39,405 nt of DNA from a virus, in IMG/VR virus record IMGVR_UViG_3300048834_000158, positions 1 through 39,405 of that record; one strand, given 5' to 3'. The notes under the pieces were generated by a model, which was not told where the DNA came from, ran no database searches, and was given only the letters and a program-made list of their open reading frames with translations. A program made the translations under genes and the position numbers. Shown here piece by piece: positions 1-39,405 of the stretch; position 1 is the first letter of the stretch, and the number at the start of each line of letters is the position of its first letter.

Positions 1-662
1 CCAGTAGTCGCCAGCGTGCCGCCGCCGCCCAGGCTACCCGCCATCGTCTCCAGGCTCGCAAGAGGAGAGAAGGTGCCCCCGCCAGCGGTGAGCCCTGCTT
101 CCGTAAGCGTTGGCGCAAAGCTCGACGAGAAACTGTTGCCGGCAGCTGCTCCCGCACCGCCCAAGGCCCCCATGGAGGCTGCCATCGGCAGACCGCCCAT
201 TGCCCCAGCGATCAACCCGAACGCACCCCAATCATCGAAGAACGATTGCCGGTCGATCGACTCCCAATCGCCCTGCATCTGCTCGGGCCGGTAGACGTAC
301 TGGCCGTTCTCGACCTTGATCGCCGCACGCGGATCGGCAAGGTACTTGTCGAGCGTCATGCCGTCGCCGTCCTTGTAGAACCCGGGGCGAGCGATGTTGG
401 CGACGATGGACTGAACTTGATCAGGGGTCAGCGCTGATCCTGGCGCCATTGCGTAATCGACGCCCAGGCTGCCCGGCGCCGCGTCCATCCAGCTGTCCGG
501 CATGTTGTCCACCGACGAGAGTGGAATGCCGAAGCCGGCCGGCCCGTTCGTCAACACCCGCTCCAGCACGTCGGGCGCGACCGCGTCCCAGCCCATCGAC
601 AGCATGCGTTGCCGCCGCCGAGCGAGGTTCCGTTCGTTCTTCGCGTCCTGTGAATCGCTCAT
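1..662 (-). CDS. virion protein, partial (3' end beyond left edge)
   Basis: About 220 residues are visible from an ATG at 662; the frame stays open to the window edge. The N-terminus is charged and polar, starting MSDSQDAKNERN. Around residues 145-170 there is a Gly/Ala/Met-rich hydrophobic stretch (GAMGGLPMAASMGALGG), followed by Gly/Ser-rich sequence. It is the last visible gene of the late operon, just after the gp10-like stabiliser. In P22-type phages this place holds needle and internal (ejection) proteins, and small-residue-rich sequence suits an ejected or membrane-interacting virion protein. The virion role is an inference from position and composition; no family was recognised. Confidence 0.7.
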   Translation of the reverse strand, partial: MSDSQDAKNERNLARRRQRMLSMGWDAVAPDVLERVLTNGPAGFGIPLSSVDNMPDSWMDAAPGSLGVDYAMAPGSALTPDQVQSIVANIARPGFYKDGDGMTLDKYLADPRAAIKVENGQYVYRPEQMQGDWESIDRQSFFDDWGAFGLIAGAMGGLPMAASMGALGGAGAAAGNSFSSSFAPTLTEAGLTAGGGTFSPLASLETMAGSLGGGGTLATT

Positions 663-673
663 CTGCTCTGCTC

Positions 674-1051
674 CTAGAGGACCATCCAGCCCGCGCCCCG
701 CTGATAGACGAGGCTCTTGCCGGAGGCCAACGATTGACTGTACTGTGGGTGGCTCGATGCACCGTTATTGATGCGAACGGTGACGGTGACAGCGCCAGAA
801 TCTGCGTTTTGGATGCACAGGTAGTCGATGTTGCGAATGGTTCCAGCCACAGTCGGCGCAGCGCATGCAGTCACAGGCGTCGCGCCTGTCGTGCGCGACA
901 GCGACGTGACGCCGCGGGGCTCGGTGAAATCGTCCACCTTCGCGATGGCCGGGATGTCGTAGTAGCTGCACGTCACGTAGGGCTCGGTCGCAGCAACAGC
1001 CGCGCCCAGCACAACCTCAAGACTCATCTCGGTCGACGAGAGACGGATCAT
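674..1051 (-). CDS. small virion-associated protein, hypothetical
   Basis: A 125-residue protein beginning MIRLSSTEMSLEV. The start at 1051 was chosen because it overlaps the TGA of the upstream stabiliser gene as ATGA (1048-1051); a longer reading from 1126 would begin with arginine-rich out-of-frame sequence. The C-terminal half looks like a small beta-rich domain (IDYLCIQNADSGAVTV, then VRINNG), similar in style to phage head-tail or tail accessory proteins. No catalytic motif, signal peptide or membrane segment is visible. It is coupled to the gp10-like gene and is probably a structural accessory. Confidence 0.7.
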   Translation of the reverse strand: MIRLSSTEMSLEVVLGAAVAATEPYVTCSYYDIPAIAKVDDFTEPRGVTSLSRTTGATPVTACAAPTVAGTIRNIDYLCIQNADSGAVTVTVRINNGASSHPQYSQSLASGKSLVYQRGAGWMVL

Positions 1052-2586
1052 GCGCCGGTCCTCTTGTACGTGATTTCCACCGCCCGGATGCGCGCCGGGG
1101 TGTCGGCGGAGTGATCGAATCGCCATACGCGCCGCTTGCTGCGGCCGAGGCGCCTGGCGTGCGTAAGGCTCGTCGAAAGATCGAGCACGCGGGAGGAGGC
1201 AGTGTTGAACGACTGGTAGTCGTCATCCGACCATGACACGGACATGTCGCTCTGCTCGACCTCGCGGTCGGCAATGACCGACATCATGATCCACTTCTTC
1301 CAGCCGTCGGTGTCCATGTCGACCGGCGCCGTGATGATCGAGCCGGTGTAGGTCGCCCCATCATCTTGGAACACGTTCTGCGATGGGCTCAGGATGTACG
1401 TTTTCCCGCTAGTTGAAACGGTGGACAGCGCGTAGCAAACAAGCCCAGATCCGATTGACGTCGCTGCGCTGCGCGTCCACAGCATCTCAGGGCCAGAAAC
1501 CTCGTACCAGAAGTCCTGCTCTATGCAGTAGGCCAGCGTCAGCGTGCTCGCTCGGATGAATACGTGTGCGGTCCCGAAGATCGAGAAGACTGCGCAGGAG
1601 ATATTCGCGCTACCGGCAAGTTGCAGTTTCACGTCGATCGCAGGCGTCGAGATTTTTCGCAACCCGCTCGACAGTGTGTAGACACCAATTCCGCCTTGAG
1701 GATTCGCGCCTACCCAGTACAAGTCGCTCGCGTGCTCAACGATCGCATTGGCGTTGCACAGCCCGATCTTCTGCGTCAGGTCATCCTCGCGCACAAGCGG
1801 TGTTCCGACGTCGGCCTGGAAGTGCCGGAAAAATCGCACCGTTCGCTGTGTGAACGCGACGATGTATCGTCGCCAACGCACGCACCCGACTCCAACCTCA
1901 GAGTCGGTCCGGGCTGACAACACGTTGATGGCTGGCCATGTCGTGACGGAGTTCAGCGCACTGTTGTAGATTCCGGCATCCGTCGTCATGATGAAGGCGT
2001 AGCCGTCCAAGTGCGCGAAGGTGCCTGCCAAGGTCTTTCCGGCGTTCCCGGGAAAAGACGCTGACGTGACTTTCGTCACGGTGCCAGCATTCTGGTAATA
2101 CCACGCGGTACTGTCGCTGGAACTGATGAGTAGCGTCGGCGTGCCGCTCACCAGTGTCTCGGTGATCCCCGTAGCCACACCGCTGATCGTCGTCGTGTCG
2201 GTGTTGTTCGTGACCAGTTTCGTCGTGCCGTCGTAGAGGCTCGATTTCGCACTGCCGAACGCGGAGATGACCTTGCTTCCGTCGCCCTGCCCGGCCCACA
2301 CGTGAATCGCCGAGCCGGGGCTGCCGGCTTGAGGCTGCTCGTGCTCCGCAAACCCAGGTCGCTTCACCATGTAGACCGTCTGCTGGCCTGATACCTTGTT
2401 GGCGTAGACGATCGGGAAGAAGTTGATGAAGCGCTGGTCCTTCGATGAGGCCGCCGGAGTCGTGCCGACAACGACCATTCCGACGATCGCTTCGCCGACG
2501 ATCGCGGAAACGCCTGGAAGTTGATCGTTGACGCCGACTCGCGTGTTGATGTTGCCGATGAGCGGGAGCCGCGCCTTCTGCTGCAT
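1048..2586 (-). CDS. P22 gp10-like packaged-DNA stabilisation / tail hub protein
   Basis: A 512-residue protein. The N-terminus (MQQKARLPLIGN), the early FFPIVYAN segment and the VKRPGF motif near residue 75 resemble the P22 gp10 family, which seals the portal channel after packaging and forms the tail hub. The rest is a succession of beta-rich repeats (LYDGTTKL, DGYAFIMTTD, LYWVGANPQGG) that fits a beta-propeller-like body. It starts directly after the TAG of the tailspike gene and overlaps the next gene by ATGA. Family assignment is by recognised pattern and position; length is close to that of gp10. Confidence 0.65.
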   Translation of the reverse strand: MQQKARLPLIGNINTRVGVNDQLPGVSAIVGEAIVGMVVVGTTPAASSKDQRFINFFPIVYANKVSGQQTVYMVKRPGFAEHEQPQAGSPGSAIHVWAGQGDGSKVISAFGSAKSSLYDGTTKLVTNNTDTTTISGVATGITETLVSGTPTLLISSSDSTAWYYQNAGTVTKVTSASFPGNAGKTLAGTFAHLDGYAFIMTTDAGIYNSALNSVTTWPAINVLSARTDSEVGVGCVRWRRYIVAFTQRTVRFFRHFQADVGTPLVREDDLTQKIGLCNANAIVEHASDLYWVGANPQGGIGVYTLSSGLRKISTPAIDVKLQLAGSANISCAVFSIFGTAHVFIRASTLTLAYCIEQDFWYEVSGPEMLWTRSAATSIGSGLVCYALSTVSTSGKTYILSPSQNVFQDDGATYTGSIITAPVDMDTDGWKKWIMMSVIADREVEQSDMSVSWSDDDYQSFNTASSRVLDLSTSLTHARRLGRSKRRVWRFDHSADTPARIRAVEITYKRTGA

Positions 2587-4062
2587 CTACTTCGCCTCGA
2601 GCGCCGCGATGCGATCGGCCTGCGCGTCCACGATCGCCTTCAGTTCCTTTACCGCGCAGACGAGCAGCGGGATCAACTTGCCCTCGGCGAGCCCGAAGAA
2701 CTCTTCATCGACGCCGTCCTCGAGCACGCGTCCCGTGCGGTCCTTGCCGCCGCGCTCGACCTTCACGCGGTTTCCCTTGACGATGCCATCGCGGAACGTG
2801 GCTTTGTCCAGCACGGCCTGCACTTCCTGCGCGATGAAGCCGACTTGCTCGCCGGCCAGATCGAAGTTGTGCACCGGGTGGCTCTTCCAGCGGAATGCCA
2901 CCGGGCGCAGCGCCGCGACAAGATCGAGCCCGCCCGAGATCTCGCGCACGTCCTTCTTGTACCTGCCGTCAGAGGTCGCAATGGTCGCGTTGGTCGCGAA
3001 GATCTGCCCGTTGACCTGCAGCGGATACGCACCATTCGACGCCGTGTAGCCGACCAGCAGGTACTTGTTCCCATCGATCCGGGCGGCCTCGGCCGGCGTC
3101 GCCCCGGTGAAAAACCGGATCGTTGCGGCCGACACCTGGAGGTTCGAGTACGCCAGCGTCGATCGGTTGTAGACCTGCAGCAGCGGCGTCGACGCGGTCG
3201 GATCGAACTCGAAGCCAGCAGCGCCGCCGTCAGAAACCACGAGCTTGTAGCTCGGGTTCGTAATCCCGATGCCAACATTGCCGCCGTTCGTAATGCGCAT
3301 GCGCTCGACGCGCGCGCCGTTATTCCCGGTGTAGAACATCTGCTGATAGGCGGCGATTCCAGCATCTCCACCAGCGGCGTTCCACATGCAGGTGCCGGTG
3401 CCTTCGTCGGCCCCGGAGGCGTCGCTTCCAACGCGAATCTGCCCGAGCACGTCGAGCGTAGCCGACGGCGAGGCGATCCCGATGCCGAGTTTGCCCGCAC
3501 TCGTGAGGCGCATCATCTTGTTGAGCGTGACGGCACTTCCAACCGCAACGGTCGCAGCGGTGTTCGCGAAGAAGTCGATGTAGCCGGCCCCGACCTCGAC
3601 CGCAGCGCGGGCCGTCGAGGATCCGTAGCTGCTCAACACCTCGTTGCTGTTGGGCGACCACTTCACGCCGAAGCCCACCATGCACGACGACGAGCCGGTC
3701 ACGCGGAAGATCCCCGGCAGCGATTCGGTGGCGCTCTGCTCCCAGGAGATGCCCCAGCTTTGCCCGAGACTGAGGCCCAGCGTGCCCTTGTTGGTCGTGC
3801 CGAAAGGGATCGACTTTGCCGGGTTGACGAAGAGGTTTTGCAGCAACGCCTTCTTGCCCGTGCTGGCGCTTGCGTCCAGCGTCGGCACATAGTCCGCCTC
3901 CGGGTCCGGCGTCGCGTCCGCCGTCATGCCGGCGATGACATTGTTCACAGCCTCCGCTCCCGTCGCCGGGTCGCCGAAGATCGCGTAGTGCAGCCGGTTG
4001 AGGTCGTTCATCGTATCCGCGGAGATCACGGTCACGTTTTCGGTGTAGGTCGTGTTGGCCAT
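2587..4062 (-). CDS. tail fibre/tailspike with C-terminal S74 (endosialidase-type) intramolecular chaperone
   Basis: A 491-residue protein from the ATG at 4062 (MANTTYTENV). The middle has repeated short beta units such as GNVGIGITNPSYKLVV and GKLGIGIASPSATLDV, typical of trimeric fibre shafts. The last ~130 residues match the peptidase S74 chaperone domain: SDGRYKK at residues 364-370, then LRPVAFRWK and GFIAQEVQ. In this family the Ser and the Lys five residues later (here S364 and K369) drive self-cleavage after trimer folding. The extreme C-terminus is a heptad-like helix. A longer upstream reading is arginine-rich and rejected. It probably binds or degrades a surface polysaccharide; the receptor is unknown. 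Confidence 0.85.
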   Translation of the reverse strand: MANTTYTENVTVISADTMNDLNRLHYAIFGDPATGAEAVNNVIAGMTADATPDPEADYVPTLDASASTGKKALLQNLFVNPAKSIPFGTTNKGTLGLSLGQSWGISWEQSATESLPGIFRVTGSSSCMVGFGVKWSPNSNEVLSSYGSSTARAAVEVGAGYIDFFANTAATVAVGSAVTLNKMMRLTSAGKLGIGIASPSATLDVLGQIRVGSDASGADEGTGTCMWNAAGGDAGIAAYQQMFYTGNNGARVERMRITNGGNVGIGITNPSYKLVVSDGGAAGFEFDPTASTPLLQVYNRSTLAYSNLQVSAATIRFFTGATPAEAARIDGNKYLLVGYTASNGAYPLQVNGQIFATNATIATSDGRYKKDVREISGGLDLVAALRPVAFRWKSHPVHNFDLAGEQVGFIAQEVQAVLDKATFRDGIVKGNRVKVERGGKDRTGRVLEDGVDEEFFGLAEGKLIPLLVCAVKELKAIVDAQADRIAALEAK

Positions 4063-4073
4063 GTCTTGCGCCT

Positions 4074-4397
4074 CTACTTGTAGTAGCTGACGTTGAGAGT
4101 CGCCCCGGCGGTCTGCTCGATCACGCGAAACGCCGAAAGGTTGCCCGGATAGGTGAATTGCACGCCGACCGCGAGCGGCATCCCGACGCTGGCCGTCGGG
4201 TCGGCGCCGTCGTCGCGCCAACGAACGGCCTGATCCTCGGCGACGATGACGGCAAGGCGCGCACCGCTCGGCACGGTGAGCGCGGCGGCCACGCCGAGGC
4301 TCGTGAGTTGCTGATAGCCCAAGCACGTCAGGGACGCTTCGGTTACGGGCGAGCCCGCCCCGGCCCGCGATGCTCCGGCCTTGTAGGGTCCAGTCAT
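4074..4397 (-). CDS. small virion protein, hypothetical
   Basis: A 107-residue protein starting MTGPYKAGASRAG at 4397. It has an Ala/Ser/Gly-rich start and a beta-rich body (LAVIVAEDQAVRW, VQFTYPGNLSAFRVIEQ) and ends in NVSYYK. It lies between the lyase-like gene and the S74 tailspike, 11 bases before the tailspike start. The arrangement suggests a structural or assembly partner of the tail appendage, comparable in character to the small proteins at 674-1051 and 6093-6548. No known family was recognised and there is no membrane segment or signal peptide. Confidence 0.65.
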   Translation of the reverse strand: MTGPYKAGASRAGAGSPVTEASLTCLGYQQLTSLGVAAALTVPSGARLAVIVAEDQAVRWRDDGADPTASVGMPLAVGVQFTYPGNLSAFRVIEQTAGATLNVSYYK

Positions 4398-4420
4398 GGA
4401 CGATGTTCCTTTGGTTCGTA

Positions 4421-5308
4421 TCAGATGCCGATAGAAGCGCTCGGCCCGGCTACCCGCTCCAGCGGCACAGCGCCGTAGATCTCCGGGTACATGTCGGCGA
4501 AGGTGGCTTCGTGGTCGCCGAGCAAATACCCGCAATGCACAACCCGCTGGAACACGCTTGGCGCGCCGTAGCAACCGAACTTCGGCCACAGGCCGCCGCC
4601 GCCCCGATCCGGGCTGTTGTTATGGCAATTCGGTTGACTGATCTCGGCGAAGATAGGACGTCGATTCAGGTAAACCGTCATGTTCCCCGCCGTCGAATGA
4701 CTCCACGGATTTGCATGCACGTGGATGTCTTGCCACTCGCCGAACCGAAACGGCCATGACGCTACCTCGTGCGAGATGTCTGGTCCGGTATACGTGGCAT
4801 CGCTCGGATGGTTCTGCACCAAGGCGAACCGATAGCGGCCATATGAATCCACCCTCACGTGCACAGAGAGCGCGGGCTGTCCGCCACCCGTGTCCGCTGG
4901 GCTATCGTCCGGGATGGTATGCAGTTGAGCGCAGATGAAGAACGGCCCACCAGCGCCGGACAGATACGACAAGTCCTGCTCGGGCACCTGGAATCGGACC
5001 CGATACCGCTTGTACGATGAGTTCAGCGTCGCGCCGACTACGCCTTCTCCCACCCAATCGTAGACGCCGGAATAGTTGTTGACGGATATCTCCGTTCGAT
5101 TCCCGCTCGCAACCGTCGCATCGCCCGCAAAGTGCGTGATCTGGATCGCCGAATGTCCATCAATCGTGATGAGGTCGGCGCGCTCAGACATGGCACTAGC
5201 GGACAGATTGGCGATGAAATCTGATACGCCGTTGCCCTCGAATGCGGAGAAGTCAGAAAGCCCTTCTAGCGTCCCGGCAGGCCCCCAATGATTGACCTCT
5301 AGCGCCAT
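4421..5308 (-). CDS. putative tail depolymerase, polysaccharide-lyase-like beta-jelly-roll protein
   Basis: A 295-residue protein from ATG 5308 (MALEVNHWGPAG), coupled to the upstream gene by ATGA. The segments YKRYRVRFQVPEQD, FGEWQDIHVHANPWS, MTVYLNRRPI and WPKFGCYG occur in the order seen in jelly-roll polysaccharide lyases of the heparin-lyase-like type: a surface strand, a W-x-D/H-I-H-V strand, the strand carrying the -LNG/LNR- turn, and the final -K-x-G-x-Y strand. Several His, Arg and Tyr residues could be catalytic, but I cannot assign them. Its place between a lectin-like gene and the S74 tailspike supports a capsule- or LPS-degrading virion enzyme. It could instead be a non-enzymatic carbohydrate-binding module. 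Confidence 0.55.
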   Translation of the reverse strand: MALEVNHWGPAGTLEGLSDFSAFEGNGVSDFIANLSASAMSERADLITIDGHSAIQITHFAGDATVASGNRTEISVNNYSGVYDWVGEGVVGATLNSSYKRYRVRFQVPEQDLSYLSGAGGPFFICAQLHTIPDDSPADTGGGQPALSVHVRVDSYGRYRFALVQNHPSDATYTGPDISHEVASWPFRFGEWQDIHVHANPWSHSTAGNMTVYLNRRPIFAEISQPNCHNNSPDRGGGGLWPKFGCYGAPSVFQRVVHCGYLLGDHEATFADMYPEIYGAVPLERVAGPSASIGI

Positions 5309-6096
5309 CAGAACACCATGTCCGCATCGCGCAGCATAAGGCGCGGGTGAGCGTGCAGACGGTGCGCAAGCGCTGCAAGGTTGGTCGGAAGCCCCTTGCC
5401 CGCCAAGTCGAGCGCGTGGCAATGCCTATGTTTGGCCGCCATCGCCGCAAAGTTAGTCCGTCCTCCAAGGGCGGGGCCGACGATTACGCTAGCGTCCGCA
5501 GCCGCAAGATCCGCCGCAGAGAACGTGCCCCCGTTGACGGACGAGATCGCGCCGTCGATGAAGATGTAATAGGCGCGGGTCAAGTAATCGAACGCGAACA
5601 TCCAACTGCGCAAAACTGCTGTTGCCCAAGGCGTCTCTGTGGTCCCGGAGCCAAATACGCTCGTCGTGGTGTAGAGCAGCGGTTGAATGTTGCCGCCAGT
5701 ACCGCAGCGGAGCGCGAAGCCACGCTGAGACGACCCGGCGCCATTCCCGAAAAATTGATCGGCGGCAACTTCTTTCGTGACGTTGCTTTGCGCGGCCAGG
5801 ATGAGGCTTCCGGCCGTGAATCTGTGCGTCCAATTCGCCAGCGGGATGATTGGCGCGTGGTTGGCGTCGTCTAGCGATGTCACATACCCGGCACTCGCCC
5901 ATGCCTCCGTACTCGTCAGAGAGCCGAGCGTCATATGCGCCTCATTGCCGCTCCGGTCCGTTACCTGCTCGTCATCCGCATCACCATCGGCCTGCTGGCA
6001 CGGCCAGAAGCCGATGTAGTAGCTCGACGGCAGCGCGGCCTGCGCACCGCCACGGAATACACGCCCTGCCGAGAACGATCCGCCGCTTACGCTCAC
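5308..6096 (-). CDS. LamG/concanavalin-A-like virion surface protein
   Basis: A 262-residue protein starting at a GTG (6096) that overlaps the upstream TGA as GTGA. The sequence reads as a lectin-type beta sandwich: YYIGFWPCQQ at the start, AHMTLGS, AGSLILAAQS, RGFALRCG, a strand-turn YYIFIDGAISS typical of LamG domains (a -I-x-V/I-D-G- turn), and SVIVGPALGGR. It precedes the lyase-like gene and probably serves as a carbohydrate-binding part of the tail. A second LamG-like gene lies at 20806-21612. Binding specificity cannot be inferred. Confidence 0.55.
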   Translation of the reverse strand: MSVSGGSFSAGRVFRGGAQAALPSSYYIGFWPCQQADGDADDEQVTDRSGNEAHMTLGSLTSTEAWASAGYVTSLDDANHAPIIPLANWTHRFTAGSLILAAQSNVTKEVAADQFFGNGAGSSQRGFALRCGTGGNIQPLLYTTTSVFGSGTTETPWATAVLRSWMFAFDYLTRAYYIFIDGAISSVNGGTFSAADLAAADASVIVGPALGGRTNFAAMAAKHRHCHALDLAGKGLPTNLAALAHRLHAHPRLMLRDADMVF

Positions 6097-6548
6097 AGCG
6101 TGACCTCGACGATGACATCAGATTCGCCGGATTCGGCGGTCAGCGTCAGGAAATCGACGTAGTACAGCCGGTCGTCGGGATCGGGGAATGCCGCCTCGTA
6201 CACCGTGTCGATGGGGATGGCGAGGTACGACACACCGGACAGCGTGCTTCCTGGCGAAGATGCCGTCTCGGCCAGCGCGTTGCCAGCCTCGGTCGTTCCA
6301 GCGATGTTGAACACGACCTTGAGCAATTCCCCGTCCGCCGTCGCTGCCCCATCCGTCTTGCGCGCGAAGTAGCCGATGCGAATGGCCTTGGCCCCGGTCG
6401 GAAGCTCAATCCTAGAGCGAGTCGTAGACTGTGCGGCGACGTGGTAGCGGGCGATTTGCCCTGGAACCTGGGACGGCAATACCACCTGGCTCATGCCGGA
6501 CGTCTTGATCGGCCCGATCGTCGATCCTTGCTCCGCGAAACTTCCCAT
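6093..6548 (-). CDS. virion structural protein, hypothetical
   Basis: A 151-residue protein starting MGSFAEQGSTIGPIK at 6548, four bases after the stop of the gp4-like gene; the longer reading from 6599 overlaps that gene and was rejected. The body is beta-rich (IARYHVAAQS, RIELPTGAKAIRIGYFAR, LLKVVFNI, RLYYVDFLTLTAE), as in small phage baseplate or fibre-base domains. It is the first gene of the host-recognition module and is coupled to the LamG-like gene by GTGA. A link between adaptor and fibres is plausible from position only. Confidence 0.6.
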   Translation of the reverse strand: MGSFAEQGSTIGPIKTSGMSQVVLPSQVPGQIARYHVAAQSTTRSRIELPTGAKAIRIGYFARKTDGAATADGELLKVVFNIAGTTEAGNALAETASSPGSTLSGVSYLAIPIDTVYEAAFPDPDDRLYYVDFLTLTAESGESDVIVEVTL

Positions 6549-6552
6549 CGCG

Positions 6553-7248
6553 CTATCCCCTTTCCAAGTCCATGACGCGCCCTCGGTCCTGCGGGGCATT
6601 CTGTTGCAGACCGGTCATGCTGACCGGGCTGTTGATGTCGAAGATCGCGGCCAGACTCTGCGCCGCCATCTGCTTGATCATTTCGCTTGGCTCAGTTTCG
6701 TAATCCGGGGCTAGTTCCAACGCCAAGTTCCAGACCAAGGCCCGCTCGTAGCCGGAAGGGAGCGTGACGGTGTCGCCAACTGCGGCGTAAGTCGCGATGC
6801 CCTTTCGCATGTCCAACCAGATCGTCTCGGCAGCAGTTGGCACAGGCCACAGGTACACCGTGCCCGCTGAATCTCCACGCTCGAAGTACAGCTTTATCGG
6901 GCGTCCTGATTTCGTCTTGTTGGCGATCTTCAGATACTCGCGCCGCTTGATCGGCTCCACGAAGTAGTCGTTGTCGTCTGCGCGCACATAGGCGTTTTCG
7001 ATCTCGATCGGCTGGCTCGTGTCCCAGGTCTGTCCGGTGCCGATCGTGTAGCTCGCCGTGCCGTTCGCCGTCGTGAACGAAGACAGCACGGTCTTGTACT
7101 GCTTCAGCCGCTCGAGGCTCCACGAGTCGAGCAGAGCATTGGCCGCGTCCAGCCCATGCGCCACCTCTGCGGTCGAGAACTGCGATACGTCTTCCTCGCA
7201 TAGCAGTTTCTGCAGCGCACGCTTCACAAGGTCGCCAATCGTGGCCAT
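6553..7248 (-). CDS. gp4-like tail accessory/adaptor protein, copy B
   Basis: A 231-residue protein starting MATIGDLVKRALQKL. The helical N-terminus (ALQKLLCEEDVSQFSTAEV, LDAANALLDSW) and the central EYL..I..K...GRP...LWPVP block match the P22 gp4-type head-completion family, whose members bind beneath the portal and extend the channel after packaging. The gene at 7523-8200 shares the same block, so the two are paralogues. It lies 12 bases downstream of the small zinc-protein gene, within one adaptor cluster. The family call is by pattern; the duplication is visible directly. Confidence 0.6.
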   Translation of the reverse strand: MATIGDLVKRALQKLLCEEDVSQFSTAEVAHGLDAANALLDSWSLERLKQYKTVLSSFTTANGTASYTIGTGQTWDTSQPIEIENAYVRADDNDYFVEPIKRREYLKIANKTKSGRPIKLYFERGDSAGTVYLWPVPTAAETIWLDMRKGIATYAAVGDTVTLPSGYERALVWNLALELAPDYETEPSEMIKQMAAQSLAAIFDINSPVSMTGLQQNAPQDRGRVMDLERG

Positions 7249-7260
7249 GGATCAGTCGTC

Positions 7261-7518
7261 TCAGTCATTGAAGGTCAGTGCCGGGGCCGCGTCGCCCTCA
7301 TCGTCCGGCACAGAGATTTCAGGCGCGGGCTTGTGCAACGCCTGTGCGTCCGGAGAGATTGCAGGCGGGCTTTCCTGCGGATGCTTCGGCTCATAGCAGG
7401 TGCGGCACACGCGCATCCCTGGGATGTCGCCATCGTCGACCAGCGACAAGTAGGCCACTCTGAACCCGCATCGCATGCACTCGCCCAGCGCATGGCGGCC
7501 CTTGGCGTATCGGTGCAT
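7261..7518 (-). CDS. small zinc-ribbon-like phage protein
   Basis: An 85-residue protein with two Cys pairs, CMRCGFR near residues 14-20 and CRTCYEPKHP near 38-47, spaced as in a zinc ribbon. The start MHRYAKGRHALG and the EPKHPQE motif resemble small conserved phage proteins found beside head-tail connector genes. The C-terminal third is acidic and proline-rich and probably disordered. It sits between the two gp4-like paralogues with intergenic gaps of only 4 and 12 bases. Its job in virion assembly is not known to me. Confidence 0.7.
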   Translation of the reverse strand: MHRYAKGRHALGECMRCGFRVAYLSLVDDGDIPGMRVCRTCYEPKHPQESPPAISPDAQALHKPAPEISVPDDEGDAAPALTFND

Positions 7519-7522
7519 GCGG

Positions 7523-8200
7523 TCAGCCCGCCCCTATCGTCATGGTCACGTCGGCCCGCTCGCGAGTCTCCTGCTTGGCGAGTCGATACGCGTTCTCGGC
7601 CTCTGCCTTGAGCACGTCGAATCGCTTCGGCGCGAACTTCAGAGCAACGCGCTTGGCCAGATCCGCCGCTGCCGCATCCAACCACAGGTACTGCAGGTCC
7701 GCAGTCTCTGCCGCGGTCGCCGCGTTCGCTTCCGCGATGTCCTGCGCCCGGCGCAGCTGGTTGAAGATGATCACGTCAGTCGAGTTCTCGGGCACGGGCC
7801 ACAAGGTCAGGACAGAAGAACCTTGCTGACGGTCGACCCAGAATCGATCCGGTCGGCCTTCTTGCAGCTTGTCCGGTATCCCCAGGTACTCCGCGCGACC
7901 GATCGACTGCACTGGCGTGTCAACGCCATCGCGGCGCAGCACCATGTCGAGAATGTCGATCATCCTGGCGTCGACCGTCGGCGTCGCGTCACTCGCGGTC
8001 AGGGTCACCGAGCGCTGCTCGATGAGCCATTGCTTCACACCCTTGTTCTGCCACTCGACCAACATGAAGTTGAACGAACGACGTGCAGACGCACGCTGGC
8101 CAGAGGTAACCGCACTGTCGTCGATGCCTGCGCGTTCAAACGCCTCCGCAACGATATCGTCGATCGATGGATCCCAGGTGTACGTGCCGCTGGTTGGCAT
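7523..8200 (-). CDS. gp4-like tail accessory/adaptor protein, copy A
   Basis: A 225-residue protein starting MPTSGTYTWDPSIDD. It opens with helices (IVAEAFERAGID, ARRSFNFMLVEWQNKG) and carries AEYLGIPDKLQEGRP followed by LTLWPVP, the same block seen in the 6553-7248 protein. The C-terminal helix (LKAEAENAYRLAKQETRERA) fits the extended C-terminal arm of portal-binding adaptors. In P22-type assembly such a protein binds the portal after DNA filling. Two copies in a row suggest a two-layer adaptor or specialised functions. Hairpin 8232-8260 lies directly upstream. Confidence 0.6.
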   Translation of the reverse strand: MPTSGTYTWDPSIDDIVAEAFERAGIDDSAVTSGQRASARRSFNFMLVEWQNKGVKQWLIEQRSVTLTASDATPTVDARMIDILDMVLRRDGVDTPVQSIGRAEYLGIPDKLQEGRPDRFWVDRQQGSSVLTLWPVPENSTDVIIFNQLRRAQDIAEANAATAAETADLQYLWLDAAAADLAKRVALKFAPKRFDVLKAEAENAYRLAKQETRERADVTMTIGAG

Positions 8201-8231
8201 CTGGCTCGGTCCTGTGACGTAATGGGGAAGG

Positions 8232-8260
8232 AGCGGCCCCAGAGAGAAGCCGGGACCGCT
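8232..8260 (-). terminator. hairpin after the beta-helix gene, possible attenuator
   Basis: On the minus strand AGCGGTCCC pairs with GGGGCCGCT (9 bp including one G-U) across an 11-base loop, 9 bases after the stop of the 8270-9199 gene. The 3' flank is CCTTCCCC, not a clean U-tract, so it may act as a weak terminator, processing site or 3' stabiliser that lowers expression of downstream tail genes relative to coat. Confidence 0.45.
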
Positions 8261-8269
8261 GACGCACTA

Positions 8270-9199
8270 TTACGCGTCGGTGCTGGCGGTGATGTTGGTC
8301 TGCATGCCGACCTCGCCCGCGTTGTTCACGATCGAGATCGGTTGATGAAAGACCATCGCCGCGCCCACGAACGCCTCGGTGATGTTCGCGGCGTTGTCCG
8401 CCAGGCGTGCGTAGATGTTCGGCCCCTGCGTGCCCGTGGTGGACGCGTGCGCGGTCACGATCACATCCGAGGCGTTCCTGTTGCGCATGATCGCCGGATG
8501 ATCGCCGCGGCCGTACACGGTGAGGTTCGACGCCGCCGCGGTGTTCTCGATGCAGGCCGCCGAGAAGTTCCCGTCGACGAACCGAGGTACGATCGTCACA
8601 TCGTCTGCGCCCGCGATCGTGACCCAAGACGCCGCCCCCGCATCGGTGGCTCCGCGGTGCACATGATCGAGGATCAGCATGCGATCCGCGTTGGCGTCCG
8701 CGTCGATCCAGTCGACCGTCTGATAGGAGCCGGTGGTGTCGCGCGTCTCGCAACCGATCATGCAGAAGTCGGCCGCGTTGACGTCGATCGGGCCGGTGAG
8801 CGCGTCGATGCCAGCCACGAACAGCAGGTTCTGCATCGTGATGTTCGCCGCGTCGATGTCGATGTCGGCACCGACCGCAGTCGTGAACGTGAAGGTCGGC
8901 CGGTTGGATCCGTTGCCCAAACCGATGATGGTGACGCCGGTCTTGTCGAGCGCGATGCCGGCGGCGGCCGTGATGGATTCGGCGTGGCCCGCCTTGATCA
9001 TCACGATGTCGCCACGGCTCGACACGCAGCGCGCGATCGCCTGCGCCAGCGTCGAGAACGGGCTGTTGAAGGTGCCGGCGCCGGTCGAGCCGCCCGCCGA
9101 GTGCACCCAGAAGACTTGACCGGGGTAGCTGTTGAGGACGGGCATGTTCTGGACGGTCAGGCCGCCCATGAAACCGCCGGGGAACGAGGATTGAGGCAT
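8270..9199 (-). CDS. beta-helix-like virion protein next to coat
   Basis: A 309-residue protein from ATG 9199, chosen because GGAG lies nine bases upstream; an ATG at 9214 lacks a ribosome-binding site. After a proline/glycine-rich start it shows repeating short strands typical of a right-handed parallel beta-helix: ITAAAGIALDKTGVTIIGLG, FTFTTAVGADIDIDAANITM, NLLFVAG, DDVTIVPRFVDG, SNLTVYGRG, SDVIVTAHAS. It is transcribed directly after the coat gene and ends before hairpin 8232-8260. Its position favours a capsid decoration or head-fibre protein; a tail appendage or polysaccharide-binding protein is the alternative. Confidence 0.6.
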   Translation of the reverse strand: MPQSSFPGGFMGGLTVQNMPVLNSYPGQVFWVHSAGGSTGAGTFNSPFSTLAQAIARCVSSRGDIVMIKAGHAESITAAAGIALDKTGVTIIGLGNGSNRPTFTFTTAVGADIDIDAANITMQNLLFVAGIDALTGPIDVNAADFCMIGCETRDTTGSYQTVDWIDADANADRMLILDHVHRGATDAGAASWVTIAGADDVTIVPRFVDGNFSAACIENTAAASNLTVYGRGDHPAIMRNRNASDVIVTAHASTTGTQGPNIYARLADNAANITEAFVGAAMVFHQPISIVNNAGEVGMQTNITASTDA

Positions 9200-9269
9200 G
9201 ATGAAAGTCTCCATGATCTGGAACCGTGCGGACCTTGCCGGGGAGGCCGCAACCCCTCACAACGAAAGT

Positions 9270-9293
9270 GGCGACCCCACTGAAGGAGCCGCC
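9270..9293 (-). terminator. hairpin between coat and beta-helix genes
   Basis: On the minus strand GGCGGCTCC pairs with GGGGTCGCC (9 bp with two G-U pairs) around a 6-base loop, about 30 bases after the coat stop, followed by a moderately U-rich run (ACTTTCGTTG). It resembles a leaky intrinsic terminator that would keep coat mRNA more abundant than the genes that follow. Confidence 0.45.
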
Positions 9294-9323
9294 CCTTGAT
9301 TCAGGCGATGCTGTCTGCCTGGA

Positions 9324-10244
9324 TTACGAGCCGCCGGTGGAGCCGTAGACGCCGCGGAAGTCGGACCAGCCGAAGCTGTACCGCTCGCGGGCCTTGTAGC
9401 GCATGTTCCCGGTCTCGAAATCGCCCTCGACGCCGCGCTGGATGGCGATGCGCTTCAGGTGCTTGAGGCCGTCCGGAACGTCGGTCTTGATGAACCAGGC
9501 GTTGGTGTCGGTCAGGCGCTGGTTGACGCTGAACCCGCCCGGCAGCATGCCCATCTTCTTCAGGGCATTGATGTCGTTGTCCGCCGTACCCGGGCGGAAG
9601 TCCGAGAACAGCAGCCGCTGCGCGACGAACTGCAGTTGCGGCGGCACGATCAGCCGCACGCCGGAGGCAGCGATCGGAATACCGCGGTCGTCGACGAAGT
9701 TGCTGATGGCGACCAGCGCATCCTCGAGCGTCGCTTCCGACAGGTCGGCCATGGTCGTCGGCCGGTTGGACAGCGACCCCCCGTTGTAGAGCGGGTGATC
9801 GGTCGCAAGCAGCTTCTTGCCGTCGCCGCCGACATAGCTCACGTTGTCGGCATAGTTCAGGATGTTCGCGCCCTTGACCTCCTTGGTGTGCTGCATGGAC
9901 CGTGCGAGCGCCTTGCTGAACTTCTGCGCGATGTTGCCGTACAGGCCGTCCTCGACGGCTTCCTCGGTGATGGCGAACGCCAAGGCGATCGTCTCGTGCA
10001 CGTACCGCGAGACGTAGGACTCGCCGCCGCCGTCGTACGTCACACCCTGACCTTCGGGCTTGACTGCGGCAGCGCCGAGGCCCGCCATCAGCACGTCCTC
10101 TTCGTACGCCTTGTCCGAAGACTCCACGTCGAAGATGTCGCGCCACTGCTCGGGATAGCGCTTGTACTCCAGACCAAACACGGCGTTCAGGCCCTTCTGC
10201 AGTTGCTTTCGGAACTGAGCGCGATTCATAACGCTTGCAGGCAT
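9324..10244 (-). CDS. major capsid protein (HK97-fold, Mu-type major head subunit family)
   Basis: A 306-residue protein starting MPASVMNRAQFRKQLQ with AGGAG nine bases upstream. The order of segments matches Mu-type major head proteins: a helical N-arm, YEEDVLMAGLG, SYVSRYVHETIALAFAITEE (long backbone helix region), ARSMQHTKEVKGANILN, LLATDHPLYNGG, SNRPTTMADLSEATLEDAL, ASGVRLIVPPQLQFVAQRL and a late GMLPGGFSVN segment. Length is near that of Mu gpT. No protease gene was seen nearby. It follows scaffold, a small structural gene and the 10301-10870 gene, and is flanked downstream by hairpin 9270-9293. It probably folds with help from the GroES-like protein (inference). Confidence 0.85.
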   Translation of the reverse strand: MPASVMNRAQFRKQLQKGLNAVFGLEYKRYPEQWRDIFDVESSDKAYEEDVLMAGLGAAAVKPEGQGVTYDGGGESYVSRYVHETIALAFAITEEAVEDGLYGNIAQKFSKALARSMQHTKEVKGANILNYADNVSYVGGDGKKLLATDHPLYNGGSLSNRPTTMADLSEATLEDALVAISNFVDDRGIPIAASGVRLIVPPQLQFVAQRLLFSDFRPGTADNDINALKKMGMLPGGFSVNQRLTDTNAWFIKTDVPDGLKHLKRIAIQRGVEGDFETGNMRYKARERYSFGWSDFRGVYGSTGGS

Positions 10245-10300
10245 GGTGATGCTCTCCTATTCGATGCGATGAACTACTGCCACTCGCGATCAGTTGAGGG

Positions 10301-10870
10301 TTAGACGCCCGGGGTGGCCGGCTCGTCGGTGTTGAACTCGTGCTCCCAGATCTGCACTTCGAGCACGGCGTATTGCGCGACTTCGTTGTCGACTGCCTTG
10401 TCGAAGCCCAGGATGCGGAAGCCAGCTGCGGTGTTTGCCATGGTCCCGCTCAGGTAGGCGCCGCTGTTGCCGGTGAGGTCCGAGCCTGTGCCGGCGACGT
10501 GGTCGGCGAGGTTGCCGACGTTGGTCTGTGCAGGCGTCCCACCAGAACGAACCTTGAAGACGATGCTCGGGTCGTCGTAGACCAGGGCCTTTGCGTTGAT
10601 GCTGCCCGAGGTTGCGCCGGGAGCAGTCCAGCGCGACTCGAAGCGAGGCGTGCCGTCCGAGTCGACCCACGAGCAGCCGGCAAAGATGCCGAGGATGCGA
10701 TCGCCGGCGGCGGCAAGCTGGATCGTGCCATCGGCGGCGAGTTTCACCGGATCGCCCTTGTAGATCTTGGTGGCGTAGCTGTAGAGGATCTCGCGCTCCG
10801 ACGCGCGGATGACCCCGCCAGCCAGGTGACGCGACGGCGCGAAGCCGAAGTAGTTGGCCGAGTTCGCCAT
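10301..10870 (-). CDS. head decoration-like / structural protein
   Basis: A 189-residue protein starting MANSANYFGFAPSRHLAGG. The short-strand pattern (YKGDPVKLAADGTIQLAAAGDRILGIFAGCSWVD) and later EVAQYAVLEVQIWEHEFN resemble small beta-barrel proteins encoded just before phage coat genes. Ser/Thr/Gly-rich loops and absence of a signal peptide or membrane helix fit a virion protein. It lies between the scaffold-side gene and the coat gene in the capsid cluster. Decoration is the best guess; a minor head protein is possible. Confidence 0.6.
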   Translation of the reverse strand: MANSANYFGFAPSRHLAGGVIRASEREILYSYATKIYKGDPVKLAADGTIQLAAAGDRILGIFAGCSWVDSDGTPRFESRWTAPGATSGSINAKALVYDDPSIVFKVRSGGTPAQTNVGNLADHVAGTGSDLTGNSGAYLSGTMANTAAGFRILGFDKAVDNEVAQYAVLEVQIWEHEFNTDEPATPGV

Positions 10871-10905
10871 GAGATGAAACTCCTATCGAGGATGAAAAAA
10901 GGTGG

Positions 10906-11421
10906 TCACTCGTCGTCTGCGACGACCGGCGTGCGAGGCTTGCCCACCGTGACGGCAGTCTTTCGAGTGTGTTGGCGCAACTGGTCCGCAGGAATGTGCT
11001 TGTTCAGATCCTGCTCGATGGCCATGTTCAAGCGCTTGTTGGCCAAGTCGATGACTTCCGCGCGCCTTTGCGCCCGTTCGATCGGCATTTCGCACAGGAT
11101 GCGGTCGCGGTCGACGATGACGTTGGTGCCATTGCGACTCTGCACCGCGTACCCGCACGCTTCCGCGTCCGGAACGGTGTCTGCTGGCCGGGGCCGCCAG
11201 CCCTCCGCGAAGCGCTTCATCACGTTCGCGTTGTCCGCTTGTGAGTGCAGGTCGATCCGCACCCAACGCTGCGCATGACCCGGACGAGGCTCCGGATCGA
11301 TGCGCCCCTCCACCCACTCGTCTTCCTCCACGCGGCTCGCGGGGTGTACGCCCTCCTGGGCACGCGTCGCGTGTGCATAGTCTGAAAGCCTGTCGCGCTT
11401 CAAATCGCTGGTCTTGCTCAT
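10906..11421 (-). CDS. conserved-type structural/assembly protein, hypothetical
   Basis: A 171-residue, highly charged protein starting MSKTSDLKRDRLSDY. It is mainly polar with one ordered-looking stretch in the middle: NVMKRFAEGWRPRPADTVP, GYAVQSRNGTNVIVDRDRILCEMP, then the helix ERAQRRAEVIDLANKRLNMAIEQDLNKH (split here across its length only by eye). The Lys/Arg-rich C-terminus could bind DNA. It sits between scaffold and the decoration-like gene. I do not recognise the family; a minor capsid or scaffold partner is plausible from context. Confidence 0.6.
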   Translation of the reverse strand: MSKTSDLKRDRLSDYAHATRAQEGVHPASRVEEDEWVEGRIDPEPRPGHAQRWVRIDLHSQADNANVMKRFAEGWRPRPADTVPDAEACGYAVQSRNGTNVIVDRDRILCEMPIERAQRRAEVIDLANKRLNMAIEQDLNKHIPADQLRQHTRKTAVTVGKPRTPVVADDE

Positions 11422-11441
11422 GTCTGGTATCGCTCCGAGGG

Positions 11442-12506
11442 TTAGCCGCGCTGGTAGGCCAGCACGTGCTCGCGGTTGTTGGGGTCGAGCTTCAGGCTGC
11501 GCATCATTCGGACGTCATCCGCCGAAAGGCGCACCACGCGCTGCTGCCCGCTGGAGCCGGACTGCTGACGCTGTCCGCCGGTGGCGGCGCCGGTCGCAGG
11601 TGCCACGTGAGATCCGGCATTGCCGCTTGGCGAGGAATCGCCAGGACGCTTCACGCCTGACTTCTTGAGCCGGCGATCGAGTTCGGTGAAGTAGTCGGGG
11701 TCTTCAGGTCGGTAGCCCTTGCCCCACAGTTCGCGATCGATCTCGCGCGCTTTGGCGGTGGCTTCCTCGTGGCCGGGCTGGCCATACCAGCCGGCGTTGC
11801 GCTGGCTCCACGCCACGATGTTCGGATGCGGTTGCTGCGGGGCCTGTGCGCGAGGCTGCTGTTGCGTCGCCTGCTGCGACGGCGGCTGCCCTGCCGGCTG
11901 CTGGCCTTGCTGCTGCTGGCGCTGACGATGCGCGGCAAGCGTCGCCTCCGCGACGCGCACATTGAAGTCGAGTTGTCGAACTTCTTCGTCGGCCGCCTCT
12001 TCCGCGTCGACGTCGCCTTCGACCTTGGCCTGGCGGCGCTTGTCCTTCGCTTCCTTCAACTTCTCGCGCATCGCCACCAGTTCAGGCGGCTCGCCTGTCG
12101 GCGCCCCGGTCGTCGGTGCTGGGGTCGCACGCTGGCGTAGCTGCTCGACTTCGGTGCGCAGCGTCGTCACTTCCTGGTCGATCTCGCCTCGCAACCGAGA
12201 TTCGACTTCTTGCTCGACGACTCGCCGCTGACGCAGCAGCCTGCGCTTCATCGACTCGGACAGCTTGCTGTCGTCGTCCGGGTCTTCGTTCTCTTCCTCG
12301 GATGCTGGAGGCTGCGGCGCAGGATCGGGATCTTCGAGTTCCATCCCTGGAACCTCGATCGTGTCGGATGCAGAAAGCAGGTCTGCGAATCCGTCGTCGA
12401 TCTCGCCCGTGCCGTCGGTTTGCTTGCCAGCCTCGTTCTGCGATGGGTCAAGCACATCGTCGTCCAGCGAACCGTCGAGGTTCGCGAACGTGGTTTCGTC
12501 TGCCAT
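11442..12506 (-). CDS. scaffolding protein
   Basis: A 354-residue protein. It has an acidic disordered N-terminus (MADETTFANLDGSLDDD), a long coiled-coil core with alternating charges (residues about 85-190, for example RRLLRQRRVVEQEVESRL), a Gln/Pro-rich linker (HRQRQQQQGQQPAGQPPSQ), and a basic C-terminal helical end (LSADDVRMMRSLKLDP). Acidic plus coiled-coil composition, the position between portal and coat, and a basic C-terminus that can dock on coat are all typical of P22-type scaffolds. It is transcribed after hairpin 12544-12574, which separates it from the portal/GroES-like genes. Confidence 0.75.
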   Translation of the reverse strand: MADETTFANLDGSLDDDVLDPSQNEAGKQTDGTGEIDDGFADLLSASDTIEVPGMELEDPDPAPQPPASEEENEDPDDDSKLSESMKRRLLRQRRVVEQEVESRLRGEIDQEVTTLRTEVEQLRQRATPAPTTGAPTGEPPELVAMREKLKEAKDKRRQAKVEGDVDAEEAADEEVRQLDFNVRVAEATLAAHRQRQQQQGQQPAGQPPSQQATQQQPRAQAPQQPHPNIVAWSQRNAGWYGQPGHEEATAKAREIDRELWGKGYRPEDPDYFTELDRRLKKSGVKRPGDSSPSGNAGSHVAPATGAATGGQRQQSGSSGQQRVVRLSADDVRMMRSLKLDPNNREHVLAYQRG

Positions 12507-12543
12507 GTTTGTGGGGCCTTTCGTTGCCGGCCCACCAAAAGCA

Positions 12544-12574
12544 AACGGCCCCGGGATTTCTCCACGGGGCCGTT
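12544..12574 (-). terminator. terminator-like hairpin between GroES-like and scaffold genes
   Basis: On the minus strand AACGGCCCCG pairs perfectly with CGGGGCCGTT (10 bp) around an 11-base loop, followed by a U-rich run TTGCTTTTGG. This is a good intrinsic terminator shape in the middle of the late operon. It should be partly bypassed or antiterminated, or the scaffold/coat genes have their own promoter. A second short hairpin (GGGCC/GGCCC) follows just before the scaffold start. Confidence 0.55.
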
Positions 12575-12606
12575 CGGCGATCGACCGGCGATGTCGATGT
12601 GATGGG

Positions 12607-13023
12607 TTAGGCGTAGATCTTCAGCGCGTAGGGATCCGCGAGAACGCCCTGGATCTGATCGTCATCCACCATGAGCAGGCGCACATCCTTGTGCGTCATG
12701 CGCTGGCCGACGTAGCGGCCGTAGACGACCCAATCGCCGACTTTGATGTCCCACTTGCCGCCGAACTTGTCGGACTGGCCTGCCAGCGGGCCGAGCGCGA
12801 TCACTTGGCCAACGTAGTTCAGATGGCTTTCGGCGTCTTGCGCCTGTCCGGGCAGGTGAATCCCGCCGGCCGACATGCGCTTCGGAGGGCGCGGGCGCAG
12901 CAGCACGCGCCACAGCGTCGGCCGCGGCGCATCCTTGAGCCGGGCTGCCAGTTGCTCATCGGTCAGGTAGTCGTCGCCTTCGGCTTCGGCCCACCCGTGC
13001 TTGTCTATGAAATCGTCGCTCAT
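12607..13023 (-). CDS. GroES-like (Cpn10) co-chaperonin
   Basis: A 138-residue protein whose residues 38-130 follow the chaperonin-10 pattern: WRVLLRPRPPKRMSAGGIHLP (first strand, then the mobile-loop region ending SAGGIHLP), GQVIALGPL (strand), KVGDWVVYGRY (the VGD turn typical of Cpn10), and VRLLMVDDDQIQGVL (C-terminal strands). Phage Cpn10 relatives such as T4 gp31 replace host GroES so that GroEL can fold the large coat protein. A ~37-residue acidic N-terminal extension is unusual. It is coupled to the 13020-13226 gene by ATGA, and lies between portal and scaffold, exactly where a capsid-folding helper would be expected. Confidence 0.75.
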   Translation of the reverse strand: MSDDFIDKHGWAEAEGDDYLTDEQLAARLKDAPRPTLWRVLLRPRPPKRMSAGGIHLPGQAQDAESHLNYVGQVIALGPLAGQSDKFGGKWDIKVGDWVVYGRYVGQRMTHKDVRLLMVDDDQIQGVLADPYALKIYA

Positions 13024-13226
13024 TGGTCGTCGTCTTCGTCTTTTGAGATGTCGTCGATCAAGGCACGCAGATCGGAGACGGCGTCGCGGCGGCCCTGATT
13101 GACGCCACAGCGACGCTTGTAATCCTCCATGCTGCTCGCCTTCCCCTTGCCGAGTTCTTCATCGGCCTCGGCAATCTTCTTGGCCTGAATCGCTTCAAAC
13201 CGTCGAAGGAGATCCCTGACATGCAT
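13020..13226 (-). CDS. small helical protein, hypothetical
   Basis: A 68-residue, mostly helical and charged protein (MHVRDLLRRFEAIQAKK, ending DDISKDEDDDQ). Its ATG at 13226 overlaps the portal stop by one base (TAATG) and its stop overlaps the GroES-like start as ATGA, so expression is tied to both. One Cys and no membrane segment. It could be a small portal or scaffold partner, but nothing in the sequence proves a role. Confidence 0.65.
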   Translation of the reverse strand: MHVRDLLRRFEAIQAKKIAEADEELGKGKASSMEDYKRRCGVNQGRRDAVSDLRALIDDISKDEDDDQ

Positions 13227-15778
13227 TACGAAGTCTGCACTTCAACAAGCGGGGCTCGCGGCTGGTTCTGCTGTTGACCGGCCGCACGCGTGCGCATGAT
13301 CACTTCCAGGGTGCGTTGTAGATCCAACTTGAGTTCTTGAGAGGCTTGAACCAGCATGCGCGGATCGACGCCGGTCACGCCGTTCTGGTCGATGACGGCC
13401 TGCGCGGCCTCCAGTTGCCGCGCCTCCTGCTCCTGCTGCTGCTCGGCCTGAAACGCGGCATCCTTGCGCCGCTGCTCGGCTTCCGCGATCTTGTCCTTGC
13501 GGGCGATGTCGGCCTCGACGAGTTTGTCCTTGCGCTGGCTGTCGGCCTGCGCTTGCGCGGCGGCCGGGTCGACTTGCTGCGCCTGCTGCGCAGCAATCTG
13601 CGCCTGCATCATCTGGATGGCCTGCGCCGCTCGTACCGCGATCGCATTCTCGATCTCCGGTGGAACCGGCTGCGCGTCCTTGGCGCTCGGATCCGGAAGC
13701 TGCACGCCAAGCATGGCGCCCATCTCGAGGCGGTACTTCAGCGCGATGTGCTCGGCCATGTGCGCGACGAGTACAGGAACGATCTGCTTGCCGGTCGGCG
13801 TGCCCTGAAACTGCTGCACCTGGTTCATGTGCACGATCAGATGCGCGTCGTGCGCCTGCTGCAGGAACGCCCTGAACGGCTTGCCGTGCAGCACCAGTTG
13901 CCCCTCGGACACTGGATCCTTCGGCTGAATGTCGTCCGGGTCGATCAGAAGAGATTCCAAGTCCGGCGTCTTCAGCGCTTGGTGCATGCGCTTGTGCGCC
14001 TCGTACTGGTCGTAGAGCCCGGGTGCCGACTGCGCCAGCTGCAGACTGGCTTGCGAGATGGCAATGCGCTGCGTCGAACTGAAGATGTTGGGGTCGCTCA
14101 CCGGGGAGACGTCGACGCGATCGTCGAAGTCCTGCGCGAGCGCCGTCTTGCTGGACCTCCCGTGCACATACGGGTAGCCCTCGACCGGGATGTGCTCGCC
14201 ATTCAGTTCGGCGCGCAGCTTGAACTCCTCGCCCGCTGCCCGGTGCAGCCTGCGATGAATCCCGGTGTAAACTTTGCTCCCCTGCTCGATGCGGGCGACC
14301 GTTGTTCCGACCGGCACGTTGTTCGTGCCCTCGCCCACCATTGCTTCAGTCGTCGACGCAAAACGCTGGCCAGCCTCGGTCAGAAGGCCAAGCACTGCCG
14401 GCATGGATGCGCTCGGCTCCTTGAATGGCGGCGTGTAGAAGCCCTTCGTCAGTTCTTCGGCAGAGCAATCGACGTCCTTCCACTTGCCCATCTCGAGCAC
14501 GATTTCCCCATTCTTCATGGAGACGTCCTTGCTCTTGAATCCGCCCTGGAAGTTCGCGAACCCGGCCGCATCAAGGAATGCACGCAGGGTTCCGGTCGCC
14601 GCCTCGCTCAAGCCGCCGATCGCGTGGAAAAGCCCGAAGCCGTAATAGCCCAAGCCGGGCAGGTAGCGGTAATGCGTGAACCAACGCCGGCGGTTGCGGT
14701 CACGGTCGGCTTCCTTCCAGTTGCGGTAGATGGCCATGACCTGCCCGGACTCGCGCTCGACCGTGACCGTATACGGCCACGCGATGTCTGCGTACTCGCC
14801 TCCCTGATCGATCCCAGGAACGATGATCTCGCAATGGCACTCGACCATCTCGTGATCTGACTCGAAGATCATGCTGCTTGGCTCGGCATCGTCCGCCTTG
14901 TCCGACAGCGTCGTCTCTTGCTTTGGCGCTGGCACGGAAATCGCGACATCGACGTACAGCTTGCGCCTCTGCATCTTGAGCAGTTCGTTGTGCGACAGGG
15001 TAAAGCGGTGCGTCTGGCGAGGTTCCTCGTTCGTCTGCGCGCCGTAGGGCACGATGATGTTGTCGGCCTTGATGAAGCGCGAGTAGAGGCGCTTGCGCAT
15101 GCGGTCGAAGTAGGACTTCTTGAACGCCGAGCCTGAGAACGGCAGGTAGAACAGCATCTGGTCGACGTCCCAGAAGTAGGAGTCGTCCAGCGTGACGATC
15201 TGCCAGTTCATGAAATCTGCGACGCGGTCGGCCTGCTCCTGCAGTTCCTTGGTGATGCGCGTGCCCAGCGGTACGCACTTGACCGGCCCCGAGCTCGGAA
15301 ACAGTTCCTCCAGCGCACGCGCTTGGAACTGTACGGCAGCCTCGACGAGCATCGGGTGCACGACTCGCGAAGCGCCGGCGATGCTCAAGTCTTTGCTTGG
15401 CTCCCGCTGATCTATGATCCCTGCCTTCTGCAGGCCTTGCTCCAGCCGATCCCACCACGGCTTGCGCGATTCTTCATCTGCCTCGACCCATTCGATCACC
15501 TGCTGGCCGATCCTGTTGAGATCGCTCGAGGTCATGCGCAGCGCAAGGTTCTCTGCGTGCTCCGGCGGCTGCTGCGGCGCGGCCTCTTCGATCGGGGCCC
15601 CGTCGAGCATGATTTCCAGCCCGCCGTCTTCGAGCGGAGTCATGCGCATGCCGTCGGCCGTATCCCACGGCGACTCTGGCGCGATCATCTCGGAGTACAG
15701 ATCCTGCGGTGCGTCCGGGCGAGCGTCGTCCTCGCCCAGGACTCGCTCGTTCCTGTGCGCACGTGAAGATCCGGCCAT
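13226..15778 (-). CDS. portal protein (P22-like)
   Basis: An 850-residue protein. The start region is acidic and disordered; from about residue 85 the sequence matches P22-type portals: ESRKPWWDRLEQGL, VVHPMLVEAAVQFQARALEELFPSSGPVK, the DDSYFWDVDQMLFYLPFSGSAFKK region of the stem and wing, ADNIIVPYGA, WFTHYRYLPGLGYYGFG, and GGLSEAATGTLRAFLDAAGFANFQG of the crown. The last ~150 residues are a Gln/Ala/Lys-rich coiled coil, equivalent to the long C-terminal barrel of P22 portal. It forms the dodecameric DNA channel. It follows terminase and two small genes, and its stop overlaps the next start. Confidence 0.85.
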   Translation of the reverse strand: MAGSSRAHRNERVLGEDDARPDAPQDLYSEMIAPESPWDTADGMRMTPLEDGGLEIMLDGAPIEEAAPQQPPEHAENLALRMTSSDLNRIGQQVIEWVEADEESRKPWWDRLEQGLQKAGIIDQREPSKDLSIAGASRVVHPMLVEAAVQFQARALEELFPSSGPVKCVPLGTRITKELQEQADRVADFMNWQIVTLDDSYFWDVDQMLFYLPFSGSAFKKSYFDRMRKRLYSRFIKADNIIVPYGAQTNEEPRQTHRFTLSHNELLKMQRRKLYVDVAISVPAPKQETTLSDKADDAEPSSMIFESDHEMVECHCEIIVPGIDQGGEYADIAWPYTVTVERESGQVMAIYRNWKEADRDRNRRRWFTHYRYLPGLGYYGFGLFHAIGGLSEAATGTLRAFLDAAGFANFQGGFKSKDVSMKNGEIVLEMGKWKDVDCSAEELTKGFYTPPFKEPSASMPAVLGLLTEAGQRFASTTEAMVGEGTNNVPVGTTVARIEQGSKVYTGIHRRLHRAAGEEFKLRAELNGEHIPVEGYPYVHGRSSKTALAQDFDDRVDVSPVSDPNIFSSTQRIAISQASLQLAQSAPGLYDQYEAHKRMHQALKTPDLESLLIDPDDIQPKDPVSEGQLVLHGKPFRAFLQQAHDAHLIVHMNQVQQFQGTPTGKQIVPVLVAHMAEHIALKYRLEMGAMLGVQLPDPSAKDAQPVPPEIENAIAVRAAQAIQMMQAQIAAQQAQQVDPAAAQAQADSQRKDKLVEADIARKDKIAEAEQRRKDAAFQAEQQQEQEARQLEAAQAVIDQNGVTGVDPRMLVQASQELKLDLQRTLEVIMRTRAAGQQQNQPRAPLVEVQTS

Positions 15779-15781
15779 GGT

Positions 15782-16168
15782 CTAGTCGATGCTCCGAGAG
15801 GGGACGCCTTCCGCTTTCTGCGGAAGTCCTGCTACGTCGATTTGTCCGTCCGAGTCGACAAGCGCCGCGCGCATGCGCAGGATCACTTGCCCGTCGTCCT
15901 CGGTGACTAAGAATGGTTCGCGGCGCCAGATGACGCCGACGTCCGTGCGGTTGCCCAACGCGCGCTTGGCCTGCACGAAGTGCTCGAGCATGGCGGTGAG
16001 AAGCCGGACCTCCGCGCGGGCGCCGCGGGCGCGGAGCGCGTAGGTGCGCGACGAGATCTTGCCTGTCCACACCGGGCTCATGTGCTGGCGGTCCATCGAT
16101 CCGCTGTACGGAAACAGCGCCTCGATCTCATCGCGCAGGTGTTGGCAGGTCAGGATCTCGTCCGGCAT
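15782..16168 (-). CDS. hypothetical protein between terminase and portal
   Basis: A 128-residue protein from the ATG at 16168 (MPDEILTCQHLRDEI); a longer form from 16261 overlaps the upstream gene and is arginine-rich, so it was rejected. Segments ALFPYSGSMDRQHMSPVW, RTYALRARGARAEVRLLTAMLEHFVQAKRA and ILRMRAALVDSDGQID look like a helix-plus-sheet domain. It ends three bases before the portal start. A packaging or connector accessory role is possible from position; I do not recognise the family. Confidence 0.6.
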   Translation of the reverse strand: MPDEILTCQHLRDEIEALFPYSGSMDRQHMSPVWTGKISSRTYALRARGARAEVRLLTAMLEHFVQAKRALGNRTDVGVIWRREPFLVTEDDGQVILRMRAALVDSDGQIDVAGLPQKAEGVPSRSID

Positions 16169-16173
16169 TGTGA

Positions 16174-16431
16174 TCACAGGTCCGGTGAAAGTCGCATCCG
16201 CGTGGCGTAGGCGATCTCGGCGCGGCGCTGCGGCGTGTCTGCCACCTCGTATGCGCGCCACGCGTCGCTCAAGCCGCCGGCGTCGATGAACTGCAGCATG
16301 AGCCCGGCCTGCGCGAGCAGATCGTCGTACAGAATGACCTCGGGCTGCGGTGGTGCCGGGATGTCTTCCAGCGCGATCGCGTCAGGTTCCGTATCCAAGT
16401 CTGATCTCTCGCCTCGGTTCTTCGGGTTCAT
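16174..16431 (-). CDS. small acidic protein, hypothetical
   Basis: An 85-residue protein from ATG 16431 (MNPKNRGERSD), overlapping the terminase end by 50 bases in another frame. A TTG at 16446 would add five residues. The first half is acidic and proline-rich; the second half is helical (EVILYDDLLAQAGLMLQFIDAGG, then DAWRAYEVADTPQRRAEI). It ends five bases before the next start. A long overlap with an essential gene plus tight spacing favours a real gene, but no role can be given. Confidence 0.55.
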   Translation of the reverse strand: MNPKNRGERSDLDTEPDAIALEDIPAPPQPEVILYDDLLAQAGLMLQFIDAGGLSDAWRAYEVADTPQRRAEIAYATRMRLSPDL

Positions 16432-17998
16432 CGTCTTCGTCTTCAAGCTGCAACCAGAACAGGTTGCGCAGGTGCAACCACGCGTACACGCAGGTGTCGC
16501 CGATGTCGTTGCCCGGGTCGCCCTTGATGAACGTTGCCTTGGCGCAGTCGTTGATTACTTCCTGCGCCCAGTTCTTGTCCATGTAGTACACCGCGCCCTG
16601 CTCGAGCACGACGCTCGCCGCATGCGCCCGCGCCAGTTTCGACTTGTCGGCCGCCAGCGCCCGCACGGGCACGCCGGCCCGGCGCAGTTCCTGAATCAGG
16701 CTGTGACCGCTCGACTTCTTTTCGATCAACACGCGGTCTGGCTTGTACTTGTCGTAGTGCTCCTGCGCGATGCGGCGCAGGTCAGGAAACTCGACCTTGC
16801 CTTTCCATCGCTCAAGCAGGATCGCGCAATACTGCCCGTGGGGAACCGCTGGTATCGGCCGATTGGTCTTCACCGAGATCGGTGGCGCTATCGGCGGTGG
16901 CCGCTCTATCCAGAAGATGCCCCACGTCGTCCGAGCGCTGTAGTCGTCCTGCTCCTCGGGCTCGAATGCAGTGTCGTAGACCGAGACGATGTACTCGCAC
17001 TTCGGCGGCTTGTCGTCCTTCCACAGCCTCCACCAGCCGCGCTTGAGCACCGCACCCTCATCAGCCTTCGGCTTCTGCTGGTAGAGCGCGTTCCAGTTGC
17101 GAGAGCCCTGGGTGATCTTCTCTTGATCGAAGAAGCCAGCAGGGAACCACTCTGGCCAGAGCCACTCGCCGATCTTTCGGCCAAGCGGGTCGTAGTCCTC
17201 TTCTTCCTGCGTCTCGACGACGGCTACCAGCGAAAGCACATACCAGCGCTCGCCGTCTCGCGCCGTGACCCAGCCGCTCTTGCCGTTCCAGTTCTCCGGC
17301 AGGATGCGCCCCGCGGGGTCATCCTCGTGCCAGCGCGTGGCCACGTAGACGATCGACGCGCCCGGCTTCATCCGAGTGCGCACGTCGGCCTTGTAGGTCT
17401 CCCAGACCGAATCGCGCTCGGTCTTGGAGTCCGCCTCCTTGCGCCCCTTGATCGCATCGTCGATCACGATGAGATCGCCGCGTCGGCCGGTAACCCCCGT
17501 CTTCATGCCGAAGCTGAAGTATTCGCCGCCGAGCGCTGTTTCCCACTCGCCCGCCGCGCCCTTCCCGAGCGGTGTGGCGAAGATCTCTTGATGCGTCGGC
17601 GACGCAAACGCGTTGCGTGCGCGTCGCCCGAATCTGTCGGCCAGGTCGGCGTTGTAGCTGCCCTGCAATACGCACTTGTTCGGATGGCGGCCGAGGTAGT
17701 ACGCCGGGAACAGCGCCGAAACGTAGGTCGACTTCGCGCTGCCGGGCGGCATGAACACCATCAGCCGCTTCAGCGTGCCGTCGGCGACCTCCTGCAACTT
17801 CTCGCACAGCAGTTGGTGATGCGCGGCCGGGAGATACCGGGCCGGCATCGGCAGCTTGTGCAGTTGATCGAGGTCGTCATTCTCGACCTCGGCCGGGATG
17901 TGCAGTCCTGCGTAGACGGCGAAGCTATCGCGCGCGCGGCGCCGCTCGAGTTCCGCCAGTTCCTTGTCGAGGATCAGAAGCTCGTCAAGGCGCCCCAT
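16382..17998 (-). CDS. terL: terminase large subunit (packaging ATPase/nuclease)
   Basis: A 538-residue protein. ATPase: Walker A-type PPGSAKST at residues 84-91, Walker B DLIVIDD at 175-181, and the coupling-motif region VYVATRWHEDD. Nuclease (RNase H-like): VYDTAFEPEE as the first acid, VLIEKKSSG as the second, and the late GDPGNDIGDTC acids. It powers DNA translocation through the portal and cuts the concatemer. Its start lies three bases after the small-subunit stop. Length is normal for the family. A prophage-style terminase of the headful type fits the P22-like portal, but packaging mode cannot be read from sequence. Confidence 0.92.
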   Translation of the reverse strand: MGRLDELLILDKELAELERRRARDSFAVYAGLHIPAEVENDDLDQLHKLPMPARYLPAAHHQLLCEKLQEVADGTLKRLMVFMPPGSAKSTYVSALFPAYYLGRHPNKCVLQGSYNADLADRFGRRARNAFASPTHQEIFATPLGKGAAGEWETALGGEYFSFGMKTGVTGRRGDLIVIDDAIKGRKEADSKTERDSVWETYKADVRTRMKPGASIVYVATRWHEDDPAGRILPENWNGKSGWVTARDGERWYVLSLVAVVETQEEEDYDPLGRKIGEWLWPEWFPAGFFDQEKITQGSRNWNALYQQKPKADEGAVLKRGWWRLWKDDKPPKCEYIVSVYDTAFEPEEQDDYSARTTWGIFWIERPPPIAPPISVKTNRPIPAVPHGQYCAILLERWKGKVEFPDLRRIAQEHYDKYKPDRVLIEKKSSGHSLIQELRRAGVPVRALAADKSKLARAHAASVVLEQGAVYYMDKNWAQEVINDCAKATFIKGDPGNDIGDTCVYAWLHLRNLFWLQLEDEDDEPEEPRREIRLGYGT

Positions 17999-18001
17999 GC
18001 A

Positions 18002-18559
18002 TCATTTCGATTTCTTGCGCGCCGGAAGATGGACGACCACCCCCAACTTCGCCGAGCGTTCTCGGACTCGCTTTTCCAGTTCGTCTTCGGTCAGGTTCGT
18101 GAACTCGCCGGGCTTTCCGGTCTCGCGCTTCTCCACGTACATGCCCCGCTCCATGCCGAGCATGCGCAGCGCCTGGTTCGCCGCAGGCAGGTTCGTCGAC
18201 TGGTACTCGCCCGTCTCGTTGCCTTTCTTGTCGCGCACGGGCACGGCCGCCATGCCGATCTCCACGATCTCGACCAGCTTCTGCTCAATCCATTCGCGCG
18301 TTGCGACTGTCCTCTCCACCAGCTTGGCCTCGGACTCCGCATTGATCTTGGCGAGATAGGCAACGACTCGCGGCCGGTGCAGCATCTCGCGCGCCTCTTT
18401 CTTGGCCGTGTCCTCGTTGGCATTCGGCCGGATGCGCATATACGCGCCTGTCGCGTTTGTGTGCCCGTTCTCGATCCATGCCTCGACAAACTCGCGTTCG
18501 AGTTTCGTCAGGCCGGTGACAGGGTCTGGGGAGCCTCGTAGCCCGCCGAGTTTTGCCAT
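18002..18559 (-). CDS. terS: terminase small subunit
   Basis: A 185-residue protein from ATG 18559 (MAKLGGLRGSPDP); a GTG at 18586 would extend it into the upstream gene. The block LTKLEREFVEAWIENGHTN, then AYMRIRPNANEDTAKKEA and MLHRPRVVAYLAKI, is the N-terminal helix-turn-helix of the Terminase_2-type small subunit, which recognises the packaging site. The C-terminal part is a charged helical oligomerisation region ending in a basic tail (ARKKSK). It is directly followed by terL. Confidence 0.85.
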   Translation of the reverse strand: MAKLGGLRGSPDPVTGLTKLEREFVEAWIENGHTNATGAYMRIRPNANEDTAKKEAREMLHRPRVVAYLAKINAESEAKLVERTVATREWIEQKLVEIVEIGMAAVPVRDKKGNETGEYQSTNLPAANQALRMLGMERGMYVEKRETGKPGEFTNLTEDELEKRVRERSAKLGVVVHLPARKKSK

Positions 18560-18804
18560 GGTCGTCTCGCAATCTCCACGCGCCACGTCTCGAAGCCTTT
18601 GTGGCCGAAAACGCGCGCCGTGATGTGTTTGATCTGATTTCCTGTCACGGGCGTCGGAACCACCGGCGACGGGTACGAGTCCGCAGCGAAGAGCCCGGCC
18701 ACGTGCGCGCGGTCACCGACGTCGATGCTGCCGTCGGCGTTGGGCAGGACGCCCGGCGCGCCGTAACGCTGCACGGACATGCGCTTGGTGCGCGTCCAGG
18801 CCAT
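18508..18804 (-). CDS. small hypothetical protein upstream of terS
   Basis: A 98-residue protein from ATG 18804 (MAWTRTKRMSVQRYG). It overlaps the stop of the 18804-19124 gene as TAATG and runs 52 bases into terS in another frame, so its last ~17 residues may carry little information. Segments GSIDVGDRAHVAGLFAAD and IKHITARVFGHKGFETW look like a small beta domain with basic flanks. No recognised family; possibly a packaging accessory. Confidence 0.5.
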   Translation of the reverse strand: MAWTRTKRMSVQRYGAPGVLPNADGSIDVGDRAHVAGLFAADSYPSPVVPTPVTGNQIKHITARVFGHKGFETWRVEIARRPWQNSAGYEAPQTLSPA

Positions 18805-19124
18805 TACAGCGCGCCGACCTCACGTAGCCGGTTGACGTAGGCGGTGTGCTTCGGGCTGCCCTCGGGGCACTTTGCCATCTCGCGCCGCCACTGCTCGATC
18901 ACGCCTGCCTGCTCGACGGCGCGGGACAACGTGCGCGCGGTCTCGCTGGCACCGTCCAGGCGCACTTGCAGCGAATGGACTTCGTCTTCTAGCGCGTACA
19001 GGGAATCGCGCAGCATGGCGATCTTGCGCCCACCGACGATGGCGACGACCAAAAAGCACCCCGCGAGCAGCGCGACGAACAGCGCCAACAGTACCAGCGT
19101 GAAGTTCGTGTCGAGCGTCATCAT
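18804..19124 (-). CDS. membrane-anchored coiled-coil protein, hypothetical
   Basis: A 106-residue protein with one strong N-terminal membrane helix (FTLVLLALFVALLAGCFLVV, residues about 8-28) followed by a charged coiled coil (ALEDEVHSLQVRLDGASE) and a basic C-terminal tail. The start is ATG 19124 or 19121; both lie in the ATGATGA overlap with the fibre gene stop. Topology resembles small spanin- or holin-associated proteins, yet it sits between the virion-surface module and terminase rather than in the lysis cassette. Role unknown. Confidence 0.65.
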   Translation of the reverse strand: MMTLDTNFTLVLLALFVALLAGCFLVVAIVGGRKIAMLRDSLYALEDEVHSLQVRLDGASETARTLSRAVEQAGVIEQWRREMAKCPEGSPKHTAYVNRLREVGAL

Positions 19125-20806
19125 GCGTACTTGCCTTTCGTGAACACTGTGCCGGAATCGGAGATGGTCGCGGTCAGGATGACCGAGCCCGCGTTGTTGT
19201 GGATCTCGTCGGTGCCGCCGCTGGAATCCGTGTCCCGCTTGTTCCGAATCGCCATGAACGGCAGCATGATCGCCCCGGCCAGGGTCGGGGCCGCGCCCGG
19301 GTCGCCGGTGAGTTCAGAGAGCGTGGCGCCCGTGATGGCGTCGCGAATCTCCTGTGCGGCGTCCGTGGAGAGCGCTGCGGCGTCGATGGCCCCTGCCGCG
19401 AACTTTGCCGCGGTGAACGCACCTGACGCGATCTTGGCTGCGGTCAACGACCCGTCGGCCAGCGTGACCGCGCCGAACTGCGTGTCCATGTTCGCGGCGG
19501 CCAGCCCGACTGCGGCGCGGATGGTGGCATCGAGGTCGAGCGTCGTGCTGTCCTCGTCGATGGCGGTGAGCGTGCGCGTCGCGGCGCTCCACACGTCGGC
19601 CGCGCTGTGTGTCGAGAAGCCGGTCGCCGTCGCCCAGTTGGAATCGCCGTGCGACTCCAGCGCCGTGAAGGCGGCAGCGATGTCCGAGGCATCCGCCGGG
19701 TCGGCCGGCAGGTTGTCGGTCTTGGCCTTGATGGCGTCGACTACCGTGTCAACGGTCGTGAGCGCAGCAGCGGTCGCCAAGCTCGTGAGCGCGCCCGCGT
19801 CGGGCAATGCGTCCGTGACCGCCTTGATCGCATCGACGACGGCATCTACCGTGCCGACCGGCGCGTTCAGGTTGTCGCCGATGATCTTGCCCGCCGTGCC
19901 GGCGCCGTATGCGCCCGGCAGAGGCGTCGACCACGGATCGCCCGCCGAACCGGCGGCGTTGAGCGCGTTGCCCGTGGTGCCTGCGGTCAGGTGATCGGTG
20001 ATGGCCTCATCCCACACCGCATCGGCGATGTCGGCGGCGGTGAGGCTTGAGCCGCCCGCGTTGTCGGCGATCTCCTTCACCAGCGAGCCGGCCGTCGCGC
20101 CGGCATAGTCGGCCGTCGCGTTGTATGTGAATAGCTGCTCGATCAGTTCCTGCCACGCATCGGCGGCGACTGCGGCTGCGTCGATGGCGCCGGCTGCGAA
20201 CTTGGCCGCGGTGAGCGCGCCGGTGTTGATCGCCGTGTCCGTGACCACGTTCGCCGCCATCGCGCCCACCGAGGCGTCGATTCGCCCCGATACCAGCGCG
20301 GCCGGGAGCCGGCCTTGAATGTCCTGAGTGTCCGTCTCGATCGCGGCTGTCTGCGACTTGATCGCCGCCACGTCCGCGCTGACCGAGGCACCGGCAGGAG
20401 CGCCGATCTTGCTCTGGATGTCGGCGGTATCCGTCTCGACGTCGGTCGCGGTCTTGATCGTCGTGCCCGAGAGGTCGACCGTCGACGTTGCGCCCGTAAT
20501 CTGCGACCAGTCGACACCGGCATAGCCCGTCGTGGCCGACTTGCTCGTCACGACCGTCTGCGCCACCGGGATGCAGCCGGTCTTGTAGGCAATGACGATG
20601 AAGCTGGCGTAGTTCGTCTCTGCCTGCGTCGGCGTGTAGTGGACGATGCCCTCTTCGTAGCCGACCGTGCCGCTGCCGGCAGAAGCGGTGCCGCCTTGGG
20701 GCAGCACCTTGACGCTCACGCCGCTCGTCTGCACCGCGCCGTCCGAGATCTGCACCACCGGCCCGATGCTGATGCGCTCTGGACTCGCCGCATTCCGTGG
20801 ATACAT
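19121..20806 (-). CDS. repetitive fibre-like virion protein
   Basis: A 561-residue protein from ATG 20806 (MYPRNAASPERISIG), coupled to the upstream LamG-like gene by ATGA. After a small beta domain (VSVKVLPQGGTAS, EEGIVHYTPTQAE, ASFIVIAYKTGC) the rest is low in aromatics and rich in Ala/Thr/Asp with imperfect repeats: ALTAAKFAAGAIDAAA near 220 and AFTAAKFAAGAIDAAA near 480; VDAVVDAIKAVTDALP and VDTVVDAIKAKTDNLP. This pattern suits a trimeric, partly coiled fibre shaft. The C-terminal ~60 residues form a compact domain (IMLPFMAIRNKRDTD). It resembles baseplate or neck-fibre proteins encoded outside the main tail cluster. Confidence 0.65.
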   Translation of the reverse strand: MYPRNAASPERISIGPVVQISDGAVQTSGVSVKVLPQGGTASAGSGTVGYEEGIVHYTPTQAETNYASFIVIAYKTGCIPVAQTVVTSKSATTGYAGVDWSQITGATSTVDLSGTTIKTATDVETDTADIQSKIGAPAGASVSADVAAIKSQTAAIETDTQDIQGRLPAALVSGRIDASVGAMAANVVTDTAINTGALTAAKFAAGAIDAAAVAADAWQELIEQLFTYNATADYAGATAGSLVKEIADNAGGSSLTAADIADAVWDEAITDHLTAGTTGNALNAAGSAGDPWSTPLPGAYGAGTAGKIIGDNLNAPVGTVDAVVDAIKAVTDALPDAGALTSLATAAALTTVDTVVDAIKAKTDNLPADPADASDIAAAFTALESHGDSNWATATGFSTHSAADVWSAATRTLTAIDEDSTTLDLDATIRAAVGLAAANMDTQFGAVTLADGSLTAAKIASGAFTAAKFAAGAIDAAALSTDAAQEIRDAITGATLSELTGDPGAAPTLAGAIMLPFMAIRNKRDTDSSGGTDEIHNNAGSVILTATISDSGTVFTKGKYA

Positions 20807-21612
20807 CAATGCACTCCTGCGCCGATGATGCCGCTGCGGGCACTGGCCCACCATGGGGAGAAGGACGGTCCGCCGCCCGCGCTCGGGAAGAAGTACGCGG
20901 TTCGTCGAGGTTGGAGCGGGCTATACAGACGGTCCGTCAGCGCGAGAACGTCGCTCGGCGAATAGGCGCGCCGGGCGATGCCCGCGTGATAGATGCGCCC
21001 GTCGCAACGCAGATTTGGGCCGTTGCGGACCAACACGCCCATCTCTGTCTGGTTGAAGCTGAAGTTTCCGACATCGGTGGTGTCCGACGCGATCTGAGTG
21101 CCGTTGACCCATAGTTCCTTCGCGCCGGTCCCGGATCGGTAGATGCCAACAGCCAACGCCAGTGCAGAAGCCGGATAGAGGCCCCCTGTGCTCATATTGA
21201 CGAACGCGGTACTGCCGACGCATTGCCACATCCATCCGGCATAGGTGGCAAAGTCCCACAGCAACCGCATGTACGACCCGGTGCCGCCGCTGAACGACTG
21301 CGCTAAAAGGGTTTGGTTAGCACCGGACGAATCAAGCTGCACCAGCACGAAGTACGTGCACTCGCTCGGGTTCGCCCCGGTCGCCGCGAAGTTCCAGCGC
21401 AAGTCGGTCGAGCCGGTGAAGTCCGGCGACATGCCAGCATCGCCTGCACGTAGCGCAGGCGCCCCTGTGATCGTCGTCGCCGGACCGCCTACCGCCGCGT
21501 GGTTGTAGTCCGAACCCTTCCACAGAAAACTCCAGTCGCCGCGTGAGCGAGGGCGCACGACCCCTTGAGGCTGCGAGCGCGATGGTCGACTGCGGCGGGT
21601 CAAGTAGGGCAT
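20806..21612 (-). CDS. LamG/concanavalin-A-like virion protein
   Basis: A 268-residue protein; the ATG at 21612 follows the previous stop without a gap. After a basic N-terminus it reads as a lectin-type beta sandwich: DLRWNFAATGANPSE, CTYFVLVQLDSS, YMRLLWDFATYAGWMWQC, LALAVGIYRSGTGAKELWVNG (the -L-W-V-N-G- turn of LamG domains), MGVLVRNGPNLRCDGRI, YHAGIARRAYSPSDV. The ending LTDRLYSPLQPRRTAYFFP is typical of LamG-bearing phage surface proteins. It is the second LamG-like gene in the window. Probably displays a carbohydrate-binding domain on the virion. Confidence 0.65.
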   Translation of the reverse strand: MPYLTRRSRPSRSQPQGVVRPRSRGDWSFLWKGSDYNHAAVGGPATTITGAPALRAGDAGMSPDFTGSTDLRWNFAATGANPSECTYFVLVQLDSSGANQTLLAQSFSGGTGSYMRLLWDFATYAGWMWQCVGSTAFVNMSTGGLYPASALALAVGIYRSGTGAKELWVNGTQIASDTTDVGNFSFNQTEMGVLVRNGPNLRCDGRIYHAGIARRAYSPSDVLALTDRLYSPLQPRRTAYFFPSAGGGPSFSPWWASARSGIIGAGVH

Positions 21613-22086
21613 TTAGGCGTGCGGACCCACTGTCTTGGGCGTGATGTAGAGTTCCCAGCCAGCACTGATCTGCTGGCCGGTCAGGTTCTCCAGGTAGAAC
21701 TCATAGTCCTGGCTCGACTGATAGTTCGGCAGCGGGCAGATGTCATCGCTGTTGAACCAGTAATCCGTGCCTGTGCTCGCGGCGTAGACCGTGAACTTGC
21801 CGATCAGCGTCCCCTTGCGGTTCGTGCTCGGGTCGACCGGATCGTTCGCGCCCTGGATGTTGAGCGGCTTGGCGTAAAGGTTGACGACCTTGTTCGCTAC
21901 GTTCGTGACCGTCGCCCATTGGCATTTGAGAGCGAACACCGCTTCGGGCGCATCGTCGTCGTTCGTCCACGTCGAGACGTCTGCCGCGACCGAGAACGCA
22001 CCAGACGCGATAGCACTCGTGGATGTGTCATCTACCCTGTCCTGGGTGCCGAACTTGTCGATGAGATCGTTCGTCGAGATCGCCAT
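21613..22086 (-). CDS. virion protein, hypothetical
   Basis: A 157-residue protein from ATG 22086 (MAISTNDLIDKFGTQD), coupled to the upstream stop by ATGA. The body is beta-rich (KVVNLYAKPLNIQG, TLIGKFTVYAAST, YEFYLENLTGQQISAGWEL), resembling small fibre-base or neck proteins in phage surface modules. No signal peptide or membrane helix is seen. It is followed without a gap by the LamG-like gene. Structural role inferred from context. Confidence 0.65.
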   Translation of the reverse strand: MAISTNDLIDKFGTQDRVDDTSTSAIASGAFSVAADVSTWTNDDDAPEAVFALKCQWATVTNVANKVVNLYAKPLNIQGANDPVDPSTNRKGTLIGKFTVYAASTGTDYWFNSDDICPLPNYQSSQDYEFYLENLTGQQISAGWELYITPKTVGPHA

Positions 22087-22538
22087 CAGACCCACCCCCG
22101 TACGCCGTCGACCACCTGGGCGATGTAGCCGTCCTGGTCATTTGGCGAGCCGCCCACGCTTACCCAACGCGATGCCATCTGCTCCCCCATCCCTTTCAGC
22201 GCGGCAGCTTCCTCGGCCGTGAACAGCGGCGCCTCACCGGCGGCGAGATAGTCGATGCGCGCCTGAGTCACCGGGTCGCACACGTCGAGGCCCTGAGCGC
22301 GTAGCGCCTCGACCGCCCAGTACACCGACTCGTTCTGCTCCGCAGCGGCGCGCAGCTTGCCGAGGATGCTGTCCGCGAGCATCGGCAGCTCCGAGAGGAT
22401 CGTCAGCGCGGTGACGAACCGCGACGGCATCGGCGTCTCGATCTCCTCGCGCACCCACGCCACGACATCCGCCGTCGGCGTCTGCGCGCTGTACCCGGGC
22501 ATCGTGCCGATCAGGGCGGCCAATCGTTTCAAGTCCAT
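22086..22538 (-). CDS. hypothetical helical protein at the head of the surface module
   Basis: A 150-residue, mostly helical protein (MDLKRLAALIGTMPGY, then VVAWVREEIETPMPSRFVTAL, LRAAAEQNESVYWAVEALRA). It starts directly after the Rz1 stop and overlaps the next start. Similar short helical proteins precede fibre genes in other phages, but I cannot name a family. It could be an assembly chaperone for the fibre-like proteins downstream; that is speculation from position. Confidence 0.6.
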   Translation of the reverse strand: MDLKRLAALIGTMPGYSAQTPTADVVAWVREEIETPMPSRFVTALTILSELPMLADSILGKLRAAAEQNESVYWAVEALRAQGLDVCDPVTQARIDYLAAGEAPLFTAEEAAALKGMGEQMASRWVSVGGSPNDQDGYIAQVVDGVRGWV

Positions 22539-22856
22539 TCAGCGTCCTATCCAGTCCACGAGTTCACGGTGCTTCGCTCGGCACTCGGCCAGCGCCTCGG
22601 CCGTCTCGAGCAGTTTGGTCGTCACCGCCGCCAGATCCGGCGTCTGCAGATCGCTCGGCACCAGGCACGGCACCATCGCCGCGGCCGGCGGCACTCTCAC
22701 CGGCGTCGCGGGCGGCAGCGAGCGCGTCGTTGACGCGCAGCCGATCAGCATCAGGGATGCGGCAATCGCGATCGCGGTAGACGATCTCGGTTCGGATCGA
22801 CTCTTGCAGTCCTGCGCTTCGCTCGTACGCAGCTGCGCGCTTGTCTGCTCGAGCAC
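22539..22856 (-). CDS. Rz1-like outer-membrane lipoprotein spanin (nested in and extending past Rz)
   Basis: A reading frame overlapping Rz in another frame. It has a hydrophobic signal (AIAIAASLMLIGCAS) with a lipobox ending LIGC; with a GTG start at 22856 the modified Cys is residue 40. The mature part is proline-rich (CASTTRSLPPATPVRVPP), as usual for o-spanins, and ends with a helix. The exact start is uncertain: an ATG at 22955 or other codons could serve. It continues 25 bases beyond the Rz stop. With Rz it fuses inner and outer membranes in the last lysis step, indicating a Gram-negative host. Confidence 0.7.
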   Translation of the reverse strand: MLEQTSAQLRTSEAQDCKSRSEPRSSTAIAIAASLMLIGCASTTRSLPPATPVRVPPAAAMVPCLVPSDLQTPDLAAVTTKLLETAEALAECRAKHRELVDWIGR

Positions 22857-23049
22857 GCTCGGCAGCAACGGCTCGCTTGAGGTCACGCGCAGCCAGTTCG
22901 TTCGCTGCCTCGATTCCCGCAACCACTGCATCGTCTTGCGCTGCCTGAGCGTCACGTTGCGCCTCCTGATAGCCGTCGAGGCGCCAGTACCAGCCGGCGC
23001 CCACGTGCGAACCGACGAACACGAGCGCCACGATCAGCCACACGTTCAC
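22564..23049 (-). CDS. Rz-like inner-membrane spanin
   Basis: A 161-residue protein from a GTG at 23049 that overlaps the desaturase stop as GTGA. It has an N-terminal membrane anchor (VWLIVALVFVGSHVGAGWYW) and a long periplasmic helix with alternating charges (EAQRDAQAAQDDAVVAG, LKRAVAAERARADKRAAAYE). This is the i-spanin architecture; Rz1 is encoded within it in a shifted frame. Together they complete lysis after holin and endolysin. The C-terminus is Gly/Asp/Arg-rich because it shares DNA with Rz1. Confidence 0.75.
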   Translation of the reverse strand: MNVWLIVALVFVGSHVGAGWYWRLDGYQEAQRDAQAAQDDAVVAGIEAANELAARDLKRAVAAERARADKRAAAYERSAGLQESIRTEIVYRDRDCRIPDADRLRVNDALAAARDAGESAAGRGDGAVPGAERSADAGSGGGDDQTARDGRGAGRVPSEAP

Positions 23050-23783
23050 GGCGCGATCTTCTTGAGATCCCAGCACGGCACCGACCAGCAGCCGCGCCGG
23101 TGATGCCGCTCGTGCATCCAGACGTAGTGCGGCAGGTACAGCGCCCGCTCCCACCATCGCGCCTCGTACACCTGCGTCACTTCCGGCCCAAGATGCTCCC
23201 GATACATGCGAGCACGCATAGCAGCAAGGGCCCCAGTAGCCATTGCCACCAGCCAGGCCACGAGAGCAGCCCATCCCAAGCCCACCACCACCAGACCGGC
23301 CAAGGCCAATACATACGCGCTCCGTGTCAGCGTCCAAGCGCCGGAGGTTGTCCGGAGAATCGCGAACGATTCCCGCCAGTGCATCCCGAGCAGATCCTTC
23401 ACGAGCAGCACGCGCTTGCGCCTCGGCGTGAGGTCGCGCCACCGATCGGCGAACAGCGCCCGCTGGTCGATCTCGGGATCGAGTTCGGTTCCGACGAACT
23501 GGTGATGCTGGATATGCCAGCGCCGGTAGCCCGCCACGTCGGCCAGCAGCGGCCACATGCAGAGCACGTTGCCGAGCGCGTCGTTGATCCGCCGGTTGAG
23601 CCGCGCCGTGCCATGCACCGCGTAGTGCACCGCCTCATGCCCGAGCACGGCGAGCGCATGCTGCCGCGTGCCGATGACGAGGATGGCCAGCGGCCACAGC
23701 AGCGGCCAGCGCAGCGCGCAGGCGTAGGCGAGCCCGATCAGCGTCCACTCGTATGCGACCCAGAATAGCCAGCGTCGTGTCAC
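23046..23783 (-). CDS. membrane fatty-acid desaturase-like protein
   Basis: A 245-residue membrane protein from a GTG at 23783 (GTGA overlap with the preceding stop). It shows the three histidine boxes of membrane diiron desaturases: HEAVH at residues 49-53, HIQHH at 90-94 and HERHH at 224-228, plus H197 in YREHL. Hydrophobic pairs at about 15-45 and 155-190 give the expected four membrane spans with the boxes on one face. Family members introduce double bonds into acyl chains or hydroxylate them; the substrate here cannot be read. It lies between the holin-like gene and Rz/Rz1, coupled at both ends, so it is made as part of the lysis cassette. Slightly short for the family, but no box is missing. 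Confidence 0.8.
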   Translation of the reverse strand: MTRRWLFWVAYEWTLIGLAYACALRWPLLWPLAILVIGTRQHALAVLGHEAVHYAVHGTARLNRRINDALGNVLCMWPLLADVAGYRRWHIQHHQFVGTELDPEIDQRALFADRWRDLTPRRKRVLLVKDLLGMHWRESFAILRTTSGAWTLTRSAYVLALAGLVVVGLGWAALVAWLVAMATGALAAMRARMYREHLGPEVTQVYEARWWERALYLPHYVWMHERHHRRGCWSVPCWDLKKIAP

Positions 23784-24220
23784 TTCGGCGGCTCGTCCGT
23801 CTTGCCGGTGATGCGCTGGCGCAGGAACGTGGTCAGCAGATCCAGGCCCGTGCGGAAAAGATCCACCGGGGCCGCCGCCACCACGCCCGCGACGAGCATC
23901 CACATGCCGCGCGATGCGCCCGGCTGGTCGGCCCACCAGACGCCGGTCGCCACACCGATCGCGATGCCGATGCCGACGCGACGCAGGAGCGAACTCGCCT
24001 GCGCGCGCCCAGATATCTCGTCGAGCTTGCCGCTCTCGATGGCGAGCGCCCATCCGGCGAATGCGCCGAGCAGCCCCATGGCGATGAAGCCGAGCAGCGG
24101 GCTTTGGTCGAACAGCCGATGCGTCTCGGTCAGCGTGGCGATGATGCCGGCGAGCCACCCTGACCCGTGCGCAGCTGCGGCCGGCACTGCAAGCGCCGCA
24201 GTATCAGAACTGGCGGCCAC
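23780..24220 (-). CDS. putative holin (multi-span membrane protein)
   Basis: A 146-residue protein. The start is GTG 24220 because GGAGG stands nine bases upstream; an ATG at 24289 lies deep in the previous gene. Three to four hydrophobic segments are visible: GWLAGIIATL, LLGFIAMGLLGAFAGWALAI, VGIGIAIGVATGVWW and MWMLVAGVVAAAPV, followed by a charged tail (LRQRITGKTDEPPK). The -LLG-A-G- pattern and layout resemble LydA/holin-3-type phage holins. It precedes the desaturase with a GTGA overlap. Which of the four small membrane proteins is the timing holin, and which an antiholin, is not decidable by reading. Confidence 0.55.
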   Translation of the reverse strand: MAASSDTAALAVPAAAAHGSGWLAGIIATLTETHRLFDQSPLLGFIAMGLLGAFAGWALAIESGKLDEISGRAQASSLLRRVGIGIAIGVATGVWWADQPGASRGMWMLVAGVVAAAPVDLFRTGLDLLTTFLRQRITGKTDEPPK

Positions 24221-24632
24221 GACTGGCAACCTCCCACCGTCCCGTCTGGCGAACCATGCAGCGGTATTCTCGGCCGGCGAATGCGTCACGCAGCATCGCC
24301 CATGCGCAGCCGACGGCGATGACCCCGCACGCGGCGACGGTCGGCGTCAGGATGCCGGCGGTCCAGCACAGCGAGAACGTCCAGCCGGCCGCCATCATGC
24401 CGCCCATGTTCCCCACCCACCGGGCGTAGCGGCGCTGCATCGGCGCCGACACGCCGAGCGTGAGCCCGCCGAGGATCATCGCGACGCCCCACGCTTCTTC
24501 GAGGCCCATGCGCGCGAGCGTAGCGGTGAACGATGTGTCCATCGGGCTGAAGGCGTACATGCCCATCACGGCGAGCACGGCGCCGAGCGTCATGGTGTGG
24601 ATGCGCCACGGCTGGCGGCGGCGGTCTCTCAT
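24204..24632 (-). CDS. membrane protein of the lysis cassette, holin/antiholin candidate
   Basis: A 142-residue protein with a basic N-terminus (MRDRRRQPWRIH) and about four hydrophobic spans: TLGAVLAVMGMYAFS, WGVAMILGGLTLGVSA, MGGMMAAGWTFSLCW and TVAACGVIAVGCAWAM. The ATG at 24632 overlaps the preceding stop (ATGA). It resembles small phage membrane proteins found beside endolysins. Acting as holin or antiholin is an inference from place and topology. Confidence 0.6.
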   Translation of the reverse strand: MRDRRRQPWRIHTMTLGAVLAVMGMYAFSPMDTSFTATLARMGLEEAWGVAMILGGLTLGVSAPMQRRYARWVGNMGGMMAAGWTFSLCWTAGILTPTVAACGVIAVGCAWAMLRDAFAGREYRCMVRQTGRWEVASRGRQF

Positions 24633-24817
24633 AGCGAATCGAGCTTCTTGCGAAGCTCGTCCTTGACCTCATCCTTGATCCACCGGCGCGTCAGCTCGGC
24701 GTCCTCGCGGTCCAGGCTCTTCGCCAGGTCACGGAATGCGCCCAGCGCGCGGGCGAGGAACCCAGCGACGAACGCGCCGGCCAACAGGCCGACCGCACCA
24801 ATGGCGGCGCGCTTCAT
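24629..24817 (-). CDS. small single-span membrane protein of the lysis cassette
   Basis: A 62-residue protein (MKRAAIGAVGLLAGAFVAGF) with one N-terminal membrane helix and a charged cytoplasmic or periplasmic helix (LDREDAELTRRWIKDEVK). ATGA overlaps on both sides couple it to its neighbours. Size and topology fit an antiholin-like or accessory protein; a spanin-type role is less likely because Rz/Rz1 are present. Confidence 0.65.
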   Translation of the reverse strand: MKRAAIGAVGLLAGAFVAGFLARALGAFRDLAKSLDREDAELTRRWIKDEVKDELRKKLDSL

Positions 24818-25194
24818 CGCTCCAGCGGCTCCCGCAGGAACGGAGCTTCGATCGCCTTCACCACATGCCCGGGCTCGAACCAGCCGGTGATCCGATCCAC
24901 GGCGTGCGCCCACCATGGCGCTTCGCTGGGCTTGAGGAAGAGCCAGCGGCCGGCGTGGCTCGATATGGTCTCTTTGGGATGCCCGCGAAAGAACGCGCAG
25001 TTGACCACCTGGTCGAGCGCCTTCCCGGGCTGCTTCACGGCGTCGCGCGCCGCGTCGGTGCCGATCAGCACGTAGCGCAGGATGAGCAGCGGAAACACGG
25101 CGATCAGCAGCAGCGTCGCCGCGCCGAAGAACGCCCACATGAGAGCCGCGGCGAACGCTTCGCCGAGTCGCTTCTTCATCGGCCGGCGCTCCAT
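24814..25194 (-). CDS. membrane protein following the endolysin
   Basis: A 126-residue protein from ATG 25194 (MERRPMKKRLGEAFAAAL), coupled to the endolysin stop by ATGA. One long hydrophobic region (MWAFFGAATLLLIAVFPLLI) is followed by a soluble part with several Trp and His residues (GRWLFLKPSEAPWWAHAVDR, GWFEPGHVVKAIEAPFL). The soluble part is more ordered than in typical holins. The role is unknown; being second in the lysis cassette it may control or aid endolysin release. Confidence 0.6.
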   Translation of the reverse strand: MERRPMKKRLGEAFAAALMWAFFGAATLLLIAVFPLLILRYVLIGTDAARDAVKQPGKALDQVVNCAFFRGHPKETISSHAGRWLFLKPSEAPWWAHAVDRITGWFEPGHVVKAIEAPFLREPLER

Positions 25195-25844
25195 CAGGCG
25201 ACTCCGAGCGCGTCCATCGCGCGCTTGTGCCAGGCGATGCGCTCGGTCAAGCCGATGTGCCCGCCGTTCCAGACCTTCACCACGGCGCCGAAGTCGCCCT
25301 CGTCCGCGCGCTCGTTCAGGCTCTTGTCCCACCAGAACCACGCCGAGATGCGCGCCATGGCCTCGAGGTCGCGCAGATGCACGTCCGGGTCGGTCAGCAT
25401 GTCGAGGCCGGTGCCTTCGCCCGCCCGGGTGTAGTTCTCGCGCCCGGTCAGGTGCGCCGGGTAGCGCCCGCGGAAGCGCCAGCCGTCGCCCGTGTGCGGC
25501 GCGCCGTTGCCCATCCGGTTGGCGTAGACGTCGTTGGCGATGCAGTCGGGCTTTCGCTCGATGCGGTGCGCAAGCTCGTTCGGCCGCTTGTGGATCGCCC
25601 TCGGGTCGACGGCGTAGCGGTGCGGCCAGACCTGCGCCAGCCGCCCGGCCGAGTAGTTCATGTTCTCGGTGAGCGCGGAGAATCCCGCGGACTCGTGACA
25701 TAGCTGCGCGAGCCACATCGCCTGCTGGTCGTCCGTCGTGATGTCGAACTCGACGGCCGCAGCCTGCAGCGCAGCGCCCCACGCCTCGGCATCCGAGCGC
25801 GTCATGCGCGGGCAGATCTTTAGCATCACGTCGCCGTCGATCAC
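25194..25844 (-). CDS. GH19-family endolysin (chitinase-like muramidase)
   Basis: A 216-residue protein from a GTG at 25844 with GGAGA seven bases upstream; an internal ATG (MLKICPRMT) is possible. It carries the GH19 phage-lysin core: LCHESAGFSALTENMNYSAG, with E51 as the likely general acid and E60 as the second acid, then YANRMGNGAPHTGDGWRFRGR and the GGHIGL segment. GH19 lysins cut the glycan chain of peptidoglycan. No signal or anchor peptide is present, so it needs a holin. First gene of the late operon, just after the tandem terminators. Confidence 0.88.
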   Translation of the reverse strand: MIDGDVMLKICPRMTRSDAEAWGAALQAAAVEFDITTDDQQAMWLAQLCHESAGFSALTENMNYSAGRLAQVWPHRYAVDPRAIHKRPNELAHRIERKPDCIANDVYANRMGNGAPHTGDGWRFRGRYPAHLTGRENYTRAGEGTGLDMLTDPDVHLRDLEAMARISAWFWWDKSLNERADEGDFGAVVKVWNGGHIGLTERIAWHKRAMDALGVA

Positions 25845-25854
25845 GAACCGTCTC

Positions 25855-25903
25855 CGAAAAGGAAAAGGCCCGCTGCCCCGGAGGAGGAGACGGGGAGCGG
25901 GCC
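25855..25903 (-). terminator. intrinsic terminator in late leader, nearest endolysin
   Basis: On the minus strand GGCCCGCTCCCCG (25903-25891) pairs with CGGGGCAGCGGGCC (25880-25867), a 13-bp GC-rich stem with one bulge and a 10-base loop, followed by TTTTCCTTTT. It stands between the late promoter and the endolysin start, where it would stop any polymerase that is not antiterminated. Confidence 0.75.
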
Positions 25904-25909
25904 GGAGGT

Positions 25910-25936
25910 GCTGGCGCCAAAGGAGGAAACGCCAGC
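25910..25936 (-). other. hairpin between the two late-leader terminators
   Basis: GCTGGCG pairs with CGCCAGC (7 bp) around a 13-base purine/pyrimidine-biased loop. No U-tract follows on the minus strand. It may be part of an antitermination or pausing structure, or a spacer hairpin between terminators 25956-25987 and 25855-25903. Confidence 0.5.
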
Positions 25937-25955
25937 GGGGAGGAAGCCGGAATGC

Positions 25956-25987
25956 AAAAAGCCCCAGCCGTTTCCGGTCTGGGGCTT
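25956..25987 (-). terminator. intrinsic terminator in late leader, nearest promoter
   Basis: On the minus strand AAGCCCCAG (25987-25979) pairs with CTGGGGCTT (25967-25959) around an 11-base loop, followed directly by TTTTGC. A textbook intrinsic terminator about 30-60 bases after the predicted late start site. A third compact G5/C5 hairpin at 25997-26012 precedes it. Confidence 0.75.
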
Positions 25988-26024
25988 CGATTGCTACGGG
26001 GGCAACCCCCCGAACTTGGATGCG

Positions 26025-26053
26025 ATTGGAAGCTTTTTCGCGCCGAATGTCAA
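26025..26053 (-). promoter_or_regulatory. candidate late promoter (pR'-like)
   Basis: Minus strand TTGACA (26053-26048), 17-base spacer, TCCAAT (26030-26025). The -35 is a perfect consensus and the -10 matches 4 of 6. It overlaps the stop codon of the Q-like gene. The predicted start near 26018 gives a ~175-base untranslated leader with hairpins and two terminators before the endolysin, the arrangement of lambda pR' with tR'. No experimental support; an alternative start inside the Q-like gene cannot be excluded. Confidence 0.6.
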
Positions 26054-26460
26054 GACAGCCGCACCCCGATGCGATTGCGCAGGATGGGCTCGACCGCGCC
26101 CTTTGCGTCGGCCAGCAGCGCTTCGAGCATCGCCCGCTCCTTCGGCAGCCGGTTGGAGCGCCAGACGCGCGGCACGTTGCCGTTCCAGATGTATTCGATC
26201 TCGAGCACGGTCTGCCAGTCCCGGCGCGGCAGGGCTTCGACGGCCTTGCTCACATGCTGCGCGATCCACTTGTCCGACGAGGAGAGGTGCGCCTCTGCCG
26301 AGCCGTCCGCGCGAGCAGCAACGCCCCCGGCGCGCGCCCAGGTCGCGACCTTCACCGGCTGCGGACCGCCGCTGTACCCTCGCTCCCATGCGCCCCATAT
26401 CGCGAGACACCGATCGAGCGAAAGCGGCGCGCTACCGACCCATGGGCTGCCGTTCGTCAT
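26050..26460 (-). CDS. putative Q-like late antiterminator
   Basis: A 136-residue protein from ATG 26460 with GAGG ten bases upstream; a longer form from 26541 is rejected. The N-terminal LDRCLAIWGAWERGYSGG has the W-G-x-W motif of Q-type proteins; the C-terminal VLEIEYIWNGNVPRV, then SNRLPKERAMLEALLADAK, has a helix-turn-helix feel. It is the last gene of the early operon and directly precedes the late promoter and tandem terminators, exactly where Q sits. Assignment rests on position plus weak motifs; an activator of the late promoter is the alternative. Confidence 0.55.
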   Translation of the reverse strand: MTNGSPWVGSAPLSLDRCLAIWGAWERGYSGGPQPVKVATWARAGGVAARADGSAEAHLSSSDKWIAQHVSKAVEALPRRDWQTVLEIEYIWNGNVPRVWRSNRLPKERAMLEALLADAKGAVEPILRNRIGVRLS

Positions 26461-26656
26461 AGAGCTTGCACCTCCGTCCATAGCGTCGATTCTTGTCGCA
26501 GGCCAGCGCGTGATGGCCGGCGACGGTGACAGTGATCTCATGGGCGCAGCCCTTGCATGTGCGTGCCTCCTGTTGCTCGTACCAGTCGGCCGGATCGCGG
26601 GCGAGGCCGCGGGAGCCGGCGTTCAGCGGTACGGCCTTGCCGTTGTCGTCGGTCAA
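26432..26656 (-). CDS. small Cys-rich protein, hypothetical
   Basis: A 74-residue protein from a TTG at 26656 that overlaps the upstream TGA as TTGA. It carries CKGCAHEIT, a HH pair in VAGHHALACDK and RRYGRRCKLY, giving four Cys with two His that could bind zinc. Similar small proteins occur near the end of phage early operons. It overlaps the start of the Q-like gene by 29 bases. The TTG start and overlap suggest low-level coupled expression. Confidence 0.65.
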   Translation of the reverse strand: MTDDNGKAVPLNAGSRGLARDPADWYEQQEARTCKGCAHEITVTVAGHHALACDKNRRYGRRCKLYDERQPMGR

Positions 26657-26868
26657 TCTCGCTTGCCCTCCAGTCGATCCAGCCGCCGTTGAAGATCGCG
26701 GATCTGATCCTGCACGATGCGAGACTGCTCGGCAGCATTGACGGCCAGCAATGCGCCGTCAGCCGCCACCTTCGCGAGCAGCGCGGCCAGTTGAGCTACG
26801 GAAGGAGGCGAAGCGTCGCTGCTCAATGCCTTCACCATTCGTTTGTGCGCTTCGCTCTCTTCGTACAC
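26653..26868 (-). CDS. small coiled-coil protein, hypothetical
   Basis: A 71-residue protein from a GTG at 26868. It begins VYEESEAHKRMVKAL, continues with an Ala/Leu-rich helix (VAQLAALLAKVAADGAL) and ends with a heptad-like charged helix (IVQDQIRDLQRRLDRLEGK). Likely a small oligomer. It sits four bases after the previous gene and is coupled to the next. Function unknown. Confidence 0.6.
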   Translation of the reverse strand: MYEESEAHKRMVKALSSDASPPSVAQLAALLAKVAADGALLAVNAAEQSRIVQDQIRDLQRRLDRLEGKRD

Positions 26869-26872
26869 GTCG

Positions 26873-27133
26873 TCAGTCTCCTGGCCTGTCGTCTATCCCG
26901 GCTCGACCAATTGGTGCATCGCCCAACTGCGGAGGCTGAGCGCCCATTTCAAGGCATAGCTTGTGCATCTTCAACTCGGCGTAGTAGTTCTCGGTGATCT
27001 CACGCGAGAGTTTCATCGTCACCGATGCCTTCTCGACCGCCATGTCGCCGTCCCTCACTGCCAGCATGCAATCCGCGAGGTACTGGCGAAGCTCGCCGTG
27101 CTTGTTCAACCTTGCCTGCTTTCTTTCTGACAT
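26873..27133 (-). CDS. small helical protein, hypothetical
   Basis: An 86-residue protein starting MSERKQARLNKHGELR at 27133, with GGAG seven bases upstream (a strong site). The middle is helical (ADCMLAVRDGDMAVEKASVTM); the C-terminus is Pro/Gly/Asp-rich. It overlaps the 27000-27965 frame by 134 bases. The strong ribosome-binding site and start make it the better-supported coding use of that overlap. Confidence 0.65.
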   Translation of the reverse strand: MSERKQARLNKHGELRQYLADCMLAVRDGDMAVEKASVTMKLSREITENYYAELKMHKLCLEMGAQPPQLGDAPIGRAGIDDRPGD

Positions 27134-27965
27134 CTCGAATCTCCTTTTCCAACAAGTTGGTCATTCGACGAAGATCGTCAACTGCTCGCACTTTCCTCTG
27201 AAACGCTTGTGACTTCCCCCAGCATCGGTTGCAAAGCGGCTCATATGGCACGGGGTCGTATCGCCCGACATCTCCGGGCAAATGATTCCTCACTACGTAC
27301 TCTTTCACTCGCCGTGGACCGCCCTGCGCACCGCAAATCGCGCAACACCGAAGCAGCGTGTACATGCCGCTTACTGCGCGCTTCCGTCCTTCCGGAATGA
27401 ATCTGTATTCGCGATCTCCTTCCCTCTCCCACCTCCCGCCGCTGCAAACAAGTTGCGCCATGCTGCTGTAGTGCCGCTGCTCGAATACCCGGAACACCCT
27501 CTTCCCGTCCACGCGAGGAACATCGCGGCTGAACCGCAACGGCAAATCGATTTTGTACAGCCACGATTGAAACGCGCCGTTTCTCACGATCAACTTGCGA
27601 GAAAGAAAGGTGCGCGTGGATTCCCATATCCACTGGTAGCTCGCTTCATATCGCGCAGCCATACGCTCGATCTTGTCTTTAAGCCCGAGTTCTAGAAACA
27701 CAACATCCACGTCACCGGGGAATAGCGGCGGGGAAGAAAACCTGCGGATGTATCGTTCGATCACTTCCGAAGGGAAGTGGTATCGCGCGCTCCTCCGCAA
27801 CTGAATCACGCGTCGGCTGCCGCGCATAACGGCCGCGCAATCGCTGTCAGGCCATCCGATCACGCGCTGAAATACGAGTATGTTTCCCGCGTACCAGGAC
27901 GCAGACCCCACCAGCACTCGATCGTCGCGCCATGCCTCAGCGGCAATTTCTTCCCATCGTTCCAT
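27000..27965 (-). CDS. unrecognised zinc-finger-like early protein
   Basis: A 321-residue protein from ATG 27965 (MERWEEIAAEAW) with AGAGG about five bases upstream; a GTG at 27971 is too close to that site. A basic, aromatic-rich body (GNILVFQRVIGWPD, AARYEASYQWIWESTRTFLSR, WLYKIDLPLRFSRD) is followed by two Cys pairs, CCAICGAQGG and CNRCWGK, about 40 residues apart with a His between them, as in an HNH-like or treble-clef zinc site. Base composition is visibly less GC-rich than the flanks. The last ~45 residues lie inside the 26873-27133 gene and look random, so the true functional end may be near the start of that gene. I cannot name a family. Confidence 0.6.
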   Translation of the reverse strand: MERWEEIAAEAWRDDRVLVGSASWYAGNILVFQRVIGWPDSDCAAVMRGSRRVIQLRRSARYHFPSEVIERYIRRFSSPPLFPGDVDVVFLELGLKDKIERMAARYEASYQWIWESTRTFLSRKLIVRNGAFQSWLYKIDLPLRFSRDVPRVDGKRVFRVFEQRHYSSMAQLVCSGGRWEREGDREYRFIPEGRKRAVSGMYTLLRCCAICGAQGGPRRVKEYVVRNHLPGDVGRYDPVPYEPLCNRCWGKSQAFQRKVRAVDDLRRMTNLLEKEIRDVRKKAGKVEQARRASPVPRGLHAGSEGRRHGGREGIGDDETLA

Positions 27966-27982
27966 CCACACCTCTCGCGATT

Positions 27983-28010
27983 GAGGGCCGAGCTTCCCAA
28001 CCCGGCCCTC
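27983..28010 (-). other. hairpin upstream of the 27000-27965 gene
   Basis: GAGGGCCG pairs with CGGCCCTC (8 bp) around a 12-base loop; no U-tract follows in the minus direction. It lies 17 bases before the start of the next gene and may be a weak terminator or a translational control element. Confidence 0.4.
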
Positions 28011-28029
28011 GTCTCCTTTGCCTGCTTCC

Positions 28030-28089
28030 CTAGCAGCCCTTCTTTCCGCCCTTGCCCGGCGGCATCTTGCCCTTGCTCTTCTTCATCAT
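28030..28089 (-). CDS. 19-residue basic Gly-rich peptide gene
   Basis: A very short frame, MMKKSKGKMPPGKGGKKGC, ending in TAG, with AAGGAG eight bases before the first ATG (28089). Similar lysine-rich micro-peptides occur in proteobacterial phage early operons. The strong ribosome-binding site and its place in a ~180-base gap between genes support it as real. Lys/Gly content suggests nucleic-acid or membrane binding; no function is known to me. Confidence 0.55.
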   Translation of the reverse strand: MMKKSKGKMPPGKGGKKGC

Positions 28090-28146
28090 CGCTGCTGCTC
28101 CTTCATCGTTCCCGCGCCTCTTTGGCCCCGGCGCGGTTGGGGCTTG

Positions 28147-28503
28147 CTACTGCTTTGAAAGCCGCTCGGCCAGCTCGTAGACCATCAGCGGCCACAGCTT
28201 GCTCAGGGCGTTTCGCCGCGCCACCTTGCGGCCGATCTCGGCGTCGAAGTTCTCCGGGCTCACGCATGCGCTCTCACCCGTGACGGTGAAGCCGTTGCGC
28301 AACACGAGCACGCAGATCGTCAGCCGGTTGAGGCTGTCGGCAATACCTGCGGGGCGTGTCCCCATATCCGTTGCGCCAAGAACACCTTCACTGGCCGTGA
28401 AGCAGAACTCGCTCGCGATGTTCGCCTCGATGTCCGCCGGCGTGATGCGCGGCGCGTTGAGCCCCTTGGCCTGAATTTCCTTTTCGATCTGCTCGTCGGT
28501 CAT
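28147..28503 (-). CDS. phage Gp49/66-family-like protein
   Basis: A 118-residue protein starting MTDEQIEKEIQAKGLN at 28503. The C-terminal block ICVLVLRNGFTVTGESACV, PENFDAEIGRKVARRNA and the closing LWPLMVYELAERL match the pattern of the conserved phage Gp49/66 proteins, whose function is unknown. The family is common in proteobacterial phage early regions. Not a membrane protein. Confidence 0.7.
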   Translation of the reverse strand: MTDEQIEKEIQAKGLNAPRITPADIEANIASEFCFTASEGVLGATDMGTRPAGIADSLNRLTICVLVLRNGFTVTGESACVSPENFDAEIGRKVARRNALSKLWPLMVYELAERLSKQ

Positions 28504-28535
28504 CTATTTCCCTTTCGTTGGTTGATGATCTGCTG

Positions 28536-28682
28536 CTACTTCTCATACGCATCGCGCACGGTGTCCCTGCTACCGCACTCCGGGCACTCCAAGTCGTCGC
28601 ACGCCAGCGGCCACACGCCCATCCACTCTTTTCCGCACTGCAGGCACTCGCAGGGTCCGTCGCACCACGGCGCGTCCAACAT
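28536..28682 (-). CDS. small zinc-ribbon protein
   Basis: A 48-residue protein (MLDAPWCDGPCECLQCG) with CECLQCG and CPECGSRD pairs, spaced to form one zinc ribbon. The ATG at 28682 overlaps the preceding stop as ATGA. Too short for an enzyme; such ribbons bind nucleic acid or partner proteins. Confidence 0.6.
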   Translation of the reverse strand: MLDAPWCDGPCECLQCGKEWMGVWPLACDDLECPECGSRDTVRDAYEK

Positions 28683-28942
28683 CACTCCGGCCTCAACACG
28701 TAGTCCTTGGCCATCTCGAGCACGCCGAGGATCGTCGCCGTGCGCAGGTCGCCACCGAGAATGAACAGGTCGATCTCCGCGCGCTGCGCGTCCTCGCGGT
28801 AGCCCACGCACAGCATCTGCGCTGGCGCGGCGTCCTTGTCCGCCTCGATCTCGTCCGCCATGGCCCGCAGCATGCGCGGGATGTCCTGCACGTTGTGGCC
28901 GGGGAAGTCGACCACGCGCAGCTTGTTTGCCTCATCCGCCAT
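28682..28942 (-). CDS. small hypothetical early protein
   Basis: An 86-residue protein from ATG 28942 (MADEANKLRVVDFPG), chosen because AGGAGG stands six bases upstream. It reads as a small alpha/beta domain (AMADEIEADKDAAPAQMLCV, then EIDLFILGGDLRTATILGV). It overlaps the upstream gene end by 11 bases and the zinc-ribbon start by ATGA. Family not recognised. Confidence 0.65.
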   Translation of the reverse strand: MADEANKLRVVDFPGHNVQDIPRMLRAMADEIEADKDAAPAQMLCVGYREDAQRAEIDLFILGGDLRTATILGVLEMAKDYVLRPE

Positions 28943-29303
28943 TCGCCGCCTCCTGCTCAACCCGATCCGCCCACTCCTGCCCCCACACGAGCGCGATACC
29001 GTTGAGGTAGCGCTGCTGGTGCGTCGGGTCTGGGGAGTTCGCGAGGCTGCGCACGTAGGCCACCTGGCGCGGGAACCAGTCGGCGTCCATGACGGGTTTG
29101 AGCGTGCGCGATGTGCGCGCGGGGGCGCGCTTGCCCTGCGCCCGTTGGCGTGCGCGAACGAGGCACTGGTTCACCTGGCTGGTCGAGATGCCCAGCCGAT
29201 CGGCGATGTCCGCGTGCGTGGCCCGCTCGCGCGCTGCGATCTCGATGACGCGACGCTCCCGCTTGGATAGGCCGTCGACGGCCAGCAGCTCCGCCGGGCT
29301 CAT
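28932..29303 (-). CDS. helix-turn-helix protein, long copy of a duplicated gene
   Basis: A 123-residue protein from ATG 29303 (ATGA overlap). The first ~65 residues are a sigma-70 region-4/LuxR-type helix-turn-helix: LSKRERRVIEIAARER, then THADIADRLGISTSQVNQCL with the recognition helix at its end. The rest is basic, then an aromatic/helical tail (ADWFPRQVAYVRSLAN, GIALVWGQEWADRV). Its N-terminal half is nearly identical to the next-upstream gene, so one arose from the other. Probably a DNA-binding regulator; target unknown. Confidence 0.65.
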   Translation of the reverse strand: MSPAELLAVDGLSKRERRVIEIAARERATHADIADRLGISTSQVNQCLVRARQRAQGKRAPARTSRTLKPVMDADWFPRQVAYVRSLANSPDPTHQQRYLNGIALVWGQEWADRVEQEAANGG

Positions 29304-29512
29304 CCCACGAACTCCATCACCCACGTCAGCGCCTCACCCGTGCGCACCATCTCGGGCGTCACGCGGATGTAGACCCAGCCCGCTTGGCTGGCCGAGATCC
29401 CCAGCCGATCAGCGATGTCCGCGTGCGTCACCCGCTCGCGCGCTGCGATCTCGATGACGCGACGCTCGCGCCTGGACAGGCCGTCTACGGCCAGCAGGTC
29501 GGCCGGGCTCAT
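29177..29512 (-). repeat. direct duplication of a helix-turn-helix coding segment (29177-29303 and 29386-29512)
   Basis: Two 127-bp segments, offset by 209 bp, differ by about 11 bases by my count. Each encodes MSPA(E/D)LLAVDGLS and the following helix-turn-helix, each with its own start codon in an ATGA overlap. Several of the differences are silent, so both copies have been kept as protein. Confidence 0.8.
29300..29512 (-). CDS. helix-turn-helix protein, short copy of a duplicated gene
   Basis: A 70-residue protein from ATG 29512 (ATGA overlap with RuvC). Residues 1-48 repeat the helix-turn-helix of the downstream gene (LSRRERRVIEIAARER, THADIADRLGISASQ), then diverge to GWVYIRVTPEMVRTGEAL. 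The recognition-helix end differs between copies, so the DNA targets may differ. It could compete with or pair with its paralogue. Confidence 0.6.
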   Translation of the reverse strand: MSPADLLAVDGLSRRERRVIEIAARERVTHADIADRLGISASQAGWVYIRVTPEMVRTGEALTWVMEFVG

Positions 29513-30039
29513 GCCACCAGCTCCAGCGCCGGCCGCTCGGTGCCGAGAAAAGAATCCGCGAGGCGCGATTGCTGCGCGCCATAGCGGGCGAGCAGGATCG
29601 CCTCGGCTCGGCCGTGGTCCTTCTTCCTCGCCAGCACATCGCAGCCCGGGTACAGCCGGATCGCCATCGCTCTGGATGCGCCCTTGTCCGCGCCGAGCAG
29701 TCCGCACGACCGTTTCCACGTCGTCGGGTGCACGCGCTGCGTCGACAGCCCAAGCGCCTCGCACACGCCGCGTATGCAGCCGCGCGAGTCGCCCAGCGAG
29801 AACATGCTGCTCACGCCCTGCCCCGGCATGGCGGACACTTCCTCGATCCACACCTCGCCGATGTCGGCGACATGGACGCGCAGCAGCCGCGCGAGCGATA
29901 CGCCGTCGATCTCGTTGGCCTTACGCGTCTTCTTGCCAGCATCCCTCACCGGCATGTCGTGCACCCACTGCAGCGAGCCCGATGGCGTCACGGCCGCGAT
30001 TGCGCCCGAGATGCCGGGGTCGATACCTACGATCAGCAT
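29509..30039 (-). CDS. RuvC-type Holliday-junction resolvase
   Basis: A 176-residue protein from ATG 30039. The RNase-H-like acid sites are visible: GIDPG with D7, VWIEEV with E66/E67, and DHGRAEAILLARYG with D141 and E146 at the C-terminal helix. The conserved motif GIDPGISGA opens the family. It resolves branched intermediates from replication or recombination, which must be cleared before packaging. The start overlaps the upstream gene by seven bases. Confidence 0.85.
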   Translation of the reverse strand: MLIVGIDPGISGAIAAVTPSGSLQWVHDMPVRDAGKKTRKANEIDGVSLARLLRVHVADIGEVWIEEVSAMPGQGVSSMFSLGDSRGCIRGVCEALGLSTQRVHPTTWKRSCGLLGADKGASRAMAIRLYPGCDVLARKKDHGRAEAILLARYGAQQSRLADSFLGTERPALELVA

Positions 30040-30761
30040 TGCGCTTCTCCCTGCTCGGTGATTGATGCTGGCAGCGGCCTCGACGCCAGCCAGTAGCGAT
30101 AGCCCGGGTTCCCCCGCTTGCCCTGCCTGCTCCCCTCGCCCACCGGCAGCAGCAGGATGTCGACCGCCTCGCGCAACAGGTGCATCGCGTCCTTGACCTG
30201 GTAGCGCGAGAGGCCGAGCGCGGCCTGTATCTCTGCCGACGTGACCGGGTGCTCTGTCTCGCGCAGCAGCGTCATGATGCGATAGCGGATGCCGCCGACC
30301 TTGTAGTCGCCGGGCTCGATCGGGCGCGGCGTAGTCGACACCGCCTTGGCCACGGCGGCGATGATCGGCGCGCAGGTCGGGCACTCGGCCTGCACGGGAA
30401 CCTCGACGCGCTCTGGCGGGCGCGAGCGCAGCGTGGCGACTTCGCGCTCGAGCGCGCCGCACAGCGAGTTCGCTTCGCTGAGCTTGCGCTGCAGTTCGGC
30501 GATCTGCTGGTCCTTGCCGCGGATGCGCGCGTCGCACTCGGCCTTGACCGTGGCGACGATGTCGGCGTTCTGCGCGGCAGCGAGCGCCCGCTTGGCGTCG
30601 ACCTCGCTTGCCTGCGCGGCAGCAAGCTGTGCGCGCAGGGCGCGAACCTGCGCCTCGAGTTCGGCGATGGCGCCTGAGTCCGGCACCGCGTCGCCGCCGA
30701 TGGCTCCCTCAAGCTGCTCGACGCGCAGTTGCAGGCGGCCGAGTTCTTGGCCGAGGTTCAT
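30033..30761 (-). CDS. coiled-coil plus winged-helix protein
   Basis: A 242-residue protein from ATG 30761 (ATGA overlap). Residues ~1-110 are a long Ala/Leu/Glu/Gln coiled coil (LGRLQLRVEQLEG, IAELEAQVRALRAQLAAAQ), with a CPTC pair after it. The C-terminal third is a winged helix (RYRIMTLLRETEHPVTSAE, LGLSRYQVKDAMHLL) ending in an aromatic wing (NPGYRYWLASRPL). Such a dimeric DNA-binding protein near the origin-like repeats could be an initiator or partition-like accessory; that is inference. Confidence 0.65.
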   Translation of the reverse strand: MNLGQELGRLQLRVEQLEGAIGGDAVPDSGAIAELEAQVRALRAQLAAAQASEVDAKRALAAAQNADIVATVKAECDARIRGKDQQIAELQRKLSEANSLCGALEREVATLRSRPPERVEVPVQAECPTCAPIIAAVAKAVSTTPRPIEPGDYKVGGIRYRIMTLLRETEHPVTSAEIQAALGLSRYQVKDAMHLLREAVDILLLPVGEGSRQGKRGNPGYRYWLASRPLPASITEQGEAQC

Positions 30762-30961
30762 GGGCGAATCCTCCACTCCATCACCTCGTCCGGCGTAGCC
30801 CGCCGCATGGCCCTGCTCGTCATGCTCTTGGTCGGCTCGGTCGCGATGTGCGGGCCGTCGGTGAGCCAGAGGATGCGGGATACATCGGTTGTCGACTCGT
30901 CATCAGAAACCGCTTTCTGTGTCACCGTTGACATGCTGAGGGACGCAAGTAGGGCTCTCAT
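30758..30961 (-). CDS. small hypothetical protein
   Basis: A 67-residue protein (MRALLASLSMSTVTQ) coupled by ATGA to genes on both sides. It has polar Ser/Thr-rich stretches and a C-terminal basic/acidic helix (RRATPDEVMEWRIRP). No motif recognised; kept because start and stop couplings are exact. Confidence 0.5.
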   Translation of the reverse strand: MRALLASLSMSTVTQKAVSDDESTTDVSRILWLTDGPHIATEPTKSMTSRAMRRATPDEVMEWRIRP

Positions 30962-31332
30962 GGCGCGCTCATCCCCATGCCCTCGACGAGGCGCTGCGCA
31001 CGCTGCACGGCGAGCACGCTGGCGATCTCGAGCGGCACGCCGAACGCTTCTTCCAGGGCGTCGAAGGTCGGAGGCGATGTCTCGATCGGCAGCGCCGCCA
31101 TGGCTGCGGCGTGGGGGACGGCCAGCTCGTAGCGGGCCAGCGGACCAGTGCGATCGCATGACTCGACGATGCTCTGCATGCGCAGGTAGGCGATCGACTG
31201 GCGCACGGCCGCGTCATCGTAGCCTGTGGCGCGGATGATCGATGGGATCGTGCAGCGGCCGGCGCGGATAGCGTCGACGATGGCGCGGTGGCGGTGCGTG
31301 TGGCGGGCGTTGCCGTGGGAGCGGATGGTCAT
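30958..31332 (-). CDS. winged-helix-like DNA-binding protein next to repeat region
   Basis: A 124-residue protein from ATG 31332. The basic His/Arg-rich N-terminus (SHGNARHTHRHRAIV) leads into helices of a winged-helix domain (DAIRAGRCTIPSIIRATGYDDAAVRQSIAYL), then an acidic C-terminal helix. No good ribosome-binding site precedes it; instead hairpin 31337-31357 ends four bases before the ATG. It is the first gene after the CTGAC-repeat region and is a candidate ligand of those repeats (inference). Confidence 0.6.
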   Translation of the reverse strand: MTIRSHGNARHTHRHRAIVDAIRAGRCTIPSIIRATGYDDAAVRQSIAYLRMQSIVESCDRTGPLARYELAVPHAAAMAALPIETSPPTFDALEEAFGVPLEIASVLAVQRAQRLVEGMGMSAP

Positions 31333-31336
31333 GGGC

Positions 31337-31357
31337 GGGCCTCGCTGAATGAGGCCC
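31337..31357 (-). other. hairpin abutting the 30958-31332 start codon
   Basis: GGGCCTC pairs with GAGGCCC (7 bp perfect) around a 7-base loop. In the minus-strand mRNA it ends four bases before the ATG, so it would shield the initiation region. Translational control is possible; on the plus strand it is followed by GAAAAAG, so it is not a plus-strand terminator. Confidence 0.5.
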
Positions 31358-31365
31358 GAAAAAGA

Positions 31366-31601
31366 CTGACAATTACTGACGCATGGCTGACGGGTTTTGT
31401 CAGGGTTTTATGTAGTTGATTTACTTCAAAAAAGAAGTAAAAAAACAATAATACTGACAAACTGACGCCTTCTCCCCCCTTTGCCGAATTTACGGGGGGG
31501 AGGCCGGGGGGCGTCAGTTTGACAGTATTAAGCCGAAACCCGCGCCACTGCTTGCTTATAAGGCTGACACCCTGCGTCAGCCAAGCGTCAGTGTTTGTCA
31601 G
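31366..31601. repeat. CTGAC/GTCAG iteron cluster, candidate replication origin or regulator-binding region
   Basis: Eleven copies of CTGAC or its complement in ~236 bp: CTGAC at 31366, 31376, 31387, 31454, 31462, 31564; GTCAG at 31399, 31513, 31576, 31587, 31597. Consensus (A/G)CTGAC(A/G). Several neighbours are 10-11 bp apart, i.e. on one helix face. They surround an A/T-rich stretch (31404-31453). The location after the primase-helicase gene in a genome otherwise GC-rich fits an origin; an operator cluster is the alternative. Confidence 0.65.
31450..31529. repeat. 20-bp inverted repeat with nested C6/G6 stem
   Basis: The arm at 31450-31469 is the reverse complement of 31510-31529 except for one base. 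Inside it, CTCCCCCC (31472-31479) can pair with GGGGGGAG (31495-31502). Together they could form a cruciform or a long RNA hairpin in the middle of the iteron cluster, and each arm contains two CTGAC-type elements. Confidence 0.7.
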
Positions 31602-31606
31602 TAATA

Positions 31607-33931
31607 TCATTCGCCCTCCCCTTTTTCGAGGAGAACGAACGCCTTACGCGGGCGGCCCCGGGCCGATTTCGTCTCGTCGACGCGGATGATGTCCGCGTGG
31701 ACAAGCCGTGCAATTGCCTCATCGGCCATTCTGCTGTTCGCAGCCCGATAGGCACGGCACCCGGATTGCAGCTCTCCTACTGTAGCACCTCTCGCGCCGC
31801 GAGCGGTGATGAACGCGAGCAATTGGTTGACCAGCCGCTCGAATGGGCTGTCTGCCAGGTGCATGCGCAGTTGATCGACGTTGCGTTCTGCGTGGACGTG
31901 CACGTATTCGATGGCCCAGGAGGCTGCGTCCGAGGTCACGGTGCTGGCGCCCATTGACATCGCGACGATGAGCGATACGCGCATCGCAATCTCGGTGCAG
32001 CGCTCGAGCATGCCGCCCAGCCCTTCCTCGTCCAGTTCGTTCGCCCGCTTGATGTTGTCGAGCTCGAACGCATCGAATAGCGCTCGCGCAGCGGCATCGA
32101 TCGCCACCACGATAGGCGTTGGGCTCAGCGTGGCGCCGACGTCCATGCCGGCCAAGTTGCCGCAGCCGGGGGCGCGTGTTCTCACGTCCTGCAGCCAGGC
32201 AATGACGCTCGCCGGCACTTCGGCGTCAGGCGCCTGTCGGGCCGGCTGCCGGCCAATGTCCGAATGCACGATGAGCAATCGGTTGAGCGAGCCATCGCGC
32301 ACCCAGCCTGAGCCGACCGCGGCGAACAGCGGATCGGGCGTGGTCATGCCAAGCAGGGTGAGCGCAGGGTTGCGAACGAACCGCTGCGTCATGTCCTCGG
32401 CCTGCTTGGACGAGAGCCCCGCGGTACTGTAGGCCGTCGGGCGAAGCACACCACCAGCGCGGCCGAAGACTTCGATGAGGTAGCGCATCGTGCCGTGCGC
32501 GAGCACGTTATTCGGGTGACTCGATTCCTCGAGCGTCTTTCCGAACTCGTCGACGATCGCGATGCACGCGGGCGTGTGCAGCAGGCAGGAGAGCACGCCG
32601 GCCTCGCTGGCGAAGCGCCCGGGGCCGACGAGCGATCCCAGGGATGCGGCCTCAAGCGCGGCTTCGATGGCGTGCTTTGCGTGCTCCTTGCCCGCACCGG
32701 AGCGGCCGACGTTGAGCAGGTACAGGCTCGACCAGTTGTTGTTGTCGGTCATGTAGCGCCGGGCTAGCGCCACGCTCCCAAGTGCCAGCGCGGCCTGCAC
32801 GTCGAACAGGGGTTGCGGCTTGTGTGCGGTGGCCGCGATCCACGCGACCGCCTCGCCCAAGACACCCGGGACCGTGAGCAGATGCGCGGGCACGGACTTG
32901 GCCACAGGCAGCGGTAGCGCAATCGGCTTGGCCGGCTGGCGCCGCGACTCCAAGAACTTCTCGATGGGGCTGGGCCCGGTGTGCGTCGGCCCGAGGATGT
33001 CACGGGCAGCCCGGACAGCGGCCCGGTAGTCGCCGCCGTGCTCGAGGATGCAGAACACGTCGAACGCATCGCACGAGTGCCCGTTGGCCAGAGGGTCGCT
33101 GGCGTGATGGCTGAACACCTTGCCATCGTCGAACCGGACGACGCCCGCGATGCGGGTCGACGATGTCGGCGAGAGCCAGCGCTTGCCGCGCTGCACGTAA
33201 CCGTGCGCTTCGATGAGGCCGATCGTGTCGTGCCTGGCGTTGAACTGGCCGATGATGTCGTCGTGGCTCTTGCTCATGGCGCGAGCCACGGGCGCCGGCG
33301 GCTCGATGCGCTGCTTGTTCCACGGGCACAGCGCCTCGAACTGCGGCTTGAAGGCGGGCCAGTCGCGCCACAGGGAAAGCAGTTCCACCGGCACGTCAGG
33401 GATCTGCGCCATATCCCAGGGCGCAGGACGCCACTCGTAGGGGCGGCCGGTGTCGGGGTGGATGCTCGGCGGGAGGACGTCTTGCACGCCGCCTGCGCGC
33501 AGCTCGAACACGGTGACTGGCTTGTCGCCAGCGCGTTGCGGTGGCCAGATCAGCTTGACGGTTGAAAGCCCAGCGGGCACACGGAAGAGCGCCTTGCCGT
33601 GCCCCGGGCGACCCTCGATCTGTGGATAGCCGTGCAGCAGTTCGTTGATCTCGATTCCGAACTCGGCGAACGCGACGCACGCCCATTCGGTGCTGTCGAT
33701 GTCGATGACGCCCGTACCCGAGAACTCATGCACGAGGCCAACGCCATAGCCGCGATCGTTGTCCCAGGTCGATTGCGCAAGCTCGGGCGTCTGGATGATC
33801 TTCGACTTGTCATTCCACACCGCCAACATCGGCGCCTTGCTTCGGGGACGCAGGGGCGTGAGAGCCCAGCCCATGGCGAGGTAACGCTCGGTGAGGCTGA
33901 GGGTCGCGTTCGTCATGGGTTGCGTCATCAT
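31607..33931 (-). CDS. prim-pol / helicase fusion replication protein
   Basis: A 774-residue protein from the ATG at 33931 (or 33928), in an ATGATGA overlap with the nuclease gene. Residues ~10-170 are an archaeo-eukaryotic-type primase-polymerase: GWALTPLRPRSKAPM, GVIDIDS with D77 and D79 as metal ligands, and PPSIHPDTGRPYEW with H158. Residues ~340-600 are a P-loop helicase of the DUF3987 type: Walker A GRSGAGKE at 409-416, Walker B ACIAIVDE at 455-462. A winged-helix-like end (GATVGELQSGCRAYRAAN) follows. It can prime and unwind at the phage origin and probably loads the host polymerase. No phage DNA polymerase was seen. Confidence 0.85.
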   Translation of the reverse strand: MMTQPMTNATLSLTERYLAMGWALTPLRPRSKAPMLAVWNDKSKIIQTPELAQSTWDNDRGYGVGLVHEFSGTGVIDIDSTEWACVAFAEFGIEINELLHGYPQIEGRPGHGKALFRVPAGLSTVKLIWPPQRAGDKPVTVFELRAGGVQDVLPPSIHPDTGRPYEWRPAPWDMAQIPDVPVELLSLWRDWPAFKPQFEALCPWNKQRIEPPAPVARAMSKSHDDIIGQFNARHDTIGLIEAHGYVQRGKRWLSPTSSTRIAGVVRFDDGKVFSHHASDPLANGHSCDAFDVFCILEHGGDYRAAVRAARDILGPTHTGPSPIEKFLESRRQPAKPIALPLPVAKSVPAHLLTVPGVLGEAVAWIAATAHKPQPLFDVQAALALGSVALARRYMTDNNNWSSLYLLNVGRSGAGKEHAKHAIEAALEAASLGSLVGPGRFASEAGVLSCLLHTPACIAIVDEFGKTLEESSHPNNVLAHGTMRYLIEVFGRAGGVLRPTAYSTAGLSSKQAEDMTQRFVRNPALTLLGMTTPDPLFAAVGSGWVRDGSLNRLLIVHSDIGRQPARQAPDAEVPASVIAWLQDVRTRAPGCGNLAGMDVGATLSPTPIVVAIDAAARALFDAFELDNIKRANELDEEGLGGMLERCTEIAMRVSLIVAMSMGASTVTSDAASWAIEYVHVHAERNVDQLRMHLADSPFERLVNQLLAFITARGARGATVGELQSGCRAYRAANSRMADEAIARLVHADIIRVDETKSARGRPRKAFVLLEKGEGE

Positions 33932-34518
33932 CCCCGAGTCCACTGGGCCGGTGCGCCCACTTGCCCGTGCTCGAAGCGGGCGGAGCGAGCGCCGACCCCT
34001 GCATCGATGACGACGGACCTGGGCAGGGGCTGGCCGTGCCATTCCTCTATCCCATCCTGGCGCTTGTAGTAGTAGAGAGCATTGGAGGCCCAATGGCGGC
34101 ACTCTTCCTCTTGCACGAGCAGTTGGACGGGGCGCTCCGTGATCCATCCGGCCGGCGCTGCTGGCGCTGCACGATTGCAGTCGATCCTGATGTGACCCAG
34201 CGGATCGCCGCAGAAGATGATGACGCGGTGCCCGGACCCAATGGCAAGCTGGCGCGCTTTCTCGATGGCGGTCTCGTCCGCTTGATCTCGCGTGCCCTTG
34301 ATCTCAACAAGATGCCCGGCACGCGACTTCGGTATGACGTGGCTTTGGATCGGCAGCCAGAAGTCCGGCAGGTACGATGACCCGTCGTCCAGCACAAAAC
34401 CCTCGGGCTCGTAGTCCCACACTATCCCGAGCCCGTCGAAAAACACCGCCCACTTGGCCTCTGTTCGCGACCGGAATCGATAGCCCTTGTATTGCGTTTC
34501 CTTGGCCCTGAATCGCAT
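33928..34518 (-). CDS. PD-(D/E)XK-type phage endonuclease
   Basis: A 196-residue protein from ATG 34518 with GGAG six bases upstream; ATG 34530 or 34623 are possible alternatives. The start MRFRAKETQYKGYRFRSRTE, WAVFFDGLGIVWDYEPEGF, YLPDFWLP and LVEIKG give E20, D52 and E72-x-K74, the restriction-endonuclease-fold nuclease core. Proteins with this start are common beside phage replication genes. The C-terminal ~80 residues are more variable. Probably processes recombination or replication DNA. Confidence 0.7.
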   Translation of the reverse strand: MRFRAKETQYKGYRFRSRTEAKWAVFFDGLGIVWDYEPEGFVLDDGSSYLPDFWLPIQSHVIPKSRAGHLVEIKGTRDQADETAIEKARQLAIGSGHRVIIFCGDPLGHIRIDCNRAAPAAPAGWITERPVQLLVQEEECRHWASNALYYYKRQDGIEEWHGQPLPRSVVIDAGVGARSARFEHGQVGAPAQWTRG

Positions 34519-34615
34519 CGTCTTCTCCATGACGCTCCGGCAAGGATTGCGCGGCAAGACGGCCGGAGAGTCCGCCCTTTCGGGAGCTACCCTAGCCGCG
34601 CAAATGCTGGTCATC

Positions 34616-34858
34616 TCAACCATGCCCGCGCCTCGCGATCTTCTGGGGCGACTCCATGCGCTGCACTTGCCTGGGCGTGCGCAGCGCCACGAGGAACCGC
34701 TGCGCCTTCACGAACCGCCCGTCGCCGGTCTGCGCAAGGCCGGTCGAGACGGCGGCGATCGCGGCCTCGAGCATGCTGTCGGCGAAGGATCCGCAATCGG
34801 GGCACTGGCGCGAATACCAGGCGCGGTGGATGGTGCAGAAGGTGTTGGCTGCGGTCAT
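34616..34858 (-). CDS. small Cys/His protein, hypothetical
   Basis: An 80-residue protein from ATG 34858 (ATGA overlap). CTIHRAWYSRQCPDCGS near residues 8-24 gives a possible C-H-C-C zinc site; a helical segment (ADSMLEAAIAAVSTGLAQ) and a basic tail follow. Typical of small early phage proteins. Function unknown. Downstream, about 95 bases up to the nuclease start carry no gene. Confidence 0.6.
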   Translation of the reverse strand: MTAANTFCTIHRAWYSRQCPDCGSFADSMLEAAIAAVSTGLAQTGDGRFVKAQRFLVALRTPRQVQRMESPQKIARRGHG

Positions 34859-35190
34859 TCCCCACCCCGCCCGAAGAAAGAAACAACCCGCGGCCTTGCC
34901 GTCCCGCGGTCGGACGCGATGCCTGCGGCGCTTTTCCTCGTCGCGGCACCGTGGGTCGATCTCGATGCCCGCCCAGCGGCGGGAGCGCTCCCCTGGGAGC
35001 TTCGCGCGGCCTGCCCACCGGGGGCCGCGCCGGCCTCGAGTCCAGCCGTACTAGCGTTGCTCGGAACCCACTCGTGGCGGGCGCAGAGCGTTGTTGCGCA
35101 GCCGCCCCAAGGGCACGGGCGAGCGTCGTGGGGGCAGCGGGAGGTCACGGTTTTCTCCCGCTTGGCATACCCGTTGCAGTCATCGCTCAT
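34855..35190 (-). CDS. Cys-rich then low-complexity protein, hypothetical
   Basis: A 111-residue frame from ATG 35190 with GGAAG close upstream, overlapping the preceding gene by 11 bases. The start has five Cys in RCPHDARPCPWGGCATTLCARH, a possible zinc site. The rest is Ala/Gly/Ser/Arg-rich low complexity, so the C-terminal half is doubtful. Couplings on both sides support a real gene. Confidence 0.5.
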   Translation of the reverse strand: MSDDCNGYAKREKTVTSRCPHDARPCPWGGCATTLCARHEWVPSNASTAGLEAGAAPGGQAARSSQGSAPAAGRASRSTHGAATRKSAAGIASDRGTARPRVVSFFGRGGE

Positions 35191-35428
35191 CTTCCGGCTG
35201 TTTCGGATCGAGCCCAGCCTTTAACCTTTGCTCTCCGACTGAGCCATAGAGTTCGCGAACGATGAGCCACCGCAACCATTCCTGCCGCGTCTTGTATCCG
35301 GTCTTGCGATACAACGTGATCAGATCCTCGAAAACCGAGGGCGTCAGCGTTGTCTCGACGCGGACATCCCACGGATCGTCGCCGGGGAGGGATCGGCTGA
35401 ATGACGGCTCGCGTTCGGCCATGGTCAT
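35180..35428 (-). CDS. small ribbon-helix-helix-like protein
   Basis: An 82-residue protein from ATG 35428 (ATGA overlap with the cro-like gene; a second ATG at 35422 is possible). The core VRVETTLTPSVFEDLITLYRK, TRQEWLRWLIVRELYG shows a beta strand followed by two helices, as in ribbon-helix-helix DNA binders. It lies second in the early operon. A regulator of early genes is likely; a toxin-antitoxin partner is less so. Confidence 0.55.
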   Translation of the reverse strand: MTMAEREPSFSRSLPGDDPWDVRVETTLTPSVFEDLITLYRKTGYKTRQEWLRWLIVRELYGSVGEQRLKAGLDPKQPEDER

Positions 35429-35661
35429 GCGGCGGCTTCTTGACTCGGGGCCTCGCCGAACACATCCGGACGAAGCTCGTAGCGCGTCACCTGGCCGTTC
35501 GTCGCCGCCTCGATGGCTCGGCACTTCTCGGCAGGAACGCACTTGTCCCGGTTCAACCAGTTCCACACATGGGCCTGCTTGCACTCGATCGCACGCGCAA
35601 GTGCAGTCTGCCCTCCGGCTATCTCGATTGCCCTAGCGAGGGCGGAAAGGTTCGTATCCAT
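35425..35661 (-). CDS. Cro-like / YdaS-family helix-turn-helix protein
   Basis: A 78-residue protein (MDTNLSALARAIEIAGG). The helix-turn-helix GGQTALARAIECKQAHVWNWLNRDK and the following VPAEKCRAIEAATNGQVTRYELRPDVF are the pattern of the YdaS/Cro group, in which the protein acts as the lytic-side repressor. The ATG at 35661 was chosen over 35667 because the predicted transcript starts near 35663. It opens the leftward early operon and faces the repressor gene across three operators. Some YdaS proteins are called antitoxins, but the position here is that of cro. Confidence 0.8.
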   Translation of the reverse strand: MDTNLSALARAIEIAGGQTALARAIECKQAHVWNWLNRDKCVPAEKCRAIEAATNGQVTRYELRPDVFGEAPSQEAAA

Positions 35662-35669
35662 GGACATGA

Positions 35670-35698
35670 ACAATACAACTACAGTTGTCTCGCGTCAA
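35670..35698 (-). promoter_or_regulatory. early leftward promoter (pR-like) driving the cro-like gene
   Basis: Minus strand TTGACG (35698-35693), 17-base spacer, TATTGT (35675-35670). The spacer contains operator 35675-35688. The predicted start is near 35663, only two bases before the cro-like ATG, so the mRNA would be almost leaderless. Confidence 0.7.
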
Positions 35699-35735
35699 CA
35701 TCAGCAGTTGTTAGCCGCAGGACAACGCGGGTTGT
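35675..35735. promoter_or_regulatory. tripartite operator between repressor and cro-like genes
   Basis: Three palindromes of form ACAAC-N4-GTTGT: 35675-35688 (perfect half-sites, centre TACA), 35698-35711 (ACATC-AGCA-GTTGT, one half-site base off) and 35722-35735 (perfect, centre GCGG). Centre-to-centre distances are 23 and 24 bp. Outer sites sit in the spacer of the two divergent promoters; the middle one lies about 42 bp before the predicted repressor start. Likely bound by the repressor and the Cro-like protein. Confidence 0.8.
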
Positions 35736-35740
35736 ATCGT
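35712..35740 (+). promoter_or_regulatory. repressor promoter (pRM-like)
   Basis: Weak -35 TAGCCG (35712-35717, 3 of 6), 17-base spacer holding operator 35722-35735, and -10 TATCGT (35735-35740, 4 of 6). The predicted start falls at about 35747, the A of the repressor ATG, giving a leaderless mRNA. A weak -35 with an operator centred near -42 suggests activation by bound repressor. Confidence 0.65.
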
Positions 35741-35746
35741 TTTCGC

Positions 35747-36265
35747 ATGGCTACCAAACGAAAACCGATGCCCGCCGAAGAGACCGGGCCGACGCCGTTC
35801 AACCAGCGCGTCGTGCAGGCGTACGCACTCGGCGAGGAGCGCGGCAAGTTCGCTTCTCAAGCCGAACTGGGGCGGCTCTTGGGGTGCTCGCAGCAGAACG
35901 TGAGCAAGCTGATGGCGGCGCGCAGCCACGGCTCCACATTCACCGTACGGTTCGCGAACATCTGCGGTGTCAGCCCGCTCTGGCTTGAGGCCGGCGAAGG
36001 CGGCATGACGCTGAACCGCGCCAGCATCTCGGACGACGCTGTGCTGGTCGCGGTTGCGTGGCAACACATGAAGCAGCCGCTGGCCGACCGCATTGCAATC
36101 GACGCCCTCGGCTCGGCACTGGAGCAGATGAGGGCCGATGACCCGGTGCGCCGCGGCGTCGAGAGGATGCTGAAGACGATCCAGAAGCGCCGCAGCATCG
36201 AGGCGGAACTTGGCGGCACGGTTCCGAAGTTTTCCCGCGCCCCAACGCACAGGGAGAAAGCGTGA
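35747..36265 (+). CDS. CI-like repressor without protease domain
   Basis: A 172-residue protein from ATG 35747 (MATKRKPMPAEE); a longer reading from 35513 runs antisense through the cro-like gene. The XRE helix-turn-helix lies at about residues 35-80: FASQAELGRLLGCSQQNVSKL, then FTVRFANICGVSPLWLEAGEGG. The C-terminal ~85 residues are helical and charged (ADRIAIDALGSALEQM, VERMLKTIQKRRSIEAE), with none of the Ser/Lys elements of the S24 (LexA/CI) peptidase. It should bind the ACAAC-N4-GTTGT operators and keep both early promoters off. Induction would need something other than RecA-triggered self-cleavage. Confidence 0.75.
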   Translation: MATKRKPMPAEETGPTPFNQRVVQAYALGEERGKFASQAELGRLLGCSQQNVSKLMAARSHGSTFTVRFANICGVSPLWLEAGEGGMTLNRASISDDAVLVAVAWQHMKQPLADRIAIDALGSALEQMRADDPVRRGVERMLKTIQKRRSIEAELGGTVPKFSRAPTHREKA

Positions 36266-36438
36266 TGACCAAGGCTACGAAGGTGCGCCTATTCGGCGGT
36301 GCCGTCCTGCTGTTCAATCTCTGGCTGATCGGCCGCTACGAACTCGGCGGCGTTGCGACGGTGCTGATGACACTCGGCTTCGCGATCGGCTTCGAGATGC
36401 TGGTCGTGCGTCCCATCGCCAAGTCGGACAAGGCGTAG
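36265..36438 (+). CDS. 57-residue two-span membrane protein in the immunity operon
   Basis: The ATG at 36265 overlaps the repressor TGA by one base (TGATG), so it is co-translated. Two hydrophobic spans, LFGGAVLLFNLWLIG and GVATVLMTLGFAIGFEMLVV, are joined by a short RYELG turn; the ends are basic (MTKATKVR) and polar (AKSDKA). Being expressed with the repressor, it should be present in lysogens. Superinfection exclusion or another lysogenic-conversion trait is the natural guess, not shown by sequence. Confidence 0.65.
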   Translation: MTKATKVRLFGGAVLLFNLWLIGRYELGGVATVLMTLGFAIGFEMLVVRPIAKSDKA

Positions 36439-36455
36439 CACGAAGGGGTGCCGCC

Positions 36456-36683
36456 CTGTACGAGTCCGGCCTGATCCTCCTGTTCCTGGCGTTCCTCATC
36501 GCCTACTTGGCCGCCCGCGCTCGGCTCGAATCGGCTCGCGCGATCCTGCGGCACGAGCTGCGGCGCCGCCGCGACTTGGACCCTGAAGCCTTCGCACGCA
36601 TCTTCCCGCACGGCCCGGAGCACTTCGTCACGCTGGTCACGAAAGGCAACCGCACCGCCAACAGGGAAATCCCGGGCACGTAG
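36456..36683 (+). CDS. membrane-anchored small protein, probable CTG start
   Basis: A frame of 75 residues beginning at a CTG (36456) with GAAGGGG seven bases upstream; no ATG, GTG or TTG occurs in frame between the previous stop and this point. It has an N-terminal membrane helix (GLILLFLAFLIAYLAARA) followed by a basic helix (AILRHELRRRRDLDP) and a small polar tail. Co-directional with the repressor, it is a second candidate lysogeny-expressed membrane gene. The start is uncertain and the gene needs proof. Confidence 0.5.
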   Translation: MYESGLILLFLAFLIAYLAARARLESARAILRHELRRRRDLDPEAFARIFPHGPEHFVTLVTKGNRTANREIPGT

Positions 36684-36745
36684 TTTGCCTTCCCTACTTC
36701 TTCGTCGCCCATACGCCCGCGACGGAACATGGAGGAATGCAGGGA

Positions 36746-37087
36746 ATGAACCGGGATAGACTCACGCCCATGGGGAGGCGCATCCGCGCCGGCATGATTT
36801 CGGTCGGGATTCGCTCCGAGAGCGAGCTTGCGCGCCGAATCGAGGTGTCGCACCAGACCGTCCGACGCCTGTTGTACGAGCCTGTACGTGTCGATGCTGT
36901 GACATTGTTCCGACTTTCCGACACGCTGCGCATGTCGGCCCGCTGGATTCTGCGGGCCGAAGGCGCGCCCACCGCGCGCATGCTGCTGACCCCCAGCGCG
37001 CAGCGCCTGGTCGAGATACACAACGGGCTGCTCCCGCCCGCCAGAGACATCCTGCTGAGCGCCGCCACCCAACTGATCGACACATGA
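36746..37087 (+). CDS. second XRE-type regulator
   Basis: A 113-residue protein from ATG 36746, with GGAGG ten bases upstream (ATG 36737 is too close to that site). A helix-turn-helix is visible at residues ~15-60: SESELARRIEVSHQTVRRLL, then VTLFRLSDTLRMSARWILRAEG. The C-terminal helices (LTPSAQRLVEIHNGLL) resemble short phage XRE repressors. It is transcribed with the repressor and stops 11 bases before the TGTCCG-N4-CGGACA array, so it is the prime candidate to bind that array. Confidence 0.7.
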   Translation: MNRDRLTPMGRRIRAGMISVGIRSESELARRIEVSHQTVRRLLYEPVRVDAVTLFRLSDTLRMSARWILRAEGAPTARMLLTPSAQRLVEIHNGLLPPARDILLSAATQLIDT

Positions 37088-37098
37088 CCCCGCCCGCC

Positions 37099-37236
37099 TG
37101 TCCGAACTCGGACAGGTGTCCGCCAGCGGACAGGAGATTGTCTGAGCCCGGACAATTCCTCCGAGGCCGGACAGTTCGTGCCCACGAAGTGAGCGCATAG
37201 ACCGCAAACTGGACAATCTCTGTCCGAGCGCGGACA
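37099..37236. promoter_or_regulatory. operator array TGTCCG-N4-CGGACA (five sites)
   Basis: Palindromic sites at 37099-37114 (perfect), 37117-37132 (perfect), 37139-37154 (one base off), 37158-37173 (left half degenerate) and 37221-37236 (perfect). Centre spacings are 18, 22, 19 and 63 bp. They differ from the ACAAC operators and fill the gap between the second regulator and the rightward promoter. Single sites could also fold as short hairpins, but five matched copies point to protein binding. Confidence 0.75.
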
Positions 37237-37252
37237 GATACCCGAAATAAAT

Positions 37253-37289
37253 ACAACCATAGGTGTTGACAGGCGACAACTCCGGTTGT
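37253..37289 (+). promoter_or_regulatory. two repressor operators at the rightward early promoter
   Basis: ACAAC-TCCG-GTTGT at 37276-37289 (perfect half-sites) and ACAAC-CATA-GGTGT at 37253-37266 (one base off), centres 23 bp apart. Same consensus and spacing as the operators beside the repressor gene, about 1.55 kb away. The proximal site occupies the -35/-10 spacer of the promoter, so bound repressor would block it. Confidence 0.75.
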
Positions 37290-37294
37290 ATCGT
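37266..37294 (+). promoter_or_regulatory. early rightward promoter (pL-like)
   Basis: TTGACA (37266-37271), 17-base spacer, TATCGT (37289-37294). The -35 is a perfect consensus and the -10 matches 4 of 6. The start near 37301 leaves a 60-base leader with a small GCCGG/CCGGC hairpin (37320-37334) and a strong ribosome-binding site before the ATG at 37361. Layout is the same as at the cro-like promoter. Confidence 0.75.
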
Positions 37295-37360
37295 CACTCC
37301 ATCGCTGCTGTCCAGCGATGCCGGCCAAGCCGGCTTCTCCACCACGGAAGGAGAAGGACG

Positions 37361-37720
37361 ATGACCCTCGCAGCAATCCTCACGCAGAGCGGCGAACTCG
37401 CCGCAGCCATCGCCAAGGTCCGAAGCGACCTGGACCGGCGGCTCGCCATCTACTACGCGCTCGACCACATTTCGTCCGCAGCCGACGGCGAAGCGCAGTG
37501 CGCGATCGTCAACGCCGCGGCCGACCTCAAGGCCGGGCTGATCGAGTCGGCCGACGACATTCTGGAGTCGGGCGACGAGCGGCTGGTCGAATCCATGCAG
37601 CGGATCGAGGGCTTCCAAGTGGCCTGCCGGTGGCGGCAGGAGAAGATCGCCAAGGACGGCGTGCGGGCTCGCGCAGCCAAGCAGCGGGAGTCGTACCTGC
37701 TGCGCCGGCAGGTGGCGTGA
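37361..37720 (+). CDS. early helical protein, hypothetical
   Basis: A 119-residue protein (MTLAAILTQSGELAAAIAK) with GGAAGGAGAAGG upstream of ATG 37361, one of the strongest ribosome-binding sites in the window. Mostly helical and charged (VRSDLDRRLAIYYALDH, then FQVACRWRQEKIAKDG). First gene of the rightward early operon, hence likely expressed at once after infection or induction. No family recognised. Confidence 0.75.
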   Translation: MTLAAILTQSGELAAAIAKVRSDLDRRLAIYYALDHISSAADGEAQCAIVNAAADLKAGLIESADDILESGDERLVESMQRIEGFQVACRWRQEKIAKDGVRARAAKQRESYLLRRQVA

Positions 37721-38151
37721 TGACCATCCTCGCCGACCTGATCACAGCGTCGAAGCAAGCCGCGGCCGCGCCTACCAAGGCAAGCCCGCGCCGCAAGCTC
37801 ACGCTCGCCGAGGCGAACGACGTGCGCAAGCTGCACGCGCGTGGCGTCAGCATCAACGCGCTCGCCACGCAGTACGAACTCAACCCGGCCGGCATCCGCG
37901 GAATCATCGACGGGCGCTACTACACGACGCCGGACCGTGCACCGTATGCGCCGATCACGCGCCGGGTCACATGGACCCACGCTGACACCCTCCCCGACGC
38001 CGACCTCGAAGTGATCGTGGCGACGAAGGAAGGCGAAGTCCTGCCGGCCTGGTGGGACGGAGAGGCCTGGCGAGACCTGACCGCGATGCCGCTCGGCGAG
38101 CATCAGGTCACGCACTGGTGCCATTACCCGCAGCATCCACAGGAGGCATGA
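37720..38151 (+). CDS. HTH plus DUF551-like protein
   Basis: A 143-residue protein; the ATG at 37720 overlaps the previous stop (TGATG). The N-terminal half has a helix-turn-helix of the resolvase/Hin type (LTLAEANDVRKLHARGVSI, then LATQYELNPAGIRGII). The C-terminal half TWTHADTLPDADLEVIV, then AWWDGEAWRDL and VTHWCHYPQ, is the pattern of DUF551, a small domain frequent in phage early proteins. The fusion may be an early regulator; the target is unknown. Confidence 0.65.
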   Translation: MTILADLITASKQAAAAPTKASPRRKLTLAEANDVRKLHARGVSINALATQYELNPAGIRGIIDGRYYTTPDRAPYAPITRRVTWTHADTLPDADLEVIVATKEGEVLPAWWDGEAWRDLTAMPLGEHQVTHWCHYPQHPQEA

Positions 38152-38154
38152 CCA

Positions 38155-38886
38155 ATGTCCGAAAAAACGATAACAGCCTACAAAGCATTCGGCCCCGGCA
38201 TGATCTGCCGAGGAATGCAATTCGAGGTTGGCAAGACGTACACGCACGAGGGTGAAATCGTCATGTGCGAATCCGGATTTCACGCCTGTGAAGTGCCGTT
38301 CGATTGCTGGTCTTACTACCCCGCCAGCATGACGTTCGCGCGAGTCACGATGACCGGCGTGAGCGACGAGACCGAGAACGACAGCAAGCGCGTCGCCGCG
38401 TCGATAACGATCGAAGCAACGCTGACGCTGCCAGAGTGGATCAAAGCGCACGCCGATGCCGTGGTGGCGCTGTGCAAGCGTGCAGCATCGGCGCTTACCA
38501 GCAAAGATGATGAACCCGCTGCCACGACGGGCAATTGGGCCAACGCTGCCACGACGGGCAATTGGGCCAACGCTGCCACGACGGGCGAAGGGGCCAACGC
38601 TGCCACGACGGGCAATTGGGCCAACGCTGCCACGACGGGCAATTGGGCCAACGCTGCCACGACGGGCAATTGGGCCAACGCTGCCACGACGGGGAAGGAC
38701 GCAACCGCCGCCTGCATCGGCTATGACGGCAAAGCGAAGGCTGGCGAGGGCGGGGCGATCGTCATCGCCTACTTCGACGGCAAGCGCAAGCGGCTCGCGC
38801 TCGGCTATGTCGGCGAGGGCGGCATCAAGGCGGACACATGGTATCGAGTGAGGGATGGCGTGCTCGTTGAAGCAGAGGAGTCCTGA
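38155..38886 (+). CDS. DUF7666-like protein with nine-residue repeats
   Basis: A 243-residue protein from ATG 38155 with AGGAGG eight bases upstream. The N-terminal domain (FGPGMICRGMQFEVGKTYT, CESGFHACEVPFDCWSYYP) resembles the DUF7666 family found in phages. The middle holds six exact or near-exact copies of A-A-T-T-G-N-W-A-N plus a partial seventh; the third copy reads E-G-A-N. The end is a small basic/beta domain. The repeats look like a pentapeptide-like solenoid or a protein-binding tract. Role unknown. Confidence 0.65.
   Translation: MSEKTITAYKAFGPGMICRGMQFEVGKTYTHEGEIVMCESGFHACEVPFDCWSYYPASMTFARVTMTGVSDETENDSKRVAASITIEATLTLPEWIKAHADAVVALCKRAASALTSKDDEPAATTGNWANAATTGNWANAATTGEGANAATTGNWANAATTGNWANAATTGNWANAATTGKDATAACIGYDGKAKAGEGGAIVIAYFDGKRKRLALGYVGEGGIKADTWYRVRDGVLVEAEES
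38518..38694 (+). repeat. 27-bp tandem repeat within the DUF7666-like gene
   Basis: Six head-to-tail 27-bp units (38518-38679) plus a 15-bp partial unit, nearly identical at DNA level except the third. Coding multiples of three keep the frame. Copy number is likely to vary between relatives by slippage or recombination. Confidence 0.9.
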
Positions 38887-38887
38887 C

Positions 38888-39040
38888 ATGAACACCCTCG
38901 GCAAGATCCTTTCCGCCCCGTTCGACCGCAGAGTGTGGCGCTATCGGCTGGTCATGCTGCTGGTCGCGTACTCGCTCGTCGGCGCGCTGCTCGGGGCGCT
39001 GGCGTTGGCGGACTTCATCACGAGGGGGTTTGCAGGATGA
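38888..39040 (+). CDS. 50-residue single-span membrane protein
   Basis: From ATG 38888 (MNTLGKILSAPFDRR): a basic amphipathic start, then one membrane helix (LVMLLVAYSLVGALLGALAL) and a short tail. Its TGA overlaps the next ATG (ATGA). Typical of small phage early membrane proteins. No function inferred. Confidence 0.65.
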   Translation: MNTLGKILSAPFDRRVWRYRLVMLLVAYSLVGALLGALALADFITRGFAG

Positions 39041-39375
39041 AACCCCTCGCCCTCCTGCTCGCGCTCGCCGTGTCCGCACCGGCCGCAGCGCAATCCGAAT
39101 GGTTCGCCCGAGTCGGCAACGAGTCCGGCGGCGAGATCGTGCTGCTGACCGGACGCGGCACGTGCCCCGAGAAGTTCCTGCGCGCGTTCGCCACCGATCC
39201 CTCGGGCAAGATCGTCTGGGGCTGCTGGGCGCTGTCCTCGACGCACGTGCACGTCGTGTACGAGACGGGCGCAGAGCGCGCCTACCAGGCGCACGGCTGG
39301 ACGATCAACCCGGCGTTCCAGACGCAGCAGCCGTCGCAACAGCGGCAGTCGAGGAAGCCAGAGGTTGTTCTGTGA
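39037..39375 (+). CDS. exported early protein, hypothetical
   Basis: A 112-residue protein with a clear signal peptide (MKPLALLLALAVSAPAAAQ, cleavage after A-A-Q or A-A-A) and a small mature domain: SEWFARVGNESGGEIVLL, TGRGTCPEKFLRAFATD, IVWGCWALSSTHVHVVYE, then a Gln-rich basic tail. The two Cys could form a disulphide in the periplasm. An exported protein in an early operon is unusual and points to host-envelope modification or exclusion. Confidence 0.7.
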   Translation: MKPLALLLALAVSAPAAAQSEWFARVGNESGGEIVLLTGRGTCPEKFLRAFATDPSGKIVWGCWALSSTHVHVVYETGAERAYQAHGWTINPAFQTQQPSQQRQSRKPEVVL

Positions 39376-39405
39376 AACCGCCCATCGACGATGAGGAAGT
39401 CGCCG
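39372..39405 (+). CDS. start of a further early gene, cut by right edge
   Basis: GTG at 39372 overlaps the previous TGA (GTGA) and the frame reads VKPPIDDEEVA to the edge. The coupling shows the rightward operon continues beyond the window. Confidence 0.5.
   Translation, partial: MKPPIDDEEVA

Follow-up and report, generated by a model that had tools for sequence, protein, structure and literature searches.

In the passages of PMC7581432 that deal with them, the origins of SaPI elements are located just downstream of rep, their iterons being bound by the C-terminal domain of Rep; the SCCmec protein Cch2 binds and requires iterons of 5 nt (AAGTG), with a putative origin just downstream of its gene, and the related protein Cch is MCM-like. 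The crenarchaeal plasmid pRN1 is without iterons and has a superfamily 3 helicase: its origin is a stem-loop located 3' of the gene of ORF904, a single prim-pol/helicase/winged-helix protein, and the pRN1 authors, in the portion of their article that concerns us, suggest a 3' stem-loop origin likewise for phage BIP-1 (PMC4234260). The same portion presents the alpha protein of phage P4 as a primase, a helicase and a C-terminal winged helix binding the origin repeats, all in one protein (PMC4234260). The primase-polymerase of phage NrS-1, as described in part of PMC8718748, joins a prim-pol to a helicase domain and primes at specific short sequences (TTTGGTTA). DUF3987, a domain still named as being of unknown function in Pfam, appears as a helicase, by prediction only, in the relevant passage of PMC5862659, and among the titles, abstract starts and passages of the open-licence PMC literature we found no origin described for the prim-pol/DUF3987 family.

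The stretch of DNA that we have analysed as a whole, henceforth the window, is an IMG/VR virus record of 39405 bases with a G+C content of 65%. Its gene P0002 codes for a protein matched in Pfam by Prim-Pol (PF09250, E 1.8e-18) and by DUF3987 (PF13148, E 3.8e-12), the primase being, according to the former, an AEP-type prim-pol and not of the Toprim type. The gene probably starts at 33931 rather than at 34147: an ATGA at 33931 joins this start to the stop codon of the upstream ORF (33928-34623), and alignment with the relatives begins only at about residue 83. A model of residues 420-846, derived from an alignment of 32 sequences (mean pLDDT 90.3), predicts an MCM-like AAA+ helicase core: the best 50 Foldseek matches listed are MCM/ORC-type replication factors, nearly all of them MCM subunits, and a second structural comparison gave Z 20.9 for the best match listed, with an rmsd of 3.2 over 269 residues. 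The helicase part, which is DUF3987 in Pfam with MCM as the nearest folds listed, was not found to be of superfamily 3. For the last 85 residues the model gives a winged helix (pLDDT 82), and winged-helix proteins are among the nearest folds for this C-terminus, with weak E-values (best 6e-3). Having a DNA-binding domain, a ring-type helicase and a primase, P0002 thus has the parts of an initiator. Two resolvase/endonuclease-like genes, at 29509-30537 and 34147-34623 (RuvC-like; endonuclease type), stand at the flanks of this replication block.

As in SaPI Rep and Cch2, to the extent of the account cited above, an origin-like element starts here at the stop codon of the gene of a candidate initiator helicase, which is, by model only, an AAA+ helicase with a C-terminal DNA-binding domain, and its repeated word, CTGAC, is 5 nt long, as are the Cch2 iterons. 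Unlike these systems as they are there described, AEP prim-pol, AAA+ domain and winged helix belong to one protein, and the array, with a hairpin at its centre, is an almost complete mirror image. The likeness is one of arrangement: comparison of the sequence profile of P0002 with the PDB gave nothing convincing (the sole match, at E 0.47, is to another protein), and P4 alpha and SaPI Rep are absent among the best 50 structural matches listed, which excludes nothing. With ORF904, again on a partial account, P0002 shares an AEP prim-pol, a helicase and a (modelled) C-terminal winged helix in one chain; it differs from it by its helicase, DUF3987 and MCM-like in the model, and by the prominence of the iterons. 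With P4 alpha it shares the joining of primase, helicase and predicted C-terminal winged helix in one protein, and differs from it in that its primase is an AEP-type prim-pol. The P4 primase is of the Toprim type, and replication of P4 also needs a second region, crr. Because its helicase type differs from that of pRN1 and its primase type from that of P4, we assign the system to neither. NrS-1, as far as its description goes, likewise offers a phage prim-pol with a helicase domain; there, unlike the iteron binding proposed for the CTGAC element, recognition is that of the template, by the primase part. The element combines SaPI/Cch2-type iterons with the protein type and the 3' stem-loop of pRN1, and our best reading, by analogy, is that it would work like the SaPI Rep/Cch2 origins and recall the stem-loop of pRN1.

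The gap that separates the stop codon of P0002 from the next gene, P0003, is 274 bp long. Eleven exact copies of CTGAC or GTCAG are present in 31366-31601 (31366+, 31376+, 31387+, 31399-, 31454+, 31462+, 31513-, 31564+, 31576-, 31587- and 31597-), against 0.49 expected per 240 bp from the window's own frequency; seven belong to a longer core, ACTGAC, and a degenerate twelfth site, ACTGTC, is found near 31521-31526. The whole window holds 81 copies against 91 expected, hence no enrichment, and 11 of the 81 sit in the element, so that the cluster is local. Other 5-mers also reach at least 10 copies per 240 bp in the window, most of them common GC-rich words, with AATTG belonging to a tandem repeat at 38.5 kb. 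A tandem repeat of 27 bp (38517-38693; 6.6 copies, 96% matches) is located inside coding-length frames. The spaced pattern CTGAC-N5-CTGAC-N6-CTGAC-N7-GTCAG has exactly two matches in the window, one per strand (plus, 31366-31403; minus, 31564-31601), and none in 100 shuffles; lying on opposite strands, the two outer blocks are mirror copies of each other, and they form a 46-nt inverted repeat (76%). Over the whole array ten of the eleven sites pair in mirror fashion within 2 bp, when random layouts reach a mean of 4.6 and none of 500 did as well; with positions fixed and orientations permuted, 8 of 200 layouts matched the observed level. A search for the exact mirror pattern in IMG/VR, from which the window's own record was perhaps excluded, gave no match.

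Table. Coordinates of the features of the origin-like element and of its neighbourhood
Feature	Position	Strand	Remarks
Whole origin-like element	31360..31606	.	between prim-pol stop codon and next gene
Outer block 1	31365..31403	+	CTGAC sites + + + -, start spacings 10, 11, 12
A/T-rich tract, candidate unwinding element	31405..31453	.	82% A+T; small inverted repeat TTTACTTC/GAAGTAAA
Left arm of central inverted repeat	31449..31469	.	sites 31454+ and 31462+, spacing 8
Inner C6/G7 stem and loop (CCCCCC/GGGGGGG)	31474..31501	.	inside central inverted repeat
Right arm of central inverted repeat	31510..31530	.	site 31513- and degenerate ACTGTC near 31521, spacing 8
Outer block 2	31564..31602	-	mirror of outer block 1; sites + - - -, spacings 12, 11, 10
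Open frame of 93 codons	31329..31610	-	spans the element; judged non-coding
Small protein P0003	30958..31332	-	downstream of element; candidate initiator of the initial annotation; no Pfam or PHROG match
Prim-pol/DUF3987 gene P0002	31607..34147	-	candidate initiator
Winged-helix codons, candidate iteron-binding domain	31610..31864	-	residues 762-846, C-terminus of P0002

The middle of the array is made of a central inverted repeat with arms of 21 nt, 95% complementary, each carrying two sites 8 bp apart (one of these four sites being the degenerate one). The A/T-rich tract is one-sided, located between the array centre and one of the outer blocks, and it contains the 40 bp that are poorest in GC over the 13.8 kb scanned about the prim-pol gene. 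These features bear out what the initial annotation had noticed from the letters alone: exact counting confirms its 11 copies in about 236 bp, the A/T-rich tract does lie within the array of this G+C-rich record, and the inverted repeat with its inner C/G stem is present, with 21 nt where 20 bp had been given and a stem that is C6/G7. The mirror arrangement of the array had escaped that annotation, and the degenerate twelfth site and the folding are likewise additions to it. The gene strand of the element, when treated as single-stranded DNA, is predicted to make a single nested structure (-64.8 kcal/mol, z -10.5; shuffles -28.0 +/- 3.5), a large 3' stem-loop like that of pRN1 on the account we have of it; the central hairpin region folded alone gives z -6.3. 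So stable a fold of the gene strand would also suit an element acting at the RNA level in the operon transcript, such as a terminator, or a hairpin for processing or coupling located between the primase gene and its downstream neighbour. We hold this to be very unlikely, as there is no terminator-like site on the gene strand, a search of Rfam was without match, a strong fold (z below -5) was seen in only 6 of the 15 hand-chosen loci compared, and the iteron words also lie outside the hairpin, in both orientations.

The gap is also spanned by an open frame whose ends coincide exactly with its neighbours, through ATGA overlaps on both sides, as would be natural for a small gene. Its codon score (-0.387, when twelve other ORFs range from -0.112 to 0.315), its third-position GC of 0.52 and the want of any match in Pfam, PHROG or tblastn make this reading so improbable that we rejected it; the ATGA overlaps may be due to chance or constitute a coupling device.

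Searches with single-sequence patterns recovered no close relatives of P0002 or P0003 in IMG/VR, and nucleotide-level phage matches cover only 2% of the query. A search with alignment A1 did find relatives of the prim-pol protein, of which the best 80 of 419 were kept (37-43% identical), together with 10 genome loci; the resulting gene set (n=96) comprises 80 IMG/VR loci, L004-L008, L089-L098 and the window. Roseobacter phage CRP-901 counts among the relatives. Iteron-like words had first been noticed in three loci, adjoining the gene (L008) or near it (L004, L005), and the tests were then run on all loci, these three included. Of the 88 loci left after removal of eight genes with no stop codon or with less than 500 bp downstream, 42 have the AT-richest 40 bp of the entire locus no more than 500 bp away on the 3' side of the prim-pol gene, when 5.4% would be expected by position; weighting by 36 protein clusters gives 14.1/36, and control ORFs of at least 200 aa at the same loci have the minimum in the corresponding place in 7 cases out of 272. 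Where both sides were available (n=80), the minimum lies 3' in 40 loci and just 5' in 19. This occurrence of the A/T element on either side of the gene argues against the view that the CTGAC sites are a transcriptional operator array, bound by a regulator that would control the downstream gene block. The helical spacing of the sites and the winged-helix or HTH proteins encoded nearby are what such an array would call for, but the sole promoter-like match is weak and on the strand opposite to the genes, and 236 bp with an A/T tract and a giant dyad would be large for an operator: an operator is, in our opinion, unlikely.

Several other arrangements were seen among these loci. A group of relatives (L013, L016, L017, L021, L022, L026, L031, L032, L036, L045, L048, L060 and L079) has an AT-rich tract immediately before the prim-pol gene, about 2.5 kb 5' of the end of the gene, together with a conserved motif CTTGTTT(C/T)(A/C/T)TTGG at an almost constant distance; 14 of the 96 loci have this motif, 13 of them at -2505 to -2534. 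Possibly the tract has the same function on that side. In L080, L083, L085 and L086 a TATGGCA cluster accompanies the AT-richest tract some 3.9 kb downstream of the gene, and in L075 and L081 0.8-1.3 kb downstream. In Loktanella phage pCB2051-A (L006) two inverted repeats, 5977-6122 and 6216-6349 with arms of 41 and 56 nt, flank an A/T tract 3' of the primase gene.

Repeated words around the A/T core were tested in one representative for each of 36 groups, omitting L092, a near copy of L091. On the 3' side 13 of the 36 representatives have a best word above all 40 shuffles and the other 23 do not; on the 5' side this happened in 0 of 34, the result being never better than 1/40 shuffles. Three of the 13 positive clusters (L029, L036 and L047) may, by their look, be coding or tandem repeats, and some relatives may have their origin elsewhere or with degenerate sites. 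The words themselves vary: TTTCACA/ATGTGA beside the gene in plasmid pC of Spartinivicinus ruber (L008, with gene and element at 8415-11265 of NZ_CP048881.1), TTCGTCA in Zooshikella (L091, L092), GGACATG in Ancylobacter (L098), TTTATC in L012 and TATTGCA in the group of L088. Clusters of at least three TATTGCA are found at eight loci, 14 to 1739 bp away from the prim-pol gene, and in each of these loci the winged helix shares 60% identity or more with that of L088, so that the word is tied to the protein more than to the position; as other loci in the same range of identity are without such clusters (L075, L081, L084 and L085, for example), this link is an association confounded by descent. 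By eye, the parts of L008 follow one another as they do in the window: a block, the inverted pair, the A/T tract and another block. Rigid superposition of the two site layouts brought together 5 of the 11 sites, a score equalled by 146 random layouts out of 300, and we therefore claim a similar order by eye and no shared exact geometry; mirror symmetry was not significant in L008 or in L012. A repeat scan of whole loci (25 of 27 clusters) ranked the 3' region first in 5 of 25 representatives, a modest enrichment that is confounded by tandem repeats; in the window this region came fifth of 171 scanned segments, behind a tandem repeat.

Clustered repeats may also be the mark of partition centromeres and of packaging sites, and one of the relatives, L008, is a plasmid. 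From locus to locus the element goes with the primase gene, and in the five annotated relatives inspected its immediate neighbours include no annotated partition or terminase gene; a centromere or a packaging site is, as a consequence, a highly improbable explanation.

The initial annotation had named P0003 or P0004 (30033-30761, here 30033-30776) as initiators. An origin bound by one of these small proteins, as a separate initiator comparable to RepC in RSF1010, would fit with P0003 being the next gene and with the weak HTH matches of P0004 (FaeA, E 9e-5). Yet neither protein has a tblastn relative at any of 97 related loci, those with iterons beside the gene included, whereas the prim-pol protein, by which these loci were themselves selected, does have them, and we see a separate initiator of this kind as quite unlikely. 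With relatives at the loci and a C-terminal winged helix of its own, the neighbouring prim-pol/DUF3987 protein is the better candidate, and the likelier initiator, as judged from sequence and model, would be P0002 itself.

The traits of iteron-type origins, a word clustered beyond chance and an adjacent A/T-rich tract, are both found in the sequence of the gap, and we consider it likely, from sequence and structural models, that 31360-31606 is a phage replication origin placed directly 3' of the gene of its candidate initiator. The origin proposed in the initial annotation is thereby upheld in part, in that an A/T-rich, often iteron-bearing element recurs beside diverged prim-pol genes, which is support and not proof; the initiators that it named are the less likely candidates. 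Against the origin reading count the 23 representatives with no word above all shuffles, the 19 loci with the A/T minimum on the 5' side, the modest outcome of the repeat scan, the layouts of the window and L008, which fit each other no better than chance, and the small number of strong folds among the relatives. Cumulative GC skew, with a minimum at 30198 and a value almost as low at 38000, speaks neither for nor against an origin at this place. If the origin reading is right, the C-terminal winged helix of P0002 would bind the CTGAC iterons, and the mirror arrangement would allow loading of two helicase rings in opposite orientation, with one ring to each side of the centre. The A/T-rich tract would then be opened by the MCM-like AAA+ domain, the central hairpin perhaps being extruded in the process, and the N-terminal prim-pol domain would prime both strands; replication would be bidirectional.

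We may, more tentatively and with somewhat less than even confidence, see in prim-pol/DUF3987 proteins a broad class of one-protein replicons, in which an AEP primase, an MCM-like helicase and a winged helix would be accompanied by an adjacent origin with a word that changes with the winged helix, the near-perfect mirror origin of the present phage loading two opposed MCM-like rings. Were this true, the phage origin would be a minimal counterpart, in a bacterial virus, of the MCM double hexamer at eukaryotic origins. A compact origin beside DUF3987 genes would offer a defined DNA substrate on which to study how a single protein with an MCM-like motor recognises, melts and primes an origin, as well as candidate origin positions for many unannotated phages.

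Follow-up and report, generated by a model that had tools for sequence, protein, structure and literature searches.

The virus record IMGVR_UViG_3300048834_000158, which was analyzed over its full length of 39,405 bp (the window), carries short palindromes in tandem between two divergent helix-turn-helix (HTH) genes and again beyond one of these genes. Their arrangement raises the question of whether an uncultured phage possesses a lysogeny switch of the lambda kind, and if so, which protein reads its operators and by what means. Judged from the DNA and its relatives, it is very probable that the repressor of such a switch binds the five palindromes, which are laid out as in lambda and 434. 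We consider it highly likely that a tailed phage of the temperate type has its immunity region here, with the repressor P0003 and the Cro-like protein P0001 competing for five 14-bp operators. The direct basis for this reading is the sites, the promoters, the gene order, conservation, and a correlation between a repressor residue and an operator base.

Features of the immunity region and of the compared locus L153
Feature	Position	Strand	Remarks
Primase/helicase-like replication gene	31607..34075	-	Prim-Pol + DUF3987; downstream of Cro-like gene
P0001, Cro-like protein	35425..35661	-	Pfam YdaS (PF15943), E 4.7e-29, profile 1-65 of 65
PR-like promoter, TTGACG-17-TATTGT	35670..35698	-	sigma70 consensus scan; toward Cro-like gene
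OR1-like predicted operator, ACAACTACAGTTGT	35675..35688	.	exact; in PR spacer; relatives share register
OR2-like predicted operator, ACATCAGCAGTTGT	35698..35711	.	1 mismatch (ACATC..); beside PR -35, directly upstream of PRM -35
PRM-like weak promoter, TAGCCG-17-TATCGT	35712..35740	+	promoter of repressor; register match by sequence
OR3-like predicted operator, ACAACGCGGGTTGT	35722..35735	.	exact; over repressor's own promoter
P0003, CI-like repressor, 172 aa	35747..36265	+	434-type HTH + three C-terminal helices
P0002, second HTH regulator, 113 aa	36746..37087	+	in repressor operon
TGTCCG-N4-CGGACA palindrome array	37099..37236	.	between P0002 and PL; at 37099, 37117, 37139, degenerate 37158, 37221
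OL2-like predicted operator, ACAACCATAGGTGT	37253..37266	.	1 mismatch (..GGTGT)
PL-like early promoter, TTGACA-17-TATCGT	37266..37294	+	sigma70 consensus scan; toward 37361
OL1-like predicted operator, ACAACTCCGGTTGT	37276..37289	.	exact; in PL spacer
P0005	37361..37720	+	first gene of PL operon; no function assigned
L153 repressor, 168 aa	L153: 3135-3641		without Pfam match
L153 Cro-like protein	L153: 2903-3136		different from P0001

Predicted operators and promoters

The motif ACAAC-N4-GTTGT, allowing at most one mismatch, has exactly five matches in the whole record and no others. The expected count is 0.45 per record, none of 100 dinucleotide shuffles contained five, and the maximum reached in an independent Markov simulation of 300 runs was three; all five palindromes of the earlier note are present as the sole matches in the record, beyond chance. 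As in OR/OL systems of the lambda/434 type, three of them lie between divergent repressor and Cro-like HTH genes. Their centers are 23 and 24 bp apart, and the two distal sites, which share the same sequence and lie about 1.55 kb away beyond the repressor gene, are separated by 23 bp. In lambda, the center spacings of OR1-OR2-OR3 are 24 and 23, so the claimed resemblance is seen; the order from cro to repressor is 23 then 24 here and reversed in lambda, a trivial difference. One site per group is degenerate by one base, as had been proposed for graded sites, and this feature recurs in many independent phages. The claim that the operator has its own sequence survives for the C at position 5; the remainder of the half-site is 434-type ACAA, and dozens of IMG/VR phages have tandem copies. 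A literature search found no published ACAAC/GTTGT operators, and the DNA of the region gave no match to annotated phages.

A sigma70-like consensus scan over 3.6 kb returned two matches only, PR and PL, one per operator cluster, and in both the -35 hexamer starts 10 nt before the operator. In PRM, the same register is occupied by the third exact operator, yet the -35 hexamer there is poor, and PRM is called weak because the scan missed it; the proposal that an operator fills the spacer of all three promoters therefore stands for the strong PR and PL and is qualified for PRM. Transcription from PR is predicted to start within a few nucleotides of the ATG at 35661, giving a near-leaderless message, while the PRM start would fall at about 35747, the A of the repressor ATG, with the center of OR2 at about -42. 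By analogy with lambda, PRM and OR2 would be positioned as in a PRM that depends on an activator. A search of 34600-38200 gave no intrinsic terminator.

Leftward of OR, P0001 is followed by small genes and then by the primase/helicase gene; rightward, P0003 is followed by two small genes, P0002, the TGTCCG array, and PL. The nearest solved structure to P0001 is a Cro protein (3bd1). Its neighbor P0004 has no family match, and YdaT was not recognized there. The phage is taken to be tailed because head, portal, terminase, and tail-fiber genes are present in the record. The record, which may be a fragment, yielded neither a tyrosine integrase nor a serine resolvase nor a member of the ParA family, and temperateness therefore rests on the switch itself. 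Elsewhere in the window, 23049-24158 encodes a protein with a partial match, far below cut-off, to fatty-acid-desaturase-like oxygenases (GntB/DesB), possibly a metabolic cargo gene, and 38155-38886 encodes a DUF7666 protein with tandem ATTGNWANA-type repeats.

The repressor and its probable recognition residue

The recognition helix of P0003, SQQNVSKL, contains the equivalents of Gln28-Gln29 of 434 and a lysine at 434 position 33 (Lys54 of P0003). By single sequence, the nearest solved relative of its HTH is the 434 repressor, a weak match (E 0.07), while the family profile finds 434 Cro (E 2e-21) and the 434 repressor (E 7e-19), and the same two proteins are the best fold matches of the predicted model. 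Together with the ACAA..TTGT operator, the glutamine pair places the DNA-binding domain of P0003 in the 434 HTH class. The HTH is modeled with confidence, as is a helical C-terminal part (residues 111-160, pLDDT about 75-91). Domain search found no S24 peptidase domain in P0003 or in the rest of the record, and no close homologue of P0003 was found in the collections searched, which included viral and genome contigs. The region would work like the lambda/434 type, but P0003, lacking S24, is not a full CI-type protein of that kind.

Across related loci, the identity of residue 33 tracks operator base 5. Lysine or arginine stands at this position in 24 of 28 distinct helices beside ACAAC sites (P0003 counted) and in 0 of 13 beside ACAAG (Fisher p 1.4e-7, uncorrected for ancestry), a value that overstates independence because the compared helices share ancestry. 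Helix assignment was automatic and imperfect, so that a few helices, e.g. that of L226, may be misaligned; an apparent K33 in L269 came from an unrelated HTH gene, the true repressor (seen as L028) having Gln there, and L269 was excluded by hand. K33 repressors with another residue 29 keep the C at position 5, Val accompanying ATAAC (L048) and Glu accompanying AGAAC (L117). An exception to the pattern is L012, which has Ala33 beside ACAAC-like sites. In the 933W repressor, Lys46, equivalent to 434 position 33, has been modeled on the G of the conserved C.G pair at position 5, and specific binding is lost in K46A (PMC3317979). The tracking of base 5 by residue 33, taken with Lys46 of 933W, ties the repressor and not just Cro to the ACAAC sites. 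It also suggests that operator sequence is predictable from one repressor residue, K/R33 corresponding to C5. The case further suggests that DNA sequence is enough to detect such switches in uncultured phages, which would allow immunity groups to be assigned.

Relatives and motif scan

In L005 and L006, whose Cro proteins are the closest relatives of P0001 (64-68% identity), OR and OL both contain the same operators as here, with the middle OR site degenerate by one base; the GGTGT variant of our OL2-like site is OR2 in both. Loci collected by similarity of Cro or repressor follow the same plan with other half-sites (ACAAG, ATAAC, AGAAC, ATAGG, ATGGG, ACCGG), and their OL pairs lie 0.3 to 3.4 kb away. 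Among relatives, the degenerate OR site is usually the middle one, and the PR offset is -8 to -11 in 28 of 37 scored loci, with PL in register in 25 of 25, in a scan that allowed offsets of -26 to +15 and in which a few loci are near-duplicates.

The reverse search, in which tandem ACAAC sites were sought in IMG/VR by motif only, yielded 94 stretches (L154-L247). In 45 of them, a gene for a related HTH repressor, for a YdaS-type Cro, or for both lies within 400 bp; 43 of these have a repressor match, and the site spacing in the 45 is almost always 22-26 or 45-49 bp. Most of them have promoters in register; a motif scan of relatives had been proposed as a check in the earlier note. The same operator sequence, OR/OL clusters, and YdaS-type Cro are found in L178, L188, L228, L236, L245, L005, L006, and others. 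The repressor in these uncultured IMG/VR relatives is mostly longer, and the sequence of P0003 is not common to them. Tandem matches 27, 29-33, 36, 42, and 44 bp apart mostly lack a nearby repressor or Cro gene and were excluded as other repeats. Many IMG/VR contigs that lack repressor and Cro genes have tandem ACAAC-N4-GTTGT copies at intervals of 30, 33, or 36 bp, which represent another kind of repeat.

The proposal of a lambda-like OR/OL system is upheld by these comparisons, its architecture, divergent repressor and Cro genes, and promoter-spacer operators recurring in many independent phages. Since this arrangement recurs in dozens of uncultured phages, the locus is a new and well-supported case of a switch type already known. 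It belongs to a class, with a 434-type half-site carrying C5 and a YdaS-type Cro, that is common among such phages.

A second regulator and a heteroimmune relative

Between P0002 and PL, TGTCCG-N4-CGGACA palindromes follow one another about 18-22 bp apart from 37099 to 37158, with one more at 37221. They are probably operators of P0002; the alternative is a replication or partition site. No homologues of P0002 were found in annotated phages and plasmids, and its one viral relative, also sought with alignment, is in L153 (68-69% identity). L153 keeps the array, shared flanking DNA, and a nearby element, GTGAGCGCATAGACCG. Its repressor and Cro-like gene differ from P0003 and P0001, and it has no ACAAC sites; in their place are TAC-N5-GTA operators, two in OR and two in OL, one of which lies in the PL spacer. 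The PL hexamers are identical in the two phages, while the operator between them is replaced. Compared at the sequence level, OR and OL have been exchanged together with repressor and Cro around a conserved P0002 block, and this joint exchange supports the distal and proximal sites being one system.

A more elaborate possibility, to which we give rather little credence, is a two-layer immunity in which an exchangeable, peptidase-less CI/Cro module with its three plus two operators surrounds a conserved P0002 and TGTCCG array. Were this design true, induction would proceed via P0002 or another partner and not by RecA cleavage of the repressor.

A model of the switch and its alternatives

In the switch that we propose, P0003 on the OR1- and OL1-like sites would occupy the spacers of PR and PL and block RNA polymerase, keeping the leftward replication operon and the rightward PL operon off. 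On the weaker OR2-like site, P0003 would be placed to activate the weak PRM, and filling of the OR3-like site, probably by Cro first, would shut off the repressor gene. P0003 is predicted to recognize ACAA with the two glutamines it shares with 434, and to recognize the C.G pair at position 5 with Lys33. Binding by P0003 and P0001, activation at OR2, and the order of occupancy are what we infer from this layout.

Cooperativity and looping in lambda depend on the S24-type C-terminal domain, which is missing from P0003, so the spacing does not imply cooperativity or looping of the lambda kind, or induction through RecA. Moreover, the 3+2 layout and its phasing are common to short repressors (P0003, L028, L116, L117) and S24 repressors (L006, L152), and the same spacing with both types is therefore not evidence for the lambda mechanism. 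The earlier suggestion that spacing indicates cooperative dimer-dimer binding and looping is accordingly unsupported as it was put; operators spaced as in lambda also accompany repressors without the domain on which lambda cooperativity depends, and the 933W repressor is reported to bind lambda-like operators non-cooperatively (PMC3317979). Pairwise cooperativity with OR-OL looping would nevertheless refine the switch proposed above rather than exclude it, and we regard it as possible, if somewhat short of an even chance: the helical phasing of 22-26 bp and the paired distal sites are kept in many relatives, OR2 tends to be the weakest of the sites, as one that relies on its neighbor would be, and PaaR2 of CP-933P, a functional CI analogue, octamerizes (PMC8630535). 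By analogy, P0003 may cooperate or oligomerize by another route, while its induction by RecA cleavage is unlikely.

It is very unlikely that the ACAAC sites serve the Cro-like protein only, with P0003 binding elsewhere, for instance at the TGTCCG array, and controlling the switch indirectly. Both HTH proteins are candidates, CP-933P has two overlapping repeat kinds for PaaR2 and YdaS (PMC8630535), and QQ..K also appears in the Cro helix at some ACAAC loci; but base 5 tracks residue 33 of the adjacent repressor across many phages, the Cro core motif KQAHVWNW stands beside ACAAC and ACAAG operators alike, and the TGTCCG array goes with P0002 and not P0003, being kept in L153 where the repressor is replaced. 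Also very unlikely is that P0003 arose from a CI by loss of the peptidase domain, leaving a degenerate switch. In favor of this, the 89-aa repressor of L005 (4651-4917), without a C-terminal domain, has almost the same operators next to it as L006 with its S24 repressor (4198-4977); OL in L005 is only 0.45 kb away, and a deletion possibly took the C-terminal domain and neighbors. Against it, P0003 has a confidently modeled helical C-terminal region, short repressors with comparable helical tails and intact operator sets occur in L018, L024, L116, L117, and L028, and there is no S24 remnant in the record.

Comparison with known systems

The proposed competition of P0003 and P0001 for five operators can be set against several characterized switches. 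Operators of phage 434 are 14 bp long with ACAA..TTGT ends, as are those here, and the HTH of P0003 is closest to 434 by profile and fold, including the Gln28-Gln29 equivalents. The two differ in the C at half-site position 5, in Lys for Gln at position 33, in the lack of S24, and in P0001 being of the YdaS/Xfaso type and not a 434 Cro. In the CP-933P and Rac prophages of E. coli (PaaR2 or RacR, YdaS, YdaT), a YdaS-family Cro is likewise divergent from a repressor that functions as CI, with PR, PRM, and PL promoters and OR and OL operators (PMC8630535). The inverted repeats of CP-933P, however, are 18 bp long with consensus GTTTAGTAA, four of them in OR, whereas the ACAAC sites of our record are 14 bp long and number three in OR and two in OL, and no YdaT was recognized beside the Cro-like gene. 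Phage 933W shares the lysine equivalent to 434 position 33, the C.G at half-site position 5, and a lambda-like OR/OL (PMC3317979), but it is a lambdoid phage whose operators are 15 bp about a central base pair, with their own sequence. Finally, the CI of TP901-1 (180 aa) resembles P0003 in size, in combining an HTH and further oligomerization parts with no detectable peptidase, and in having a distant operator (PMC7250872); unlike the present switch, TP901-1 is lactococcal, its partner MOR is an anti-repressor, and its operators OR, OL, and OD are accompanied by composite OM sites.
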